From Gracilinema caldarium (GTDB lineage Bacteria > Spirochaetota > Spirochaetia > Treponematales > Breznakiellaceae), in assembly GCF_029265695.1 (NCBI RefSeq), contig NZ_JAJUHW010000004.1:1-64000 (forward strand): 64,000 nt of DNA, in the 5' to 3' direction. Below, in pieces: positions 1 to 64,000 of the stretch (within the stretch, counting starts at the first letter, position 1; every line of letters starts with the position of its first letter). The translations under genes were made by a program, and so were the position numbers. The notes beneath the pieces are model-generated. The model saw nothing but the letters and a program-made list of their open reading frames with translations. It ran no database searches and was not told the DNA's origin.

Positions 1-181
1 CAGGACTGACTGACGTAATGGCAAGATTTACCACTGCCCTGGACAAATTGGTTTCTTCTTCGATATTTATGGGGCTGGAAAGCTGGTCAAAGGGGGATGA
101 ACAGGATATAAGCATCAGCACGGAGCCGATTGTTGCGATTGCTGCGAGTACAAAAAGACGGAAGAACGAAGCTGGTTTCAT
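1..181 (-). CDS. Putative lipoprotein, N-terminal part (cut by window edge)
   Basis: Translating the minus strand from the ATG at 181 gives an open frame of 60 codons that runs off the left edge. It begins MKPASFFRLF and continues through a hydrophobic stretch ending in LMLISC, a standard lipobox, so the product should be an exported lipoprotein with the lipidated Cys near residue 27. A strong ribosome site (GAGGAGG) lies 7-8 bases before the ATG and fixes the start. Only the signal peptide and about 30 mature residues are visible, too little to name a family. It is divergent from the sensor kinase at 346. Confidence 0.8.
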   Translation of the reverse strand, partial: MKPASFFRLFVLAAIATIGSVLMLISCSSPFDQLSSPINIEEETNLSRAVVNLAITSVSP

Positions 182-330
182 AAGTGGCCTCCTCTATTCG
201 GTTGTATAAACAGCATGCCCCCGGTTTTTATTATTGCCTACCAGGAAAAATGTCACAGGCCCTAAGTATTTTTTCCCAGGGAACCAGTCTTGGCTAAAAT
301 CTTAAAAAATCCAAAGTATCCACAAATCTA

Positions 331-345
331 TGGTACTATAGCAAT
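331..345 (+). promoter_or_regulatory. Extended -10 promoter abutting the hybrid kinase start
   Basis: TGGTACTAT at 331-339 is an extended -10 box (TGnTACTAT). Only six bases separate it from the ATG at 346, so the predicted transcription start falls on or next to the start codon. No Shine-Dalgarno is present and no clear -35 box is seen. This is one of several such arrangements in the window. Confidence 0.5.
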
Positions 346-2979
346 ATGATTGACCTGCTGCATTATCGAAGGGGGCGAATATTTTTTACTGCCCTTTTTA
401 TACTGACCGCAGTTTTCGAAACAAGTGCTGCTCAGGTAGATGTTATCCCGCTTCAAGACCGCTGGCTATTTAGTTTTCAGGACAGAAATCCTATGACCGT
501 TTTGGTTCCGAGCAATTGGATCTTGTACGGCAAAGCCATTCCTGCCCTTGGCTATGGCCGCTACGAGAGGCTCCTTACTTTGCCGCCCCCTGAAGCTCGG
601 CCGCCCCTCATGCTCCGCATCGGGGAAATTGGAACAGCCTGTGAAGTCTATATTGATGACAAATTAATCGGAGGGCAGGGGACTTACAGTCCCGATCCGG
701 CAGCCCATGTGCCTATGGTGGCTCCCTTGTATCTCGAAATCCCTCCAAACCTGCCCGACCAGGTTAAGCTGACCATTAAAGTATCCAACTATGAGGATAC
801 CAACGGCGGGGGCATATGGGGGCCCATACAGCTCGGCAGCAAAGATGAGCTTTTAGGCCGCCGTGACCGGGCTTTAATTCGGGACGCGGCTATGGCGGGG
901 ATCTTTTTTATCGTGTTCCTCTTTTATCTTATCCTCTACCTGTACCGCAGAAAAAATCAGGCCCTGCTGCTCTTTGCCTTGATATGCCTTGCCTTTGTTT
1001 TTAGACAGCTCGTTACGGGAGAAAAAATCCTTCTACTCCTCTTCCCAAAACTTTCTTGGAATCTATTGGTTCGTATCGAATACCTGAGCCTGTATGTGCT
1101 GGCACCGCTGTATATCCGGTTCTTTTCAGTCCTCTTTGGTCCCTACCGCTGGCCCAAACCTATTACCCTGGGGCTTACAGCTATAGGACTTGGTTCGAAC
1201 CTCGCTGTCTTGTTCTTACCTGTACCATGGTTTATTGGCACCCTCATCGGAATACAAATCTATTGGCTCCTTCTCTTTGCCCTTACCTTGGCGGTGCTGG
1301 AGGGGGCTCGCAGATCCGGCGCAGAGGATGCGGGGCTGTTCCTCCTCAGTTTCAGCATCTTTGTCCTTGGGGGTCTCAATGACCTCTTGCTCACCCGGCT
1401 TTTTCTGCCGACCGTATCGCTTATCACCCTTGCCCAGCTTCTGTTTATCCTCTTTCAGTCCCTGGCGCTGGCCCGGCGTTTTGCCCGGGAATACCGGCGG
1501 ACTAAAAACCTGGAAGAACTGAACAGCCATCTCCAAAAGCTAGATGAAGAGCGGTCCCGGTTTTTTGCCGCCGCAAGCCATGAACTGCGCACCCCGGTAA
1601 GCCTTATCATCACCCCGATAGATGGGATCCAAAAAGGTCTCTATGGCGAAGAGCTCCGGTATGATGCACCGGTTTTTGCCCTTATTCGCAGGAACTGCGA
1701 CCGGCTCAAACATTTGTCGGAACAGCTTTTGAATGTGCTTAAAATTGATACAGGGATGGTGAAGCCCCTTCTGCAGCCCGTAGACATGCAGGTCTATCTC
1801 CAAAAATATATGGCCCTCTTTTCTGCTGAAGCGGAGAAAAAAAAGCTCCGCTTCGAGCTCGAAGCCGCCGAAATGCCCTCTGTGGCCCATACCGATCCGG
1901 TGCTCCTTGAAACGGTGGTGCTCAACTTACTGTCTAACGGGATTAAATTTACCCCCCCAGAGGGGGAATTGCGTATTCGTATAATGCCGCCGGAGAATGG
2001 ATTCATTACGTTTATAGTCCAGGATTCAGGCCCAGGCATCCCCGCAGAACAGCAGGCAATGCTTTTTACCCGCCATGCCGCCGCGTCCCGGGCCCAGGGA
2101 CCGGGAGTAAGCAGTTTCGGTATTGGGCTCCCCCTCTCTGCAGAAATAGTAAACCTTCTCGGTGGTACCATACGGGTCGTAAGCGAAATGGGTAAGGGGA
2201 CGAGTTTTTTGGTTTCCCTGCCCCAGTCGCAGAAATCCCAAGAGTGTCAGAAGGCCCAAAGTTCCCGAGAGATTGCCCCAGATAAACAGATACAGGGCGA
2301 AACAGACAGGAAATTTCATCAACAGACCGTCATTCTCCTGGTCGAAGACGATGAAGATACCAGGAACATGCTGAGTAATGTGCTTTCATCACGCTTTGCG
2401 GTTCACAGCGCTTCATCGGGGGCGGAGGCTCTAGAAAAAATACAGCATGGGCTTGAGCCTGACCTTATCATTTCGGACCTTATCATGTATCCCATGGATG
2501 GCCTTACCTTTCGAGAGCGGCTTCTTGCAGAACCTGGCTTTGCTGCTATTCCCTTTTTATTTATATCCGCTAACCAGGAACCGACGATCCGTGAACGAGC
2601 CCTTGGTACCGGTGCGGTGGACTTTATCCAGAAACCCTTTTATATTGATGAACTGGTGGCCAAAATTGGATCTCTCCGTTTGCTGATGGAACAAAAGCAG
2701 AAACGTATGGAAGAGCGGATTCTGCAGGCCCTTCGCAAGGGCGATTCTCTACCGCGAAAGGATCGGGGCTCCTGGCGAGAGCGTCTGGCGAACATAAAAC
2801 CCACTGAACGGGATTGGGAAGTGGTGGAGTACCTGCTCCAGGGGTTAAGCGACAAAGAAATTGCAAGCCAGCTGGGCTGTTCTGCCCGCACCATTTCTAA
2901 CCGGGTATCCTCTCTACTGAAACGGACGGGCCAGCCAAGCAGGGCCGCCCTTATTGCTTATTTAGGCGGGGCTGAGTAA
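346..2979 (+). CDS. Hybrid sensor kinase: 7TM receptor, HisKA/HATPase, receiver, C-terminal HTH
   Basis: The protein has 877 residues. It starts with a signal/anchor segment (about 11-28), then a beta-rich extracytoplasmic domain (about 40-165) of the 7TMR-DISM type, then seven hydrophobic segments (about 180-395). The kinase core follows: ASHELRTP places the phosphorylated His at residue 412, and the ATP site has DSGPGIP and GIGLPLS. A receiver domain starts near 664 with the phosphoacceptor Asp at 711 (SDLIMYP) and a C-terminal lysine motif (QKPF). The last 65 residues (LSDKEIASQLGCSARTISNR) form a helix-turn-helix of the LuxR kind. All steps from signal sensing to DNA binding are therefore in one chain. 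The ligand is unknown; the extracellular fold suggests a carbohydrate or other small molecule (inference). The gene has no Shine-Dalgarno. Confidence 0.88.
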   Translation: MIDLLHYRRGRIFFTALFILTAVFETSAAQVDVIPLQDRWLFSFQDRNPMTVLVPSNWILYGKAIPALGYGRYERLLTLPPPEARPPLMLRIGEIGTACEVYIDDKLIGGQGTYSPDPAAHVPMVAPLYLEIPPNLPDQVKLTIKVSNYEDTNGGGIWGPIQLGSKDELLGRRDRALIRDAAMAGIFFIVFLFYLILYLYRRKNQALLLFALICLAFVFRQLVTGEKILLLLFPKLSWNLLVRIEYLSLYVLAPLYIRFFSVLFGPYRWPKPITLGLTAIGLGSNLAVLFLPVPWFIGTLIGIQIYWLLLFALTLAVLEGARRSGAEDAGLFLLSFSIFVLGGLNDLLLTRLFLPTVSLITLAQLLFILFQSLALARRFAREYRRTKNLEELNSHLQKLDEERSRFFAAASHELRTPVSLIITPIDGIQKGLYGEELRYDAPVFALIRRNCDRLKHLSEQLLNVLKIDTGMVKPLLQPVDMQVYLQKYMALFSAEAEKKKLRFELEAAEMPSVAHTDPVLLETVVLNLLSNGIKFTPPEGELRIRIMPPENGFITFIVQDSGPGIPAEQQAMLFTRHAAASRAQGPGVSSFGIGLPLSAEIVNLLGGTIRVVSEMGKGTSFLVSLPQSQKSQECQKAQSSREIAPDKQIQGETDRKFHQQTVILLVEDDEDTRNMLSNVLSSRFAVHSASSGAEALEKIQHGLEPDLIISDLIMYPMDGLTFRERLLAEPGFAAIPFLFISANQEPTIRERALGTGAVDFIQKPFYIDELVAKIGSLRLLMEQKQKRMEERILQALRKGDSLPRKDRGSWRERLANIKPTERDWEVVEYLLQGLSDKEIASQLGCSARTISNRVSSLLKRTGQPSRAALIAYLGGAE

Positions 2980-3001
2980 GGGCTATAGAGTAAGGGCTAT
3001 A
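2974..3001. repeat. Perfect 14-bp tandem duplication at convergent gene ends
   Basis: GAGTAAGGGCTATA occurs twice head to tail (2974-2987 and 2988-3001). The first copy contains the stop codon of the hybrid kinase (TAA 2977-2979) and the second contains the stop codon of the opposing kinase (2997-2999). Confidence 0.9.
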
Positions 3002-4760
3002 ATGGAAACTGAACAGTGCTTATGGTGCCGTGGTCATTCTGCATGGTAAAGCTTCCCTTAAGCTCTTCTGCAAGCATATTCACTAAGGTAAGGCCAAAGC
3101 CTGTGGACTTACTCATAAGGCTCTGGGCGTCAAAGCCTGGTCCGTCATCTTTAATAACAAGGCGAATCTGATCCTCTGTTTTTTCAAGGCTTATCCTGAT
3201 AGTTCCCGTTGTTCGGTCCGCAAAAGCATACTTAAGGGTATTGGTTAACAGTTCGTTAGTTATGATTCCGATAATTCCCGCCCGCTTAATGTCCAATGGA
3301 ATGTCGGAAATATTCATTTCCAGGGTTACAGCGCAATGAAAGGTGAATATTTCCAAAATAGAGTTCACCAGGTCCTCTAAGTAGTTCTTCATGGAAATTT
3401 CCCGGTATTCTCCTGATAGGAGGAGTTTTTCATAGAGACTCTGCATGCTTTCTGTGCGGGCGATAGCCTCCTCTAAGCCCTGGCGGACCTCGGCATTTGC
3501 TGTCTCGTTGGCCTGAAACTTTAAGAGGGCCATGAGATTCGCCATATTGTTTTTTACCCGGTGATGCACCTCCCGGAGAAGGATCTCCTTCTCGGCAAGC
3601 TGCTTTTTAAGGGCCTCTTCCGCCCGTTTTCTGTCCGTGTCGTCATGGACTATCGAGTGGAGCACCGCTTTGCCTCTCATTTCCAGCTTGCTGCTGTAGA
3701 CCTCCACATCCCGGACCGAGCCGTCGGCCAGGCGGTGCTTAAACTGGAAATAGTTCCGTTTGTTTTCTACTGCTTTTGCCATTTCCTTTGCGACAGCTTC
3801 TGGAGACAGGGTGTTAATTTCCTGGATGTGCATAGAACAGAGCTGTTCCCGGCTCCAGCCGTAAAATTCTACCGCCACAAGGTTTGCGTCTAAAATGCGG
3901 CCATCCTCTGGATCAATGAGCAGTTTTACCGCCTTGTGCTGTTCAAAAACATGCCGGAACAGGGCTTCGCTTTCCCGCAGCGCCTCTTCTGAATGTTTGC
4001 GTTCCGAAATATCCATGATAAAAGCAGAGAAAGTTCCCCCATCCGGACCGGGGTTGTATCGCAGGTGTATTTCTACCGGGTAGGTGCTTCCGTCTTTGCG
4101 GCGATGCACTGTTTCAAAATGCAGTTCTTCCTGGCGGCCTTCGATAAGGGGGCGGATGAATTCCCGAAACTTTGCTTCTGTGTATTCTGGTTTTATGTCT
4201 ATGGGGGTCATAGTTTTTAATTCATCAAAAGTATAGCCCAGATTTCGGATTGCCCCGTTGTTAACATACTCAAAATGTAAGTCCCGGCCATTAAAAATGT
4301 ATATTTCATCCAGAGCCTTTTCCAGGTAGCCTAATAGTCTCTGCCGTTCTTTCTCCGTTTTTAGATGTTCCATTTTGGATGTAAAAAGTTTCAGGGCCAT
4401 TTTGATGGACGCATCCAGGACTGTGATGCCTGAGTTTTTTACCACATAGCCGTAGCCGCTTATGTTTTCTGTTTTTTCAACTATTTCTCGTTCATTGTGG
4501 GATGAACAAAATAATACGGGCATATCCTTGATGGCAAGAATTTGCGCCGCCGCTTCGGTTCCATCGATGCCGGGCCCCAAATCTATATCCATCAAAATTA
4601 AATCCACTGGCAGCTTTTGTTCTGCCACCGTGGCTACCGCCTCTTCTCCTGTTTTTACATGATGGACCTCATAACCATAGCGTTCAAGCTGGTTTTTTCC
4701 CATAAGGGCAGTAATGGCGTCGTCTTCTACAAGGAGAATACTGGCCTTTATTTTGTCCAT
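2997..4760 (-). CDS. Response-regulator/sensor kinase: REC-PAS-PAS-HisKA_2-HATPase
   Basis: The frame could extend to 4787, but AAGGAGG sits seven bases before the ATG at 4760 (MDKIKASILLVEDD), giving 587 residues. The N-terminal receiver (about 5-115) has the acidic pair EDD and the phosphoacceptor Asp58 (LILMDIDL). Two PAS domains follow (about 155-275 and 280-390). The kinase part begins LREVHHRVKNNMANL, the hallmark of the HisKA_2 family, and ends in a HATPase with DDGPGFD and GFGLTLV. There is no membrane segment, so it should act in the cytoplasm on an intracellular or redox-type cue. Putting REC in front of PAS suggests that an upstream kinase phosphorylates it. It is convergent with the hybrid kinase (17-bp gap), and a similar HisKA_2 kinase is encoded at 37830. 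Confidence 0.9.
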   Translation of the reverse strand: MDKIKASILLVEDDAITALMGKNQLERYGYEVHHVKTGEEAVATVAEQKLPVDLILMDIDLGPGIDGTEAAAQILAIKDMPVLFCSSHNEREIVEKTENISGYGYVVKNSGITVLDASIKMALKLFTSKMEHLKTEKERQRLLGYLEKALDEIYIFNGRDLHFEYVNNGAIRNLGYTFDELKTMTPIDIKPEYTEAKFREFIRPLIEGRQEELHFETVHRRKDGSTYPVEIHLRYNPGPDGGTFSAFIMDISERKHSEEALRESEALFRHVFEQHKAVKLLIDPEDGRILDANLVAVEFYGWSREQLCSMHIQEINTLSPEAVAKEMAKAVENKRNYFQFKHRLADGSVRDVEVYSSKLEMRGKAVLHSIVHDDTDRKRAEEALKKQLAEKEILLREVHHRVKNNMANLMALLKFQANETANAEVRQGLEEAIARTESMQSLYEKLLLSGEYREISMKNYLEDLVNSILEIFTFHCAVTLEMNISDIPLDIKRAGIIGIITNELLTNTLKYAFADRTTGTIRISLEKTEDQIRLVIKDDGPGFDAQSLMSKSTGFGLTLVNMLAEELKGSFTMQNDHGTISTVQFPL

Positions 4761-4871
4761 TTCTTTTCCTCCTTGCATTATAGGCATCTCTTTACACTAT
4801 AATGGATTTAGAATTGTGCTTACAAGGGTTTTTATTATTTGATGTTATTTTAAAAGCCGGTCCCTGTTCTC

Positions 4872-4908
4872 TTGTAAATCCCTGGCTTAAACAGCTAGAA
4901 TATACAGT
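4872..4908 (+). promoter_or_regulatory. Promoter placing transcription start at the MFS start codon
   Basis: TTGTAA (4872-4877), an 18-base spacer and TAGAAT (4896-4901) resemble a sigma-70 promoter. The -10 box ends seven bases before the ATG at 4909, and there is no Shine-Dalgarno, so the mRNA is predicted to be leaderless. Confidence 0.5.
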
Positions 4909-7152
4909 ATGACCGGCCAGCTTACGCCCTATCAACTGAAAAAGTTCCGTAAATTATACAATGTTTTTAATGGTTTTAACTCCTTTTCGTTTACTATCCT
5001 GTCGGGCAGTGTCATTACCCTCTATGCCCTGCGCCTTGGCGCCACGTCGACTGTTATCGGTGTCTTAAACGCCTTTGTTTTTACCGCCTTCTTTTTTATG
5101 CCCGTAGGGAAAATCCTGGTGCGCCGTTTGCCTATTGTGCAGGTTTTTGCAACCGCCTGGCTTACCCGGTACCTGGTCATGATACCCCTGGTCATTGCCC
5201 CCTTTTTTGACCGGGTCGGCAGGAATGACATAGCCCTGGGGCTCATGATGATCGGCGTTTTTGCCTTTCATGCAAGCCGCGGTGTTGGTATGATCGGCAA
5301 TAACCCTGTTCTGAACGAAATGGCCGCAGGACCTGATCGGGGTGCCTATATGACCCATATTCAGGTTATTGCCAGTGCGGTTTCCATGTTTACCAGTCTC
5401 GGTATAGCCCTGCTTTTAGGCCGTAAGCCTCCCCTCATGATTTATGCCATCCTGATGTCTATCGGTATTATTTCAGGTGTTATCGGAAGCCTCATGCTGT
5501 ACCGGATACCTGAACCACCAGCAGAAGAGGAAGGCAAACGGGAAGAATTTTTTGCGGTGGTCCGCCGGGCCCTGCGCCGCGCCCCCTTTCGTCGGTTTAT
5601 CATCATTTTTTTAGCCCTCAGCCTTATATCATCTGTGTCCCGGGCCTTTATTGTGGTGTACAGCAGGAGCGTCTACCATCAGGGAGATGGCATGGTCTCT
5701 CTTTATTCCGTTTTTGGCAGTCTGGGGGCTCTAGCTATTGGACTGCTCACCCGCCTTCTTGTGGACCGGGTCGGTGCAAAACCGCTCTATATTACCTATA
5801 CCTTCGCTGCCGTCATTGGCCTTTTGCCAGCCCTCTTGTCTCCCTTTGTAGGTTCAGTCCATCCTTGGGCAATACCGCTTTTTTTGGCCCTATTGTTTTT
5901 TGTGGTCAACTTTGCCTTTGCAGGCACCGAGGGTGTGGCCCAGACCTATTTTTTTGGGCTTATCCGTCCCACGGACATGCTCGACCTGGGGATCCTTTAT
6001 TATATCGTGTATGGTATCGCCGGTGCGGCGGGTTCCTTTGCGGCAGGGCTTTTTTTGGACACCCTGGTTGATGCAGGAATAGCGCCGGTGCTCGCCTTTC
6101 GGATTCTTTTTGCGAGTCTTACCTTGTTATTACTAGTGGTGCTGTTCTGGCAGCGCAAACTGATCCGTCTCGGAGCGCTCCCCCTGCGGGGAGCCCTGGG
6201 GGTGATTTTTTCATTTAGGGACCTGCGGGCCCTGACGCTGCTTGAACGGCTCGAAAAATCCCGCAGTGTCCAGGAAGAACACGAAGTGCTGGAAGCCCTG
6301 CACGATATGCCCAGCACGGTAGCACTTACGGAGCTTTTGGACCGGCTCAGGTCGCCCCGGCTTTCTGTCCGTATCGAAGCCCTTCGGGCTATTGAGGCCC
6401 TGGAAACCCTGAATTCCGAGGCAGAGGATGCCCTTTTGGAGGATGTGCAGAACAACCCCTATACTACTGCCTATATTTCCTGCCGCATTCTTGGAAACCA
6501 TGGCGTACGCCGAGCCATCCCGCTGCTGAGAACCCTTTTTACCGCCGAAGACTACATGCTGGTCGGAGAAGCTATGCTCGCCCTGGCCCGTCTTGGAGAC
6601 ACCGAATCCCGGGTCAAAATAGAGGAATACATCAAAACAACTAAAAACCCCCGCATCCGTATTATGGGGGCTTCAGCTTTAGAGACCTTTGGTTCCTCCG
6701 AATCAATCCAGGTTTTACTAGATCTGCTGCGGGAGGAAAATCCTCCCCCCTATCTTCGGGACGAGGTTGTTCTTTCCATTGCAGGTATTGTCGGTATTAT
6801 GGAGCGTTTTTATCCTCTCCTTGTACAGTATAGGGAAGATCCTGCTCTGGCTAATGCCCTTGCTCAGGACGAAATAGAAGAAATCACTGAAAGTATAGCC
6901 AGCAGAAAACGCAGCAAATATACCCAAAAGATAAAGACCGCCATTAAGGAACTAAAAGAAGCGGCAGGCCGCTTTACCAACGCTTATGATGGACAGCCCC
7001 TTTCCCGTTGGATCCTCACCTATCTCGGTGATACAAAGGATATGGCGGTATATCTCTTTTCCCAGGCTATACTGGAAGATGACCTTGTTGCCCATGACCG
7101 CTTTCGTCTGCTAGTATGTACCTGGGCAGCAAACCGTTTGCTGAATAATTAA
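4909..7152 (+). CDS. MFS transporter fused to a C-terminal HEAT-like repeat domain
   Basis: The protein has 747 residues. Residues 1-415 hold about twelve hydrophobic segments with the two-bundle pattern of the major facilitator superfamily and basic cytoplasmic loops. From about 430 to 700 the sequence is soluble and made of HEAT-like helical pairs (TVALTELLDRLRSPRLSVRI, AIPLLRTLFTAEDYMLVGEA, ESIQVLLDLLREENPPPYLR). Ordinary MFS carriers are about 400 residues long, so the second half is an added domain, probably cytoplasmic and used for protein contacts (inference). The substrate cannot be told from sequence. The start codon lacks a Shine-Dalgarno and lies just after a -10 box. The gene is followed in the same direction by an SH3 lipoprotein gene, without clear evidence of a functional link. 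Confidence 0.85.
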   Translation: MTGQLTPYQLKKFRKLYNVFNGFNSFSFTILSGSVITLYALRLGATSTVIGVLNAFVFTAFFFMPVGKILVRRLPIVQVFATAWLTRYLVMIPLVIAPFFDRVGRNDIALGLMMIGVFAFHASRGVGMIGNNPVLNEMAAGPDRGAYMTHIQVIASAVSMFTSLGIALLLGRKPPLMIYAILMSIGIISGVIGSLMLYRIPEPPAEEEGKREEFFAVVRRALRRAPFRRFIIIFLALSLISSVSRAFIVVYSRSVYHQGDGMVSLYSVFGSLGALAIGLLTRLLVDRVGAKPLYITYTFAAVIGLLPALLSPFVGSVHPWAIPLFLALLFFVVNFAFAGTEGVAQTYFFGLIRPTDMLDLGILYYIVYGIAGAAGSFAAGLFLDTLVDAGIAPVLAFRILFASLTLLLLVVLFWQRKLIRLGALPLRGALGVIFSFRDLRALTLLERLEKSRSVQEEHEVLEALHDMPSTVALTELLDRLRSPRLSVRIEALRAIEALETLNSEAEDALLEDVQNNPYTTAYISCRILGNHGVRRAIPLLRTLFTAEDYMLVGEAMLALARLGDTESRVKIEEYIKTTKNPRIRIMGASALETFGSSESIQVLLDLLREENPPPYLRDEVVLSIAGIVGIMERFYPLLVQYREDPALANALAQDEIEEITESIASRKRSKYTQKIKTAIKELKEAAGRFTNAYDGQPLSRWILTYLGDTKDMAVYLFSQAILEDDLVAHDRFRLLVCTWAANRLLNN

Positions 7153-7237
7153 TCGCGTCGGCGATATATAATCGGGAACGGCAAAAAATGAGCATATTTT
7201 AGTCGGCCCTCATAACAAGATAAAGGTAGTGATAAGT

Positions 7238-8710
7238 ATGTATATTGTAAGCCGGGAAAAACCAAATTGGTTGTTTAGGGCCCTCTGCATGGTCACCCTC
7301 TTTTTATCTATCCTTGGCTCCTGTTCAAGGCTTACAGGATGGGGGGTCCTTTTGTGGAATGTGGAAAATCCGTCCATACCATCGGGCACCCTCGTCCCTG
7401 TCTATATAAAATCCAATATCGATTCAGTGTATGTCATTGGCATTCCGAAAGAATATCAATTAAAGCCCGAAAAAAAAGGCGATCCGATTATTGATAAGAC
7501 AGAAGTGCCCCTCTGGCAGATACAGTTTTTCCCAAGCAAAACCAAGGCTTCCGCGTTTGCAAAGCAATTTGCCGCCTATGCCAGCCTTTATGCCGAAACC
7601 CTGCAGGATGGGCTCCCGGTCCGTGCCGAACCAGATAATGGAGCCCGCCGGGTGTACCGCCTCAGACAGGGACAGGTAATTAAAATTCTTGCCAAGGCCC
7701 AGGGAAACCCTGCCATGAGCGGCTCAACCCCCCTCCCCGGAGACTGGCTTCAGGTGCTTACCGACGACGGCACGGTAGGGTACTGCTTTTCCTACCGGCT
7801 GAGGATTTTCGAAATAGAAGCGGGAAAGGCCGTTGCGGTTGCCCAGGGAAATACCACCCAGCCGGCGGAAGATCCCGCACTGGAAACCGTGGTCAGCAAA
7901 ACCTGGTACCCCGATTGGTATAAAGACATGGTCGATGCCCAGATGATAGATCTGGACAACTTTACAGACCAGTACGGCTTTTTCCCCAATCCGGACACCG
8001 GTGTTATACGCCTTTCCCTTCCCGATTTTGATAAAACCTACAGTTACAGTTCTATCACAAAAGTAGATACCCAAAGCTGGCGTTTCGAAGGCACTCCGCT
8101 CATTGTAACCCTCAGGAATGAAAACCTCTTGGCGCTCCAATACCAGCCTCTCACGGGCCAAGGCTCTGCAAACCAGACCGCTGCGGGGCAGACCGCCGCA
8201 AACCAGGCCTCTGCGGGACAGGCTGGGAGCCAGACCGGCGGGCTGCGGACTAGCCTATTTGTCACCCTTCCCCAGCCGGTAGGCGACCTCATTGCCCAGG
8301 AGCAGGAGCGGCGGCTTAAATTGCTCCAGACCATTTGCGAACAGGGACCGCGGTTCCACAGCGAGAACTATGGCCAGCTCGTTTTATCGGAGGATGGCAC
8401 CTTTACCTGGGAAGGTTTTGACCTCCTTGTACCGCGGATTATTCCCATTACAGCCGGGACCTCTGGTACCGTAGCCCTGCGGCTCTTTATCCGGGAAAGT
8501 ATCCGTACTACCTATGACGGCGCCCTGACACTCTACTTTAACCCTGCAAGCAGTGATGCAAAAGCTCCATTGGCGGTGAATTTCTTATACAAGATTGAGC
8601 CCCGGGGCCTGCGCCTGGAATATCTTCCCCCCGCTTCCCTTTCAGGCGTTTCGGTGCTTCAGCGCTCCCCATCGCCCATCATCCTATACTTCCCCGCGGC
8701 GGAGCAGTAA
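7238..8710 (+). CDS. SH3-domain lipoprotein, function unknown
   Basis: The product is about 490 residues long. A GTG at 7229 is possible, but AAGG sits too close to it and is better spaced for the ATG at 7238. The N-terminus has a hydrophobic segment ending in ILGSC, a lipobox. Residues about 120-190 look like a bacterial SH3 domain (GLPVRAEPDNGARRV, then GDWLQVLTDDGTVGYCF), often used to bind cell-wall peptides. An Ala/Gln/Gly-rich linker (about residues 300-330) is encoded by an imperfect 30-bp duplication. The C-terminal part is not recognised. It ends three bases before the ABC-F gene, so the two are probably cotranscribed. Confidence 0.75.
   Translation: MYIVSREKPNWLFRALCMVTLFLSILGSCSRLTGWGVLLWNVENPSIPSGTLVPVYIKSNIDSVYVIGIPKEYQLKPEKKGDPIIDKTEVPLWQIQFFPSKTKASAFAKQFAAYASLYAETLQDGLPVRAEPDNGARRVYRLRQGQVIKILAKAQGNPAMSGSTPLPGDWLQVLTDDGTVGYCFSYRLRIFEIEAGKAVAVAQGNTTQPAEDPALETVVSKTWYPDWYKDMVDAQMIDLDNFTDQYGFFPNPDTGVIRLSLPDFDKTYSYSSITKVDTQSWRFEGTPLIVTLRNENLLALQYQPLTGQGSANQTAAGQTAANQASAGQAGSQTGGLRTSLFVTLPQPVGDLIAQEQERRLKLLQTICEQGPRFHSENYGQLVLSEDGTFTWEGFDLLVPRIIPITAGTSGTVALRLFIRESIRTTYDGALTLYFNPASSDAKAPLAVNFLYKIEPRGLRLEYLPPASLSGVSVLQRSPSPIILYFPAAEQ
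8168..8227 (+). repeat. Imperfect 30-bp tandem repeat inside the SH3 lipoprotein gene
   Basis: Two adjacent 30-base units (8168-8197 and 8198-8227) share the opening GCAAACCAG and encode an Ala/Gln/Gly-rich linker (SANQTAAGQTAANQASAGQ). Confidence 0.7.
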
Positions 8711-8713
8711 ACC

Positions 8714-10735
8714 ATGGCTTTTGTGCAATTTACCCGGGTCTCCCTTGCCTTTGGCGACCGGGATATCCTTAAGGATGTCTCCCTGAATCTGGCCGCAGGC
8801 AGCCGCGCCGCCCTGGCAGGAGCCAATGGGTCGGGGAAGTCTACCTTGATGAAGGTAATCGCCGGTCAGATACATCCGGATTCTGGAGAACGGGCTGTTC
8901 AGCGGGGCTGCCGCCTATCCTATCTCCCCCAGTCTGGCATTGTGCACTCAGTTAAAACCCTGCGGGAAGAGGCCGAGACTGCCTTTATTGGCATTCAGAA
9001 ACTTATAGCACGCATGGACGAGCTCGGAGCCCAACTGGAGCAGTCTAAAAGTGATACCAAGCAAACCGCCCAGCTCCTTGAGGAACACCATCGCCTTCAC
9101 GAAACGATAGAGAATTCCGGATACTACCAGCGATCCCAGCGGATTGCCATGGTGCTCACCGGTCTTGGTTTTTCCGAAACCGATCTGGATAGGCCTGTTG
9201 ATGAATTTTCCGGGGGCTGGCAGATGCGTATCGCCCTGGCCAAGGTTTTGTTGGAGGCTCCAGACATTCTGCTTCTGGACGAACCGACCAACTATCTGGA
9301 TATCGAAGCCCGCTCCTGGCTCGAATCCTGGCTCCAGGATTTTAAGGGCGGGTATCTCCTCGTGTCCCACGACCGCTATTTTCTTGATGTAACGGTGAAC
9401 GAAGTATACGAGCTTTTTCAGGGCTCCCTGAAGCGTTATGCGGGCAACTATAGCAACTATGAACGGATTCGGAAGGTAGAACTGGAAGGCCTCCTTGCCC
9501 GCTACGAAGCCCAGCAGGAAGAGATTGCAAAAACTGAAGACTTTATCCGTCGGTTCAGGTACAACGCTTCCAAGGCCGCCATGGTGCAGGACCGGGTCAA
9601 ACGGCTTGAAAAAATGGAGCGGATCGAGATACCCGAGTCGCTTAAAAAGATACACTTTTCTTTTCCGCCGCCGCCCCATTCCGGCCGGCTTGTGATGACC
9701 CTGCAAGGCCTGGGGAAAAAATATGGCAGCCGCCAGGCCCTGTACGGCGTCGATCTTGTGGTGGAGGCGGGAGAAAAACTCCTCGTGGTCGGCCGGAATG
9801 GGGCCGGTAAATCAACCCTGCTCCGTATCCTGGCCGGCATCGATTCCGATTACGAGGGCCAGCTGAGCCTCGGCTCCGGTGTTTCTGTAGGTTATTTCTC
9901 CCAGGATGTGGCGGAAACCATGACAGGTTCCCAGTCAGTATTGGAAACCCTGGAAGCCGAGGCTCCCCTGGAACTGATACCCAAACTGCGGGACATGCTC
10001 GGCGCCTTTCTTTTCCGGGGCGACGATGTGTACAAAGCCCTTTCGGTGCTTTCAGGGGGTGAAAAAAGCAGACTTGCCCTCCTGAGGCTGCTTTTGCATC
10101 CGGTTAACCTCCTTATTCTCGACGAACCGACCAACCACTTGGACCTCCACTCCAAGGATGTCCTTTTAGATGCCCTTAGGGCTTATCCGGGGACCGTCGT
10201 CTTTGTATCCCACGACCGGGCATTTATGGAGGCCCTTTCCACCAAAACACTGGAATTGAACCAGGGGCGGCCCCGGCTCTTTTACGGAAACTATGCCTAT
10301 TACCTTGAGCGGCTTGCTGCGGAAGCGGAGGGCAAGACCGAAGCCCCGGCTTCTGGCCCAGGCTCTCGCTCTTCATCCCGACCCATCGCGGGTTTCGGTA
10401 CTTCGCAGAGTGTCGCCACCGCGCAAATCGGGCAAGCCACACAGAGTGCGCAAGCTGCACGAAGTGCAGCAGTGTACCGTGAACTAGAAAAACAGCGCCA
10501 GGCCCAAATCCGGCGCCTTGAGCGGCAAGAGGCGGAGCTGCTTGCCAGCCTAGAAGAGGCGGAGACCAAAAAGGCCCGTTTAGAAGCGGACCTTGCCAGG
10601 CCCGAAGTCTATTCAGATGGTACAAAAGTACGGGATGTTCAAAGCCAGCTTAATGGTATACTACAAAAGATTGATGAACTTACAACCCAATGGGAACAGA
10701 TTGCCCAGGAACTGGAGACAGTTCGACAGGCTTAG
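8714..10735 (+). CDS. ABC-F family ATPase (Uup/YheS-like)
   Basis: The protein has 673 residues and two ABC cassettes without membrane segments. Cassette 1 has Walker A GANGSGKST, signature FSGGW and Walker B LLLLDEPTNYLD. Cassette 2 has GRNGAGKST, LSGGEKSRLALL and LLILDEPTNHLD. Between them is the charged linker typical of ABC-F proteins, which act on the ribosome to relieve stalled translation. The C-terminus (about 560-673) is a predicted coiled coil rich in Glu, Arg and Gln, as in Uup, preceded by a low-complexity Ala/Gln/Ser stretch. The gene starts three bases after the previous stop and has no Shine-Dalgarno, so translation is probably coupled. Which ABC-F subgroup it belongs to cannot be settled by eye. 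Confidence 0.93.
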   Translation: MAFVQFTRVSLAFGDRDILKDVSLNLAAGSRAALAGANGSGKSTLMKVIAGQIHPDSGERAVQRGCRLSYLPQSGIVHSVKTLREEAETAFIGIQKLIARMDELGAQLEQSKSDTKQTAQLLEEHHRLHETIENSGYYQRSQRIAMVLTGLGFSETDLDRPVDEFSGGWQMRIALAKVLLEAPDILLLDEPTNYLDIEARSWLESWLQDFKGGYLLVSHDRYFLDVTVNEVYELFQGSLKRYAGNYSNYERIRKVELEGLLARYEAQQEEIAKTEDFIRRFRYNASKAAMVQDRVKRLEKMERIEIPESLKKIHFSFPPPPHSGRLVMTLQGLGKKYGSRQALYGVDLVVEAGEKLLVVGRNGAGKSTLLRILAGIDSDYEGQLSLGSGVSVGYFSQDVAETMTGSQSVLETLEAEAPLELIPKLRDMLGAFLFRGDDVYKALSVLSGGEKSRLALLRLLLHPVNLLILDEPTNHLDLHSKDVLLDALRAYPGTVVFVSHDRAFMEALSTKTLELNQGRPRLFYGNYAYYLERLAAEAEGKTEAPASGPGSRSSSRPIAGFGTSQSVATAQIGQATQSAQAARSAAVYRELEKQRQAQIRRLERQEAELLASLEEAETKKARLEADLARPEVYSDGTKVRDVQSQLNGILQKIDELTTQWEQIAQELETVRQA

Positions 10736-10754
10736 AAGTAGAGAGGAGTAGCAC

Positions 10755-11732
10755 ATGAAAATTCTGGTAATTGGCGGTGCCGGTTATATCGGCAGCCATG
10801 TATGTCGGGAATTTCTGGACCAGGGACACCAGGTTACGGTCTTAGACAATCTTTCCAGCGGCCTCGAGGAAAACCTATTCCCCGAAGAAACCTTCATTAA
10901 GGGTGATATTATGGATGCCCCGGCTCTGGAACGGGTTATGGCCCAAGGTTTCGACGCCCTCATCCATCTAGCGGCTTTTAAGGCCGCCGGAGAATCTATG
11001 CTCAAGCCGGAAAAATATTCGGTGAACAATATAAGCGGCACCATCAATATTCTGAACGCAGCCTGCGCGACAGGTATTAAATATGTGGTGTTCTCCTCCT
11101 CTGCCGCAACCTATGGAGAACCCAAATATCTTCCAATTGATGAAAACCATCCTACGGAACCGGAAAACTACTATGGCTTTACGAAGCTGGAAATCGAGCG
11201 GTTCCTCAAATGGTACGACAAGCTCAAGGGAATAAAATTTGCCGCCCTCCGGTACTTTAACGCTGCGGGCTACGATGTAAAAGGCCGCATTACCGGTCTT
11301 GAGCGGAACCCGGCCAACCTGCTCCCTGTGGTTATGGAAGCCGCCGCAGGAATGCGGAGCGAAGTACAAGTTTTCGGCAACGACTATGACACCATCGACG
11401 GTACGGGGGTGCGGGATTACATCCATGTCAACGACCTGGCAGTCGGCCATGTGGCAGCCCTGGATTACCTGGTAAAACATAACAAGAGCCTTACCGTGAA
11501 CCTGGGAAGCGAAAGCGGTCTTTCGGTCCTCCAGATTATCGACGCGGCCCGAAAGATTACCGGCCGGCCCATTCCGGCAAAAATCGTTGGTCGCAGGCCT
11601 GGAGATCCGGCAAAACTAACCGCTTCGGCTCAGCTTGCCAAGGAACTTCTCGGCTGGACCGCCCGGTATTCCGATGTGGATACCCTGGTCCGCACCAGCT
11701 GGGAAGTTTACCGGAAAAAAGCTGGCCTCTAA
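10755..11732 (+). CDS. galE: UDP-glucose 4-epimerase
   Basis: The protein has 325 residues. It begins with the NAD-binding motif GGAGYIGSH, continues with LDNLSSG, and has the extended short-chain dehydrogenase site: FSSSAATYG and YYGFTKLEIE (Tyr-x-x-x-Lys). DYIHVNDLA and the length agree with GalE, which interconverts UDP-glucose and UDP-galactose in the cytoplasm. A GAGGAG ribosome site precedes the ATG. A UDPGP-type nucleotidyltransferase that could supply UDP-sugar is encoded at 24743. Confidence 0.95.
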   Translation: MKILVIGGAGYIGSHVCREFLDQGHQVTVLDNLSSGLEENLFPEETFIKGDIMDAPALERVMAQGFDALIHLAAFKAAGESMLKPEKYSVNNISGTINILNAACATGIKYVVFSSSAATYGEPKYLPIDENHPTEPENYYGFTKLEIERFLKWYDKLKGIKFAALRYFNAAGYDVKGRITGLERNPANLLPVVMEAAAGMRSEVQVFGNDYDTIDGTGVRDYIHVNDLAVGHVAALDYLVKHNKSLTVNLGSESGLSVLQIIDAARKITGRPIPAKIVGRRPGDPAKLTASAQLAKELLGWTARYSDVDTLVRTSWEVYRKKAGL

Positions 11733-11755
11733 AAATGAGATTATAAAGGAACCTA

Positions 11756-12982
11756 ATGATGGATAAAATTTATTCCTATATCGAATCCAGCACCGATACC
11801 CTGATAGAACTGGAGACCGAGCTTTGCAAGCATCCGGCCATATCTCCCGATTCTGGCGGGGAAGGGGAGCTTGAAAAAGTAGAAGCCCTCCAAGCCTGGC
11901 TTATAGCCCACGGTATTACCCAGCTTGAACGGCACGATGCGCCGGATAGCCGCGCCAAGGGCGGGGTGAGACCCAACCTTATCGCGACCATTCCGGGGGC
12001 CAGCGATACCAAGCGGCTTTGGATCATGAGCCATACCGACGTGGTACCTCCGGGTGAGCTTTCCCTCTGGCAGAGCGACCCCTGGCAGGTTGTCGTTAAA
12101 GATGGCCGCCTCATTGGCCGCGGTGTGGAAGACAATCAGCAGGGGCTGACCTCTTCCGTGCTGGCAGCCTTGGCGTTGGTTCAACAGGGAATAAGGCCCC
12201 CCCATACGGTCAAGCTCCTTTTTGTGGCCGACGAGGAAATGGGAAGCGAATATGGCATCCAGTGGCTCTTAGCGAACCGAAACCTGTTCCGGAGCGATGA
12301 TATGGTCGTTATCCCCGATGGGGGCGACGAAAGGGGCGAAACCATAGAGGTGGCCGAAAAGAACCTGCTCTGGCTTAAACTTAAGACCGCCGGCAAACAG
12401 TGTCATGGGTCCCGGCCAGACCAGGGAGCCAATGCACACCTGGCGGCCTGCGAACTAGCGGTGCGGCTCCACGATGAACTTCCCCGGCGTTTTGCCGCCA
12501 GGGACAGCCTCTTTGATCCGGACTATTCTACCTTTGAACCGACAAAGCACGAAGCCAATGTGCCCAATGTGAATACTATCCCCGGGGATGATGTCTTTTA
12601 TATGGATATGCGGGTCCTGCCCCAATATCCACTCAAGGATGTCCTTGCCGAAGTAGAACGAATTATGAACGAAGTGGCCGCGAAGCGCCATGTCCAGATA
12701 AGCTACGAAATACTCCAGCGGGTAGAATCCAAAGCTACCAGTGCAGATGCACCCCTGGTACGCTTCCTATCCCAGGCGGTTAACCGGGTTTACGGTGTGG
12801 AGACCCGGCCTATCGGCATTGGCGGCGGAACCGTCGGCGCCTTTTTGCGGAACATTGGCATAGACTCGGTAGTCTGGGGCCGGCTCCATGAAAGTGCTCA
12901 TCAACCTAATGAATACGCCCTCATCGAAAACATCATCGGGGATGCCAAGGTTATGGCCACCCTGATGATGGAAGAGCGGTAA
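11756..12982 (+). CDS. M20-family metallopeptidase/deacylase
   Basis: The protein has 408 residues. The zinc-ligand motifs of peptidase family M20 are present in order: SHTDVVPPGE, GRGVEDNQQG (bridging Asp), DEEMGSEYG (catalytic Glu pair) and, near the end, LHESAHQPNEY (last His). The middle region (about 190-310) is the lid/dimer domain. No signal peptide is present, so it acts in the cytoplasm, probably on small peptides or N-acyl amino acids; the exact substrate is not readable. AAAGGA is placed five bases before the ATG. Confidence 0.9.
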   Translation: MMDKIYSYIESSTDTLIELETELCKHPAISPDSGGEGELEKVEALQAWLIAHGITQLERHDAPDSRAKGGVRPNLIATIPGASDTKRLWIMSHTDVVPPGELSLWQSDPWQVVVKDGRLIGRGVEDNQQGLTSSVLAALALVQQGIRPPHTVKLLFVADEEMGSEYGIQWLLANRNLFRSDDMVVIPDGGDERGETIEVAEKNLLWLKLKTAGKQCHGSRPDQGANAHLAACELAVRLHDELPRRFAARDSLFDPDYSTFEPTKHEANVPNVNTIPGDDVFYMDMRVLPQYPLKDVLAEVERIMNEVAAKRHVQISYEILQRVESKATSADAPLVRFLSQAVNRVYGVETRPIGIGGGTVGAFLRNIGIDSVVWGRLHESAHQPNEYALIENIIGDAKVMATLMMEER

Positions 12983-13007
12983 ATAATTAAAGGAAAGGAG
13001 GATGTCT

Positions 13008-14015
13008 ATGAAACGAGTACTATTCAGTGTGTTGGCAGCGGTGGGACTGCTCGCCCAGGTAAACGCCGGTGAGCTTTCCATGAATTTCCTGGCCGCTTAC
13101 TACATCCCCAACCTGGCCGGTTATCAGGCAAGCGGTTTTGCCCCCATAACCTACACGCCCCTGGAAGGCCAGGACGCGCCGGGTGCGCTCAGAACCCTGG
13201 GATCCACCTGGGGCGGCGCCGAAGCCAAGGTTGCCTTTTCCTACAGCGATTCCATGCCCTTCCTCACAGGCTCAGGGCTTATGAAGGATAACAACCTGAG
13301 CGGCAAGGCAACCTTGGAACTTTCTCCCGTTTCCATTAACGCTGTTGGCCAGGTCTCTCTAACGCCCATTGCATTCCTGGTGTTTACCGGCGGCGCCGCT
13401 CTCGGTACAGGCTGGACCGCGGGACCCTTCCAGGGGCTGGGCTTAAATCCTGCGGACAATAATGTATCCGGTATTGAACTTACCCCATTCGGCGGCCTTG
13501 TCTGGCGGGTCTGGGGTTCTGGAACCTTCCAGTTTGATCTTGCTGCCCTTATGCCAGGGAACTGGAACCATGTGGTGGTTCAGGCTGTTGGCAAGGTGGA
13601 GTACAAGGCCTATACCGGCGCAGCTGACGGAAAAGCCTGGCTTTACGAAGCCGATGGGGGGGAAAACTTTAACGGCGCCAAATTCTACGGTACCTATATT
13701 CTCGGCTATCAGATGCCTCTCAAAGTTAATTTCGTAGGCTTTATGGCGGAAAGTGAGGAATGGATCGGTGACGTTCGGGGTTACAGCACCATGGCTTCTG
13801 GCGGATGGGGATCGGATTTCCGGTTCTGGCAGCTTGGAAGCCTCACCAATTTCCAGCTTGGTAAAAATGACAGCCTCCTGATGCTCGTCCAGTTCAAAAT
13901 GGCCCGGGATTATACCGATGCTACCACCCGGAACCGCTCCTTTGAGACCCGGGAATACGAAGCCCCCTACTGGTACTTTAACCGCATTGCCCTTTCCTAT
14001 ACCCACAAGTTTTAG
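13008..14015 (+). CDS. Secreted protein, probable outer-membrane beta-barrel
   Basis: GGAAAGGAGG ends at 13001, so the ATG at 13008 is better spaced than the one at 13002. The product has 335 residues with a clean signal peptide (MKRVLFSVLAAVGLLAQVNA, cleaved after NAG or NA). The mature part is rich in Gly, aromatic residues and alternating hydrophobic strands, and ends in YTHKF; a terminal Phe is common in outer-membrane beta-barrels. No named family was recognised. It follows the peptidase gene by 25 bases. Confidence 0.7.
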   Translation: MKRVLFSVLAAVGLLAQVNAGELSMNFLAAYYIPNLAGYQASGFAPITYTPLEGQDAPGALRTLGSTWGGAEAKVAFSYSDSMPFLTGSGLMKDNNLSGKATLELSPVSINAVGQVSLTPIAFLVFTGGAALGTGWTAGPFQGLGLNPADNNVSGIELTPFGGLVWRVWGSGTFQFDLAALMPGNWNHVVVQAVGKVEYKAYTGAADGKAWLYEADGGENFNGAKFYGTYILGYQMPLKVNFVGFMAESEEWIGDVRGYSTMASGGWGSDFRFWQLGSLTNFQLGKNDSLLMLVQFKMARDYTDATTRNRSFETREYEAPYWYFNRIALSYTHKF

Positions 14016-14023
14016 TATATTAA

Positions 14024-14058
14024 GGTTCAGGCGAAGCTCTGTTGCTTTTGCTTGAACC
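14024..14058 (+). other. Long imperfect hairpin between the barrel gene and ribA
   Basis: GGTTCAGGCGAAGC (14024-14037) pairs with GCTTTTGCTTGAACC (14044-14058), leaving a six-base loop. No T run follows, so it is not a standard terminator. It may protect the 3' end of the upstream mRNA or control ribA. It does not match the FMN riboswitch core. Confidence 0.55.
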
Positions 14059-14110
14059 TCCGGTTGAACCGCCAGGCCCAAGGCACAGCAGCAGGGTGAA
14101 GGAGTCAGCT

Positions 14111-14839
14111 ATGGATGCAGTCAACCTGGATAAGCCCTGTGAAAAGGCGGTCAGCCGGGAAGAGCTCGAAAAAAAACTAACCGGGAAACCGGATTTTATA
14201 CTGGAAGAACACTATTGCCGGGGCCGCAACACCTATTGCGAAGATGCGGGCCCCTGCTGTGTGGAACTCGTAGCCCACGCAGACCTGCCGACCCGTTTTG
14301 GCCATTTTACCCTTTATGGTTTTTACGACGCAAAAAACGACAAGGAGCATACCGCCATTGTCAAGGGAACTGTGGATGGCAAAGAGCGGGTTCCCCTCCG
14401 GGTCCATTCCCAGTGCCATACAGGAGACGTCCTCGGCAGCCTCCGCTGCGACTGCCGGGACCAGCTCGAAGCGGCCCTTTCTTACATTAACGGCCAGGAA
14501 TTCGGCGCGGTCATCTATATGAAACAGGAAGGGCGGGGTATAGGGCTCCTGAACAAAATAAAGGCCTACCAACTCCAGGACCTGGGCCTTGATACGGTGG
14601 AAGCGAACCTGTATCTTGGCTACCCCGACGAAGGCCGGGAATATTCGGTGGCCGCTAAAATCATTGAACTCTTGGGCATCAAGTCGGTGGCCCTCATGAC
14701 CAACAATCCCGACAAAATACAGAAACTGAAGAGGGAAGGGGTGCTGGTGGTGGACCGGATACCCATTGTTATTCCACCGAACCCCTATGACGAAGAATAC
14801 CTTAAAACCAAACGGGAACGGATGAATCACCTTATATGA
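14111..14839 (+). CDS. ribA: GTP cyclohydrolase II
   Basis: The ATG at 14111 is preceded by GAAGGAG; an upstream TTG at 14042 would overlap a hairpin and is unlikely. The product has 242 residues. The zinc site is clear: VHSQCHTGDVLGSLRCDCRD gives Cys102, Cys113 and Cys115, and EGRGIGLLNKIKAY carries the catalytic and GTP-contact residues. The C-terminal MTNNPDKIQKL is also typical. The enzyme opens GTP to start riboflavin synthesis. It is the stand-alone form, without the RibB half. It carries an N-terminal stretch of about 55 residues with four extra Cys (36, 43, 49, 50) that most RibA proteins lack. It overlaps the following radical SAM gene by four bases. Confidence 0.93.
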   Translation: MDAVNLDKPCEKAVSREELEKKLTGKPDFILEEHYCRGRNTYCEDAGPCCVELVAHADLPTRFGHFTLYGFYDAKNDKEHTAIVKGTVDGKERVPLRVHSQCHTGDVLGSLRCDCRDQLEAALSYINGQEFGAVIYMKQEGRGIGLLNKIKAYQLQDLGLDTVEANLYLGYPDEGREYSVAAKIIELLGIKSVALMTNNPDKIQKLKREGVLVVDRIPIVIPPNPYDEEYLKTKRERMNHLI

Positions 14840-15900
14840 AGCTTCTCACCCGTATCAACGATCTTCCTCCGGAACTGGCCGCGACGGTCACCGCGGAAGA
14901 AACGGCCTTTGTGGAGAGTCTTAAAGCTAAAGGAATACTTCCCTTTGCGGTGACTCCCTTTTATGCAAACCTGGCCTGTGCCGCTGGTATTGCCCCCGAA
15001 ATCCGCAGGCAGTTTTTCCCAAGCCCTGAAGAAGACCGCATTTTGCCCTATGAGCTCGATGATCCCCTGGGCGAAGCGCGTTACCGTGTCGCTCCCCGGC
15101 TTGTACACCAATACCATGACCGGGTGCTGCTTTTAGCTAACGGCACCTGCGCCGGCTATTGCCGCCACTGTTTTCGCCGGTCCTGGACATCGACCCTGCA
15201 GGGTTTTATTACCGACGAGGAACTAAAACCCATACAGGCCTATCTGGTTTCTCATCCGGAAGTACGGGAAGTCCTGGTTTCCGGGGGAGACCCCCTCATG
15301 GGCAGTGATGAGAAACTGGAACGACTCTTTATTGCCCTCCGGGCCGCAAGGCCCGGCATTTTGCTCCGTATGGGAAGCCGTATGCCCATTATGGCGCCGG
15401 AACGAATCTCAGGCGGCTTGGTAAGGCTGTTCCGCGCTTATCGGCCCCTAAGACTGATACTCCATATCAATCATCCCCAAGAACTGGCCCAGGATGTCCG
15501 CGCTGCCCTGGGCCGCCTGATCGAATCGGGTATCCCTGTCCATACGCAAACAGTGCTGCTGCGGGGTGTGAACGATTCGGGCCAGGTGCTGGCAGAGCTG
15601 TTCCGGGAACTGCTTAATCTTGGGGCCACTCCCTATTATCTTTTCCAGGGAGATCTAGCCCCGGGAACCAGCCATTTCAGGGTAAACCTTGAGCGGGCTT
15701 TGTTCATCTATAAGGAACTCACCAATCTTATTTCCGGCTTGGGACTTCCGGTTTTTGCGGTGGATCTACCCGGCGGCGGGGGCAAGGTACACCTGCATCC
15801 GGGGATTATTGAAGGCGAAGAAACCGATGCAGCAGGTCAAACTTGGTATTTGCTGCGGAGCAGAAGCGGCGAACCTTGGCGCTATCCAAAAGAACTATAA
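14836..15900 (+). CDS. KamA/EpmB-type radical SAM aminomutase
   Basis: The protein has 354 residues. CAGYCRHC (Cys105, 109, 112) is the CX3CX2C site for the 4Fe-4S cluster of the lysine 2,3-aminomutase family. SGGDPLMGSD binds S-adenosylmethionine, and DLPGGGGKVHL near the C-terminus holds the lysine that binds pyridoxal phosphate. Its length fits EpmB, which makes beta-lysine for modifying elongation factor P, better than the roughly 415-residue catabolic lysine 2,3-aminomutase. No epmA or efp is in the window, so the EF-P role is inference. The ATGA overlap with ribA suggests translational coupling. Confidence 0.85.
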   Translation: MKLLTRINDLPPELAATVTAEETAFVESLKAKGILPFAVTPFYANLACAAGIAPEIRRQFFPSPEEDRILPYELDDPLGEARYRVAPRLVHQYHDRVLLLANGTCAGYCRHCFRRSWTSTLQGFITDEELKPIQAYLVSHPEVREVLVSGGDPLMGSDEKLERLFIALRAARPGILLRMGSRMPIMAPERISGGLVRLFRAYRPLRLILHINHPQELAQDVRAALGRLIESGIPVHTQTVLLRGVNDSGQVLAELFRELLNLGATPYYLFQGDLAPGTSHFRVNLERALFIYKELTNLISGLGLPVFAVDLPGGGGKVHLHPGIIEGEETDAAGQTWYLLRSRSGEPWRYPKEL

Positions 15901-15919
15901 GGTGAGCCTCTTTCAAATA

Positions 15920-16411
15920 TCAGAACGTCCTCACCGTATCGCCGTATTTTTCTAAATCCGCAAGTACAATCGGATCAAGGAAATGAGAATAGGCTTCCCG
16001 GTTTGCCCGAATGTCGGTGGCAGAAATCGGAACCCGGATACGTTCCCGGTCTACCACCCGGTGATCGCAGTGCAATACCTTGGCTGCCCAGTCCCCATAG
16101 GCTTCGCTTGAAAAAAACACATCAATTTTTCTGCCCGCCATAAATGACCGGAGAAATTCTTCGTGTATTTTGCGGATTTCTGGGCTGTTGCCAGAAATTT
16201 CCGGGGCATCCGGGGCTTCCAAAACTTCTGCCTGAGGATATAGTGTTCTGATCCAGCCTGCTCTCACCTCTAAGGGAATGGGGGTTACGCTTTTCGCTTG
16301 GTAAACCACCACAATAAGGTGTTCGGTTTCCGCAAGGGCTGTTTCTATAAGATGCTGATGACCCCGGTGCAGGGGAGCGAATTTGCCAACCGTCAGTCCC
16401 GTTTTATACAT
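15920..16411 (-). CDS. Nicotinamide-nucleotide adenylyltransferase-like protein (NadM/NadR N-domain type)
   Basis: The chosen start (16411, MYKTGLTVGKF) has GGAG a few bases upstream; the open frame extends further but without a ribosome site. The product has 163 residues. KFAPLHRGHQHLI contains the HxGH motif of nucleotidyltransferases and ISATDIRAN is the ISxTxxR motif. This matches the adenylyltransferase half of NadR or archaeal-type NadM; the NadR kinase half is absent. It would join ATP and NMN to make NAD. NadD, for the mononucleotide of nicotinate, is encoded separately at 53629. The gene is convergent with the radical SAM gene. Confidence 0.85.
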   Translation of the reverse strand: MYKTGLTVGKFAPLHRGHQHLIETALAETEHLIVVVYQAKSVTPIPLEVRAGWIRTLYPQAEVLEAPDAPEISGNSPEIRKIHEEFLRSFMAGRKIDVFFSSEAYGDWAAKVLHCDHRVVDRERIRVPISATDIRANREAYSHFLDPIVLADLEKYGDTVRTF

Positions 16412-16526
16412 GGTGCTCCATTCTATACCGCCCGCCCGCTTATGGTCTAGGAGCCGTCCCAGCCGCATGCAAAGGGTACAGCAAAAGTTTCGCAACAGTG
16501 TTCGTTAACCCAGCACGCACTCTGCC

Positions 16527-16555
16527 TTGACCTTTCAAGGAAAGCTTACTATTGT
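16527..16555 (+). promoter_or_regulatory. Probable promoter of the pnrA lipoprotein gene
   Basis: TTGACC (16527-16532), a 17-base spacer and TATTGT (16550-16555) lie about 30 bases before the start codon. CCTTG/CAAGG inverted arms (16525-16540) overlap the -35 box. Confidence 0.45.
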
Positions 16556-16584
16556 TACAGTACTTCAATCAGGAGGAAACCAGA

Positions 16585-17700
16585 ATGAAGAAATTTTCAA
16601 TCGTTGCTCTCGTAGCCGTAGCCGCCGTAACTTTTTTCGGCTGCAATGCCAAGAAAGCTGCTCCCGCTGCTAGCGCGGAAAAGCCTGCGGTTACCGTTCG
16701 TCTCTTGACCGATGCTACCGGCATCGATGACAAGTCTTTTAATGCCGCTGCATGGCGGGGTATCCTTGAATTTTACGGCGATACCTGGGAAAACCAAACC
16801 CAGAAGGGTAAGGCCTACGATGTGGTTACCGCCCAAACCCAGGACCTCTATATCCCCAACCTCAAGCAAGCTTCGGACGAAAAGTATGACCTTATCGTCG
16901 TGACCGGCTTTACCTGGGCCGATGCGCTTGGTGAAGTTGCTCCCAAATATCCCGATCAAAAATACATGATTGTCGATGTTGACTGGGTTAACGCTCCCAA
17001 TGTTATGCAGGTTACCTTCTCCGAGCATGAAGGTTCCTACCTGGTCGGTGTTGCCGCAGCCCTCAAAGCTAAGGCCGATGGTATTAAGAATCCCAAGTTC
17101 GGCTTTATCGGCGGTATTCCTGGCCCGGTTATTACCAAGTTCGAAGTTGGCTATGTCCAGGGTATCAAGTCGGTGTTGCCCGACGCCCAGATTGTGGACT
17201 ATTATGCCAATGACTGGGGTAAGCCCGAACTGGCAAAAGCCCAGGCAAAGAACTGGTATGATTCCGGTGTGTATGCCATCTTCTCCGCCGCCGGCGGTAC
17301 CGGAAACGGCACCATTGCACAGGCTAAAGAATATCGCTCTCAGGGAAAGAATGTATGGGCCATTGGTGTAGACTCTGACCAGTATGAAGACGGCCTCTAT
17401 GCGGAAGGCAAGTCCGCAGTTCTTACCTCCATGCTCAAGCGGGTCGAGACCGCCACCAAGTACGGCCTCGAAGCTGTTAAGAGCGGCGCCTTCAAGGGCA
17501 GCGTGGTTGTCCTGGATACCAAGGCTGGCGGTGTGGGTTTCTCCACCAAGAATCCCGACCTCGGTGCGGATATTGTAAGCCAGGTCGAAGCTGTCAGGGC
17601 AAAGATTGTAGCCGGCGAAGTCAAGGTTGCCGCTACCTATGCGGATGCTAAAAAGCTTCCTGGCTTCCCCACCAATCTGCAGGCCAAGGACTCTCAATAA
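16585..17700 (+). CDS. pnrA: Bmp/PnrA-family purine-nucleoside-binding lipoprotein
   Basis: The ATG at 16585 follows CAGGAGGAAACC, giving 371 residues. The signal peptide MKKFSIVALVAVAAVTFFGC ends in a lipobox. The mature protein is a Bmp-type periplasmic binding protein: LLTDATGIDDKSFNAAAWRG, then VTGFTWADALGEVA, GFIGGIPGPVITKFEVGYVQG and GVDSDQYEDG, all typical of TmpC/PnrA of Treponema. PnrA (TmpC) of T. pallidum binds purine nucleosides. An ABC importer and a nucleoside phosphorylase follow in the same direction. A hairpin with a T run separates it from the ATPase gene, which may keep the lipoprotein in excess. Confidence 0.93.
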   Translation: MKKFSIVALVAVAAVTFFGCNAKKAAPAASAEKPAVTVRLLTDATGIDDKSFNAAAWRGILEFYGDTWENQTQKGKAYDVVTAQTQDLYIPNLKQASDEKYDLIVVTGFTWADALGEVAPKYPDQKYMIVDVDWVNAPNVMQVTFSEHEGSYLVGVAAALKAKADGIKNPKFGFIGGIPGPVITKFEVGYVQGIKSVLPDAQIVDYYANDWGKPELAKAQAKNWYDSGVYAIFSAAGGTGNGTIAQAKEYRSQGKNVWAIGVDSDQYEDGLYAEGKSAVLTSMLKRVETATKYGLEAVKSGAFKGSVVVLDTKAGGVGFSTKNPDLGADIVSQVEAVRAKIVAGEVKVAATYADAKKLPGFPTNLQAKDSQ

Positions 17701-17732
17701 GCATGAGCCAATAGGCATGGGTTGATGCTGCA

Positions 17733-17753
17733 GGGACGGATCTGCAGCGTCCC
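17733..17753 (+). other. Stem-loop downstream of pnrA
   Basis: GGGACG (17733-17738) pairs with CGTCCC (17748-17753) across a nine-base loop; an alternative is CTGCAG pairing with itself nearby. It precedes the stronger terminator-like hairpin and may protect the 3' end of the pnrA message. Confidence 0.5.
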
Positions 17754-17757
17754 GAGG

Positions 17758-17824
17758 GCCGGCGTTTTACTGGTTGTACCCAATGCCGGGTGCGTCCGGT
17801 AAGACGCCGGCTTTTTGCTTTTTT
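17758..17824 (+). terminator. Rho-independent terminator or attenuator between pnrA and nupA
   Basis: GCCGGCGTTTTAC (17758-17770) pairs with GTAAGACGCCGGC (17799-17811), thirteen pairs with one G-T. It is followed by a T-rich tail (17812-17824). Because the transporter genes continue on the same strand, it probably gives partial termination. Confidence 0.85.
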
Positions 17825-17860
17825 AAGCATTTCACGGTATAGTGGTGGATGAGGTCCCAT

Positions 17861-19399
17861 ATGGAAAACTTTGCAATAGAAATGACCGATATCACCAAGA
17901 TTTTCCCCGGGGTTATCGCCAATGACCATGTTCATTTTCAGGTCGCCCAGGGAGAAATCCATGCCCTCCTGGGTGAAAATGGTGCGGGCAAATCTACCCT
18001 CATGTCCATTCTTTTTGGCCTGTATGAGGCGGACAGCGGGCATATCAAAATACGGGGTAAGGAGGTCCGGATCCGCAACCCGAACGATGCCACGGCCCTA
18101 AAAATCGGTATGGTTCATCAACATTTTAAGCTGGTCCATAATTTTACCGTAACCGAAAACATAGTCCTGGGGCTGGAAAGCCGCAACCGGCTTGGCAACC
18201 TGGATGTCAGGCGGGCGGAAAAACGGGTGCAGGAACTTTCGGACCAGTACGGTCTTGCGGTCGATCCCCGCTCCCGTATAGAGTCTATTACGGTTGGCAT
18301 GCAGCAAAGGGTAGAAATCCTAAAAATCCTGTACCGCGATGCAGACATTCTGATTTTTGACGAGCCCACCGCGGTGCTTACCCCCCAGGAAATCGACGAA
18401 CTCATCGAAATTCTTAAGCGGCTCAAAGCCGAAGGGAAAACAATCGTATTCATCACCCATAAGCTCAAGGAAATAAAGGCCGCCGCCGACCGCTGTACAG
18501 TACTCAGGCGGGGGAAATACATCGGCACTGTAGATGTAAAAGAAACAAGCGAAACCCAGCTCGCCGAAATGATGGTAGGCCGAACGGTGAGCTTTAAGAT
18601 TGATAAACAGCCGCCCCGTATAGGACAGGTGGTTCTTAAACTAGAAAACCTTACGGTCATGGGGCCGAAAGGTGTTCCCGCTGTTCGATCCTTGAACCTC
18701 GAAGTCCGTTCTGGCGAAATTGTTGGTATAGCCGGCGTAGACGGAAACGGCCAGTCGGAGCTGGTGGCAGCCATTGCGGGGTTGCTGCCGGTTAAATCAG
18801 GCCGGGTGCTCCTGAGAGGCAAGGATATCAGCCACAGCCGTATACGGGACCGGATAGAAAGCGGTGTCGGCCTTGTACCGGAGGACCGGCATAAACATGG
18901 CCTTGTACTCGATTTCCGTATTGATGAAAACCTCATTATTAAAAGTTTTCGCCGTGCCCCTTTTTCCAATCGGTGGGGCTTTCTGCAGTTTGATGCGATC
19001 CGCGAACATGCACAACGGCTCATCACCGAATTCGACATTCGAGCCGGAAGCGGTGCGGCTACCCCTGCCAAGTCCATGTCGGGGGGTAACCAGCAAAAGG
19101 CGGTGATAGCCAGAGAAATCGACCTGTCGCCGGAACTGCTCATCGTAGCCCAGCCAACCCGGGGGCTCGATGTTGGCGCCATAGAATATATCCACCGCCG
19201 TATTGTGGAAGAACGGGACAAGGGGCGGGCTATACTCCTTGTTTCCTTTGAACTGGACGAAGTATTAAATCTTTGCGATCGGATTGCGGCCCTCTCCAAG
19301 GGAGAAGTGGTCGGCATTGTCAATGCCGAAGATGCGGAGGAACGCTATATCGGCGCCATGATGGCAGGAGTCGCGATGGAAGGAGGCGCCCATGCGTAG
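17861..19399 (+). CDS. Nucleoside ABC transporter, ATP-binding protein (NupA-like, two cassettes)
   Basis: The start at 17861 (MENFAIEMTD) has GAGG upstream; ATG 17849 is an alternative. About 512 residues hold two ABC cassettes, as in sugar and nucleoside importers of the RbsA/NupA type. The first has GENGAGKST, ITVGMQQRVEI and LIFDEPTAVLT. The second has the degenerate Walker A typical of this class (GVDGNGQSE), then MSGGNQQKAVIARE. It powers uptake of the nucleosides delivered by the lipoprotein upstream. It overlaps the first permease gene by eight bases. Confidence 0.92.
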   Translation: MENFAIEMTDITKIFPGVIANDHVHFQVAQGEIHALLGENGAGKSTLMSILFGLYEADSGHIKIRGKEVRIRNPNDATALKIGMVHQHFKLVHNFTVTENIVLGLESRNRLGNLDVRRAEKRVQELSDQYGLAVDPRSRIESITVGMQQRVEILKILYRDADILIFDEPTAVLTPQEIDELIEILKRLKAEGKTIVFITHKLKEIKAAADRCTVLRRGKYIGTVDVKETSETQLAEMMVGRTVSFKIDKQPPRIGQVVLKLENLTVMGPKGVPAVRSLNLEVRSGEIVGIAGVDGNGQSELVAAIAGLLPVKSGRVLLRGKDISHSRIRDRIESGVGLVPEDRHKHGLVLDFRIDENLIIKSFRRAPFSNRWGFLQFDAIREHAQRLITEFDIRAGSGAATPAKSMSGGNQQKAVIAREIDLSPELLIVAQPTRGLDVGAIEYIHRRIVEERDKGRAILLVSFELDEVLNLCDRIAALSKGEVVGIVNAEDAEERYIGAMMAGVAMEGGAHA

Positions 19400-20519
19400 C
19401 GCCAGAAAATCGAATATTGCTGATCGGATACTCGATGTTATCACCCGTTCGGAGGCCATGGTTTCTATCGTGGTCGTCCTTTTGGGATTTTTGGTTGGAA
19501 CGTTCTTGGTCATGCTTGTAGGAAGGAATCCTTCGGGTATGTATTCGGCCATTACCCAAGTCCTTACTGGCTGGGATCTCGGCCGGGGAACCTGGAATGC
19601 CCGGTATATCGGTGAATGGCTTGTCATGTCCCTGCCCTTAATTCTCTGCGGGCTTTCGGTAGCCTTTGCGGGCCGCACCGGCCTCTTTAATATCGGCGCC
19701 GAAGGCCAATATGTTGCAGGCCTTACGGCAGCCCAATTTGTAGCCATTTTCGGTCCCCAAATTCCCTTCGTACACTGGATGCTGGCGATCCTGGCGGCCA
19801 TAGCGATTGGAGCCCTCTGGGGAGGCATTGTGGGGATCCTTAAGGCAAAATACAGCGTGTCCGAAGTGGTGGCCACCATCATGCTGAACTATGTGGCCTA
19901 TTTTACGTCCCGGGTCCTCACCATGATGATCCCTGGGGCAAATACTTACCGGACTCCGACCTATCCCCAGACTGCCCGGCTTGCAAGCCCCCTGCTGGAA
20001 CAGCTCACCAACGGGTCCCGTCTGAACTACGGTTTTTACCTTGCCCTTATTTCGATTATTTTCTTTTGGATCGTAATCGGAAAAACACGGCTTGGTTTTT
20101 CACTTCGCGCCACGGGCCTCAATAAAGAAGCTGCCCGCTATGCGGGCATCAATGTAAATGCCAGCATTACCACCGCCATGGCCATATCAGGGGCCTTTGC
20201 GGGTCTTGCCGGTGCGGTAGTTGCCCTGGGTTCCTTTACTTATGGCCGGGTACTCGGCGGGCTCGACGGCTACGGCTTTGACGGTATCGCGGTTGCCCTG
20301 GTTGGCAACAGCACCGCCTGGGGGACCGCCCTGTCGGGACTCCTTTTTGGCATGCTCAAGTCTGCCCAGCCCCTCATGCAGTCCCGGCAGATTCCCAAAG
20401 AAATTACCGCCATTATTATGGGTCTTGTGGTCGTCTTTATTTCTTTACGGGCGGGCTTCAGGATGCTCATGGAATGGCGTATGAAAGAACAGGCTCGGAA
20501 AGGAAGGGTAATCGAATGA
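19392..20519 (+). CDS. Nucleoside ABC transporter permease (NupB-like)
   Basis: The protein has 375 residues and about ten hydrophobic segments. FAGRTGLFNIGAEGQY and LRATGLNKEAARYAGIN are conserved loops of the BPD_transp_2 permease family that works with Bmp lipoproteins. It forms one half of the membrane channel. Its stop codon overlaps the ATG of the second permease gene. Confidence 0.92.
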   Translation: MRSARKSNIADRILDVITRSEAMVSIVVVLLGFLVGTFLVMLVGRNPSGMYSAITQVLTGWDLGRGTWNARYIGEWLVMSLPLILCGLSVAFAGRTGLFNIGAEGQYVAGLTAAQFVAIFGPQIPFVHWMLAILAAIAIGALWGGIVGILKAKYSVSEVVATIMLNYVAYFTSRVLTMMIPGANTYRTPTYPQTARLASPLLEQLTNGSRLNYGFYLALISIIFFWIVIGKTRLGFSLRATGLNKEAARYAGINVNASITTAMAISGAFAGLAGAVVALGSFTYGRVLGGLDGYGFDGIAVALVGNSTAWGTALSGLLFGMLKSAQPLMQSRQIPKEITAIIMGLVVVFISLRAGFRMLMEWRMKEQARKGRVIE

Positions 20520-21418
20520 ATGTACTGATACAAATGCTTCCATCTATATTGATGATTGTTTCCCCCATCCTGATCGCAGCGGTGGGCGGGCTTATCAGCG
20601 AACGATCCGGCGTTGCAAACATTGCCCTGGAAGGCCTCATGGGTATCGGGGCTTTTGCAGCCGCCACAACCCATGTGCTTTTAGAGCAGAGTTTCCCGCT
20701 TTCAATCCCCCTTGCCCTGGTCCTCGCAACGCTTGCCGGAGCCCTTTTTTCGGTTATTCACGCCTTTGCATCCATTACCCTCAGGGCGGATCAAATCGTA
20801 TCCGGCACGGGTATAAACCTTCTTTCTACGGGAATTACGGTCTTCCTGTGCCAGATAATTTTCAGACAGGAACGGACCGAACCTTTTAGGCTCGGCATGC
20901 TGCCGGGCTGGGGCGGAATATATCCCACCGCCTGGATTGCCCTGGCAGTGCTCCTTCTTGCCTGGTATATGCTGTACAAGCGGCCCTTCGGCTTGCGGCT
21001 CCGGGCCTGCGGCGAGCATCCCCAGGCGGCCGCCTCGGCGGGCATCAATGTGGAAGCTACTCGCTATATTGCGGTCATCTTGTCTGGAGCCTTGGCGGGC
21101 CTTGCGGGAGGCAGTCTTGTGCTGACCCAGACAATTCAATATACGGTCTATACCATTAATGGGGCGGGCTTTATTGCCCTCGCCGCGGTTTCTTTTGGAC
21201 GCTGGCTTCCCAAAGGGGTGCTGGGATCTTCCCTTCTTTTTGGCACCTCCGTAGCCCTGGCAATTTACATGGTTAATATCCCCTCGCTGCGCTTTTTGCC
21301 CAGCGAATTTTTCAGTGTCATGCCCTATCTCATTACTCTGATAACCCTGGTTATTTTTAGCGGCAAGGAATATGCACCCCGGGCTGTCGGTCAGCCCTAT
21401 GATAAGGGCCGGAGCTAA
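20516..21418 (+). CDS. Nucleoside ABC transporter permease (NupC-like)
   Basis: The ATG at 20516 overlaps the preceding stop codon (ATGA) and has GGAAGGG upstream; the longer frame from 20474 has no ribosome site. The product is 300 residues and highly hydrophobic. GLISERSGVANIALEGLMG and LRACGEHPQAAASAGIN are the family's conserved loops. It pairs with the previous permease to form the importer. Confidence 0.92.
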   Translation: MNVLIQMLPSILMIVSPILIAAVGGLISERSGVANIALEGLMGIGAFAAATTHVLLEQSFPLSIPLALVLATLAGALFSVIHAFASITLRADQIVSGTGINLLSTGITVFLCQIIFRQERTEPFRLGMLPGWGGIYPTAWIALAVLLLAWYMLYKRPFGLRLRACGEHPQAAASAGINVEATRYIAVILSGALAGLAGGSLVLTQTIQYTVYTINGAGFIALAAVSFGRWLPKGVLGSSLLFGTSVALAIYMVNIPSLRFLPSEFFSVMPYLITLITLVIFSGKEYAPRAVGQPYDKGRS

Positions 21419-21432
21419 AGGAGAACTAGTTT

Positions 21433-22179
21433 ATGGAGCACCATATGCACATTTACGCACCAGATCGGGGGACCCCCCACAACAGCGCCCTGCCGGGACA
21501 GATTGCACCTACGGTACTGATGCCGGGTGATCCGCTGCGGGCCCAATATGTGGCCCAGACGTATCTGTCCGATGTGGTGCAGTTCAATCAGGTCCGGGGC
21601 ATGTTGGGCTTTACGGGCACCTATAAGGGAAAGCGCATTTCGGTCATGGGGTCCGGCATGGGAGGCCCTTCCATGGGTATCTATTCCTATGAGCTCTTTT
21701 CCCACTACGGTGTGGAGCGGATAATCCGTATTGGAACCTGCGGCGGCCTTACCCCTGACGTGGAAGTGGGAGACCTGGTATTCGCCCAGTCGGCCTCTAC
21801 GGATTCAAATTACGCTGCCCAATATAATCTGGGCGGCACCTTTGCCCCCTGTGCAGATTACGGACTCCTGGAAACGGCGGTGGCCGCCGCCCGTCGTCTC
21901 AACATTCCATTCTGGGTAGGAAACATACTTTCTTCGGATATTTTTTCCCTCTACAATGCCCAGGGAGAAGAGGGCTGGAAAAAATGGGCCCGCATGGGCT
22001 GTGCCGCGACCGACATGGAATGCTATGCCCTGTACTGCAATGCGGCATATTTGCACAAAAAGGCGCTGACGATTCTCACCTGTTCCGATTCCAATGTGAG
22101 CCACAAGGAAATGTCGAGCCAGGAACGGCAGACGAGCCTGCATAACATGTTTCAAGTTGCCCTGGAATTTGCCCAATGA
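21433..22179 (+). CDS. deoD: Purine nucleoside phosphorylase, DeoD type
   Basis: The protein has 248 residues and AAAGGAG before the ATG. LMPGDPLRAQYVAQTYL near the N-terminus binds phosphate, GSGMGGPSMGIYSYELF and RIGTCGG are the phosphorylase signature, and ATDMECYALY contacts the nucleoside ribose. The usual catalytic Asp region is CSDSNVSHKE. The enzyme splits imported purine nucleosides into base and ribose 1-phosphate. It follows the NupC-like permease gene by only 14 bases, so uptake and cleavage are one operon. Apt, encoded at 46303, could convert freed adenine to AMP. Confidence 0.95.
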   Translation: MEHHMHIYAPDRGTPHNSALPGQIAPTVLMPGDPLRAQYVAQTYLSDVVQFNQVRGMLGFTGTYKGKRISVMGSGMGGPSMGIYSYELFSHYGVERIIRIGTCGGLTPDVEVGDLVFAQSASTDSNYAAQYNLGGTFAPCADYGLLETAVAAARRLNIPFWVGNILSSDIFSLYNAQGEEGWKKWARMGCAATDMECYALYCNAAYLHKKALTILTCSDSNVSHKEMSSQERQTSLHNMFQVALEFAQ

Positions 22180-22823
22180 CAGTAACCAACATACCCCATG
22201 AAGCGCAGGCCGTGCTTTCAGCAATGGAGCGGCGCTATGCATGCAAGCGATTTGACCCAGAAAAGAAGATTCCCGAACAGGATCTACTCCTCATTCTAGA
22301 GGCGGGCCGGCTTGCACCGTCTTCCTTTGGTCTTGAGCATTGGCAATTTTTTGTGTCCCGCAGCCAGAAGACCCTGGATCGTTTTTACGACGCCTGCTTT
22401 GCCCAGGAAAACATCAGAACCGCCGCAGCCCTTATAAGCATCGCCGTCAGAACTGCATCATCCTTTCACCCCGAATCGGACTTTGTTCGATCCCGTTCAG
22501 AACGTTTCCCTGGAGGCTATAGGGTTTTTGTTGATGAATACCGAGGTTATTGGGATTTTCTTGTGAAAAGCGGCTCCATAGAATCCTGGGCCCGTGCCCA
22601 GGGCTATATTGCAGCCACGTATATGATGACTATGGCAGCCAGCCTTGGGATTGACTCCTGCGCCATAGAGGGTTATAACGAAGAAGCTGTACTTTCAATC
22701 CTAGAGCTTCCGCGAAGTGACTGGCGTATTTCGCTGTTATTGCCCTTGGGGTATCGGGATGAACCGGTGCGGGAAAAAATCCGCATACCTCTGAATAATC
22801 TTGTTACGGAGAAAGACTTATGA
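22176..22823 (+). CDS. Nitroreductase-family flavoprotein
   Basis: The protein has 215 residues. RRYACKRFDPEKKIP and GRLAPSSFGLEHWQF are the FMN-binding N-terminal motifs of the nitroreductase superfamily, and YIAATYMMTMAASLGIDSC and LLLPLGYRDE complete it. It probably uses NAD(P)H and FMN to reduce quinones or nitro compounds. It overlaps deoD and the next gene by four bases on each side, so it lies in the same operon. The link to a peroxide-type regulator downstream suggests an oxidative-stress role (inference). Confidence 0.88.
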   Translation: MTVTNIPHEAQAVLSAMERRYACKRFDPEKKIPEQDLLLILEAGRLAPSSFGLEHWQFFVSRSQKTLDRFYDACFAQENIRTAAALISIAVRTASSFHPESDFVRSRSERFPGGYRVFVDEYRGYWDFLVKSGSIESWARAQGYIAATYMMTMAASLGIDSCAIEGYNEEAVLSILELPRSDWRISLLLPLGYRDEPVREKIRIPLNNLVTEKDL

Positions 22824-23224
22824 CCAGATTTAAGCGGTCTCGTCAGCGGGATCGTATTATGTCGCTCCTCTGCAGCACAAAAAGCCATCCAACCGCAGCA
22901 TGGATCTATGAGACCTTGAAACCTGAAATGCCTGATTTGAGTTTAGGCACCGTATATCGGAATCTCAAAATACTTGCGTTCCAAGGTAAACTGCAGGTAC
23001 TCCATTCGGGCAGCGGTTTTGACCGTTTTGATGGGGATACAAGGCCCCACTATCACCTGCTCTGTACCCGCTGCGGCGCTGTGGAAGATGTGGATCTGCC
23101 GGTTCAGACCGAACTGGAACACAAGGCGAAAGCCCTGCTTGGTCAGCGTATAAGCGGACACCGGCTCGATTTTTTTGGTCTCTGTGTTTCCTGTGCATCC
23201 GAACAGTCTCATGGCAAGCATTGA
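22820..23224 (+). CDS. Fur-family regulator, PerR-like
   Basis: The protein has 134 residues. The winged helix (SLGTVYRNLKIL) is followed by the regulatory metal motif DGDTRPHYHLLC and two CxxC pairs (CTRC and CVSC) that bind structural zinc. The His in SHPTA, the Asp in FDGD and PHYH match the PerR pattern, in which iron-bound peroxide oxidises His. Calling it PerR rather than Fur is based on these motifs and not proven. It ends the nucleoside operon, overlapping the nitroreductase gene. The tRNA-Cys gene follows. Confidence 0.85.
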   Translation: MTRFKRSRQRDRIMSLLCSTKSHPTAAWIYETLKPEMPDLSLGTVYRNLKILAFQGKLQVLHSGSGFDRFDGDTRPHYHLLCTRCGAVEDVDLPVQTELEHKAKALLGQRISGHRLDFFGLCVSCASEQSHGKH

Positions 23225-23266
23225 TATAACGGGCTTGCTTGATTAAAGTTCACTGCTCTTCAGCAC

Positions 23267-23295
23267 TGGACAAAGCTTAGTCTTTTTGATATATT
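23267..23295 (+). promoter_or_regulatory. Promoter of tRNA-Cys
   Basis: TGGACA (23267-23272), 17 bases, then TATATT (23290-23295). The predicted start lies about six bases before the tRNA. Confidence 0.6.
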
Positions 23296-23307
23296 CGTTT
23301 CCGTTAC

Positions 23308-23379
23308 GGCGCCGTACCCAAGCGGTAAGGGAGAGGTCTGCAAAACCTTTATGCGACAGTTCGATTCTGTCCGGCGCCT
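23308..23379 (+). tRNA. tRNA-Cys (GCA)
   Basis: Full cloverleaf by eye: acceptor arm GGCGCCG with CGGCGCC, D stem CCC/GGG, anticodon stem GAGGT/ACCTT with loop CTGCAAA, and T arm GACAG-TTCGATT-CTGTC. The discriminator is T and CCA is not encoded. Confidence 0.96.
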
Positions 23380-23384
23380 TTCAG

Positions 23385-23417
23385 GCACCCCGGTGGAAAG
23401 CATCGGGGTGCTTTTTT
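23385..23417 (+). terminator. Rho-independent terminator after tRNA-Cys
   Basis: GCACCCCG (23385-23392) pairs with CGGGGTGC (23404-23411), followed by six T. Confidence 0.93.
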
Positions 23418-23430
23418 ATTGCAAAAGGAA

Positions 23431-23588
23431 GTTTTTTCAAAACTCAGGGAGTTTTGAAAGAACTGCAATAAAATCCGCGATTTGGCGCAGCGGTTGCATG
23501 CATTCACTATGAAAAAGCATGCAACCGCAAGCAATTGCAAAGCCAATTCCAAAACGCGAAGCGTAGTAACCGATTTTTGAAATTGGCT
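23431..23588. repeat. Structured intergenic repeat, copy 1
   Basis: This 158-bp element lies directly after the tRNA-Cys terminator and ends at the LacI promoter. It is about 87% identical to 37449-37606 (my count: 20 differences). It contains three inverted repeats: a 13-bp arm around TCAGGGA, a 12-bp arm GCGGTTGCATGC with GCATGCAACCGC, and GCCAATTCCAA with TTGAAATTGGC. It contains no ORF of note. Confidence 0.9.
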
Positions 23589-23625
23589 TAAAGGCCTTTA
23601 TAAAATTATCAGATGCAATTACACT
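23589..23625 (+). promoter_or_regulatory. lacI-type gene promoter with palindromic operator
   Basis: TAAAGGCCTTTA (23589-23600) is a perfect 12-bp palindrome that overlaps a -35-like TTTATA (23597-23602). A 17-base spacer leads to TACACT (23620-23625). The layout suits autoregulation by the LacI-family product. Confidence 0.5.
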
Positions 23626-23635
23626 GGAATCTACT

Positions 23636-24703
23636 ATGAGACCAACAATAAAACGTATTGCGGAACTGGCGGGGGTTTCTAAAACCGCTGTTTCTTTTGC
23701 CTTTAATGATCCTTCTAAAATTGCCCGTTCGACCTATGAACGCATTATGGAAATTGCTGAACGGGAAGGCTATGTCCCAGATCCGGTAGCTCGTACCATG
23801 ACCAGCAAACGGGTTGGAGCTATCGGTGTACTTTTACCCCAGGCAATTCAGGATACCTTTCGGAACCCCTATGTTTCGGAGGTGCTGCGGGGTATTGGTA
23901 CGGTGTGTCACCAGGAAGACCTCTTTTTAACCATTTTGCCCCCCATTAAGGGCTTCCTTTCACAAGCAGTGCGGAACGCCGTGGTCGATGGTTTTATCTC
24001 CCTCGGTGTAGAGGCAGCCCCCGATATTGCGGCCCTCATCCGGCAGCGGAACGTGCCCTTTGTAACAATCGACGGGGACGCCGATTCGGGAATTACCAAT
24101 GTGGGCATCGATGATACGGTGGCTGCGGAGACCATGATGAACTATGTTCTTTCGCTGGGGCACCGGGATGTCATCATCCTATCTCTAAAAAGTGATGGCC
24201 CCGGTACAGCAGAAGAACATTCATCCCGTACGGTAGATCGCCGTCTTGCGGGTTTTGAACGGGCCTTGCAGAACCATGGCCTTTCACTGCATAGCCCGAA
24301 TATCCGCGTTGTTCCTGTGGATGTGACCATGGAGTCTGCGGAAGAGGCTTTGCTTCCCCTCTTAAGCCATAAAATCCCCACTGCGATAGTGAGTATGAGC
24401 GATTCTGCGGCTTTTGGCGCCTATGTAGCCTGTAAGCGTCTTGGCCTCACTATTCCTCAGGATATCACTGTTACTGGTATGGATGACGTTCCCTTCTCAG
24501 TCATTACTGAACCGGCTTTGACCACTATCCGTCAGCCGGGGCTTAAAAAGGGATCCTATGCGGTGCGGGCCGTGTTAGACATGATACAGGGGAGGGCAGT
24601 CGCCTCGGTAGTGCTCCCCACCGAACTGGTCATCCGGGGCTCCAGCGCTCCCCCCCGGTCTGTGCCCTTGGCAGTAAAGGCTGTTACCTTAGAAGAGGCT
24701 TAA
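23636..24703 (+). CDS. LacI-family transcription regulator
   Basis: The protein has 355 residues. The N-terminus, TIKRIAELAGVSKTAVSFAF, is the LacI helix-turn-helix, with the hinge helix near PVARTMTSKR. The rest is a periplasmic-binding-like sensor (VGAIGVLLPQ, FVTIDGDAD, AIVSMSDSAAFGAY, TVTGMDDVPFS). It probably controls sugar-use genes; the GH3, GH13 and pyruvate kinase genes are in the window, and a palindrome of LacI type lies at 40673. The inducer is unknown. There is no good Shine-Dalgarno. Confidence 0.93.
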   Translation: MRPTIKRIAELAGVSKTAVSFAFNDPSKIARSTYERIMEIAEREGYVPDPVARTMTSKRVGAIGVLLPQAIQDTFRNPYVSEVLRGIGTVCHQEDLFLTILPPIKGFLSQAVRNAVVDGFISLGVEAAPDIAALIRQRNVPFVTIDGDADSGITNVGIDDTVAAETMMNYVLSLGHRDVIILSLKSDGPGTAEEHSSRTVDRRLAGFERALQNHGLSLHSPNIRVVPVDVTMESAEEALLPLLSHKIPTAIVSMSDSAAFGAYVACKRLGLTIPQDITVTGMDDVPFSVITEPALTTIRQPGLKKGSYAVRAVLDMIQGRAVASVVLPTELVIRGSSAPPRSVPLAVKAVTLEEA

Positions 24704-24711
24704 AATCGCAA

Positions 24712-24732
24712 GCGGTGTGGAAAACACACCGC
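24712..24732. terminator. Hairpin between convergent lacI-type and UDPGP genes
   Basis: GCGGTGTG (24712-24719) and CACACCGC (24725-24732) with a five-base loop lie between the two stop codons. It has no strong T run on either side, so it is a weak two-way terminator at best. Confidence 0.55.
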
Positions 24733-24742
24733 TCAGTTCAAT

Positions 24743-26335
24743 CTAGGCAGAACCGAACCTTCTGATTATTTCTTCTTTCAGCACAGCCACAGGGCGGGGC
24801 TCATACCGGCCCTGTACCGAAACAAACCCGTATTCTTGGGCTAAAAGATCTTGGAGACCTTTTCGCAAAAGTCTGCTTGTTTCTGTGAGGGATGATTCAA
24901 CTTCAGCGCTATGATCGATAAGAACACCTCGCGGACTGGCTAGGAAGGTTTCTAGGAGCATTTTAGCTGCAATAAAGCGGCGGTTTTTCCGTACCGCAAT
25001 GATTTCCGGTTGCTTCATCAAGCCAAGAATTTCCCAAGTTGTCTGTTCTGCCTGGGCATATTTTCCCGCCTCCTTGTCCTGATCGGAGACCCGAATAGGG
25101 AGCCTGTCGGGTATAGTCTCCAGGTTATTTACGAGGTAATCCAAATTAAAGAGGCCCGTAGCGCAGTTAAAGAGCACATGGGCTCCTTGAGCTTCTTCCT
25201 CTTTAACCGTATCAGCCTTGATTCTCTGGCCGATTTCTCCAACCGTGAGGCTCCCTTCCGGTTCCTGAACCAGAATACCTCCCTTTACGTCCACCGGGGT
25301 CCGCCAGGAAAACTCAAAGGCCGCCTCGGCTCCCTTCGTGTGGGCCCTGAGGGCAAAATAGGCGAGTTCTATGGGATCTACGGTATACCCCGAGTTATCC
25401 ACATTACCGAGGTACACAAAGCGGATACCTTGGGAATGGAGTTCCCGGTATACCGGTGCAAGGACCCGGAAGTTTTCTCCATGCCCACCCGGAAGGGCAA
25501 GGCCCCGGTTCGGTTTACCGTACGCATGGTCAAAAACCCTTCTTGGAAAGCCTTCGCTGGAATGGGTGAGGGCTGCGATAAGGCCCTGTTTGGCACTGAG
25601 CGCTGCCGTAGGATCAAGCCCGGTTTCGACAATCAGGGGCTCCAGGATCGGATCCCTGCGATATTGTTCATATGCGGTTTTGAGTTTTGCATCGGTGCTG
25701 TCGCTGGTCATTTGAAAAAAAGGCAGTACGGGCCGTTTGTAATCTTTGGTAATCAGCCGGTATTCCAGGGCATGGATGAGGAGGGACCTCATTTTTAAAA
25801 GGAGAAATGACGGCCCCGGGCTTCCATCGGCCTCGAAAAAAGCGCTGGTAATACCCTTAGGACTGCTTTTGCACTGTTCTGCATGGGAAAGGAAATCCTC
25901 CCGCAGCAGCGAAAAGGCAGCCGGAGAAAGGGCTTCGTTTTTTTTGCTGTCCCCGTAGGTTGTAGCAGACCCACCGTTCAGGACCCCGTAGGCTGTGTAC
26001 GGATAAAGGTAAATTCCAAGCCTACAGAGATCCGATTTGTTTAATATGTAGGACGTTCCATCGAAATCGATCTTTGAAATAAAAGAAGGGGGGATGGAGA
26101 ATCTTGAAAAGAAAACCTCTGCTTCGTTTTTTGATATGACCAAAGTCTCAAGCTGTTCAAGGTCCGTAATTCTTTCATCCCCCTCTTTAGGGAGACTTAC
26201 CGGACCCATCTCGGTTCCGGTCTGTTTATGTTCTGAAAGGATTGAGAGAATTTTAAGGGTGCGTTCAATATCCGCCCCCTGCTGCCTGAGGTCCGCTGCC
26301 AATTCAGGGTGCAGCTCAAATGTTATGTTATTCAT
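24743..26335 (-). CDS. UDPGP-family UTP-sugar-1-phosphate uridylyltransferase
   Basis: The protein has 530 residues, with GGAGG before the ATG at 26335. FRVLAPVYRELHSQGIRFVYLGNVDNSGYTVD and the Gly-rich LALPGGHGEN fit the UDPGP family (eukaryotic-type UDP-glucose pyrophosphorylase), also found in spirochaetes. The reaction would be UTP plus glucose 1-phosphate to UDP-glucose and pyrophosphate; the exact sugar cannot be told. UDP-glucose would feed GalE. It is divergent from the GH3 gene. Confidence 0.78.
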   Translation of the reverse strand: MNNITFELHPELAADLRQQGADIERTLKILSILSEHKQTGTEMGPVSLPKEGDERITDLEQLETLVISKNEAEVFFSRFSIPPSFISKIDFDGTSYILNKSDLCRLGIYLYPYTAYGVLNGGSATTYGDSKKNEALSPAAFSLLREDFLSHAEQCKSSPKGITSAFFEADGSPGPSFLLLKMRSLLIHALEYRLITKDYKRPVLPFFQMTSDSTDAKLKTAYEQYRRDPILEPLIVETGLDPTAALSAKQGLIAALTHSSEGFPRRVFDHAYGKPNRGLALPGGHGENFRVLAPVYRELHSQGIRFVYLGNVDNSGYTVDPIELAYFALRAHTKGAEAAFEFSWRTPVDVKGGILVQEPEGSLTVGEIGQRIKADTVKEEEAQGAHVLFNCATGLFNLDYLVNNLETIPDRLPIRVSDQDKEAGKYAQAEQTTWEILGLMKQPEIIAVRKNRRFIAAKMLLETFLASPRGVLIDHSAEVESSLTETSRLLRKGLQDLLAQEYGFVSVQGRYEPRPVAVLKEEIIRRFGSA

Positions 26336-26378
26336 GGGCCTCCATCATACTATAATTTTCCGTTTGAGGTCTACCAAA

Positions 26379-26395
26379 ACATATTGGCAAAATAT
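26379..26395. promoter_or_regulatory. Possible operator before the GH3 leader
   Basis: CATATT-GGCAA-AATATG forms a 17-bp inverted repeat between the divergent UDPGP and GH3 genes. Confidence 0.35.
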
Positions 26396-26432
26396 GCCCA
26401 TAAGCTTGACAGAACAAGAGGAGGTCAGGACA

Positions 26433-26507
26433 ATGGGGACGTCCAATAAGTTGAGGGCAGCCCCCTTCTGCTTTTTGAGAAACAGCTTCCTATGGAGGAT
26501 TATATGA
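26433..26507 (+). CDS. Leader ORF (24 aa) translationally coupled to the GH3 gene
   Basis: The frame is MGTSNKLRAAPFCFLRNSFL plus WRII, then TGA. A very good ribosome site, AAGAGGAGG (26416-26424), lies eight bases before its ATG. Its stop codon overlaps the ATG of the GH3 gene (ATGA at 26504-26507). The internal sequence can form a small hairpin (GCAG/CTGC followed by TTTTT, 26457-26475). It may be a regulatory leader peptide or simply a coupling device. No known family is recognised. Confidence 0.55.
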   Translation: MGTSNKLRAAPFCFLRNSFLWRII

Positions 26508-28396
26508 AAAAAATCAAAAAATTGATGAGCCTTATGGCAGCCGTTTTAGGAGTCTTTTATTTGTCTACATGCACCGCTGTTGCAAGTTCTGAACGCCCTG
26601 TTCCGGCAAATGCTCCTTATAAAAACCCCGCAGTATCAATCGAAAAACGGGTCGAAGACCTCCTTTCACGAATGAGCCTTGAGGAGAAAATCGGACAAAT
26701 GACCCAGATAGAGCGAGGAAGCCTAAGATCGGGAGATATTAGCCGCTATAAGTTGGGAAGCATTTTAAGCGGCGGAGGGGGCGCGCCTTCCCCAAATACT
26801 ATTACTGCATGGCAGCAGATGCTTGCCCAATATCAGGAAGAAGCCCGCAATACCCGCCTGCAGATACCCCTTTTGTATGGTATCGATGCGGTCCATGGCC
26901 ACAATAACCTTAAGGATGCCACTATTTTCCCCCACAATATTGGTCTTGGCGCTGCAGATGATCCGGATTTGGTCCGTAGAATTGGCGCTGCAACGGCGGC
27001 GGAAATGGAAGCTACCGGCATCTACTGGAATTTTGCACCCTGCATTGCTGTGGGCCGGGATCCACGCTGGGGCCGTTTTTACGAGTCCTTTGGCCAGGAT
27101 AGCAGCCTGGTTGCCAGTCTGGGCAGCGCCTATATACAGGGTTTCCAGGAAGGCCTTCAGGATAGTTTTAAAGCTGGGGGGCAAGTAGTTAATATAAAGC
27201 CTATTGCAACGGCCAAACATTTTATAGGGGATGGCGGAACCCGCTGGGGGACCTCTAAAACTGATAACTATAAAATTGATCAGGGAGACACCGCTGCGGA
27301 CGAACAGTACCTAAAGGACGTTCTTTTTCCGCCCTATCAAAAAGCCTTAGAATCGCATGTTCGTACGGTGATGGTTTCTTTTTCCAGCATGAACGGACTT
27401 AAAATGCACGCTCATAAGGAGCTCATTACTACGGTGCTCAAACAACAATGGGGTTTTAGCGGCTTTGTTGTGTCTGACTGGGGGGGGATTGACCAGGTAG
27501 ATCCAGACTATTCCAAGGCTGTAGCAAAGGCCATTAATGCGGGGATTGATATGGTCATGGTTCCCTATGATGCTAACCGGTTCATCAATACAATGACCCA
27601 ACTGGTGAAACAAAAGCAGATCTCCATGGATCGTATCGATGATGCGGTGGGTCGGATTCTGCGGGTTAAATTTGAAATGGGCTTATTTGATGCAGCCCAA
27701 TCTGCTGCCCAGGCTGAACGCAGCATAGTCCGGTCTGCTGAACATCTTGCTTTAGCCCGGGAAGCGGTGGCAAAAAGCGTCGTGGTGCTGAAAAACAATG
27801 GTGTCCTTCCGCTGAATGGCGAGCAGCTTGAAAAAAAGACCCTCTATGTCGCAGGCTTTGGGGCTGATAACATGGGCATTCAGTGCGGCGGCTGGACGAT
27901 AAGCTGGCAGGGTTCTCCGGGGCCGATTACCCAGGGCACCACTATTCTGGGCGGCCTTAAGGAACTGCTTCCAAATAGCAATATCACGTACGATGCGGCG
28001 GCGGGCTTTGAAAAAAACGACCCAGGAGCGACCTGTGTTGTGGTCGTGGGAGAACTACCCTATGCGGAAGGCAAGGGCGACTCGGCCGCGCTCAGTTTAC
28101 CGCCCCGGGAACTGGAAGCAATTCAGAAAGCCCGGAAACTTTTCAAGCATGTGATTCTTGTTATCCTGAGCGGCCGGCCAGTAATTCTGGACCAAACTGC
28201 CCGCTCCTGCGATGCCATTGTGGCCGCATGGCTGCCGGGCTCTGAGGGGGCCGGCGTGGCCGATGTTCTTACCGGGAAGGTCCTGAGTACGGGGAAACTT
28301 CCCTGCGACTGGCCAGAGTCGGTTGAACAGCTTCCACTTGATAATTTTATCCTGGGGAAGGAGAAAGCTCTTTTTCCTATTGGGTGGCACCAATAG
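26504..28396 (+). CDS. Glycoside hydrolase family 3 beta-glucosidase (exported)
   Basis: The ATG at 26504 has GGAGG five bases upstream, giving 630 residues. The N-terminus is a signal peptide with a possible lipobox (YLSTC). The catalytic domain shows KIGQMTQIERG, LLYGIDAVHGHNN, DPRWGRFYESFGQD and the nucleophile Asp in FVVSDWGG. The second domain (KSVVVLKNNGVLPL to GTILGGLKELL and beyond) is present; the fibronectin-type third domain is not. The length and order resemble barley-type exo-beta-glucanases. It should release glucose from beta-glucans or cello-oligomers outside the cytoplasm. Its stop lies ten bases from that of the convergent phoR. Confidence 0.93.
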   Translation: MKKIKKLMSLMAAVLGVFYLSTCTAVASSERPVPANAPYKNPAVSIEKRVEDLLSRMSLEEKIGQMTQIERGSLRSGDISRYKLGSILSGGGGAPSPNTITAWQQMLAQYQEEARNTRLQIPLLYGIDAVHGHNNLKDATIFPHNIGLGAADDPDLVRRIGAATAAEMEATGIYWNFAPCIAVGRDPRWGRFYESFGQDSSLVASLGSAYIQGFQEGLQDSFKAGGQVVNIKPIATAKHFIGDGGTRWGTSKTDNYKIDQGDTAADEQYLKDVLFPPYQKALESHVRTVMVSFSSMNGLKMHAHKELITTVLKQQWGFSGFVVSDWGGIDQVDPDYSKAVAKAINAGIDMVMVPYDANRFINTMTQLVKQKQISMDRIDDAVGRILRVKFEMGLFDAAQSAAQAERSIVRSAEHLALAREAVAKSVVVLKNNGVLPLNGEQLEKKTLYVAGFGADNMGIQCGGWTISWQGSPGPITQGTTILGGLKELLPNSNITYDAAAGFEKNDPGATCVVVVGELPYAEGKGDSAALSLPPRELEAIQKARKLFKHVILVILSGRPVILDQTARSCDAIVAAWLPGSEGAGVADVLTGKVLSTGKLPCDWPESVEQLPLDNFILGKEKALFPIGWHQ

Positions 28397-28406
28397 ACCA
28401 ATAAAC

Positions 28407-30161
28407 CTAAGTCAGGGGGAGGATGACCGTAAAGGTGGATCCTACCCCTTCTCGGCTTTCTACCCGCACTTCGCCGTTGTGGAGTGATACCACATGTTTG
28501 ACTATAGAAAGGCCGAGCCCCGTCCCGCCCGCAGCCCTGCTCCTGCCCTTATCGACCCGGTAAAACCGTTCAAAAATCCGGTCCAGGTCTTTAGCGGGAA
28601 TGCCCCGGCCCTGATCAATTACATCAATCCGAACATTGTCCCCAGTCGCTTCGATCAGAATGCGAACCTCCGTGCGGGGTTCAGAATACTTTAATGCATT
28701 GTCTACTAAGTTGATGAAAGCCTGTTCCAATATGGCATCGTTGGCCTGTATGATAAGGTCCTTCGGCCCCTCCAGCAGCACTCGTATTTGCTTTTCTTCC
28801 GCCAGGTACTGGCAGGCCTGCCGGGTGTTCTCCAAAAGGCTGTAGAGGTTGACCGCTTGTTTTTCCAGGTTCTTCCCTTCCTGAGCTTCAAGCCGGGCGA
28901 GGGCCAGGAGGTCCTCTACAATGAGCTCGAGCCGGTTTGTATGGGCCGCAGCAATTTCCAAAAAGCGCCTGGCCCGTTCAGGCTCTTCCATGGCCCCGTC
29001 CTGAAGGGCCTCAATATAGCCCTTAATAGCCGTAATCGGCGTTTTAAGCTCGTGGGACACATTAGCCACAAAATCCCGCCGGATCTGTTCCAGTTTCATG
29101 AGCCGGCTTATGTCATGGAGTACCAGAATGCACCCCTTTTGTTCTGGAACCAGGGCCCCATAAATCTGTAAGGTTTGGGGTGCCATAGTCAGGGGCTGTA
29201 TCACCGCTTCTTCTTTTTCTCCTGTCCGGTAGACCCGTTCTACTAAATCCCGTAACTCTGTAATTCTCACCACCTCAAGCAGAGACTTCCCTATGCAGCG
29301 CTCTGTCTCGGCCAGGTTAAGGATCCGTTTCGCGCTGCGGTTCAGCTGGGTAATCACCATGTCCCGGTTCAGGAAAATAACCCCTTCCATCATGCCGGAT
29401 AAAATGGCCTCCAGTTCCTTTTGCCTCCCCATGCTTTCATCAATTTTCTGCTGGAGCTGCCCTGCCATTCCCGACATGGTTTCACTCAGGATGGCCAGTT
29501 CCTGGGGAATGCTCACCGATGATTTTTTGTACAAATTGCCCCGGCCATATTCGCGAGCCACATCAACTAAGGATTCTATAGGTTCCCGGATACGGTTCAC
29601 CACAAAGAGCACAAAGACAAAACCGCAACTGCTAATAAAAAGAATACTCACCACTAACTGGAAATAAAAACTGCGCAGAAAATTCTCAAGCAGCACAAGG
29701 GGCATAGATGCTCTCAGTACCAGCATGGTTCCGTCATAGCTTTGAAAAGTCTGGGCCAAATAGACCATTTCCTGGGATACAGAATTGGAATAACGGATCG
29801 CAAAACCACGCCCAATCTTGCGGGCCTCCGCCACTTCTGGTCTATCGTGATGGTTATCCAAATTCTCAAGCTCCGCTTTTGATTCAGCAATAACCTTACC
29901 ATCATCTCGAATAACCGTAATACGGTAGCGCTGGCCTGAAAACATCGCTTTAAGTTGAGGGGCGTTTAACAAAACGGGTTGCTCACGAAACAGGTTTTCC
30001 AGCAAGTTCAGCGTGTCAGACAAATCTTGACGAGTTTCGTTTATCCCTTGCTGCCTGACGATCCAGGAAACGCTGAGGGAAAGCCCGATTTGGCTTAAAA
30101 GGAGAAACAGCAGCACCGGAGGAAACAGCATCTGGAACAGGTTTTTCTTACTGTTAAGCAT
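28407..30161 (-). CDS. phoR: Phosphate-regulon-type sensor kinase PhoR
   Basis: ATG 30161 is preferred over the TTG at 30167; neither has a clear ribosome site. About 584 residues: TM1 (about 13-33), extracytoplasmic sensor, TM2 (about 165-190), HAMP, PAS (about 250-350), then HisKA with VANVSHELKTPITAIKGY and a HATPase with DQGRGIP and [12 protein letters not shown]. It pairs with the PhoB-like regulator upstream (13-base gap), forming phoU-phoB-phoR. It should autophosphorylate under low phosphate and pass phosphate to PhoB. Confidence 0.88.
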   Translation of the reverse strand: MLNSKKNLFQMLFPPVLLFLLLSQIGLSLSVSWIVRQQGINETRQDLSDTLNLLENLFREQPVLLNAPQLKAMFSGQRYRITVIRDDGKVIAESKAELENLDNHHDRPEVAEARKIGRGFAIRYSNSVSQEMVYLAQTFQSYDGTMLVLRASMPLVLLENFLRSFYFQLVVSILFISSCGFVFVLFVVNRIREPIESLVDVAREYGRGNLYKKSSVSIPQELAILSETMSGMAGQLQQKIDESMGRQKELEAILSGMMEGVIFLNRDMVITQLNRSAKRILNLAETERCIGKSLLEVVRITELRDLVERVYRTGEKEEAVIQPLTMAPQTLQIYGALVPEQKGCILVLHDISRLMKLEQIRRDFVANVSHELKTPITAIKGYIEALQDGAMEEPERARRFLEIAAAHTNRLELIVEDLLALARLEAQEGKNLEKQAVNLYSLLENTRQACQYLAEEKQIRVLLEGPKDLIIQANDAILEQAFINLVDNALKYSEPRTEVRILIEATGDNVRIDVIDQGRGIPAKDLDRIFERFYRVDKGRSRAAGGTGLGLSIVKHVVSLHNGEVRVESREGVGSTFTVILPLT

Positions 30162-30174
30162 GATCAATTATGTG

Positions 30175-30876
30175 TTAGCTCGCGTCCTGAAACCGGTAGC
30201 CCACGCCCCGCACCGTTTCTATTCTATTGCCAGCGGTTCCCAGCTTTTTTCGGAGCCCCAGAATCTGTACATCTACGGAACGCTCGGTAACTGGATAATC
30301 CTTGCCCCGTACCGCATCGATAATTTGGTTCCGGGAAAACACCCAGCCGGGGTTCCTCATCATAAATTCCAGAATGGCAAATTCGGTAGCTGAGAGATCC
30401 ACTGGTTTTCCCTCCAGAGTGACCTCATGCCGGCCCGCATCAAGAGCAATAGGCCCTAATTGAACTACCTCATCCTGGGCTCTCGCTTCGTTGAGCCGAG
30501 ACTGGGTTCGCCGCAGCAGGGAACGGACCCTTGCAATCAGAACCTTGGGACTAAAGGGTTTTGCGATATAATCATCGGCCCCCAATTCAAGGCCCGTGAT
30601 AATATCCGAATCCTCGCTTTTTGCAGTAGCCATAATGACCGGAACATGGGCGTGACGGCTCCCCTGTTTCAGGTTCCGCAGGACTTCAATGCCATCCATG
30701 CCGGGCAGCATAATGTCCAGAACGATGATATCCGGATTGGCAGTTTCGATGAGTTTTAGCGCCTGTTCACCCGATTCTGCCGGTACCACCGTATAGCCTT
30801 CCTTGCCCAGATTGTAACTAATCAGTTCTCGGATATCCTGGTCATCTTCCACGACCATGATGGTTGCCTTTGCCAC
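30175..30876 (-). CDS. phoB: PhoB-like response regulator
   Basis: The start is GTG 30876, supported by GGAGG upstream. The 233 residues comprise a receiver (VVEDDQDIRE, phosphoacceptor Asp in IIVLDIMLPGMDG, Lys in AKPFSPK) and an OmpR-type winged helix (DLSATEFAILEFMMRNPGWV, GLRKKLG). It activates phosphate-starvation genes in the PhoB family. Its likely binding site lies before phoU at 31623-31651. Confidence 0.9.
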   Translation of the reverse strand: MAKATIMVVEDDQDIRELISYNLGKEGYTVVPAESGEQALKLIETANPDIIVLDIMLPGMDGIEVLRNLKQGSRHAHVPVIMATAKSEDSDIITGLELGADDYIAKPFSPKVLIARVRSLLRRTQSRLNEARAQDEVVQLGPIALDAGRHEVTLEGKPVDLSATEFAILEFMMRNPGWVFSRNQIIDAVRGKDYPVTERSVDVQILGLRKKLGTAGNRIETVRGVGYRFQDAS

Positions 30877-30905
30877 TTGAGCCTCCAGAATTAATTGCTA
30901 GCTAT

Positions 30906-31565
30906 CTATTCGTTAAGCTCAACCCTGCGGCCTTCGACACAATAGACGATCATTTCGCAGATATTGGTTACATGGTCTCCCAGTCGTTCCAGATAACCAG
31001 AGGTCTGTATGATTTTAGTTCCCTGGGGAGCCTTGTCGGAGTGCTTCTGAACATAATCCAGAATATCCTGTACGAGGGCCTTATGGTCCCGGTCCACCCC
31101 ATCATCCATGGTAGCCACCGTCCGGGCCTTTTCTGCATCCAGGGTCATGAATGCGGCAACTGCACCCTGAACCATGTTTGCCCCCTGGGTAGCCATCCGC
31201 TCGATATAGTCTAATGATTTGATATAGGGTTCCTTTTCCAGTTTGATGGCCGCCTTTGCCAGGTGCACCGCATGGTCGCCAATCCGTTCAAGCTGGTCTG
31301 CAATTTTTATAGACGTGATGAGCCATCGCATATCCTGGGCAACTGGCTGCTGGGTTGCAATAATGCGGGCGCAGCGATCCTCAATAGCTTCCTGTAAATG
31401 GTTGATAACCTCATCGTCATCCCGGACTTCCTTGGCTAATTGCATATCTTTGTTTTTAAATGCTACAATAGCCTTGCGCAGGTCCTCTTCTACCCGGACT
31501 CCCATGCTCAGGATATCCTCCCGGACCAGGCGTTTTTCCTCTTCAAAATGGGCTCGAATATTCAT
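30906..31565 (-). CDS. phoU: Phosphate signalling protein PhoU
   Basis: GGGGAGG before ATG 31565 fixes the start (MNIRAHFEEE); 219 residues. The all-helical sequence holds two copies of the PhoU repeat (ITSIKIADQLERIGDHAVHL and IIQTSGYLERLGDHVTNICE), the metal-binding ExxxD-like segments of the family. It links the Pst transporter to PhoR and keeps the regulon off when phosphate is plentiful. No pstSCAB genes are in this window, so the three regulatory genes stand apart from the transporter here. Confidence 0.94.
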   Translation of the reverse strand: MNIRAHFEEEKRLVREDILSMGVRVEEDLRKAIVAFKNKDMQLAKEVRDDDEVINHLQEAIEDRCARIIATQQPVAQDMRWLITSIKIADQLERIGDHAVHLAKAAIKLEKEPYIKSLDYIERMATQGANMVQGAVAAFMTLDAEKARTVATMDDGVDRDHKALVQDILDYVQKHSDKAPQGTKIIQTSGYLERLGDHVTNICEMIVYCVEGRRVELNE

Positions 31566-31622
31566 TATACCTCCCCTTAACATGACACCCCATACAGAGT
31601 GAATGTGAAAACTATCAGAAAA

Positions 31623-31651
31623 CCATAAATACAATGTAAATATTATGTTAA
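31623..31651 (-). promoter_or_regulatory. Putative Pho box upstream of phoU
   Basis: Read on the minus strand, TTAACA-TAATA-TTTACA-TTGTA(T)-TTTATG gives three direct hexamers at 11- and 12-base spacing (31646-31651, 31635-31640, 31623-31628). This resembles the repeated TT(A/T)ACA sites bound by PhoP in Bacillus. It lies about 60 bases before the phoU start. Confidence 0.5.
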
Positions 31652-31711
31652 AAATTGATTAAAATCGAGACTTTTTAAAGTAAAAGGCACAGTATCGCCG
31701 GTATCTGCACT

Positions 31712-33430
31712 ATGTACGTGTATGCCTATGCCCCCTTTGGGCTTGAAGGAATTATTATCCGTGTTGAGGCGGATATCCGCCGCGGTATCCCCGGTATCGA
31801 TATTTCAGGTCTTGCAGACGGCGCTGTCCGGGAAGCCCGGGAACGGGTGCGGGCGGCGATCCGCAACGGCGGTTTTACCTTTCCCCAGGACAGGATTTTA
31901 GTAAACCTGGCGCCGGCGGGTATCAGGAAAGATGGCCCCGAACTCGATTTACCCATCGCCTTTGCCATCCTTGCCGCTGCGGGGCATATACCGCCTCCGG
32001 AGGGCCTTATGGTACTCGGCGAGCTAGAGCTATCCGGCATGCTGCGGCCCGTACGGGGCGTGGTGGCCGCAACCGCCGCGGGCCTAGCCTCTGGGCTCCG
32101 GGGCTTTATTGTACCCCGGGAAAACCGGGCCGAAGCGGACGTGCTTGCCCCCTCTCGCAGCGCGGCGGTTGCGAGCCTCAGCGAGGCAATTAAGGCCCTC
32201 CAATACTGGCATCTTCACGGCGTTTTCCCAAACGCCGAAGCGCTTGCTAACGACGAATCTCTAGCTTTCACAAAATCCGCAGCATGCACTCCCACGAGTC
32301 TTCGCGCAGATTGCCGCAGCCCTTTTTCCCTCAGCGGCGGCGCCGTGCACCCTTCTGGTCCTGAGACGGTACATAATGAAGTGGGGGATTTTGCCGATGT
32401 ATACGGTCAGGACCGGTATAAACGGGCTTTGGAAATAGCTGCCGCCGGAGGGCACAATGTGCTTGCCTTCGGTCCTCCGGGGGGCGGAAAAACCCTCCTG
32501 GCCCGGCGTATGCCTTCCATTATGCCCGACCTATTGCCCCAGGAGGCTCTGGATGTCCGCAGGCTCTACAGTCTTGCAGGCAGCAGGGATGGGGCTTTTT
32601 GGCAGAACAGAAGTTCCCTTGCTCCTCCTTTCCGCAGCCCCCATCACGGTGCAAGCCTCGAAGGACTCCTCGGGGGAGGCAAAACCGTAAGGCCCGGAGA
32701 AATAAGCCTTGCCCATTTTGGGGTTCTTTTTATGGATGAAGCCCCCGAGTTTCGTTCATCACTATTAAAAGCCCTGCGGGAACCCCTGGAGGACGGGGTA
32801 ATCACCATAGCCCGGGCAGAGGGGTCGGTTAAATTGCCTGCCGAATTCCAGCTTGTTTTGGCCGCTAATCCCTGTCCCTGCGGAAGGCTGGGGCAGGACG
32901 ATGGTTCCGGAACTTCCCTTTGTTTCTGTTCCGATGATGAAATTCATCGGCATTGGCAACGGCTCGGTTCGGCCCTGCTAGACCGCATCGAACTGCGGGT
33001 GCCGGTGCTTCCCCAACCCCACTCTTGGGTAGAGGCCTTCGCAATGCCCCAGTATAAGGATGTACAAGAAAAGAGTGCACGTATTGCAGAACGGGTTTTA
33101 CGGGCAATAGAGATACAACGGGAACGGTTTAGGGGCTCTAGTTGCAGGCGAAACGCCCGAATGCCCCCGGACCTCGTAGAACGTTTCTGCGCAATTCCTG
33201 CACTGGCTATTCGGGAGCTAGAAGCGGGCATAAGAAATGCGGGGCTTTCCAACCGAGCGCTCCAGGGAATTATTAAGGTTGCGAGAACTATCGCTGACCT
33301 GGACGGACGGACAGACATCAATTCCGAAGACTTAACGGAAGCGCTGGCCTTTCGCCGTTCAGGAGATGATCCCTACGATGTACTGAGCCGGTCAAACCAT
33401 TGTTCAGTGCCGGGAATACCCCGCATATAG
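31712..33430 (+). CDS. comM: ComM/YifB-type AAA ATPase (Mg-chelatase-like)
   Basis: The protein has 572 residues. N-terminal Lon-protease-like fold (GIDISGLADGAVREARERVRAA and APAGIRKDG), then DFADVYGQ, Walker A GPPGGGKTLLARRM, Walker B LFMDEAPEF, and the zinc-type CPCG plus CFCSDDE. ComM is a helicase that helps branch migration in natural transformation; YifB is the same family. A linker of about 60 residues (about 165-225) is longer than usual. The 3' end overlaps the convergent PHP gene by 58 bases. No clear Shine-Dalgarno. Confidence 0.9.
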   Translation: MYVYAYAPFGLEGIIIRVEADIRRGIPGIDISGLADGAVREARERVRAAIRNGGFTFPQDRILVNLAPAGIRKDGPELDLPIAFAILAAAGHIPPPEGLMVLGELELSGMLRPVRGVVAATAAGLASGLRGFIVPRENRAEADVLAPSRSAAVASLSEAIKALQYWHLHGVFPNAEALANDESLAFTKSAACTPTSLRADCRSPFSLSGGAVHPSGPETVHNEVGDFADVYGQDRYKRALEIAAAGGHNVLAFGPPGGGKTLLARRMPSIMPDLLPQEALDVRRLYSLAGSRDGAFWQNRSSLAPPFRSPHHGASLEGLLGGGKTVRPGEISLAHFGVLFMDEAPEFRSSLLKALREPLEDGVITIARAEGSVKLPAEFQLVLAANPCPCGRLGQDDGSGTSLCFCSDDEIHRHWQRLGSALLDRIELRVPVLPQPHSWVEAFAMPQYKDVQEKSARIAERVLRAIEIQRERFRGSSCRRNARMPPDLVERFCAIPALAIRELEAGIRNAGLSNRALQGIIKVARTIADLDGRTDINSEDLTEALAFRRSGDDPYDVLSRSNHCSVPGIPRI

Positions 33431-34254
33431 GAAACATCGATGGGCTTTTTGCCCGCCGTGTAACCCAGGTTCCGTTCCTGCCTGGTTGCGCCGTGATAAT
33501 CGCTTCCGGCGGTTACCACCATCCCAAGGCTTTTCCCCAGTTCTTCCAGCCGTTCACATTCCGCCACCCGTGCAAGGGGGTGCCAGGCCTCAAGGCCCGC
33601 TATCCCTTGGTCGTGAAAGTCCCGTATCAATTCGGGCAATTTACCCCATGAGACATAGAGGGATAAGGGATGGGCAAGAATAGGGATAGCCCCCGATGCT
33701 TTGATAAGCCTAATAGCCTGCGTCAGTTCCAGAGATCCTTTGGGTGAATAAAAGGGACGACCCTTGGCAAGGTAGGAATCAAAGGCTTGCTGTTTGTTTT
33801 TTACGATTTTGCGATTAACAAGAAAGGATGCAAAATGGGGCCGCCCGATGACTGCCCCCTCGGAAAGTTCCTTTATCTCATCGTAGTCGGCCTCAATCCC
33901 CATTTCATTCATGCGATCCACGATTTCCCGGTTCCGCTGTTCCCGGAAACGAGCAAGTTCTTCGAGGGCATCTTTAAACTCGTCGGTAGGGTTTTGTAAA
34001 CCAAGGCCCAAAAGATGGAATTCCCCCGGTTCCCAGGCTATTTCTATCTCTACACCAGGTATAAAGAGCACATTTCTCGTTTGTGCTTGAAGTGCGGCTC
34101 TATCTATACCGGAAATCGTATCGTGATCGGTTAGGGCTAGCGCTTTAAGCCCCTTATCGGCAGCCTCGTCTACCAGCTTCTCTGGACTTAAAGTTCCGTC
34201 TGAACAGGTAGAATGGGTATGCAAATCTACAATGAAATTTGGAGTTTTTTCCAT
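33373..34254 (-). CDS. PHP-domain phosphoesterase (YciV/RNase AM-like)
   Basis: The protein has 293 residues. VDLHTHSTCSDGTLSPEKLV, LTDHDT, GVEIEI, GRPHFA, LAHPL and GSDYHG are the ordered metal-binding motifs of the PHP family. E. coli YciV of this type is a 5'-3' exonuclease acting on rRNA ends; the same role here is inference. The gene lacks a Shine-Dalgarno, and a -10 box ends eight bases before its ATG. Confidence 0.85.
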   Translation of the reverse strand: MEKTPNFIVDLHTHSTCSDGTLSPEKLVDEAADKGLKALALTDHDTISGIDRAALQAQTRNVLFIPGVEIEIAWEPGEFHLLGLGLQNPTDEFKDALEELARFREQRNREIVDRMNEMGIEADYDEIKELSEGAVIGRPHFASFLVNRKIVKNKQQAFDSYLAKGRPFYSPKGSLELTQAIRLIKASGAIPILAHPLSLYVSWGKLPELIRDFHDQGIAGLEAWHPLARVAECERLEELGKSLGMVVTAGSDYHGATRQERNLGYTAGKKPIDVSYMRGIPGTEQWFDRLSTS

Positions 34255-34290
34255 ACTGTGCTAGTATAGATATACGGGCTTGTTTGTAAA
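34255..34290 (-). promoter_or_regulatory. Promoter placing transcription start at the PHP start codon
   Basis: On the minus strand TTTACA (34290-34285), 16 bases, then TATACT (34268-34263), eight bases before the ATG. The stretch GTATATCTATACT is identical to that before cheX. Confidence 0.55.
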
Positions 34291-34310
34291 AGTCATAATC
34301 CTAGTGATAA

Positions 34311-34337
34311 CTCTAAAAATTCAATAAGTTTTTAGAG
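34311..34337. other. Inverted repeat in the PHP/amidohydrolase intergenic region
   Basis: CTCTAAAAA (34311-34319) and TTTTTAGAG (34329-34337) form a nine-bp stem with a nine-base loop. It has no clear role; it may be an operator or curved AT-rich site. Confidence 0.5.
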
Positions 34338-34410
34338 CTCTAGATAAAAATTATGTTAAAATTTGCCGAAATTATAAAAAGAATGGTTATAACAGCAACA
34401 GACTATATTG

Positions 34411-34439
34411 TTGACTGGTTATATGGTCACATTTAGAAT
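34411..34439 (+). promoter_or_regulatory. Promoter of the amidohydrolase gene
   Basis: TTGACT (34411-34416), 17 bases, TAGAAT (34434-34439). The predicted start lies about 16 bases before the GTG. Confidence 0.6.
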
Positions 34440-34461
34440 ATAACGTAAGGATGGTCCCACG

Positions 34462-35697
34462 GTGGATAGCTATACATTACAGAATGGTAGAATCATTGCT
34501 TCAAGTGCAAGTTCTAATGTTTCCAGCCTCACGGTTAGTAAGGGCAAGATAGGGGAAACATCAGCAAATTCAAAGTTTAGTATCAATCTTGGCAATGCGT
34601 CCTATGTATATCCGGCGCTTATCAATATACATGATCATTTGCGGGGTAATTATCTTCCCCGGGTGGGACCAAAAAAGGATTCCTACTATCTTAACTGGCT
34701 GCCCTGGGACAATGATCTTAAATCGTCGGCAACCTATTCAGAACGGTCGAACTTGTCGGTGGAAAATCTCTATTTTTTAAGCGCCTACAAAAATCTTTTT
34801 TCAGGGGTGACCACCGTTAATGACCATTTCCCCCATGAACTTAATAATGATCTCCTGCCCAAATTGCCCATCCGTGCCTTTAAGGAATACACCCTCGCTC
34901 ATGAGTGTTCATCTTTTGATCTTAAATGGGGTGAGGGGATCGAAATAGAACATCGCCGGGCAAAACGGAATAACTGGCCCTTTATTACCCATTTGGAAGA
35001 GGGTTTTGATCCAGAGTCCCAAGACGGGGTTGGGGTCCTTGAACGGCTTGGCTGCCTGGATGACCATTGCCTGCTTATCCATTGTATCGGTTTTAGCGAT
35101 GCGGATATAGCAAAGGTAGCCAAGGCAGGGGCAAGCATTTCCTGGTGTCCCGCATCCAACACCTTTATGTTCAACGTTACCTGTAAGATCCGCAAAATGC
35201 TTAAGGCGGGCATCAATATTGGGATTGGGACCGATTCAACCCATACGGGGTCCATCAATCTGCTGGAAGAAATGCGATTTGCCCGGCAGATATACCGGGA
35301 TATGTATGGTGAGGATTTGAATGCGAAAACAATTTTTTCCATGGTTACCTTAAATCCCGCAAAGGCTTTCAGGATGGAAAAACGGCTTGGTACCCTGGAA
35401 CCGGGCAAGCTGGCTGACATTTTGGTTGCAAAGGCTCGTCTCGATGACCCCTATGAAAACTTAGCCCAGTTACCCATGGAGGATATCGAGCTCCTGGTGA
35501 TGGAAGGTCGGCCTTTGTACGGTGAACTACGGTTCTTGTCCCTTCTTGGGGATAGTCTGCCTGCTGGGTATTCCACTATAATGGTAGCTGGCCGTGAAAT
35601 GTTTGTTGTCGGGAATCCAGGGGCCCTGTATGCTGAGGTAAGAAAGAAAGTAGGATTCGCAAAGGTTTTGGATTATTTGCCCTTTGAGCCCCTTTAA
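34462..35697 (+). CDS. Amidohydrolase, ATZ/TRZ-like
   Basis: The frame opens at GTG 34462, with AAGGA about eleven bases before it; 411 residues. ALINIHDHLRG gives the first metal-binding His pair, and CLLIHCIG, SWCPASNTFMF and GIGTDSTHTGS fit the later motifs of the amidohydrolase superfamily (cytosine deaminase/chlorohydrolase branch). The C-terminal LGTLEPGKLADILVAK is the usual end motif. The substrate is unknown. Two cyclic-nucleotide-binding proteins follow on the same strand, 15 and 0 bases apart. Confidence 0.82.
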   Translation: MDSYTLQNGRIIASSASSNVSSLTVSKGKIGETSANSKFSINLGNASYVYPALINIHDHLRGNYLPRVGPKKDSYYLNWLPWDNDLKSSATYSERSNLSVENLYFLSAYKNLFSGVTTVNDHFPHELNNDLLPKLPIRAFKEYTLAHECSSFDLKWGEGIEIEHRRAKRNNWPFITHLEEGFDPESQDGVGVLERLGCLDDHCLLIHCIGFSDADIAKVAKAGASISWCPASNTFMFNVTCKIRKMLKAGINIGIGTDSTHTGSINLLEEMRFARQIYRDMYGEDLNAKTIFSMVTLNPAKAFRMEKRLGTLEPGKLADILVAKARLDDPYENLAQLPMEDIELLVMEGRPLYGELRFLSLLGDSLPAGYSTIMVAGREMFVVGNPGALYAEVRKKVGFAKVLDYLPFEPL

Positions 35698-35712
35698 CAG
35701 GAAGGAATAGGA

Positions 35713-36780
35713 ATGCCGAAAGCACTACAATATCGAGCTGGATCAGTTATTTACTTCCAGGGTGATGTGGCAGACAAAATATTTATCCTGCAGTCCGGAA
35801 AGATAAGTCTTAACTATCAGGATATCGAAACCGGTCAGGATATCCACGATCCGGTGCAACCGGGGGAGTTTTTTGGAGTAAAGTCTGCCATGGGGCGTTA
35901 CCCGCGGGAAGAAACAGCCTTAGTGCTGCAGGATGCGGCTGTCATAGCCTTTACGGTTCCCGAATTTGAACAGCTAGCCACCTCCAACATCCGCATTGTA
36001 ATGAAGATGCTCAAGGTGTTTTCCAATCAGCTCCGCAGAATTCATAAACAGGTCTCGAACCTTATGGAAAAAGAGGAGCAGCAAAGCCCTGAAATTGGAC
36101 TGTATAAAGTAGGCGAATATTATCTTAAAAACCGTCAATACGCCCAGGCTAAATATGTATTCAGCAGGTATTTGACATATTATCCTGCAGGTAAAATGGC
36201 TGCCCAGGCCGCTAAAAATCTTGAAGTTGCCGAATCGTCCCTGGTTCGCTATGGTGACGGCAAGGGGCCGGCTCCAGTTACAGAACGGCCTGCCGCCTTT
36301 GCAGCTGGCACGGCCGCAACCGCTTCGGGTATTGGTGCCGCAGCAATGAATGCCGCCATGAATGAACCGGTCTCCAAACAGGGTCCGGAGGAACTCTCGG
36401 TGGTTGCTAAGGCCTATTATAATGCGGTGAGCCTCTTTTCACAGGATAAGTATCCTCAGGCCTTTACAGCCTTTAAGAAAATCATCGAGGCTAACCAGGA
36501 TGCAGAGTATGTCGCAAAGAGTGTTTATGAACTTGGCCGCTGCCTTTACCTGATGGGTAAATACGATGAATGTCTTAAACATTACACGGCTATGATTACA
36601 ACCTACCCAAAACATCCGGATTTAGGTAATGCCCTCTATTTCATAGCCCAGTGTTATGAGAAGAAAGGTGATAAGGACCGGGCTGCAACATTCTATAAAA
36701 AAATCCTATCGATGAATCAGGACGAAGATGATTCGGTCCATTTAAAGGCGAAAAAAGCCTTAAAAACGTTGGAGGCCTAG
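35713..36780 (+). CDS. Cyclic-nucleotide-binding domain protein with TPR repeats
   Basis: The protein has 355 residues. Residues 1-110 are a cNMP-binding fold (GSVIYFQGDVADKIFILQSG, PGEFFGVKSAMGRYPR), followed by a helical stretch, an Ala-rich linker (about 190-220) and TPR-like repeats (SQDKYPQAFTAFKKIIEANQ, YELGRCLYLMGKYDECLKHY, YFIAQCYEKKGDKDRAATFY). There is no DNA-binding HTH, unlike CRP. It may be a scaffold whose state depends on a nucleotide (inference). GAAGGA precedes the ATG. Confidence 0.82.
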   Translation: MPKALQYRAGSVIYFQGDVADKIFILQSGKISLNYQDIETGQDIHDPVQPGEFFGVKSAMGRYPREETALVLQDAAVIAFTVPEFEQLATSNIRIVMKMLKVFSNQLRRIHKQVSNLMEKEEQQSPEIGLYKVGEYYLKNRQYAQAKYVFSRYLTYYPAGKMAAQAAKNLEVAESSLVRYGDGKGPAPVTERPAAFAAGTAATASGIGAAAMNAAMNEPVSKQGPEELSVVAKAYYNAVSLFSQDKYPQAFTAFKKIIEANQDAEYVAKSVYELGRCLYLMGKYDECLKHYTAMITTYPKHPDLGNALYFIAQCYEKKGDKDRAATFYKKILSMNQDEDDSVHLKAKKALKTLEA

Positions 36781-37422
36781 GTGTCCATGGATTTAGGAGC
36801 ATTCAGCCGTTTTGCCCGTGGTTTCCAAAAGGGCGAGATTATTTTCTCCGAATTTGAGCCTGGAGATGCTTTTTATCTTATCCAGTCTGGCCGGGTTCAA
36901 CTAGTGAAAATCATTGGGGATATTGAAAAAACCCTGGACATTCTGCACCCTTCGGAAATGTTTGGCGAAATGGCCATTTTGGAGGACTCTCCCCGGTCTG
37001 CCACCGCCATAGCTTTAGATGATGTAAAGGTGCTTGAGTTTAACCGAGCTAATTTTGAAGTCCTTATGATGGGAAACCCTCAAATTGCACTCAAGCTCTT
37101 AAAACTGTTCACAAAACGTATTTATGATCAGAAACGACGGTTTATGATCCTGACCCTGGAAGACCCCCAGGCAAAAATTGCCGATGTATTCCTTATGCTC
37201 GATGAAACCCAGCCCGCTATAGACCGGACAACCGAGCGGCGGGAGTTTAAAACAACCGTGGATGACATAGCCCATTGGGCTGGTATGACAGGGGACCAGG
37301 CTAAGGATGTGATTAACCATTTTGTTAACCAGCGACGGGTAGAAATTTATGCGGACCGGATTATCGTTAAAAACATTAATGACTTCCAGCGCTTTGTAAA
37401 CTCCCGCCGCAAAAAAGCCTGA
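36781..37422 (+). CDS. Crp/Fnr-family transcription regulator
   Basis: GGAGG ends five bases before the GTG at 36781, so GTG is preferred to the ATG at 36787; 213 residues. The cNMP-binding domain (GEIIFSEFEPGDAFYLIQSG, LHPSEMFGEMAILEDSPRSA) is followed by a dimer helix and a winged helix (TVDDIAHWAGMTGDQAKDVINHFVNQRRVEI). The effector is not known. It starts directly after the stop of the preceding cNMP/TPR gene, so both are translated from one mRNA. Confidence 0.88.
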   Translation: MSMDLGAFSRFARGFQKGEIIFSEFEPGDAFYLIQSGRVQLVKIIGDIEKTLDILHPSEMFGEMAILEDSPRSATAIALDDVKVLEFNRANFEVLMMGNPQIALKLLKLFTKRIYDQKRRFMILTLEDPQAKIADVFLMLDETQPAIDRTTERREFKTTVDDIAHWAGMTGDQAKDVINHFVNQRRVEIYADRIIVKNINDFQRFVNSRRKKA

Positions 37423-37448
37423 TGCAGGACCTTGTTTCGCCAAATGAG

Positions 37449-37606
37449 GTTCTTTCAAAACTCAGGGAGTTTTGAAAGAACTACCTTGAAATCCGCGATT
37501 TGGCGCGACGGTTGCATGCGTTCTCTGTTAAACAGCATGCAACCGCAAGCAATCGCAAAGCCAATTTCAAAACAAGAAACCTAGTAACCGACTGTTGAAA
37601 TTGGCT
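37449..37606. repeat. Structured intergenic repeat, copy 2
   Basis: Same 158-bp element as at 23431. The first hairpin is perfect here: GTTCTTTCAAAAC (37449-37461) with GTTTTGAAAGAAC (37469-37481). The second is CGGTTGCATGC with GCATGCAACCG, nested between GCGATT and AATCGC. The third is GCCAATTTCAA with TTGAAATTGGC. The copy ends immediately before the tRNA-Thr promoter. Confidence 0.9.
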
Positions 37607-37611
37607 AAATC

Positions 37612-37640
37612 TTGACCTTTTTCCTGCTTTCAGTTAGATT
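37612..37640 (+). promoter_or_regulatory. Promoter of tRNA-Thr
   Basis: TTGACC (37612-37617), 17 bases, TAGATT (37635-37640); the tRNA begins ten bases after. Confidence 0.7.
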
Positions 37641-37649
37641 CTCCCCAGT

Positions 37650-37722
37650 GCCAAGATGGCTCAGTCGGTAGAGCAACGCACTCGTAATGCGTAGGTCCCG
37701 GGTTCGATTCCCGGTCTTGGCT
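37650..37722 (+). tRNA. tRNA-Thr (CGT)
   Basis: Acceptor GCCAAGA/TCTTGGC, D stem GCTC/GAGC, anticodon stem ACGCA/TGCGT with loop CTCGTAA (anticodon CGT), T arm CCGGG-TTCGATT-CCCGG. CCA is not encoded. Confidence 0.97.
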
Positions 37723-37729
37723 TGGTAAT

Positions 37730-37768
37730 GGGGATGTCCATGAATACTTCGTGGACATCCCCTTTTTT
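37730..37768 (+). terminator. Rho-independent terminator after tRNA-Thr
   Basis: GGGGATGTCCA (37730-37740) pairs with TGGACATCCCC (37752-37762), followed by six T. Confidence 0.95.
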
Positions 37769-37829
37769 ATTTACAAGAGGTAATTATTTCTGTACGGATG
37801 TAAATGACTGATGTATAATTCTATCCGTT

Positions 37830-39242
37830 ATGATTCAGGAAGCCGACGAGTATCGTCTCGTGTTCGAAAATGCCCCACTAGGACTTTTATCTTTTAACCG
37901 AGAAGGTATTATACAAACCTGCAATGACCGCTTTATCAAAATTATGGGGTCATCCCGGGAAAAGCTTATTGGTCTCAATATGCTCCGTCTGCCTGATACA
38001 AAGGTGGTGGAAGCGGTACAACAGGCGCTTGCTGGCGGAACAGGTCGTTACGAAGGGCTCTATCAATCAGTGACTTCCGGTAGAATTATACCGCTTCGTG
38101 GTTTATTTACTTCAAAAAGGCAAGGCGATCAGCCAGTACAGGGTGGTGTGGGAATTATCGAAGACATCACCGAACAATATATGGCTGCCCAAGTACTCAA
38201 GGACAGCGAAGAAAAGTTCAGACTGGTTTTTTCACATTCCAAAGACGGCCTCTTGATTGCTGACCCGGACGGCAGAATAAGTGATTGGAATCATACCTAT
38301 GAAGAGATAACCGGTATTAGTGAATCAGAAGCACGGGGCCGCTCTATTTGGGATATACAATTTGAATCTACCCCACCAGAGAAGCGGAGTCCTGAGTTAT
38401 ACAACATAATAAAACAAAGCCTGCAGCAAGCCCTGGCAACTGGCATTGGCTCCTTTTTAAATAAACCAATCGAAACGGAGCTTGTATCCAAGTCAGGCAA
38501 GCGTATAGCGGTAGAGAATGTGGGATTTTTAATTCCAAGTTCCAGGGGCTTCCTGTTTGGCGACCGTATGACGGACATTAGTGAAAGAAAGGCTGCGCAA
38601 AGCAGAATTCACGCCCTTTTGGAAGAAAAAAGTCTTATTCTTAAGGAAGTGCACCACCGGATCAAAAATAATATGGCCACCGTGGTGAGTCTATTAACCC
38701 TGCAAGCCGGTATGATAAATGACGAGACTGCCCGGGATGCCCTTTTAGCCGCTGCGGGCCGGGTAAACAGCATGATGCTCCTCTATGAAAAACTTTATAC
38801 CGGCTCTATGGTAGGGTCTGCAAAGGCAAGCGACTATATTCCGTCCCTTGTAGATGAGATACTTCAGAATAATGGCTCTTCCACTCAAATTTCTTCAGAA
38901 ATATCAGTAGAAGATGTGGAACTTGATGTAAAAACCCTCCAGACTTTGGGCATCATTATTAATGAATTAGTCACCAATGCGATCAAGTATGCCTTTGTAG
39001 ACCGAGAATCAGGAGTTATTACGGTTTCGCTGAAGAGATCTCAGGATGGTTTCATGTTATATCTTGCTGATAATGGCTGGGGCTTTGATCTGTCGGACGG
39101 GTTTATTCAGGATTCTGATCAAAAACAGGGCAAACATGGGTTTGGTATGACATTGGTGCATCTTTTAGCAGAACAACTGCAGGGTAAACTCCACATTGAA
39201 TCGGAGGGGGGCACCAAAATTACCCTGCAGTTCAGAGTCTAA
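37830..39242 (+). CDS. Soluble PAS-PAS-HisKA_2 sensor kinase
   Basis: The protein has 470 residues. Two PAS domains (about 5-120 and 125-255) are followed by KEVHHRIKNNMATVVSLL, the HisKA_2 His motif, and a HATPase (INELVTNAIKYAF, DNGWGFD, HGFGMTLVHLLAEQL). No membrane segment. It is close in design to the kinase at 2997 but has no receiver. TATAAT (37814-37819) ends ten bases before the ATG and there is no Shine-Dalgarno. Partner regulator unknown. Confidence 0.9.
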   Translation: MIQEADEYRLVFENAPLGLLSFNREGIIQTCNDRFIKIMGSSREKLIGLNMLRLPDTKVVEAVQQALAGGTGRYEGLYQSVTSGRIIPLRGLFTSKRQGDQPVQGGVGIIEDITEQYMAAQVLKDSEEKFRLVFSHSKDGLLIADPDGRISDWNHTYEEITGISESEARGRSIWDIQFESTPPEKRSPELYNIIKQSLQQALATGIGSFLNKPIETELVSKSGKRIAVENVGFLIPSSRGFLFGDRMTDISERKAAQSRIHALLEEKSLILKEVHHRIKNNMATVVSLLTLQAGMINDETARDALLAAAGRVNSMMLLYEKLYTGSMVGSAKASDYIPSLVDEILQNNGSSTQISSEISVEDVELDVKTLQTLGIIINELVTNAIKYAFVDRESGVITVSLKRSQDGFMLYLADNGWGFDLSDGFIQDSDQKQGKHGFGMTLVHLLAEQLQGKLHIESEGGTKITLQFRV

Positions 39243-39252
39243 TAGGTTTTGT

Positions 39253-40575
39253 TTATCCTTTGATGAGGAGCGCGCCTTGGGGAATGTCTATGCGGCCTTT
39301 CAGGTGCACCGCTTTGCCGCTGAGCAAGTCTGTTCCTTCCAATGGCTTTGAAAGTTCTATAAAACCACTACGGCCATCAAGATTACAGAGACAAGAGAAC
39401 TTTCCATTGTTTCCCTGTCGTTCTAGGAGAACCAGGCCTTCTGCCAGTTCGGTCCATGAAAACCTGGGGGCTTCTGATTTTATTTTTTGGGTTATATTAA
39501 ATAGTTTGCCAAAATATTCTCTAAAAGCCTTATCTCCCTGTTCCCATGGAACAGGATTTTTTTCAAAAAGAGTGGGATATTCTTCGATAGCCCATTCTTG
39601 CCCCATGTATGCAAAGGTGCATCCCGGCAGCAATTGGTAAAAGGCGGTCCATGCTTCAAGCCGTTTTCCCTTGCCAAAGCGCGAAGCGGCTCTTCGTTGG
39701 TCATGGTTTTCTAGGTACCGAATCTTCTGTGCCCAAGCAGGATAGGCTGCCCGCTGTACCTCAAGAAAGTCAAGATAATAGGCGAGGGGGCGTTTCCCAG
39801 ACCATACCTGTTCGAGCCGCTGCCAGCCGTCATAGTCATAGGTTAGGTCAAAGGCATCGTGCAGTTCCGGTTCTGACCATGCATGGAAGCCTGCATCTCG
39901 CAGATACAGAAGGAATGAAGGGTGGACACTTTCGGCAAGCCAGAGGGTGGGCCGTTTTTCTGCCCCTGTTGCGGGATCCCGTAGGTTTACGCGTCTCCGG
40001 GCCTCAACCCAGAACTCTCGGGGAACCAATGAAGCCACATCGCAGCGGAATCCTTCTATCCCCAATTCCCGCCAATAAATCAGCGTATCGATGAGTTCGT
40101 CCCATAAGGATTCCCGGGATTCGGGTGATAAATAGTCTAAATCAATGACATCGGACCAGTCTTCGCACTTTCGGCCAGGCTTGCCATCGGCTCCCTTCAA
40201 AAACCACTCAGGATGTTCATGGGCAAGCCGGGAATCCGGGGCGGTATGGTTGTATACCACATCGATCATCACCTTGAGGCCAAGCCGATTCGCCTCGGTG
40301 ATAAAGTTTTTAAGGTCATCCACAGTACCAAGTTCTGGATCTACCTTGCGATAATCGGCGATAGCATAGGGGCTTCCCTGGCTGCCCTTACGATTGACTT
40401 TGCCAATGGGATGAATAGGGGTAAGGTATACCCAAGAAAACCCCAGGTTCTTTACTTCCGATAGTTTTTTAATGGCCGCTGCAAAGGTTCCTTCTTTGGT
40501 ATAATTGCGAATAAAAATTTGGTACAATGCAGTGGTCTCTGGGATACCCCGGCCGGTTCTAACAAAAGCTGCCAT
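39253..40575 (-). CDS. GH13 alpha-amylase-family enzyme (intracellular)
   Basis: GAGGAGGAAC before ATG 40575 decides the start; 440 residues. Conserved regions are DVVYNH, GFRCDVASLVP (nucleophile Asp), WLAESVHP (acid/base Glu) and LENHDQ (third Asp). No signal peptide, so it works inside the cell on glycogen or maltodextrins. The C-terminal beta domain ends near GALLIKG. It is divergent from pyruvate kinase, with a palindromic operator between. Confidence 0.9.
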   Translation of the reverse strand: MAAFVRTGRGIPETTALYQIFIRNYTKEGTFAAAIKKLSEVKNLGFSWVYLTPIHPIGKVNRKGSQGSPYAIADYRKVDPELGTVDDLKNFITEANRLGLKVMIDVVYNHTAPDSRLAHEHPEWFLKGADGKPGRKCEDWSDVIDLDYLSPESRESLWDELIDTLIYWRELGIEGFRCDVASLVPREFWVEARRRVNLRDPATGAEKRPTLWLAESVHPSFLLYLRDAGFHAWSEPELHDAFDLTYDYDGWQRLEQVWSGKRPLAYYLDFLEVQRAAYPAWAQKIRYLENHDQRRAASRFGKGKRLEAWTAFYQLLPGCTFAYMGQEWAIEEYPTLFEKNPVPWEQGDKAFREYFGKLFNITQKIKSEAPRFSWTELAEGLVLLERQGNNGKFSCLCNLDGRSGFIELSKPLEGTDLLSGKAVHLKGRIDIPQGALLIKG

Positions 40576-40672
40576 AGTTCCTCCTCTTGAAAGATTTTTC
40601 AATTTACGACATCGTATATCGTCAAAATTGGGTTTGTTGGCTACTAATCCAATTTCCAGATTATAGATTATA

Positions 40673-40686
40673 TTAAACCGGTTTAA
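40673..40686. promoter_or_regulatory. Palindromic LacI-type operator between the GH13 gene and pyk
   Basis: TTAAACCGGTTTAA is a perfect 14-bp palindrome with the central CG typical of LacI-family sites. It lies beside a minus-strand TATAAT and overlaps the -35 box of the pyk promoter. Confidence 0.65.
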
Positions 40687-40709
40687 CTAGTTTGGCAAGC
40701 CGGTATATA
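40682..40709 (+). promoter_or_regulatory. Promoter of pyk
   Basis: TTTAAC (40682-40687), 16 bases, TATATA (40704-40709). The -35 box lies within the palindrome at 40673-40686. Confidence 0.45.
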
Positions 40710-40759
40710 GGATTAAAAGCTGGTCAAACAGCCTAAAAGCCGTTCAATGAGGAGCTATA

Positions 40760-42559
40760 ATGGCATTCGAACGAAATACAAGAATCATTTGTACCATGGG
40801 ACCGGCGGTCCGCAGCGTCGAAATGATCCGGGCTTTGATTCGCAATGGCATGAATATTGCCCGCTTTAATTTTTCTCACGGAGATCATGAGTATCATGGC
40901 GAGGGTATTCGCCTTGTTCGGGAAGCTGCCCGATTGGAATCTGTCCCTGTTGCGCTTATTTTGGATACCAAGGGCCCTGAAATTAGGACTGGTCAGATTA
41001 AAGATGGAGGAACAATAACACTCCAAAATGGCCAACCTATAGAAGTGCTATCTGAACGGGATGCCAAAGAAATCTATGGCGAAGAGGGAGCCTTTGCGAC
41101 CTCTGAGCGGCTGACAGTGTCCTATGAAGGTTTAGTTCAGGATATCAAAGTTGGAGCACGGATTCTTATTGCTGACGGTCTTTTCTCTTTGGATGTTACT
41201 GGCGTTGAGGGTAAGCGTATTCTGTGCAAAGTGACCAATGGAGGTGTCTTGGGCAGCCGGAAAAATGTCAATGTCATTGGGGTGCGCACTAAACTTCCTG
41301 CGTTATCAGAACAGGACAAGGCTGACATCGCCTTTGGGGTGGAACAGGGGATGGATTTTATCGCCGCTTCTTTTGTCCGGAAAGCTTCCGATGTTACCGC
41401 TATCCATAAATACCTAGCAGAGCTTGGTTCTGATATGCCGGTTATTGCAAAAATAGAAGATGAAGAAGGTTTGGAAAATATTGAGGAAATAATCCGGGTA
41501 TCCGCGGGCATCATGGTAGCTCGAGGTGACTTGGGTGTGCAAATCCCTACCGAACGGGTTCCTCTGGAACAGAAGCGCATTATCCGGCTCTGTAACCAGG
41601 CTGGTAAACCGGTTATCACTGCAACCCAGATGCTTGAGTCGATGATTAAAAATCCCCGGCCTACCAGGGCAGAGGCAGGCGATGTAGCTAATGCAATTTT
41701 AGATGGCACCGATTGTGTTATGCTCTCTGGGGAAACCGCTAACGGCCAGTTCCCTGAGGCTGCTGTGGCTGTTATGGATCAAATTGCCCGGGCTGTAGAA
41801 GCTTCCGATGAATATAAACGGGCCTTGGAAGAACGCCGAAATCTTATGTTCTCTCGTGATGATATTGCCGATGCTATTGCTGATGCTGCAGCACAGACTG
41901 CGGATAGGATTGGGGCTGCAGCCCTTGTAGTACCGACTTTGAGGGGCAATACTGCCCGGCTTATTAGCAGGCACAGGCCCCGCCGGCGAATCGTGGCTGC
42001 CACTCCTAATGCCGCGGTTCAGAGGCGGCTCCTTCTGCATTGGGGTGTGGTTCCAATAAAAGTAGAACAGGAATCTGATTCAGAATCCATGATACAGCAG
42101 GCGATTAGCGGTGCTATTAAGGAGGGATTTGCAAAAAAGTTGGACAAAGTAGTCGTAGTAGCCGGCGTCCCGCTCAACTCTCCACTCATGACTAACAGCA
42201 TCCGGGTCCATGTGATTGGCAATATATTGGGCCGGGGACTAACGGGTTTTGGCAAACGTTGTACTGGCCGCATTGTAAAAGCCAGATCCCTCGAAGAAGC
42301 TGCATTAGCCTTGCGGAAAAATGGCGGCGAGATACTTCTGACCCATACCTTAGACGAAAATTTCATACCAATCCTGCGTGTTGTGGATGGTGTTATTTTG
42401 GAAGGCGTCTCGGAAATGCCCTGGGAAATGGTGCGGACCATCAATCCTGATATTGTATACATTTCTCAGGTCCCCCAAGCGCTTATCCGTTTCGAAGAGC
42501 ATATCACCGTTACCCTGGACGGAAACGAAAAGCTCATATATGAAGGTTCACTTCTGTAA
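40760..42559 (+). CDS. pyk: Pyruvate kinase with C-terminal extra domain
   Basis: The protein has 599 residues; GAGGAG precedes the ATG. RIICTMGPAVRS, NFSHGDHEYH, LDTKGPEIRTG, IAKIEDEEGLENI and MVARGDLGVQIP (Mg site and active site) and ITATQMLESMI are complete. About 110 residues follow the usual end, resembling the PEP-utilising swivel domain seen in Bacillus-type pyruvate kinase, but the region that would carry the phospho-His reads EGVSEMPWE, with no TSH motif. The enzyme makes ATP and pyruvate from phosphoenolpyruvate. Confidence 0.95.
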   Translation: MAFERNTRIICTMGPAVRSVEMIRALIRNGMNIARFNFSHGDHEYHGEGIRLVREAARLESVPVALILDTKGPEIRTGQIKDGGTITLQNGQPIEVLSERDAKEIYGEEGAFATSERLTVSYEGLVQDIKVGARILIADGLFSLDVTGVEGKRILCKVTNGGVLGSRKNVNVIGVRTKLPALSEQDKADIAFGVEQGMDFIAASFVRKASDVTAIHKYLAELGSDMPVIAKIEDEEGLENIEEIIRVSAGIMVARGDLGVQIPTERVPLEQKRIIRLCNQAGKPVITATQMLESMIKNPRPTRAEAGDVANAILDGTDCVMLSGETANGQFPEAAVAVMDQIARAVEASDEYKRALEERRNLMFSRDDIADAIADAAAQTADRIGAAALVVPTLRGNTARLISRHRPRRRIVAATPNAAVQRRLLLHWGVVPIKVEQESDSESMIQQAISGAIKEGFAKKLDKVVVVAGVPLNSPLMTNSIRVHVIGNILGRGLTGFGKRCTGRIVKARSLEEAALALRKNGGEILLTHTLDENFIPILRVVDGVILEGVSEMPWEMVRTINPDIVYISQVPQALIRFEEHITVTLDGNEKLIYEGSLL

Positions 42560-42565
42560 AATGGT

Positions 42566-42593
42566 TTGACAGACTAATAAACAGGGCTAAAAT
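42566..42593 (+). promoter_or_regulatory. Promoter of the RsbU-like module
   Basis: TTGACA (42566-42571), 16 bases, TAAAAT (42588-42593). Confidence 0.65.
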
Positions 42594-42630
42594 TGTAGGT
42601 GGAATAGAGCAGTAAACAGGAGGCAGGTAG

Positions 42631-43785
42631 ATGGCCGAACGTTATTTGTTGCTCGTGGATGATGAGCCTAACATTTTAAAAGCCCTAAGCCGCGAACTTG
42701 AAGATTGGGCGGATGAACGCTCTATTACTATCATTACCGCTCCACATGCACTTAAAGCCCTTGAAATTTTAAAGGAAAAAGGGCAGGAGACGCTACTTGT
42801 CATTTCTGATCTCCGGATGCCCGAAATGAAAGGATCGGATTTTCTCCAGATTGTAAAAGATACCTATCCACATATTCTTTCCATATTGCTAACCGGATTT
42901 TCTGAAACGAATGAGGTTATAAAAGCGGTTCGGGCAGGTATTTTTAGTTATATTTTAAAACCCTGGGATTCTGAGTACCTTTTAGCTGAGGTTGACAAGG
43001 CATATAAAACGATCATGCTCAAGCAAGAACATGATCAACTCACAAAAAAAATACAAGAGGAACTGAGATGGGCCGGCGAAATGCAAAAAGCCCTCCTCAG
43101 GCCTGCGCTCCCCCAATCAACGAGTGTAGAATATAGGGTCAGTTATCGTCCGGTCTCTCACCTCTATTGTGGCGGTGACTATTATGATGTAATTACCCTT
43201 GCACCTGATCGATATCTTATTCTCATTGGCGATGTCGCAGGTCATGGTGTTCGAGCTGCGTTTGTAACTGGAATTCTCAAAGCAATCATATACCCTGAAT
43301 ACGTCCGCGTTAACTTAACAAAAAAAATAACTCCCGCTTCTTTTTTAAGTTGGCTGAACGATCGTATGAATTTTGAACTGCGCCGTACAACCGGGTTACT
43401 GATTACCTTTTTTGCAGGTATCCTCGATTCTAAATCTCAAAATTTTACCTATGCAAATGCAGGACAATGCCATCCCTGTATACTGCGTGGAAATGCTATA
43501 TCCGAACTGCCAATCTCAGGTTCGGCAATTGGATTTGCCTCTAATATCATGTATGCTGAACAGGGTGTCCAACTTCAGAGCGGAGATGTTATCACCCTAT
43601 ATACAGATGGATTAATAGAATTCACCGAAAATGATAAGCCTGTTAAGTTGGCTCCACGAGAAGTGTTTTCTGGAATCCCTTATAGCCCCGAATATCATCG
43701 CCAATTGCTTACCTGTGCACTTGAGCTTTCACGAGCCAAGGATTTTAGCGACGATGTAAGCATCCTGTCAGCTCAGCTCTTCTAA
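42631..43785 (+). CDS. Receiver-SpoIIE/PP2C phosphatase (RsbU-like)
   Basis: The protein has 384 residues, with CAGGAGG before the ATG. A receiver (LVDDEPNILKALSRE, phosphoacceptor Asp in VISDLRMPEMKG, Lys in LKPWDSE) is followed by a coiled linker (about 130-150) and a PP2C domain with CGGDYYDV, GDVAGHG and LYTDGL. Such proteins dephosphorylate a STAS protein when their receiver is phosphorylated. The next gene is a STAS protein, five bases on, and a sensor kinase follows: a complete partner-switch module. Confidence 0.92.
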   Translation: MAERYLLLVDDEPNILKALSRELEDWADERSITIITAPHALKALEILKEKGQETLLVISDLRMPEMKGSDFLQIVKDTYPHILSILLTGFSETNEVIKAVRAGIFSYILKPWDSEYLLAEVDKAYKTIMLKQEHDQLTKKIQEELRWAGEMQKALLRPALPQSTSVEYRVSYRPVSHLYCGGDYYDVITLAPDRYLILIGDVAGHGVRAAFVTGILKAIIYPEYVRVNLTKKITPASFLSWLNDRMNFELRRTTGLLITFFAGILDSKSQNFTYANAGQCHPCILRGNAISELPISGSAIGFASNIMYAEQGVQLQSGDVITLYTDGLIEFTENDKPVKLAPREVFSGIPYSPEYHRQLLTCALELSRAKDFSDDVSILSAQLF

Positions 43786-43789
43786 AGCT

Positions 43790-44158
43790 ATGGAAATCTC
43801 AGAAATGCTCCGGCAATTTAACGAGAAGAACAAGTACGCAAAAATATTCATCAATACAGAACAAGAAGATCTTTGGGTTATCCAGATCGAAGGTGAACTG
43901 GATTTGCAAAGTTCGGCTGATGCTCAGGTTATCCTGGACATGATTATGAATGAGATGCCAAGCAGAAGCCGTCTTATTTTTAATCTTCAGAAATTGTCAT
44001 ATGTTTCCTCCACAGGTGTAGGACTTTTTGCAAATGTGGTTGTAGCTGGTAATAAACGGGGGATACAGGTCATTTTGAGGGATCTACAGCCAAAAGTTGA
44101 ACAGGTGTTCAGTTTGCTGGGGATATTATCTTTTTTTTCAATTGAATATGGACCATGA
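43790..44158 (+). CDS. STAS-domain anti-sigma-factor antagonist
   Basis: The protein has 122 residues. WVIQIEGELDLQSSADAQVI and LIFNLQKLSYVSSTGVGLFA are the STAS fold, with the phosphorylatable Ser in SSTGVG. It is the probable substrate of the preceding phosphatase. No anti-sigma kinase of RsbW type is in the window. It overlaps the next gene by four bases (ATGA). Confidence 0.9.
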   Translation: MEISEMLRQFNEKNKYAKIFINTEQEDLWVIQIEGELDLQSSADAQVILDMIMNEMPSRSRLIFNLQKLSYVSSTGVGLFANVVVAGNKRGIQVILRDLQPKVEQVFSLLGILSFFSIEYGP

Positions 44159-45857
44159 CACCGGAAAAACTACTTTTGCAGTTGGTTTTATTGTATGCTA
44201 AGGATACTTCGGAACATGCGGACATTCTGGTTGCCAATCATCTTTGCAAATTACTGAAAGCTAAAATTACCGCTATTTTTTACAAGGATATTTCAGGCAT
44301 ATGCCATCTCAGACTGTCAGGATCAGATTATTCGATCAAACTATCAAATGCTGACTGGGACCATGTGGTGCGTACCCTAGATACTGCCAATAGTGGTGAA
44401 GCCTATACTTTTGGACCCTGGGAAATACCACAGTTTGGCAGCACAGAAAAATATTGGGTTACCTGTGGTCTATTTAACTCCCGGTCAATTATAAAAGGGT
44501 TTATTGTTCTTGGAAGATCAGACGTCCCCTGGGATGCACTAACAGTAGGATTAATACAAAAGATAAGCCGAACAATCGGAACAATTCTGATAATGAGGAT
44601 GCGGCTCTATATCTCTGAATACGAAAAGAAGAAATTGCTGGATAAACTTACTTTCGAAGAAAAGCGGCTCAGAAATCTTTTTGATGCATCTCCGAATATC
44701 ATTTATACCTGTGATGCTGATGATTATATTGCCAGTGTCAATTTTGCAGGGCTCCGCGCTTTTGGGCTCTCGGCCCCGGACGAAATATTAGGAAAACCTT
44801 TTAGCCAGCTTCTCTACAATCCTGAAGACCGTAAAGTAGGGCTTAAACGGTTATTCACGAACGGTAATTCAGCAACTTATGAAACAATATTAAAGACCTT
44901 TGATGACAGGCTAATATATTGCATGGAATCTATTGCTGTACTTCGGGATGAGCATGGAAAAATACGGGAATTACAGGGTATCATCAATGATATTACTGAA
45001 AGAATAGAAAAAGAACGAGAACTATGGCGTACAAATCTTGAACTATCAGAACTGAACAACAAACTTCAAAAGACGCAGGAAATGATGGTTCAACAAGAAA
45101 AGTTGGCATCTATTGGTCAGCTTGCCGCAGGTGTTGCTCATGAAATTAATAACCCTCTAGGTTTTTTAAAAAGCAACCATGGTATTTTAAATACATATGT
45201 CAATAAGGTTTCCAGCCTGTTGGAGGAACTCAAGGTTACTCCGTTGAATGAATCTCAAGTCGCACTTGTAAATAAACTTTATAAACATTTTGATAGCATT
45301 AAAGAAGTTTTAAATGAGTCTTCTGAAGGATTTGAAAGGATTATCCGGATCGTAAGCGACTTAAAGACTTTCTCCCGCCTTGATCAAGGAGAAGGGTTTG
45401 CCGAATATGATGTCAATGCTGGCATAGAAAGTACATTGGTGGTTGCTTGGAATGAGATAAAATATGTGGCGGATGTAGAAAAAAGACTTGGTTCTATTCC
45501 AAAAATCATGGCTAGGGGAAATGAATTAAACCAGGTTTGGTTGAATATATTAGTAAATGCAGCCCAAGCAATAGAAAGCGCAAAGAAAGAAGAACACGGT
45601 CGTATTGTCATATCAACCTGGGATGAAAAGGATTACATAATGGTCTCCATAAAGGACAATGGTCCTGGAATCCCTGAATCAATCAGAAAAAAATCTTTGA
45701 CCCCTTTTTTACCACCAAAGAGCCAGGTAAAGGAACCGGGCTAGGACTATCGATATCTTACAGCATAGTTGTAGAAACCCATAAAGGCCATATCAACGTA
45801 AATTCTGATATGGGTAAAGGGACCGAGTTCTTAATTGATCTCCCTAAAAATCGTTGA
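44155..45857 (+). pseudogene. PAS sensor histidine kinase interrupted by a one-base frameshift
   Basis: The frame 44155-45744 codes 529 residues: an N-terminal domain (about 1-165, GAF-like at best), a PAS domain (about 170-285), a coiled coil, then HisKA (KLASIGQLAAGVAHEINNPL) and most of a HATPase ([11 protein letters not shown]). Right after that the frame slips. In the -1/+1 frame the text reads [20 protein letters not shown] and ends in a normal tail at 45857. The slip sits in a run of seven A (45687-45693); one more A would restore the whole gene. The lost part contains the G2 box. Possible causes: sequencing error, phase variation, RNA polymerase slippage or real inactivation. Confidence 0.8.
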
Positions 45858-45890
45858 CATTTACCGCTGTGGAAGCTAGACTTTTATATC
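45854..45890 (+). promoter_or_regulatory. Promoter placing transcription start at the GTG of the flavodoxin-like gene
   Basis: TTGACA (45854-45859), 17 bases, TAGACT (45877-45882), then eight bases to the GTG at 45891. No Shine-Dalgarno. Confidence 0.65.
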
Positions 45891-46301
45891 GTGAAACCAA
45901 TAAAGAATGTCCTTATTCTTGTAGATGACTCAGATGTTATTAAGGATGTGGGCAGACAGCTCGCTGTCCATCTTGCTCCCGCGCATGTTGCAATAGTGGA
46001 TGCCGCTGATTTCGCCGCTACGGACATGCTCCCCGCGGATGCCTACCTTTTCGGATGCCAGGAACCGCATCCTGCCCGGTTTAGCGAGGTTGAGCGGGTC
46101 CTTAAGGGGATAAATCTTGCCGGACGACCCTGCGGCCTCTTTACTCTATCCTCAAAAAGTGCTATCGAATATCTTCGCGCTATCACTCAGGATGCGGAAG
46201 TGGCGGTTTTTTCTGAACCCTTGCTTTACGAAGTGCTTCCGCCGGAAAATAGGGCGGCCCGGGTGAAATCCTGGGTTCAATCAGTGCTGGGATGGAGTTA
46301 A
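45891..46301 (+). CDS. Small flavodoxin-like protein
   Basis: The frame opens at GTG; 136 residues. The pattern of alternating strands and helices (NVLILVDDSDVIKDVG, ADAYLFGCQEPHPARF, GRPCGLFTLSS) resembles a short flavodoxin fold, but the FMN phosphate loop is not clear. It may be a non-binding relative. It ends one base before the apt start codon, so the two form a unit. Confidence 0.6.
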   Translation: MKPIKNVLILVDDSDVIKDVGRQLAVHLAPAHVAIVDAADFAATDMLPADAYLFGCQEPHPARFSEVERVLKGINLAGRPCGLFTLSSKSAIEYLRAITQDAEVAVFSEPLLYEVLPPENRAARVKSWVQSVLGWS

Positions 46302-46302
46302 T

Positions 46303-46842
46303 TTGCCGATGGATACCACCTTTGATCTTGATGCTGCAATTCGCAAGGTCCCCGATTTCCCCAAAAAGGGGATTCTTTTTTATGATATTACGAGCATTCT
46401 GGCAAACCCCAAAGCTTTTGCATACTGCCTGGATGCAATGGAGGATCTGTATCGCAATGAGTCCATAGACGCGGTGGCCGCCATTGAGTCCCGTGGTTTT
46501 GTTTTTGCCGCTCCTTTTGCTGATCGTCTGGGGATTCCCCTTATACTTATCAGAAAGAAGGGAAAACTGCCCGGAAAAACAATCTCTAAAAAGTATCAGC
46601 TTGAATATGGCGAAGCAGAAATAGAAGTACATCCTGATGACGTGCCAGTGGGAAAGCGGGTTCTCGTTGTGGATGATCTCATCGCAACTGGAGGTACCCT
46701 GCGGGCCGCCACAGACCTTATTGCTGCCGCGGGTGCAGAGGTCGCGGGGCTTTTCGGCGTGGTTGGACTCCCCTTTTTGAATTATCGTGCTCTTTTAGGG
46801 TCTATCCCTATAAAGACGCTGATAGAATATCACGGAGAGTGA
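46303..46842 (+). CDS. apt: Adenine phosphoribosyltransferase
   Basis: TTG 46303 has GGAG five bases upstream; ATG 46309 is an alternative. 179 residues. FPKKGILFYDIT, IESRGFVFAAPFA and VLVVDDLIATGGTL (PRPP-binding loop) are characteristic. It joins adenine to PRPP to make AMP, completing salvage of bases released by DeoD. Confidence 0.95.
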   Translation: MPMDTTFDLDAAIRKVPDFPKKGILFYDITSILANPKAFAYCLDAMEDLYRNESIDAVAAIESRGFVFAAPFADRLGIPLILIRKKGKLPGKTISKKYQLEYGEAEIEVHPDDVPVGKRVLVVDDLIATGGTLRAATDLIAAAGAEVAGLFGVVGLPFLNYRALLGSIPIKTLIEYHGE

Positions 46843-46859
46843 AAGGCTTCTGAGTCTTA

Positions 46860-46888
46860 TTGACAAAGAATCCATAATATGCTACTGT
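46860..46888 (+). promoter_or_regulatory. Promoter of tRNA-Gln(CTG)
   Basis: TTGACA (46860-46865), 17 bases, TACTGT (46883-46888). Confidence 0.65.
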
Positions 46889-46911
46889 CCGTTCATCAGC
46901 TTTGATGCTTA

Positions 46912-46984
46912 TTCCCCGGTTGTGTAAGGGTAGCACGGCAGACTCTGGATCTGCTTGTGGGGGTTCGAATCCTCCCTGGGGAAC
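46912..46984 (+). tRNA. tRNA-Gln (CTG)
   Basis: Acceptor TTCCCCG/TGGGGAA (one G-T), anticodon stem GCAGA/TCTGC with loop CTCTGGA, T arm GGGGG-TTCGAAT-CCTCC. CCA is not encoded. Confidence 0.93.
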
Positions 46985-46987
46985 AAG

Positions 46988-47022
46988 AAAAGCCCTCTGG
47001 GGCTCGCCCCGCAGGGCTTTTT
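46988..47022 (+). terminator. Terminator between tRNA-Gln and tRNA-Glu
   Basis: AAAAGCCCT (46988-46996) pairs with AGGGCTTTT (47013-47021), with an inner GGGGC/GCCCC stem and a T tail. It ends nine bases before tRNA-Glu, so read-through or a separate promoter must serve that tRNA. Confidence 0.88.
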
Positions 47023-47030
47023 GCGTCTTT

Positions 47031-47102
47031 GGCCCCTTCGTCTATCGGTTAGGACATGAGATTCTCAATCTTAAAAGAGGGGTTCGATTCCCCTAGGGGC
47101 TA
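47031..47102 (+). tRNA. tRNA-Glu (CTC)
   Basis: Acceptor GGCCCCT/AGGGGCT, anticodon stem TGAGA/TCTTA with loop TTCTCAA, T arm AGGGG-TTCGATT-CCCCT. Discriminator A; no CCA encoded. Confidence 0.94.
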
Positions 47103-47157
47103 AAAACTCTAAATTATCAAATTTCCATAGTTTATAAATAATTTTCATATAAAATCG

Positions 47158-47194
47158 TTGACCAGAGCCGGAGCAATCTTTTATAGTTCTATAC
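47158..47194 (+). promoter_or_regulatory. Promoter placing transcription start at the ATG of the 568-aa gene
   Basis: TTGACC (47158-47163), 18 bases, TATAGT (47182-47187), then seven bases to ATG 47195; no Shine-Dalgarno. Confidence 0.65.
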
Positions 47195-48901
47195 ATGCAG
47201 CCTTCTGAAGGGATAGATACCTTTGAACGATTAGCTTCCCGTCTTTCTATGGAAGAGCGCCAAGCCCTCCTTTCCAAACTTTCCAGCTATGCAGTGCTTT
47301 CTAAAGAAGTGCTATTTCATGAAGAAGAAGTTCCTCCCAAGGTTGATGTAGAACGGCAATACAAAGAAATTCCCTGGTATTATAAGCTCTACCTCACTAT
47401 TCTTAGTTTTTTCAAAGGGAAATCGCCCCTTAAACTCTATGAAGATAGGCTTATTTCATCCCTCGGTGCTATGATCGAAAGCCGCGCGCCGGGTTTATTC
47501 GACCACCGGCGCAATATCTTACTTTCTGGCTTTATGGAGGAAATTGGTTCCCTGAAAGAGGCCGCCAGGTTTTTTTATGAGGCTCTTGATATTAGTCTTA
47601 ACCGGGATAAGGGTGCTTTTTTCTCATTTCTTGCTTCCCTTGAGCTAGATTATGTACATCGCAGACTCCTTAATGAGACCGATCCCGAAGAAATAGCCAA
47701 AGGCAATCCTCAGCTTACCGAAACGGATGTTAGGAATATCGCGAACCGCACATTGGACAGCGTTTTTCAGTCTATCAATGAAGACGAACGGCGGATCATG
47801 TACCGGAACGCCCGGTCTCTTCAATGCTTAAAAGAACTCTCCTCCTTTCTTTTTGATCGCCTATTGTCAAATTTTGCGCGGGATTCAAGCAATAAAGGTC
47901 TTACCGCACCTGCATATTTAGCTATGGATCAACTCAGTGCTTTGAACAATATTTTGTACTCGCTGCAGGATCCGCCTTCGATGGCTCTTCTGGAAACTTT
48001 GTTTATCTTTCTCCTCCAAGAACGAAACACCGAACCCAAAATTGACCTTGCTCTTGAATTAAAAACCCTCTTATCCCGAGCCGAGGAAGCCTTGGGAAGA
48101 ATTCGACAGTTTAACAAGCGTATCCCCCTTACCGCCATTATTCGCTGTTCCAGCCGAAACCTCTCTTATTTTCCCCAAAGTATTACCGGCGGCGAAGACT
48201 GGTTTGCCGTATATCGGGATTATTGGAAAAAACAAGTAGAAGACCGCTGTAACCGCTATATTCAAGAGCAGCGCCGCCAAGAACTGGTGGAGGAACTGCG
48301 GGATTTTTTTAAGGGAAATCCGATAAAATCGCTCCAGTATGTAGCAGGTATCAATAATCCGGATGGTATCCCTATCCATGGAGCCTTTAGCCTAGCTTTT
48401 TTGTTTACTTTTTACAACGTATTATTTGTCGAAGAAATAAACCGGGCATTAAAACCCATTTTAATTGACGGAGAATTTTACAAAAAAGAAAATCGTACCG
48501 AATTTACTGAGGCTTATAATGAGCTTCTTCAGCTGGGAGAAACAATACGGGCTTTTGATCAAAAATTATCACCCACCGGGGACCTCGGAAAGCGTTATGA
48601 TATTGCCCGGCAAGAAATTACAGCCCTTTCAGTAAAGCGACGAAAAATACAGGTGATCGAGACGGAAGCTTCTGATGAAGCTTCTGAAATTATTAATCGG
48701 GCAATGAAGGCCCTTAAGTCCCTTTCTCTGGTGCTCGAAGGGATTCTAAAGGGAGAAGCCGGCGGCCGCTATGATTCACTGATTAATTTAGGCAGTCTTG
48801 CCGGTAAAAGCGGGTCGTACCTGGTGCTTCTCAAAGGTACCCGGGAAAAGCTGGAAAAATCTCTGAGCTTACTGAACGAGATTGAAAAAGCAGGGATTTA
48901 A
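47195..48901 (+). CDS. Conserved-looking protein of unknown function, helical
   Basis: The protein has 568 residues and is not recognised by me. It has no signal peptide. A short hydrophobic stretch (YKLYLTILSFF, about 63-73) may touch the membrane. The rest is charged and helical, with many Leu heptad-like stretches and a terminal coiled segment (LEKSLSLLNEIEKAG). Neighbours are tRNA genes upstream and a PgeF-like gene 15 bases downstream. Possibly a spirochaete-specific family (inference). It looks leaderless. Confidence 0.75.
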   Translation: MQPSEGIDTFERLASRLSMEERQALLSKLSSYAVLSKEVLFHEEEVPPKVDVERQYKEIPWYYKLYLTILSFFKGKSPLKLYEDRLISSLGAMIESRAPGLFDHRRNILLSGFMEEIGSLKEAARFFYEALDISLNRDKGAFFSFLASLELDYVHRRLLNETDPEEIAKGNPQLTETDVRNIANRTLDSVFQSINEDERRIMYRNARSLQCLKELSSFLFDRLLSNFARDSSNKGLTAPAYLAMDQLSALNNILYSLQDPPSMALLETLFIFLLQERNTEPKIDLALELKTLLSRAEEALGRIRQFNKRIPLTAIIRCSSRNLSYFPQSITGGEDWFAVYRDYWKKQVEDRCNRYIQEQRRQELVEELRDFFKGNPIKSLQYVAGINNPDGIPIHGAFSLAFLFTFYNVLFVEEINRALKPILIDGEFYKKENRTEFTEAYNELLQLGETIRAFDQKLSPTGDLGKRYDIARQEITALSVKRRKIQVIETEASDEASEIINRAMKALKSLSLVLEGILKGEAGGRYDSLINLGSLAGKSGSYLVLLKGTREKLEKSLSLLNEIEKAGI

Positions 48902-48916
48902 TGAGAAAGTAGGCCT

Positions 48917-49711
48917 ATGCATATCTATCCTTTTCGTCTTGAATATCACGATACATACAGGGCTTTTGGGTTTCCTTTTATCGATAATGGCAACGCTGTT
49001 TCCGGTCCTTCCTGTTTTTTGTCTCCTATCGAAGCCGGAGATATGAAGTTTGATCCTTATACCCAGAATCCTCACCGGGAGCAATTTTTTTCTGCCCTTG
49101 CAAAAAGAAAAGGGATAGAACATCTGCCGGTATATGCGGTCCAGCAAGTCCATTCCCGGAATGTGGTGATTGTAGATGGCTCCTCTCACCTTGCAGGGGT
49201 CGAGGCTGATGGCCTTGTAACAGACAAGGTAGGCCTCTGGCTTTCGGTAACCGTGGCGGATTGTCTCTCGATTTATTTGCGGGATAGAAGCGGGACATAC
49301 AGAGCTATGCTGCATTCTGGCTGGAAAGGAACTGGCATTGTACGACGCGCATTAGCTATCTTTATTGAACAGTGGCAGGTAGCCCCCAAGGACATACTTG
49401 CCGTATTAGGACCCTGCATTTGTTCTGAGTGCTATAAGGTCGATGAAGAGCGGGCTCGACAATTCGAAGCCGAATTCGGCGGTTCAGAGGGTCCTTTCCC
49501 GCTGGGATCGGTGGTAAAACACAGCGTTGACCCGAATGGGGCTTTTAATTATTCCCTCGATCTCAAGGCTGCCAATAGCCGGCTGCTTGCCCAGGCTGGG
49601 GTTCAGGAAATAGCGGTCTGTTCCGATTGCACCGTATGTAATACCCGATTAGGTTCTTTCAGGAGACAGGGGCCAGATTCTTACACCAGGATGGTGGCCC
49701 TTATCGATTGA
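48917..49711 (+). CDS. PgeF/YfiH-type multicopper-oxidase-fold purine nucleoside enzyme
   Basis: The protein has 264 residues. VQQVHSRNVVIVDG, VTVADCLSIYLRD, LHSGWKGTGIVRRAL and LGPCICSECYKV are the conserved His/Cys motifs of the laccase-domain DUF152 family. Members act as purine nucleoside phosphorylases or peptidoglycan editing factors; which applies here is unknown. The ATG has only a weak ribosome site (GTAGG). Confidence 0.88.
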   Translation: MHIYPFRLEYHDTYRAFGFPFIDNGNAVSGPSCFLSPIEAGDMKFDPYTQNPHREQFFSALAKRKGIEHLPVYAVQQVHSRNVVIVDGSSHLAGVEADGLVTDKVGLWLSVTVADCLSIYLRDRSGTYRAMLHSGWKGTGIVRRALAIFIEQWQVAPKDILAVLGPCICSECYKVDEERARQFEAEFGGSEGPFPLGSVVKHSVDPNGAFNYSLDLKAANSRLLAQAGVQEIAVCSDCTVCNTRLGSFRRQGPDSYTRMVALID

Positions 49712-49755
49712 GCTAAATCGAAAACTATGCTATGGTGGCCTCTCAGGATGGAAAT

Positions 49756-51513
49756 ATGCAGGACATAAAAGAAATTTGGAAACAGGCTGTAGCCGCTGCA
49801 CTTACCGAATTAGCTCAGCAGAGTGGCAGTGTAAATATAATAAGGGCAGAACAGGTTGTTGTGGAAATTCCGCCGAAACCCGAGTTGGGTGACCTGGGTA
49901 TTCCTATGTTTCCCTTTGCCAAAGTGCTTCGTAAGGGACCGCCTCAGATTGCCCAAGCAGTAGCGGAACGACTCACCTCATCAGGGATTGCTCAATGGGG
50001 AACCGTTGCAGCGGAAGGCCCCTATGTCAACATAAGGCTGGAAAAGGCTGCGGTAACAAAGCAGATTTTACAGGCCGTCCTGGAACATCCTGAGGATTTT
50101 GAAAGACCCCAGAGTCTTAAAAATCGCAAAATCATGGTTGAGTTTTCCAGCCCGAACACTAATAAGCCCCTTCACCTGGGGCATTTGAGGAATGATGTGC
50201 TCGGGGAAAGTATTTCCCGTATCCTTGCAGCCTGCGGAGCAGAGGTGCGCAAGGTTTGCATTATCAATGACCGGGGTATTCATATCTGCAAGTCCATGCT
50301 TGCATATAAAGAATTCGGACAGGGGAAAACCCCCGAATCAGAGGGAGTAAAGAGCGACCGTTTTGTAGGAGACTGGTATGTCCGCTTCCATAAAATGAGC
50401 CAGGAAGATCCTTCTGCGGAAGAACGAGCCCAGGAATTGCTGCGGAAATGGGAACAGGGAGACGCCGAAACAGTGAGTCTCTGGAAGCAAATGAATAGCT
50501 GGGCTGTAGAGGGAATTAAAAAAACCTATGAACGGACCGGTGTGTCCTTTGACCAATATTATTTTGAAAGCCAAACCTACCTGAAGGGTAAAGAAGAGGT
50601 TCTTAAAGGCCTTGAACAGGGCTTTTTCTATCGGGAAGAAGACGGTTCAGTATGGGTTGATTTAACCGCCGATGGACTTGATAAAAAGGTGCTGCTGCGC
50701 AAGGATGGTACATCCCTGTATATAACCCAGGATATTGGAACCGCCATTTTCCGTCACCATGACTGGCCTTTTGAGCGCCTTGTGTATGTGGTAGGTTCAG
50801 AACAACAGTACCATTTCAAGGTTCTTTTCAAGGTGCTGGAAAAACTCGGCTATGATTGGGCTAAAAACCTCTATCATCTCTCTTATGGCATGGTAAATCT
50901 GCCGGAAGGAAAAATGAAGAGCCGGGAAGGGACTGTCGTAGATGCGGATGACCTTATAGACAGTCTTAAGGCTATGGCGTTGCAGGAAATAAAGGAGAAA
51001 AACCGAGAAGAGGCTGTTGGGAATGGCGAATCGGTGGCAGAAAAAATTGCGGTAGGAGCCCTTCATTATTACCTTTTACAGGTCTCTCCCACAAAGGATA
51101 TGCTCTTTAATCCCCGGGAGTCCCTCTCTTTTAACGGGAATACGGGTCCCTACCTTCAGTATATGGGGGTGCGCATCTCTTCCATGCTCAGGAAGAAAGC
51201 CGGATCCCTTGCTGAATCCGGATCGGTAAAGCCTGAATTGCTTTCAGATGAAGCCGAGTGGGCCCTTGTAAAAACCTTGTCCCAATATCCGGAAACGGTC
51301 AGTCTGGCTGCAAGCCAAATGGATGCCTCGGTTATTGCGGCCTACTTGTATGAACTTTCAAAGGCATTCAGCAGATTTTACCATGACTGTCCCATATTAA
51401 ACGCCGAATCGGCTGATTTGGCCGCAACGAGGCTCGCTCTTTCCAAAGCGGTACTGGAGGTGCTTAAATCTGCCATGAATTTGGTATGTATACCCTTCCT
51501 GGATGTCATGTAA
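49756..51513 (+). CDS. argS: Arginyl-tRNA synthetase
   Basis: ATG 49756 (MQDIKEIWK) has AGGA seven bases upstream; ATG 49732 lacks one. 585 residues. SSPNTNKPLHLGHLRND carries the HIGH-type motif, KMKSREGT is the KMSKS loop, and the C-terminal anticodon-binding helices follow. The N-terminal Add1 domain is present. Charges tRNA-Arg in the cytoplasm. Confidence 0.96.
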   Translation: MQDIKEIWKQAVAAALTELAQQSGSVNIIRAEQVVVEIPPKPELGDLGIPMFPFAKVLRKGPPQIAQAVAERLTSSGIAQWGTVAAEGPYVNIRLEKAAVTKQILQAVLEHPEDFERPQSLKNRKIMVEFSSPNTNKPLHLGHLRNDVLGESISRILAACGAEVRKVCIINDRGIHICKSMLAYKEFGQGKTPESEGVKSDRFVGDWYVRFHKMSQEDPSAEERAQELLRKWEQGDAETVSLWKQMNSWAVEGIKKTYERTGVSFDQYYFESQTYLKGKEEVLKGLEQGFFYREEDGSVWVDLTADGLDKKVLLRKDGTSLYITQDIGTAIFRHHDWPFERLVYVVGSEQQYHFKVLFKVLEKLGYDWAKNLYHLSYGMVNLPEGKMKSREGTVVDADDLIDSLKAMALQEIKEKNREEAVGNGESVAEKIAVGALHYYLLQVSPTKDMLFNPRESLSFNGNTGPYLQYMGVRISSMLRKKAGSLAESGSVKPELLSDEAEWALVKTLSQYPETVSLAASQMDASVIAAYLYELSKAFSRFYHDCPILNAESADLAATRLALSKAVLEVLKSAMNLVCIPFLDVM

Positions 51514-51536
51514 AGCAAAGGCGAGCGCAGTGCCTA

Positions 51537-51571
51537 TTGACTTAATAATAGAGACCGGTGTATAAACACCG
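51537..51571 (+). promoter_or_regulatory. Promoter with inverted repeat before rplU
   Basis: TTGACT (51537-51542), 18 bases, TATAAA (51561-51566). CGGTGT-ATAA-ACACCG (51556-51571) is an inverted repeat that covers the -10 box, a position suited to repression. Confidence 0.6.
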
Positions 51572-51609
51572 AAGTATTATCATCCGAATAGAATCGAGGG
51601 CGATTGTTC

Positions 51610-51921
51610 ATGTACGCACTGGTAGAATTTAAAGGCAAACAATACAAGGCTGAGAAAGGTGCTTTGTTAAAAGTGGATAGGATCGATGCTGAGGTTGGTT
51701 CCGTTGTGGATATCGACTCGGTACTCCTTGTATCCGGAGATTCGGTTTCCGTCGGCGCTCCCTATGTAAAAGGAGCCGCGGTGAAGGCGGTTGTGGAAAA
51801 TCATGGCAAGGACAAGAAAATTATTGTCTTTAAATATATGCCAAAGAAAGATTACCGCCGCAAAAAGGGTCACCGGCAGCAATATTCTTATATCCGTATC
51901 CAGGACATTGTCGGGGCCTAA
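51610..51921 (+). CDS. rplU: 50S ribosomal protein L21
   Basis: The protein has 103 residues from ATG 51610 (MYALVEFKGKQYKAEKG). VENHGKDKKIIVFKYMPKKDYRRKKGHRQ is the conserved core and C-terminus of L21. GAGGG lies about ten bases upstream. It starts the rplU-prp-rpmA cluster. Confidence 0.96.
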   Translation: MYALVEFKGKQYKAEKGALLKVDRIDAEVGSVVDIDSVLLVSGDSVSVGAPYVKGAAVKAVVENHGKDKKIIVFKYMPKKDYRRKKGHRQQYSYIRIQDIVGA

Positions 51922-51930
51922 TTAAAGCCT

Positions 51931-52266
51931 ATGATTCGCGTTGACGTCATCCTTGATACTGCAGGGATACTGAAATCCTGTGCAGTAGTGGGACACGCCA
52001 GCGCAGGGCCGCGAAACGAGGACATAGTTTGTGCCGCCGTTTCAGTCCTTTCCCGGACGGCCCTCAGGACCCTTTCCAAAACAGAGGGGGTTACTGTACG
52101 GGGAAATGCCCCTGCACGGGGTGAATTGTTTATGGAAATTGAATATGCCGCGGTCTGCAGAGACCAGGTAGCCGGAATTACAAACTTTCTGTTGGAAGGT
52201 TTGTTATCTATTTCGGAAGAGTTTTCTGAACATTGCTGTGTTCGAATACAAAGAGAGCGGAGGTAG
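51931..52266 (+). CDS. prp: Ribosomal-processing cysteine protease Prp
   Basis: The protein has 111 residues. [20 protein letters not shown] holds the catalytic pair His22 and Cys34, with the family Asp at 31. In Staphylococcus aureus Prp cuts an N-terminal extension from ribosomal protein L27. It lies between rplU and rpmA as in other bacteria. The L27 encoded next has no such extension, which leaves the substrate open. Confidence 0.88.
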
Positions 52267-52270
52267 CAAT

Positions 52271-52534
52271 ATGGCTCGGAAACGGGGCGGTAGCGGTGCT
52301 AAAAACGGACGGGATTCTAATCCCCAATACCTTGGAATAAAGGCTTCTGGTGGTTCATTTGTAAAGGCTGGCTCAATAATCGTGCGTCAGCGGGGTACCA
52401 AGATACATCCTGGTGTAAATGTCGGATGCGGTTCCGATTATACCCTTTTTGCGCTGGTGGATGGCACGGTCAACTTTTCTGAACGCCGGGGCCGGAAGCT
52501 GGCAGGGGTAACGCCTGCTGGTGCAGCCGAATAA
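52271..52534 (+). CDS. rpmA: 50S ribosomal protein L27
   Basis: GGAGG is well placed before ATG 52271; 87 residues. [20 protein letters not shown] and [20 protein letters not shown] are diagnostic. The protein starts directly with MARKRGG, so there is no LQFFA-type cleavage extension. Confidence 0.97.
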
Positions 52535-52552
52535 TTTCACGGACTGGGATAG

Positions 52553-53623
<1,071 letters not shown>

Positions 53624-53628
53624 CAGCC

Positions 53629-54798
53629 TTGAACGTAGCAGTTTTGGGGGGTAGCTTTAATCCGGTTCACTATGGACATCTTGCTCTTGCAGAAACAGTG
53701 CTGAGAACACTGGACTATGATGTTGTAGTTTTTGTTCCCACTAATCAATCCCCGTTTAAAACGGGCCCTGAAGGGGCTACTTCCCGTGATAGAGTTGATA
53801 TGCTCATGGCCGCCATTTCTGGCAATCCTCGGTTCATGGTAGACGACTGTGAAATAAAACGGGGAGGGCTTTCCTATACGATTGATACCATACTCGATAT
53901 TGAACGGCGGTACCAATGCGACAAAAAAATAGGTCTTCTTCTTGGGGATGATCACCTCGGTGCTTTTCACCGTTGGAAATCCGCAGATCTGCTTGCACAA
54001 AAAGCCGATCTTCTGCTTGCAACAAGAATCAATACAGAAATAACTGATTTTCCCTATCCCTATAAGGCTATTTCCAATCCTCAAATACCGATTTCTTCGA
54101 GCCAGGTAAGATCCGCCATAAGGGAAGGCTCTGCATGGACCCATTTGGTGCCCCCTGGGGTTGCCCATATGATTCGAGACCGAGGCTTATATGCTGCGGA
54201 ATATGTCGGAAATAACGATGTTTCTGCATCTTTGATATCCCTTATTGAAGATCTAGCCCGTGCCTGGCTGCCGCAAAATAGATTCCTCCATTCAAAGAAT
54301 GTAGCTGTCTTAGCTGCTCAGCTTTGCAGGCGTTATGGGATGGATGAGAAACAAGGGTACCTTGCCGGCATAGCCCATGATATGTGCAAAGCCTGGACTC
54401 CCGATGCAATTATGAAGCTGGTCAAGCTTGATGCTTTGCCGATAAATACGGTGGAAAGTAAAAAGCCTGAATTGATGCATGGCAGGGCCGCTGCAGTCTA
54501 TTTGTATACCTATCATGGACTTGAAAACCAGTCCTTGTTACAGGCTCTGAGGATGCATACCTTCGGAGGGCCTGCAATGGAGCCTCTCGCTAAAATTGTC
54601 TATATAGCCGACAAGATCGAACCTTCGCGAATGGGAATTGATCCATCCTTACGGATTGCTTGTAGAACCGACAGTTTGCCTGTATTATTCGCAAAGGTAG
54701 TCTCTCAGACCCTGTTGTATTTAAAACAGCGGGGCAAACTACTGACAGAAGAAAGCGAAGCCATGTTAGCCGAACTGCGCCAGGAGGGGCTCCTATGA
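53629..54798 (+). CDS. NadD-YqeK fusion: nicotinate-nucleotide adenylyltransferase plus HD phosphohydrolase
   Basis: The frame opens at TTG 53629 (GGAGG about 12 bases upstream). The 389 residues split in two. Residues 1-190 are NadD (VLGGSFNPVHYGHLALAE, ISSSQVRSAIREG). Residues about 200-389 are YqeK (HSKNVAVLAAQLCRRYGMDE, AGIAHDMCKAW, and HD motif), which cuts Ap4A in other bacteria. Fusion links NAD synthesis and dinucleotide removal in one chain. It overlaps the LCP gene by four bases. Confidence 0.92.
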   Translation: MNVAVLGGSFNPVHYGHLALAETVLRTLDYDVVVFVPTNQSPFKTGPEGATSRDRVDMLMAAISGNPRFMVDDCEIKRGGLSYTIDTILDIERRYQCDKKIGLLLGDDHLGAFHRWKSADLLAQKADLLLATRINTEITDFPYPYKAISNPQIPISSSQVRSAIREGSAWTHLVPPGVAHMIRDRGLYAAEYVGNNDVSASLISLIEDLARAWLPQNRFLHSKNVAVLAAQLCRRYGMDEKQGYLAGIAHDMCKAWTPDAIMKLVKLDALPINTVESKKPELMHGRAAAVYLYTYHGLENQSLLQALRMHTFGGPAMEPLAKIVYIADKIEPSRMGIDPSLRIACRTDSLPVLFAKVVSQTLLYLKQRGKLLTEESEAMLAELRQEGLL

Positions 54799-56000
54799 AA
54801 CGGCTCAGTTTTGATTCAATTTTTATGTTATTGCTGCTTATAGTATTAATTCTTATAAGCGGCGGAGTTGGCATTTATCTTTTCAGCAGAACCGATCCGC
54901 TGGAAGAAATACTAAGCGATGAAAAGGTGCTGAACGTTCTGCTTAATCTAGAGCAGGACCGTAAGGTTATTGGTTCCTATGTTATATTATATTATCCGCC
55001 TACTAGACGGGCTGCAGTATTCGATGTACCGATAGAGACGGGGCTAATTATAAAATCCCTAAATCGTGTAGATCGAATAGACACATTATATAAGGGCTCA
55101 GAAAGCACTGAATATACCAAGGAGATTGAAAATCTTCTGGGGTTGCGGATCCCCTTTACGGTTACTCTGACCTTAGATCATCTTGAAAAACTTGTTGACC
55201 TGGTAGATGGAATTTCGCTCTTTATTCCTGAACCGCTTGAACAATATAATCCGCAAAAACCCGTTTTGTTGCCTTCAGGTTTTGTTAAACTAGATGGAAG
55301 CAAAGCCATTGCATATGCCACTTATACATTGGACAAGGATGCTATCGAAATAGAATCGGATACGCTACGAAAACAAAAGCTTATTCAGTCCTTACTGACC
55401 AGCCTTAACGAAAAGCGGGTATTACTGAAAGATCCTGCGGCTCAAAAAATATTGACATCCCTTATAACTACCAGATTGGATACAGAGTCTACCCTGCGCA
55501 TTTTTAGGGAGCTTACCAATCTGGATGTCCAAAAATTCTCGATTCAACAGATTGGGGGCAATGTAAAACAGGTATCTGGGAAAAAGTTGTTGTTCCCATT
55601 CTATGATGGGGTTCTTGCCCAAGAAATAGTAAAGCAAACAATCTCGGGGCTGGTACGCCAGGGCGAAGGAGAAATTCCTGACCGGGTCTTTACGGTAGAG
55701 GTCCTCAATGGAACCCCAACCATAGGTCTTGCTCGCAATACGGCAGAGCTGCTTAAGGGCTTTGGGTATGATGTGCTATCCTATGGCAATGCAGAGCGGA
55801 GTGATTATGAAAAGACCCAGATTATTAGCCGCTCAAGATACCCTGAAGTCGCACAAGCGTTGGGCAGTGTTTTGAAATGTAAAGTAATTATCACTGAGAA
55901 TGACACTGAAAGCCAAAATCTTTCTCAGGATATGAATTATAAAGCTGATTTTACACTTATTATAGGGAAGGACTTTAATGGTAGATATGTTATCAACTAA
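54795..56000 (+). CDS. LytR-CpsA-Psr (LCP) family protein
   Basis: The protein has 401 residues. A membrane anchor (about 9-30) is followed by an LCP domain (VILYYPPTRRAAVFDVPIE, YTKEIENLLGLRIPFTVTLT, LVDGISLFIPE, RKQKLIQSLLTSL) and a C-terminal LytR_C-like domain (FTVEVLNGTPTIGLARNTAE). LCP proteins transfer lipid-linked glycopolymers to the cell wall. What they attach in a spirochaete is unknown. The start overlaps nadD-yqeK (ATGA); the end overlaps rsfS by 23 bases. Confidence 0.85.
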   Translation: MKRLSFDSIFMLLLLIVLILISGGVGIYLFSRTDPLEEILSDEKVLNVLLNLEQDRKVIGSYVILYYPPTRRAAVFDVPIETGLIIKSLNRVDRIDTLYKGSESTEYTKEIENLLGLRIPFTVTLTLDHLEKLVDLVDGISLFIPEPLEQYNPQKPVLLPSGFVKLDGSKAIAYATYTLDKDAIEIESDTLRKQKLIQSLLTSLNEKRVLLKDPAAQKILTSLITTRLDTESTLRIFRELTNLDVQKFSIQQIGGNVKQVSGKKLLFPFYDGVLAQEIVKQTISGLVRQGEGEIPDRVFTVEVLNGTPTIGLARNTAELLKGFGYDVLSYGNAERSDYEKTQIISRSRYPEVAQALGSVLKCKVIITENDTESQNLSQDMNYKADFTLIIGKDFNGRYVIN

Positions 56001-56349
56001 ACAATTGGATCTGGCGAAAAAGCTCGCCTCTCTTATTGCAGATCATAAGGGGCAGCACGTGGTGGTTTTAGATCTTCGTGGGCTCCATACATGGACGGAT
56101 TTTTTTATTATCAGCACGGTAACCAGCAGTACTCATCAGCAGGGTTTGCAGCGGCATATTAAGGAATTTGCTCAATCTGAACAAGTCGAAATTCTTAGGC
56201 GCCAAAGGAAGGCCCCTGCTGATGACGAGTGGAACCTGATAGATTTGGGTTTTATTGTAGTGCATCTGATGACTGAAAAAGCTCGATCCTTTTATGATCT
56301 TGAACGGCTCTGGAGTGAGGCTCCGGTGCTCTGGAAATCAGAAAACTAG
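55978..56349 (+). CDS. rsfS: Ribosomal silencing factor RsfS
   Basis: The protein has 123 residues. VVLDLRGLHTWTDFFIISTV, HQQGLQRHIKEFA and WNLIDLGFIVVHLMTEKARS are the RsfS/Iojap signature. AAGGA precedes ATG 55978 by five bases, inside the LCP gene. It binds L14 and blocks subunit joining when nutrients are short. It ends the cluster; a strong terminator follows. Confidence 0.94.
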   Translation: MVDMLSTKQLDLAKKLASLIADHKGQHVVVLDLRGLHTWTDFFIISTVTSSTHQQGLQRHIKEFAQSEQVEILRRQRKAPADDEWNLIDLGFIVVHLMTEKARSFYDLERLWSEAPVLWKSEN

Positions 56350-56360
56350 TACAAGTGATA

Positions 56361-56401
56361 AAAAAAGACTGCCAACACTCGCTGGCAGTCTTTTTTTTTT
56401 T
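56361..56401. terminator. Strong terminator after rsfS
   Basis: AAAAAAGACTGCCA (56361-56374) pairs with TGGCAGTCTTTTTT (56383-56396), loop of eight, followed by more T. The A-rich 5' side makes it usable from both directions for the convergent genes. Confidence 0.95.
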
Positions 56402-56440
56402 GAGGAGTCTAATACCCCAACGGTACTAGTAGTAAGCTAA

Positions 56441-56746
56441 TTACTCGTCAAAATCATCATAGTCGACATCGTCGTCGTAATCGTAGTCCTCGTCTTCGTC
56501 GTCGAAATCTTCATCTTCATCATCGAAATCGTCGTCGAAGTCATCGTCGAAGTCGTCATCTTCATCATCGAAGTCGTCATCTTCGTCGAGGTCGTCAAAA
56601 TCTTCGTCTTCTCCCTCGTCTTCGAAGTCATCATCAAAATCATCATCGAAGACAGCCATGGGGAAGGGAAGTCCGTCGTTCTGCTCAAGGGTCAGGGGGA
56701 CCAGGCTGAGCATATCATCATTATTGATGGTCTCGTAAGGAACCAT
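56441..56746 (-). CDS. Hyperacidic Asp/Glu-rich small protein
   Basis: The ATG at 56746 has GGAG six bases upstream; ATG 56758 is the alternative. The product is about 101 residues. The first 33 residues are ordinary (MVPYETINNDDMLSLVPLTL), then about 65 residues are almost only Asp, Glu, Phe and Tyr (DDDFDDDFEDEG, DDLDEDDDFDDED). The DNA there is a run of imperfect GAC/GAT/GAA codon repeats. No family is recognised. It may be a nucleic-acid mimic, a metal-binding tail, or a chaperone-like tail (all inference). It is convergent with rsfS and upstream of nothing on its strand. Confidence 0.7.
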   Translation of the reverse strand: MVPYETINNDDMLSLVPLTLEQNDGLPFPMAVFDDDFDDDFEDEGEDEDFDDLDEDDDFDDEDDDFDDDFDDDFDDEDEDFDDEDEDYDYDDDVDYDDFDE

Positions 56747-56817
56747 AGCATACTCCATACATAACTGATATTACCCTTGAAACATAAGGGAGAGATTGAC
56801 TATCTGTCAACAGGTAT

Positions 56818-57327
56818 TTATATCAATTTGCTATTTTTAATGGCAAAAATGCAAGTAAAATATCCAAAATCACCAGAAACATCAAAACAGTAGTCTTTGT
56901 CAGACTCGGGGAGCATGGCTTGCACTCCAGAACCGCTTAAGATTATAGGAGGGGTTATCATGCAGTCAACTCCCTTTTGAGATAAAAGGTTTACAAAAGC
57001 TCCTCCAATCTGATTTGACAACTCAGCAATGGCTTCTTTATTGAACTGATGACTTTGTTCTGCATCCATGCCAAGATGAGAGACAAGCTGTGAAACAAAA
57101 GAATCGGAAATGGTAGGTGGAAACGCTAATATCAATTGGCCCTTAAGTGTTCCAACAAGACCAATCAGCGCGAGAATATCATTCTTTCCCACATTTTGGG
57201 CGGCCTTGTGCCTATCTGCTTCTTTAACAGCCTTTTGGCCCTGTTCAATGACGATATTAGAAAAACCGATTTCCATGAAAATGTCTTTACATGCTTTCAT
57301 CAATAAAGCGTTTATTTGTGTATCCAC
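56818..57327 (-). CDS. cheX: CheX-family chemotaxis phosphatase
   Basis: The frame opens at GTG 57327; 169 residues. AIAELSNQIGGAFVNLLSQKG carries the ExxN-type catalytic motif, and VGTLKGQLILAFPP matches the CheC/CheX/FliY fold. CheX dephosphorylates CheY-P and is the chemotaxis phosphatase of spirochaetes. No other che gene is in the window. No Shine-Dalgarno; see the promoter at 57334-57362. Confidence 0.88.
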   Translation of the reverse strand: MDTQINALLMKACKDIFMEIGFSNIVIEQGQKAVKEADRHKAAQNVGKNDILALIGLVGTLKGQLILAFPPTISDSFVSQLVSHLGMDAEQSHQFNKEAIAELSNQIGGAFVNLLSQKGVDCMITPPIILSGSGVQAMLPESDKDYCFDVSGDFGYFTCIFAIKNSKLI

Positions 57328-57362
57328 AGAATGAGTATAGATATACTTGGCTCAGTCGTCAA
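57328..57362 (-). promoter_or_regulatory. Promoter placing transcription start at the cheX GTG
   Basis: On the minus strand TTGACG (57362-57357), 17 bases, TATACT (57339-57334), then six bases (CATTCT) to the GTG. This is the clearest leaderless arrangement in the window. Confidence 0.7.
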
Positions 57363-57421
57363 TAAAATGAAGTATTTACGCTCATTTCATTAGTGAAAGA
57401 CTTTTGCAATTGGCATAGGTC

Positions 57422-57449
57422 TTTACAAAAAAAAGTTTTTAAGTATAAT
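57422..57449 (+). promoter_or_regulatory. Promoter of ispE
   Basis: TTTACA (57422-57427), 16 bases, TATAAT (57444-57449). The predicted start (about 57456) lies after ATG 57453 and before ATG 57462. Confidence 0.7.
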
Positions 57450-57461
57450 AGGATGCCGATC

Positions 57462-58469
57462 ATGAGAGGTGGATTACGAGTTGCGGCACCTTGCAAAATC
57501 AACCTCCATCTCGGTGTTTTTGATCGCAGATCCGATGGATATCATCCAATAGAAAGCATTTTTCAGCTTCTTGAATTTGGTGATGTCCTATGGATTGATT
57601 CTTTGAAAAAAAGCTCTGGTATTGAACTGTGTGTTGAGGGACCTGTCTCTTTGAACAGTTCCGTGCCGCCGGAGCAAAATATAGCATATAAAGCGGTTCG
57701 CTTGTTTCAAAGCGCGTCTGGTGACGATTCTGGCTGGTATATATGCCTAGAAAAGCGTGTTCCTCTTGGAGCTGGTTTGGGAGGAGGTTCTTCCGATGCC
57801 GCTGCGGTCCTTTTAGCGCTTAACCAGCTGACAGGTTATCCGCTTTCTAGGCAGCAATTAGAGAATTTGGCTGCAAAACTGGGAAGTGATGTTCCTTTTT
57901 TTATTAAGTGCGGCATCACAGAAACCACCGACTATAGCGCAGCTAATGCCAGTACGGTGAACACCGGTACGACTAACGCCGGTACGGCGTACGCTGGTAC
58001 AGCGTACGTAACCGGCCGGGGTGAACAAATCGAACTGATCGATGTCCTTGCTCCCTGGTGTGTTGTGCTGGTTAATCCAGCCTTGCATAGCAGCACTCCG
58101 GAGGCTTTTGCTATGCTGGATACGTTCCGTCAGAAGAGTGGAGCCTATCCAAAGCCGCTTATTGGTAGGGACCGGTTAGTGCGAATGTTAGAAACGCATC
58201 CCGCTTCATGGACCTTTTATAATGATTTTTTAGAAGTGTTCATGGAAATTGGAAGACCGGAGATGCAGCAAAGTTATTCTGCAATTCTTCGGGATTTAAA
58301 AGCCCTTGGAGCTGATTTTGTGAATTTGTCGGGCTCTGGTTCTACCTGTTATGGGGTTTTTTCAGCTGTCGAGAGCGCAAAAACAGCTTATAAAACGCTT
58401 TTGAATCGCTGGCCCTTTGTAGAATTAACGTTTCCCCTTGCGCGCAGAGGTAATGCAGTAGTACAATAA
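57462..58469 (+). CDS. ispE: 4-diphosphocytidyl-2-C-methyl-D-erythritol kinase
   Basis: The start at 57462 (MRGGLRVAAPCKINLHLGV) is chosen because the promoter's predicted start falls after ATG 57453; 335 residues. PLGAGLGGGSSDAAAVL is the GHMP ATP loop, and the C-terminal NLSGSGSTCYGVF is also typical. It acts in the MEP isoprenoid pathway. A stretch of about 30 residues (about 160-190) is inserted after DVPFFIKCG, made by a 15-bp tandem repeat. Confidence 0.93.
   Translation: MRGGLRVAAPCKINLHLGVFDRRSDGYHPIESIFQLLEFGDVLWIDSLKKSSGIELCVEGPVSLNSSVPPEQNIAYKAVRLFQSASGDDSGWYICLEKRVPLGAGLGGGSSDAAAVLLALNQLTGYPLSRQQLENLAAKLGSDVPFFIKCGITETTDYSAANASTVNTGTTNAGTAYAGTAYVTGRGEQIELIDVLAPWCVVLVNPALHSSTPEAFAMLDTFRQKSGAYPKPLIGRDRLVRMLETHPASWTFYNDFLEVFMEIGRPEMQQSYSAILRDLKALGADFVNLSGSGSTCYGVFSAVESAKTAYKTLLNRWPFVELTFPLARRGNAVVQ
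57945..58004 (+). repeat. 15-bp tandem repeat (four units) inside ispE
   Basis: Four adjacent 15-base units (57945, 57960, 57975, 57990) follow the pattern AACGCCGGTACGGCG and encode NASTV-NTGTT-NAGTA-YAGTA. They are in frame, so copy-number change would add or remove five residues. Confidence 0.9.
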
Positions 58470-58509
58470 GGTGTACAACTATACCTGGGCCGAAAAAGAG
58501 GAGAGCGTC

Positions 58510-58791
58510 ATGGAGATCACCGACATCAGGATTCGCAAGGTGGCCGGAGAGGGAAAGCTTAAGGCATACGTGACGGTTACATTTGACGACTGCTTTGTTG
58601 TTCATAATGTAAAAATTATCGAAGGCAAAAGCGGTGTTTTTATCGCCATGCCAAGCAGGAAAACCCGTTCCGGAGAATACAAGGATGTCGCCCATCCAAT
58701 CCATCCGGAATTTAGGGCAGAACTGCAAAAGAAAATCCTGGATGTATACGATTCCGGAAATGTTCAGGATGATCCAACGGTAGAATTGTAA
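58510..58791 (+). CDS. spoVG: SpoVG RNA/DNA-binding regulator
   Basis: GAGGAG before ATG 58510 decides the start; 93 residues. MEITDIRIRKVAGEGKLKAY and GVFIAMPSRKTRSGEYKDVA are diagnostic. SpoVG homologues bind nucleic acids and, in Borrelia, act as a regulator. The tRNA-Gln gene begins seven bases after its stop. Confidence 0.96.
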   Translation: MEITDIRIRKVAGEGKLKAYVTVTFDDCFVVHNVKIIEGKSGVFIAMPSRKTRSGEYKDVAHPIHPEFRAELQKKILDVYDSGNVQDDPTVEL

Positions 58792-58797
58792 TTTTTT

Positions 58798-58869
58798 TGG
58801 GACGTCGGCAAGTGGTAAGCCACCGGGTTTTGGCTCCGGCATTCGCAGGTTCGAGTCCTGCCGTCCCAG
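58798..58869 (+). tRNA. tRNA-Gln (TTG)
   Basis: Acceptor TGGGACG/CGTCCCA, D stem GGC/GCC, anticodon stem CCGGG/TCCGG with loop TTTTGGC, T arm GCAGG-TTCGAGT-CCTGC. It lies between spoVG and rplY with no separate terminator. Confidence 0.96.
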
Positions 58870-58917
58870 TTAGGTGCATAAATATTTTGAAAGCGCGGTC
58901 AGGGAAGGAGTTATATA

Positions 58918-59529
58918 ATGGATCACGTTGTTTTTACTGCTCAGAAAAGAGCTACCACTGGGTCTGCTGAGGCTGCCCGTTTACGACGCAGCGGTAAAAT
59001 TCCTGCGGTAGTATACGGAAGGTCGGGAAAGGCCTTTTCGATTGTTTTGGATGCCCTTGAGTTCGGAAGAAAAGTAAAGGGTATTTCTGAAAGTACCCTC
59101 CTCAATCTTAGCATCGATGGAGCAGAGCATGAAGTCTTTATTAAAGATACCCAACGGGATATCTTTAAAGGGACCTTCCTTCACGTCGATTTTTATGAGG
59201 TCGAAAAAGGAAAAGCCCTGCACGCAAAGGTTCCTGTACATGTGGTAGGAACAGCCCAGGGTGTTCGTGAAGGCGGTGTTTTGGAAGCTCCGCTGCATGA
59301 ATTGGAAGTTGAGTGTCTTCCGAAAGATCTGCCTGAACATATCGATGTAGATGTATCCAATCTGAAGGGTAATCAGTCTATTCATGTTCGGGATCTTAAG
59401 TTGGCTTCCGGTATTAAGATTTTAACAAGCCCCGATCAGGTAGTAGCGCTGGTCAAGTTTTCCAAAGCAGAAGCAGCCGCTGAATCTGCTGCTGAAGCTG
59501 CCCCTGCGGCAGAAGCCCCTAAGGCATAG
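58918..59529 (+). CDS. rplY: 50S ribosomal protein L25/general stress protein Ctc
   Basis: The protein has 203 residues. LRRSGKIPAVVYGRSGKAF opens the L25 domain, and the CTC-type beta domain (HAKVPVHVVGTAQGVREGGV) follows. The last 20 residues are Ala/Glu-rich. GGAAGGAG precedes the ATG. It binds 5S rRNA. Confidence 0.96.
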   Translation: MDHVVFTAQKRATTGSAEAARLRRSGKIPAVVYGRSGKAFSIVLDALEFGRKVKGISESTLLNLSIDGAEHEVFIKDTQRDIFKGTFLHVDFYEVEKGKALHAKVPVHVVGTAQGVREGGVLEAPLHELEVECLPKDLPEHIDVDVSNLKGNQSIHVRDLKLASGIKILTSPDQVVALVKFSKAEAAAESAAEAAPAAEAPKA

Positions 59530-59549
59530 GTTTCTTGCTTCCGATGAAG

Positions 59550-59597
59550 GCCGGATAGGACAGGTATTGGCCTGTCTCTGTTCCGGCTTTTTTGTTT
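59550..59597 (+). terminator. Rho-independent terminator after rplY
   Basis: GCCGGA (59550-59555) with TCCGGC (59582-59587), inner stem GACAGG/CCTGTC, followed by six T and GTTTTT. Confidence 0.9.
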
Positions 59598-59610
59598 TTA
59601 TGGAAAGAAT

Positions 59611-61092
59611 ATGAAATCCCGAACAGCGAAAACCGCAGCAGAAGAGGTAGAGATTTCGGTGGACGCTGTAGTCAAAAAATATAGCGAGAGTCTGGCAGGA
59701 CAAACCGTCCTTATCGCCCTTTCTGGCGGTGCTGATTCTGTGTCTCTTTTATATGAATGCGCGAAATGTGCTGAGCGTTTGGGATATTCTCTTCGTTGTG
59801 TTCATGTTAACCATCGATTGCGTCCTGCCGAAGAGGTAGAACGGGATGCATATATAGCAAGACAGCATTGCAAAAGATTAAAAATACCGCTCACCATTGT
59901 AAACATTGCACCCGGGGCTATAGAAGAGTATGCAAAAAAAAATAAGGTAGGGATTGAAGCTGCAGCGCGTTTTTTTAGGCATAGGATTTTTCGTAAACAA
60001 ATGGCGCGCTGGTCTGCCCGTTGGTTGTTTTTAGGCCATACCCAGGATGATATGCTTGAGCTCGCTCTCATGCGATTTTTACAAGGCTCAGGGCCTGCAG
60101 GGTTAGCCTCGCTTCCTGAAAAGCGAGGCCGGATATTGAGACCCCTTATCAATACCAGCCGCCGAAAAATAGAAGCCTATCTTAAGGCTCGGAACATAGA
60201 ATATGTAACGGATTCCACTAATTCTGACACGAAGTATTTAAGGAACCGAATACGTCATATCGTAATGCCCGTTTTAGATAGGGAGTTCCCCTTCTGGAGG
60301 TCTGGCGTACAGCATGGAGGAAACACCCAAGGCCTTGTAGCAGCTTTCCTTCGCGATAGGGCTTTACAGAAGATCAATTGGGAGCCCTATGCATCCGGTT
60401 CTGTTCGCGGCTATCGTACTATGGCCTCTCATTTCTGGAACCAAAGCATACCAGTCCGGGAAGAATCGATGTTTCAGGTGATAGATACAATAAGGAAAAG
60501 TGAACATCGATTGGCTTTGCCTCGTTTGGAACCAGATGCTCAAGTATCTCGTGTAGTTCCATCGGTGAGGCGGAGGGCTATCCGGCAATTTGCTACAGCT
60601 CATGTGGATAATTTAGAAATATCCGATTGCAGGTTCATCAACACACCGGAATGGATTGTTATCCAAGAAAAAACATCATTCTTTTCCGATTCCGGCTTTT
60701 CAATTCTATTAACAGCTCCCGGCATTCATATAGTGGAGAACTATGAAATTGTTATACGAGCTCCGCAATCTTTGGAAGCCTATGAGCATGAACAAACCAG
60801 CGCCCTTGTTGGGCTGCCCTGTGTGTTTCGGTCCCCTCAGGAAGGGGATAGTCTGCTCTACAAAGGTCACCATCGGAAATTGTCCGAGCTCAGGACTATG
60901 GTTGGGAAAACCTCTTGGCGTAACCACTGGGTTGTGGAAGATGCGCTGGGTATTGCCGTTTATATGCTTAAAGATATACATTCAGAACTATCATATTTCT
61001 GGCGCCACCAAAGGCTCTTAGCAGCTACTGGGGCAGTGGATAGAAATGCCAGTTATATGTTAGAAATAAAATTACGGGGGAACCATGCTTAA
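59611..61092 (+). CDS. tilS: tRNA(Ile)-lysidine synthase
   Basis: The protein has 493 residues. IALSGGADSVSLLYECAK is the PP-loop, LGHTQDDMLELALMRFLQGS and TDSTNSDTKYLRNRIRH match TilS. The C-terminal domains that bind tRNA are present. The enzyme makes lysidine at position 34 of tRNA-Ile(CAU). Ends inside ftsH by eight bases. Confidence 0.94.
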   Translation: MKSRTAKTAAEEVEISVDAVVKKYSESLAGQTVLIALSGGADSVSLLYECAKCAERLGYSLRCVHVNHRLRPAEEVERDAYIARQHCKRLKIPLTIVNIAPGAIEEYAKKNKVGIEAAARFFRHRIFRKQMARWSARWLFLGHTQDDMLELALMRFLQGSGPAGLASLPEKRGRILRPLINTSRRKIEAYLKARNIEYVTDSTNSDTKYLRNRIRHIVMPVLDREFPFWRSGVQHGGNTQGLVAAFLRDRALQKINWEPYASGSVRGYRTMASHFWNQSIPVREESMFQVIDTIRKSEHRLALPRLEPDAQVSRVVPSVRRRAIRQFATAHVDNLEISDCRFINTPEWIVIQEKTSFFSDSGFSILLTAPGIHIVENYEIVIRAPQSLEAYEHEQTSALVGLPCVFRSPQEGDSLLYKGHHRKLSELRTMVGKTSWRNHWVVEDALGIAVYMLKDIHSELSYFWRHQRLLAATGAVDRNASYMLEIKLRGNHA

Positions 61093-62974
61093 CGATCAGA
61101 AAGATGATATGCCGTCTCGGCCACCGGTACAGGGCGGCCGAGGCAGCCGTTTTGCCTTGATCTTTTTTATACTCGTTTCAGGCCTTTTTATTGCCTATTT
61201 TGTGAAAAATGACAAACCGGTCACCCAGGAGGTGCCCTATTCCACCTTTGTCATGCGTCTGGAGCGAAACGAAGTCGATGCGGTTAAAATTATCGATGGT
61301 AACGAGATACAAGGAGCCTTTAAATCCTCTAATGGGGATCTTGTTCAGTTCAGGACCCTTATTCCCTATCAGGATCCGCAGCTTATTCCGCTGCTTAAAG
61401 AGAAAGGGGTTCGTATTACAGGATCTGTGAGCGGTATTTCCCCTATGATGATTTTTCTGGAATTCCTTCCCTGGCTTATTGGTTTTGTTTTCATATGGCT
61501 CATGTTTAGAAATGCTCAAGGGGCAGGGAATAAGGCTTTCCAATTTGGCAAAAGCAGAGCTAAACGGTATCTGGAAATAGGTAAACGCATCACCTTTGCT
61601 GATGTGGCAGGCCAGGAAGAAGCAAAATACGAACTCCAGGAAGTGGTTGCATTCCTTAAAAATCCACAGAAGTTTACCAAAATGGGCGCTAAAATTCCCA
61701 AGGGCGTGCTCCTTGTCGGCATGCCTGGTACCGGAAAGACCTTATTGGCCAAGGCGGTAGCGGGAGAAGCGGGGGTAGCATTCTTTCACATGTCTGGTTC
61801 GGATTTTGTGGAAATGTTTGTCGGTGTCGGCGCAAGCCGGGTTCGAGATCTGTTTGAACAGGGCCGCAGAAGCGCCCCCTGTATTATTTTTATTGATGAA
61901 CTTGATGCGGTGGGACGCACCCGTGGGGCCGGTTATGGCGGCGGTCATGACGAGCGGGAACAGACACTGAACCAAATGCTCGTTGAGATGGATGGTTTTG
62001 ATTCCAAAGATGGGGTCATTATTCTTGCCGCTACAAACCGCCCCGATGTCCTTGATCCGGCGCTTCTGCGGCCCGGCCGCTTTGACCGTCAGGTAGTGGT
62101 GGCCATGCCGGATATAAAGGAACGGGAGGCTATATTCCGTATACATGCAAGCAAGGTACCCCTTGGTTCCGATGTTGATTTTTCTCGGCTTGCCCGGGCG
62201 ACTCCGGGTACGAGCGGCGCTGATATTGCTAATTTGGTGAACGAGGCGGCCCTCTTTGCGGCCCGAAAGGATAAGGCCGTTGTAGAAATGGCAGATTTCG
62301 AAGAAGCAAGGGATAAAATTCTTATGGGTGTGGCCCGAAAATCCCTTGTTATGTCCGAGCGGGAACGGCGAATGACAGCGATTCACGAATCCGGCCATGC
62401 ACTGCTGCATTATTATCTCAAGAATGCCGATCCATTGCATAAGGTTACCATTGTACCCCATGGCCGAGCCCTGGGCATGGCCATGTCATTACCCGAAGAA
62501 GACACTTACAGCAGAACCCGCGGCTGGATAGAGGATAGAATTACTATCATGTATGGCGGCTGGGCTGCCGAAAAATTGATATATAACGAAACAACAACAG
62601 GAACTAAGCAGGATATACAGCAAGCCACCGATTTGGCACGCCGGATGGTATGCGAATGGGGCATGGCCGAAGATATCGGACCTATTTCCTTTGGACAGGA
62701 AGAGGAACCCATATTTATCGGTAAAGAGATAGCCCGTCACAAGGATTACTCGGAAGATACGGCCCAGAAAATCGATAAGGCTATCCGAACCGTCCTGGCA
62801 AGGGCGATAGAAACGGCTCAGACTATACTGCATCGGGAACGGGAAAAACTGGAGCGGCTTGCGGATTCCTTAATGGCCAGGGAAACCCTTTCTGACGAAG
62901 AAGTCAGAGAGCTCTTAGGGCTTCCTCCACGGCAGCCGACCAATTTTGAGGGGGCCATGGTCCAGACTGAATAG
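61085..62974 (+). CDS. ftsH: ATP-dependent zinc metalloprotease FtsH
   Basis: The protein has 629 residues. Two N-terminal membrane segments (about 19-38 and 118-140), AAA domain ([29 protein letters not shown], second region of homology [20 protein letters not shown]), then HESGH for zinc. It degrades membrane and short-lived proteins. It overlaps tilS by eight bases. Confidence 0.97.
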
Positions 62975-62982
62975 GAGTGTTT

Positions 62983-64000
62983 ATGAGAGGAAGGTCCATA
63001 TTGGCGGGAGTAGTAATTGTTATTATCAATTTTTTGTCCAGCCTTCCTCTCTACGCTCAAATTGATGAGTTTCCCCTGGCACAGCAATATGTGGAAGGGG
63101 CTATAAAGGCTATTCATGAAGGCCGATGGCAGGATGCGGAAACAATCCTCGAAAGCGGATATGATTTTGCATCCGCATCTTCCGATTTATCCTATCTTAT
63201 GGCCCTTGTTCGTTTGCAGCTTGCAAGGCCCATTGGTTCGGTGCTGGAATCGATACGGCAGGCCCAAATGACTGACCGATGGCACCGATATTCGGCAGAG
63301 TCCGCTTCTTTTTTAGAGGCCCAAACACTCATTGTCCTGCGGCAATTTGATCAGACCCAACAAATACTCAAATCCCTTTCTACCTCTGCAGATGTAGTAT
63401 ATCTGCAATTAAAAATCCTCGCTTTGCGCAATGCTCAGGGTGAGTTTTCTCAGCTATTCTCAAAAGCGGTACAATTATATCCATTGGATCCACGATTTGC
63501 AGCCCTTTATTTCAGCTACATGAAAGATAAGGTTCCCTCCTCTCAGGATACAAAACTTATTCCTCTCCTTTTAAACCGCTTACCCGCCCTGCAAAAGGCA
63601 GATCCCTTATTGCCAATTTTAGCTGTTCCTTTTATTCAGGATACTGCTGAAAAGCGACGTGTCCTCGAAGCCTATCGTGCCCTTGGGAACGACATGCTTC
63701 CTGTGCTTCCTCTCGCCTTGGATCTAGGTGTTATAGATGAAAAAAATGCAATCCTAGAACTATTTCGTTATAAAACTCTTGATGCAGCGCTGGTACGGCG
63801 TGTTTGGTCCCGGTTGCGGACAAATGAGAGCCGCCAGATCTTTTCGCAGCAACTTTCAGTGTTCTCGGGGACTATGACCGAGGATTCTGACTCTGATGGC
63901 ATCCCAGAGGTAGAGGTCGGCTACAGTAATGGCAAGCTCAGCACCTATCAATATGATGCGAATCAGGATCGCATTCCTGAAATTAAAGTGTTATTTGAAC
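62983..64000 (+). CDS. Secreted helical-repeat protein, partial
   Basis: AGGAG precedes ATG 62983 and the frame is open to the right edge (339 codons). A signal peptide (MRGRSILAGVVIVIINFLSS, cleaved after LYA) is followed by TPR-like helices (AAIKAIHEGRWQDAETILE-like, YLMALVRLQLA). Near the end two Asp-rich segments (DSDSDGIPEVEV and DANQDRIPEIKV) look like short calcium-binding repeats. No family name is given. It may be envelope-located. Confidence 0.75.
   Translation, partial: MRGRSILAGVVIVIINFLSSLPLYAQIDEFPLAQQYVEGAIKAIHEGRWQDAETILESGYDFASASSDLSYLMALVRLQLARPIGSVLESIRQAQMTDRWHRYSAESASFLEAQTLIVLRQFDQTQQILKSLSTSADVVYLQLKILALRNAQGEFSQLFSKAVQLYPLDPRFAALYFSYMKDKVPSSQDTKLIPLLLNRLPALQKADPLLPILAVPFIQDTAEKRRVLEAYRALGNDMLPVLPLALDLGVIDEKNAILELFRYKTLDAALVRRVWSRLRTNESRQIFSQQLSVFSGTMTEDSDSDGIPEVEVGYSNGKLSTYQYDANQDRIPEIKVLFE

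Follow-up and report, generated by a model that had tools for sequence, protein, structure and literature searches.

Predicted leaderless genes with sigma70-type promoters in the treponeme Gracilinema caldarium and their conservation among relatives

Six genes in the window analysed here, a 64,000-nucleotide stretch of Gracilinema caldarium DNA (contig NZ_JAJUHW010000004.1, positions 1 to 64,000), are predicted to be leaderless genes of the sigma70 type, the transcripts of which would start at the start codon, and we put the probability of this reading at about 0.92. It had been proposed earlier from the DNA letters alone. Transcription from the start codon is the best reading because four lines of evidence agree: an offset-specific genome-wide scan, the accompanying −35 boxes, a pyrimidine at −1, and conservation of the arrangement in the orthologs of all six genes.

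All eight box and gap arrangements named in the original prediction, six leaderless and two near-leaderless, were found base for base. These are TTGACC-18-TATAGT-7-ATG at 47195, TACTAT-6-ATG at 346, TAGAAT-7-ATG at 4909, TATACT-8-ATG at 34254 (minus strand), TAGACT-8-GTG at 45891 (in full, TTGACA-17-TAGACT-8-GTG), TATACT-6-GTG at 57327 (minus strand; in full, TTGACG-17-TATACT-6-GTG), and gaps of 10 bases behind TATAAT at 37830 and TACACT at 23636. A Shine-Dalgarno (SD) core at 3–13 bases before the start is absent at all eight loci, as had been claimed. A −35 box at a spacing of 16–18 bases is clear at 47195, 45891, and 57327 and weaker at 34254 and at 4909, where TTGTAA lies 18 bases upstream of the −10, while the gene at 346 has no −35 box and a TGG preceding its −10 constitutes an extended −10. 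The predicted features are as follows.

334..339, plus strand: −10 box TACTAT with TGG in front (extended −10), 6 bases 5′ of the ATG
346..2979, plus strand: 7TMR-DISM hybrid histidine kinase gene, predicted leaderless
4872..4877, plus strand: −35 box TTGTAA of the 4909 gene, kept in the relatives G001, G002, and G003
4896..4901, plus strand: −10 box TAGAAT, 7 bases 5′ of the ATG (TACAAT-7-ATG in G001 and G003)
4909..7152, plus strand: gene of an MFS transporter with HEAT repeats, predicted leaderless
23620..23625, plus strand: −10 box TACACT, 10 bases 5′ of the LacI-family ATG at 23636, probable leader of about 2–4 nt
33373..34254, minus strand: PHP-domain phosphoesterase gene, predicted leaderless
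34263..34268, minus strand: −10 box TATACT, 8 bases 5′ of the ATG (TATACTagcacagtATG identical in G001–G003)
34285..34290, minus strand: −35 box TTTACA of the 34254 gene, spacer 16
37814..37819, plus strand: −10 box TATAAT, 10 bases 5′ of the PAS histidine kinase ATG at 37830, probable leader of about 2–4 nt
45854..45859, plus strand: −35 box TTGACA of the 45891 gene (TTGACA in 9/9 orthologs)
45877..45882, plus strand: −10 box TAGACT, 8 bases 5′ of the GTG
45891..46301, plus strand: small receiver-like gene with GTG start, predicted leaderless (receiver reading from the N-terminal sequence only; no match to the product in a Pfam search)
47158..47163, plus strand: −35 box TTGACC of the 47195 (DUF5312) gene, part of its predicted leaderless promoter
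47182..47187, plus strand: −10 box TATAGT, ending 7 bases 5′ of the ATG
47195..48901, plus strand: DUF5312 protein gene with ATG start, predicted leaderless (PF17239, E 9e-186)
56818..57327, minus strand: CheX-like chemotaxis phosphatase gene with GTG start, predicted leaderless
57334..57339, minus strand: −10 box TATACT, 6 bases 5′ of the GTG
57357..57362, minus strand: −35 box TTGACG of the 57327 gene

Elsewhere in the window, a G+C-rich hairpin (GGCGCGCCCCTTGGGCGCGCC) was observed at 52540–52621, just 5′ of the gene at 52577/52622 and within a stretch of about 700 bases in which the gene caller placed no gene.

The arrangement was then sought in the rest of the assembly, which holds 3,040,264 bases in 88 contigs and in which a search for a 16S rRNA gene found none, as is common in metagenome bins. 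The scan sample of 0.99 Mb consisted of the window and stretches of 60 contigs, and starts were set by a purpose-written gene caller that scores only hexamer coding potential, which keeps promoters and SD sites from influencing the called starts. Among the 793 usable genes, 201 without and 139 with an SD site were first in their unit. The enrichment at gaps of 6–8 bases that the original prediction implied was borne out: TANNNT stands at these gaps in 55 of the 201 first genes without SD, whereas 500 dinucleotide shuffles gave a mean of 16.8 (standard deviation 3.8, maximum 29). The counts at gaps 6, 7, and 8 were 32, 15, and 8, against approximately 4.6 per offset elsewhere, and the peak is confined to one offset, with 32 genes at gap 6 versus 3 at gap 5. 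In the first genes with SD, the corresponding counts were 1, 2, and 1 (4 of 139 in total), and their boxes mostly lie more than 17 bases away. The further claim that the absence of SD is specific to these genes needs qualification. Lack of SD is not rare here, the SD test being failed by about 59% of first genes and by 51% of all genes, and the information therefore lies in the spacing of the box and not in the missing SD.

When alternative starts of near-equal score were allowed, a strong promoter (score of 9 or more of 12) was found at gaps 6–8 in 54 of 827 genes, versus 4–10 at offsets where neither class is expected. The leaderless-type excess amounts to 41 of 793 genes (5.2%), and to as much as about 6% by the alternative-start method; extrapolated, the class would comprise about 5–6% of genes, perhaps 130–180 per 3.04 Mb genome. 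A functional bias toward regulators only, suggested by the window, is unsupported, because the wider candidate list, with SecA, a class II aminoacyl-tRNA synthetase, CheR, a signal peptidase, a SpoU methylase, and an isoamylase among its members, includes housekeeping genes such as SecA in addition to regulators.

Two further features, neither of which served as a selection criterion, accompany the boxes. A −35 box with at least four of six matches to TTGACA was found at spacings of 16–18 in 25 of the 55 candidates, compared with 3, 6, and 11 of 55 at spacings of 12–14, 20–22, and 24–26, respectively, and with 15 of 86 where TANNNT stands at other gaps. The base at −1 is a pyrimidine in 30 of 32 gap-6 genes of the host genome and in 54 of 61 such genes from six genomes, compared with 229 of 342 SD first genes; for the whole class the proportion is 89/107 (P = 0.001 versus SD genes), and the signal is weak in G031 (6/11). 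By standard −10 geometry, a gap of 6 places +1 on the A of the ATG.

At all six named loci, the arrangement is conserved in orthologs relative to the start codon, while the spacer has diverged. The DUF5312 gene is present in nearly all relatives searched, as would fit a treponeme, and the closest matches to its protein come from Treponema sp. M74 (98–100% identity) and further Treponema assemblies. A good promoter was found 5–9 bases before the next in-frame start in 18 of 29 scorable family orthologs; among the good promoters of family orthologs, TTGACC occurs in 16/21 and TATAGT in 14/21. The arrangement TTGACC-17/18-TATAGT-6/7-ATG recurs across the family at this gene with spacers that are unrelated between genera, and TTGCC-17-TANNNT-6-ATG is seen in members of other families (L129, L133, and L135). 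At 45891, TTGACA together with TAGACT, TAAACT, or TAGAAT at gaps of 6–8 was found in nine of nine orthologs down to 35% identity, eight of which start with GTG and one with ATG (the window's own copy being one of the nine). Similarly, the CheX-like gene at 57327 has TTGAC and TATACT or TATAAT at gaps of 6–7 in all five orthologs, one of them from another family. The footprint at 34254 is tight only within the genus; outside it, several orthologs carry TATACT, TACAAT, TAAAAT, or TATAGT at gaps of 6–8, and nothing recognisable was found upstream of the others. The promoter of 4909 is conserved within the genus and in some other members of the family, and for 346, TATGGTACTAT-6-ATG is likewise present, in frame, at the G001 ortholog (61% identity).

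The peak itself recurs in G031, from another genus of the same family (11 vs 1.6), and in G041, from another family (13 vs 1.2), and is weaker in G001, of the same genus (15 vs 6.3), G037 (9 vs 3.7), and G039 (4 vs 0.3). Across 40 whole genomes, the pattern TTGAC-17/18-TATANT-6/7-ATG had 228 matches, versus 5 for the reversed pattern and 59 with the gap shifted to 12–13, several of the latter being promoters from the main count whose ATG is followed six bases later by another. Among the relatives, G011 stands far ahead in leaderless-type promoters, with 35 matches. Many promoters there are of one flavour (TTGACT, a C-rich spacer, GCTATACT, and CCCC followed by ATG), and one exact promoter (TTGACAAGCAGTTGCTATTATAGTATAGTGTCTATATG) is present in four copies, probably on a mobile element.

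Two alternatives to this reading were considered. TANNNT is short, and A+T-rich sequence 5′ of start codons could produce it by chance in about 14–17 of the 201 first genes without SD at gaps 6–8; yet 55 were observed, in a single-offset peak that is missing from the SD genes and from E. coli and with −35 boxes at the correct distance, so that for the class as a whole chance is refuted as an explanation (we consider it extremely improbable), while still accounting for a minority of the individual candidates; roughly one quarter to one third of the 55 are expected by chance. In the E. coli control (K-12, 200 kb, same pipeline), there were 0 boxes at gaps 6–8 with 2.3 expected, and the caller reproduced only 60 of 86 annotated starts, so its errors would dilute the peak, not create it, although single candidates beyond the window can be wrong. 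The same imperfection of the caller lends something to the other alternative, that the starts are miscalled and the true ones lie downstream behind a normal leader and SD, the promoter merely seeming adjacent: for 57327 the caller's own choice was the ATG at 57300, and the alignment of the G001 ortholog of 346 opens only at residue 32. Against this, none of the eight named loci has an in-frame ATG, GTG, or TTG upstream before a stop, and orthologs of five of the six named genes align from close to the N terminus onward, by which their start codons are essentially fixed. For 47195, 34254, 45891, 57327, and 4909, homology opens within residues 1–9 with no other start upstream of the conserved part, and the −10 holds its position relative to that start codon even where the spacer of the ortholog is unrelated. 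Miscalled starts are therefore a very unlikely explanation.

A less distant alternative, which we nevertheless regard as unlikely, is that these transcripts carry very short leaders of 2–5 bases, with +1 on a purine 5′ of the ATG, as the gaps of 8–10 bases at 34254, 45891, 37830, and 23636 would allow. The modal gap of 6, however, puts +1 on the A of the ATG, next to the pyrimidine found at −1 in nearly all such host genes, and leaders of 2–5 bases are too short for an SD site, so that the ribosome would still meet a near-leaderless mRNA. For 37830 and 23636, which had been described as coming close to the leaderless spacing, the 10-base gap stands, but the loci are better read as having leaders of 2–4 bases. 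The box of 37830 recurs as TATACT-10 in G003 and TATACT-7 in G001, and that of 23636 as TAAACT-9 in both; kept at 7–10 and 9–10 bases, respectively, the boxes therefore probably give few-base leaders.

For the six leaderless genes, we suppose that RNA polymerase would bind the −35/−10 pair with the −10 hexamer at about −12 to −7, and that transcription would start at the initial nucleotide of the ATG or GTG codon or one to two bases 5′ of it. That transcription starts on the start codon is strongly implied by sequence, from which we infer the actual 5′ ends. The mRNA would then have neither a 5′ leader nor an SD site, and initiation would presumably follow the leaderless route known from established leaderless mRNAs, with the 70S ribosome and fMet-tRNA on the 5′-terminal start codon, so that the choice of start would be set by the promoter and not by SD pairing. 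The conserved leaderless GTG starts and the TTGACC/TATAGT words suggest tuning of output at the level of the promoter. The non-consensus TTGACC/TATAGT kept at the DUF5312 gene gives the impression of selection for intermediate promoter strength, and the conserved GTG behind a near-consensus promoter at 45891 suggests an output set by promoter strength together with a weak start.

Divergent gene pairs in the host genome pile up at 55–69 bp (17 of 98, five of them at exactly 63). In the 22 host pairs that lie 40–75 bp apart, a leaderless-type promoter was found on 20 of 44 sides, versus 3.4 in shuffles, and on both sides in 6 pairs, versus 0.15; the samples of G001 and G041 hold only 0–1 divergent pairs at this distance. 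Three pairs 63–67 bp apart have promoters standing back to back, mostly leaderless.

L060, 2234/2298: divergent pair signal peptidase / PEGA-FGE protein, −35 boxes sharing TGACA
L101, 4458/4524: divergent pair BFN-domain protein / CheR, −35 boxes sharing TGACA
L053, 14008/14076: divergent pair SecA / next gene, −35 boxes sharing TGACA, plus-strand gap of 9 bases

Their spacing follows 2 × (gap + 6 + 17) + 5, with the gap taken per side, and the arrangement at L060 is conserved in G001, G002, and G003 as well as in G018 and G010, which represent two other genera. We propose tentatively, at a little less than even odds, that they form a minimal bidirectional module, in which a TTGACAA core, which gives TTGACA on one strand and TTGTCA on the opposite strand, would be flanked by 17-base spacers, −10 boxes, and about 6 bases on each side, in a layout maintained by selection. 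As polymerase would occupy the core in one orientation at a time, expression of one gene would compete with that of the other. Divergent bacterial promoters built on −10 symmetry likewise draw two promoters from one short region; here, unlike in those, the promoters stand back to back on a common −35 core with starts about 63 bp apart. No description of a compact divergent leaderless layout was found in the titles and abstracts searched, and such pairs of about 63 bp sharing one −35 core are, as far as found, new. In another divergent region (L063, 13205–13274), we observed an operator-like inverted repeat, TTGACAGAGGCTCTGTCAA, that overlaps the −35 on both strands.

The results point to a defined, conserved leaderless class in an order of spirochaetes that includes cultured members. 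For annotation, the class can aid in start-codon choice, as SD-based callers will misplace some leaderless starts, and matched sets of leaderless and SD-led orthologs would permit tests of leaderless initiation outside actinobacteria and archaea.

Leaderless promoters of Mycobacterium usually have a weak −35, whereas the −35 here is often a good TTGAC. The two share the adjacency of −10 and start codon as well as GTG starts, a −10 directly upstream of ATG or GTG and the acceptance of GTG being documented for Mycobacterium (PMC3898074, PMC4633059), whose class is much larger. Closer to the host, leaderless genes were predicted from TA-like signals in 6 of 18 spirochaete genomes, at a mean of 3.9% of genes and a range of 1.8–6.9% (Zheng et al., 2011, PMC3160421), within which the 5–6% of the host falls. 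That class also has TANNNT about 12 bases upstream of a start without SD; it is counted per phylum, and the main text names no treponeme, whereas the present class is defined gene by gene with −35, −1 pyrimidine, and ortholog footprints. In Leptospira interrogans, dRNA-seq measured about 440 transcripts whose 5′ ends lie no more than 10 bases from the start codon, and the study found no sigma70-type motif (PMC5243855); the genes described here are predicted only and have −35/−10 boxes close to consensus. Leaderless transcripts are also said to be frequent in Borrelia, a spirochaete of a different lineage, in a remark in a ribosome structure paper (PMC10618245). In the collection of papers searched, no report of leaderless mRNAs in treponemes was found. 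The class that the original prediction called notable is supported, but the surprise is smaller than claimed because leaderless mRNAs have already been reported in spirochaetes (PMC5243855, PMC10618245, PMC3160421). Leaderless genes in other spirochaetes are thus already known, and what is added here is their gene-by-gene conservation in treponemes, together with the compact divergent pairs.
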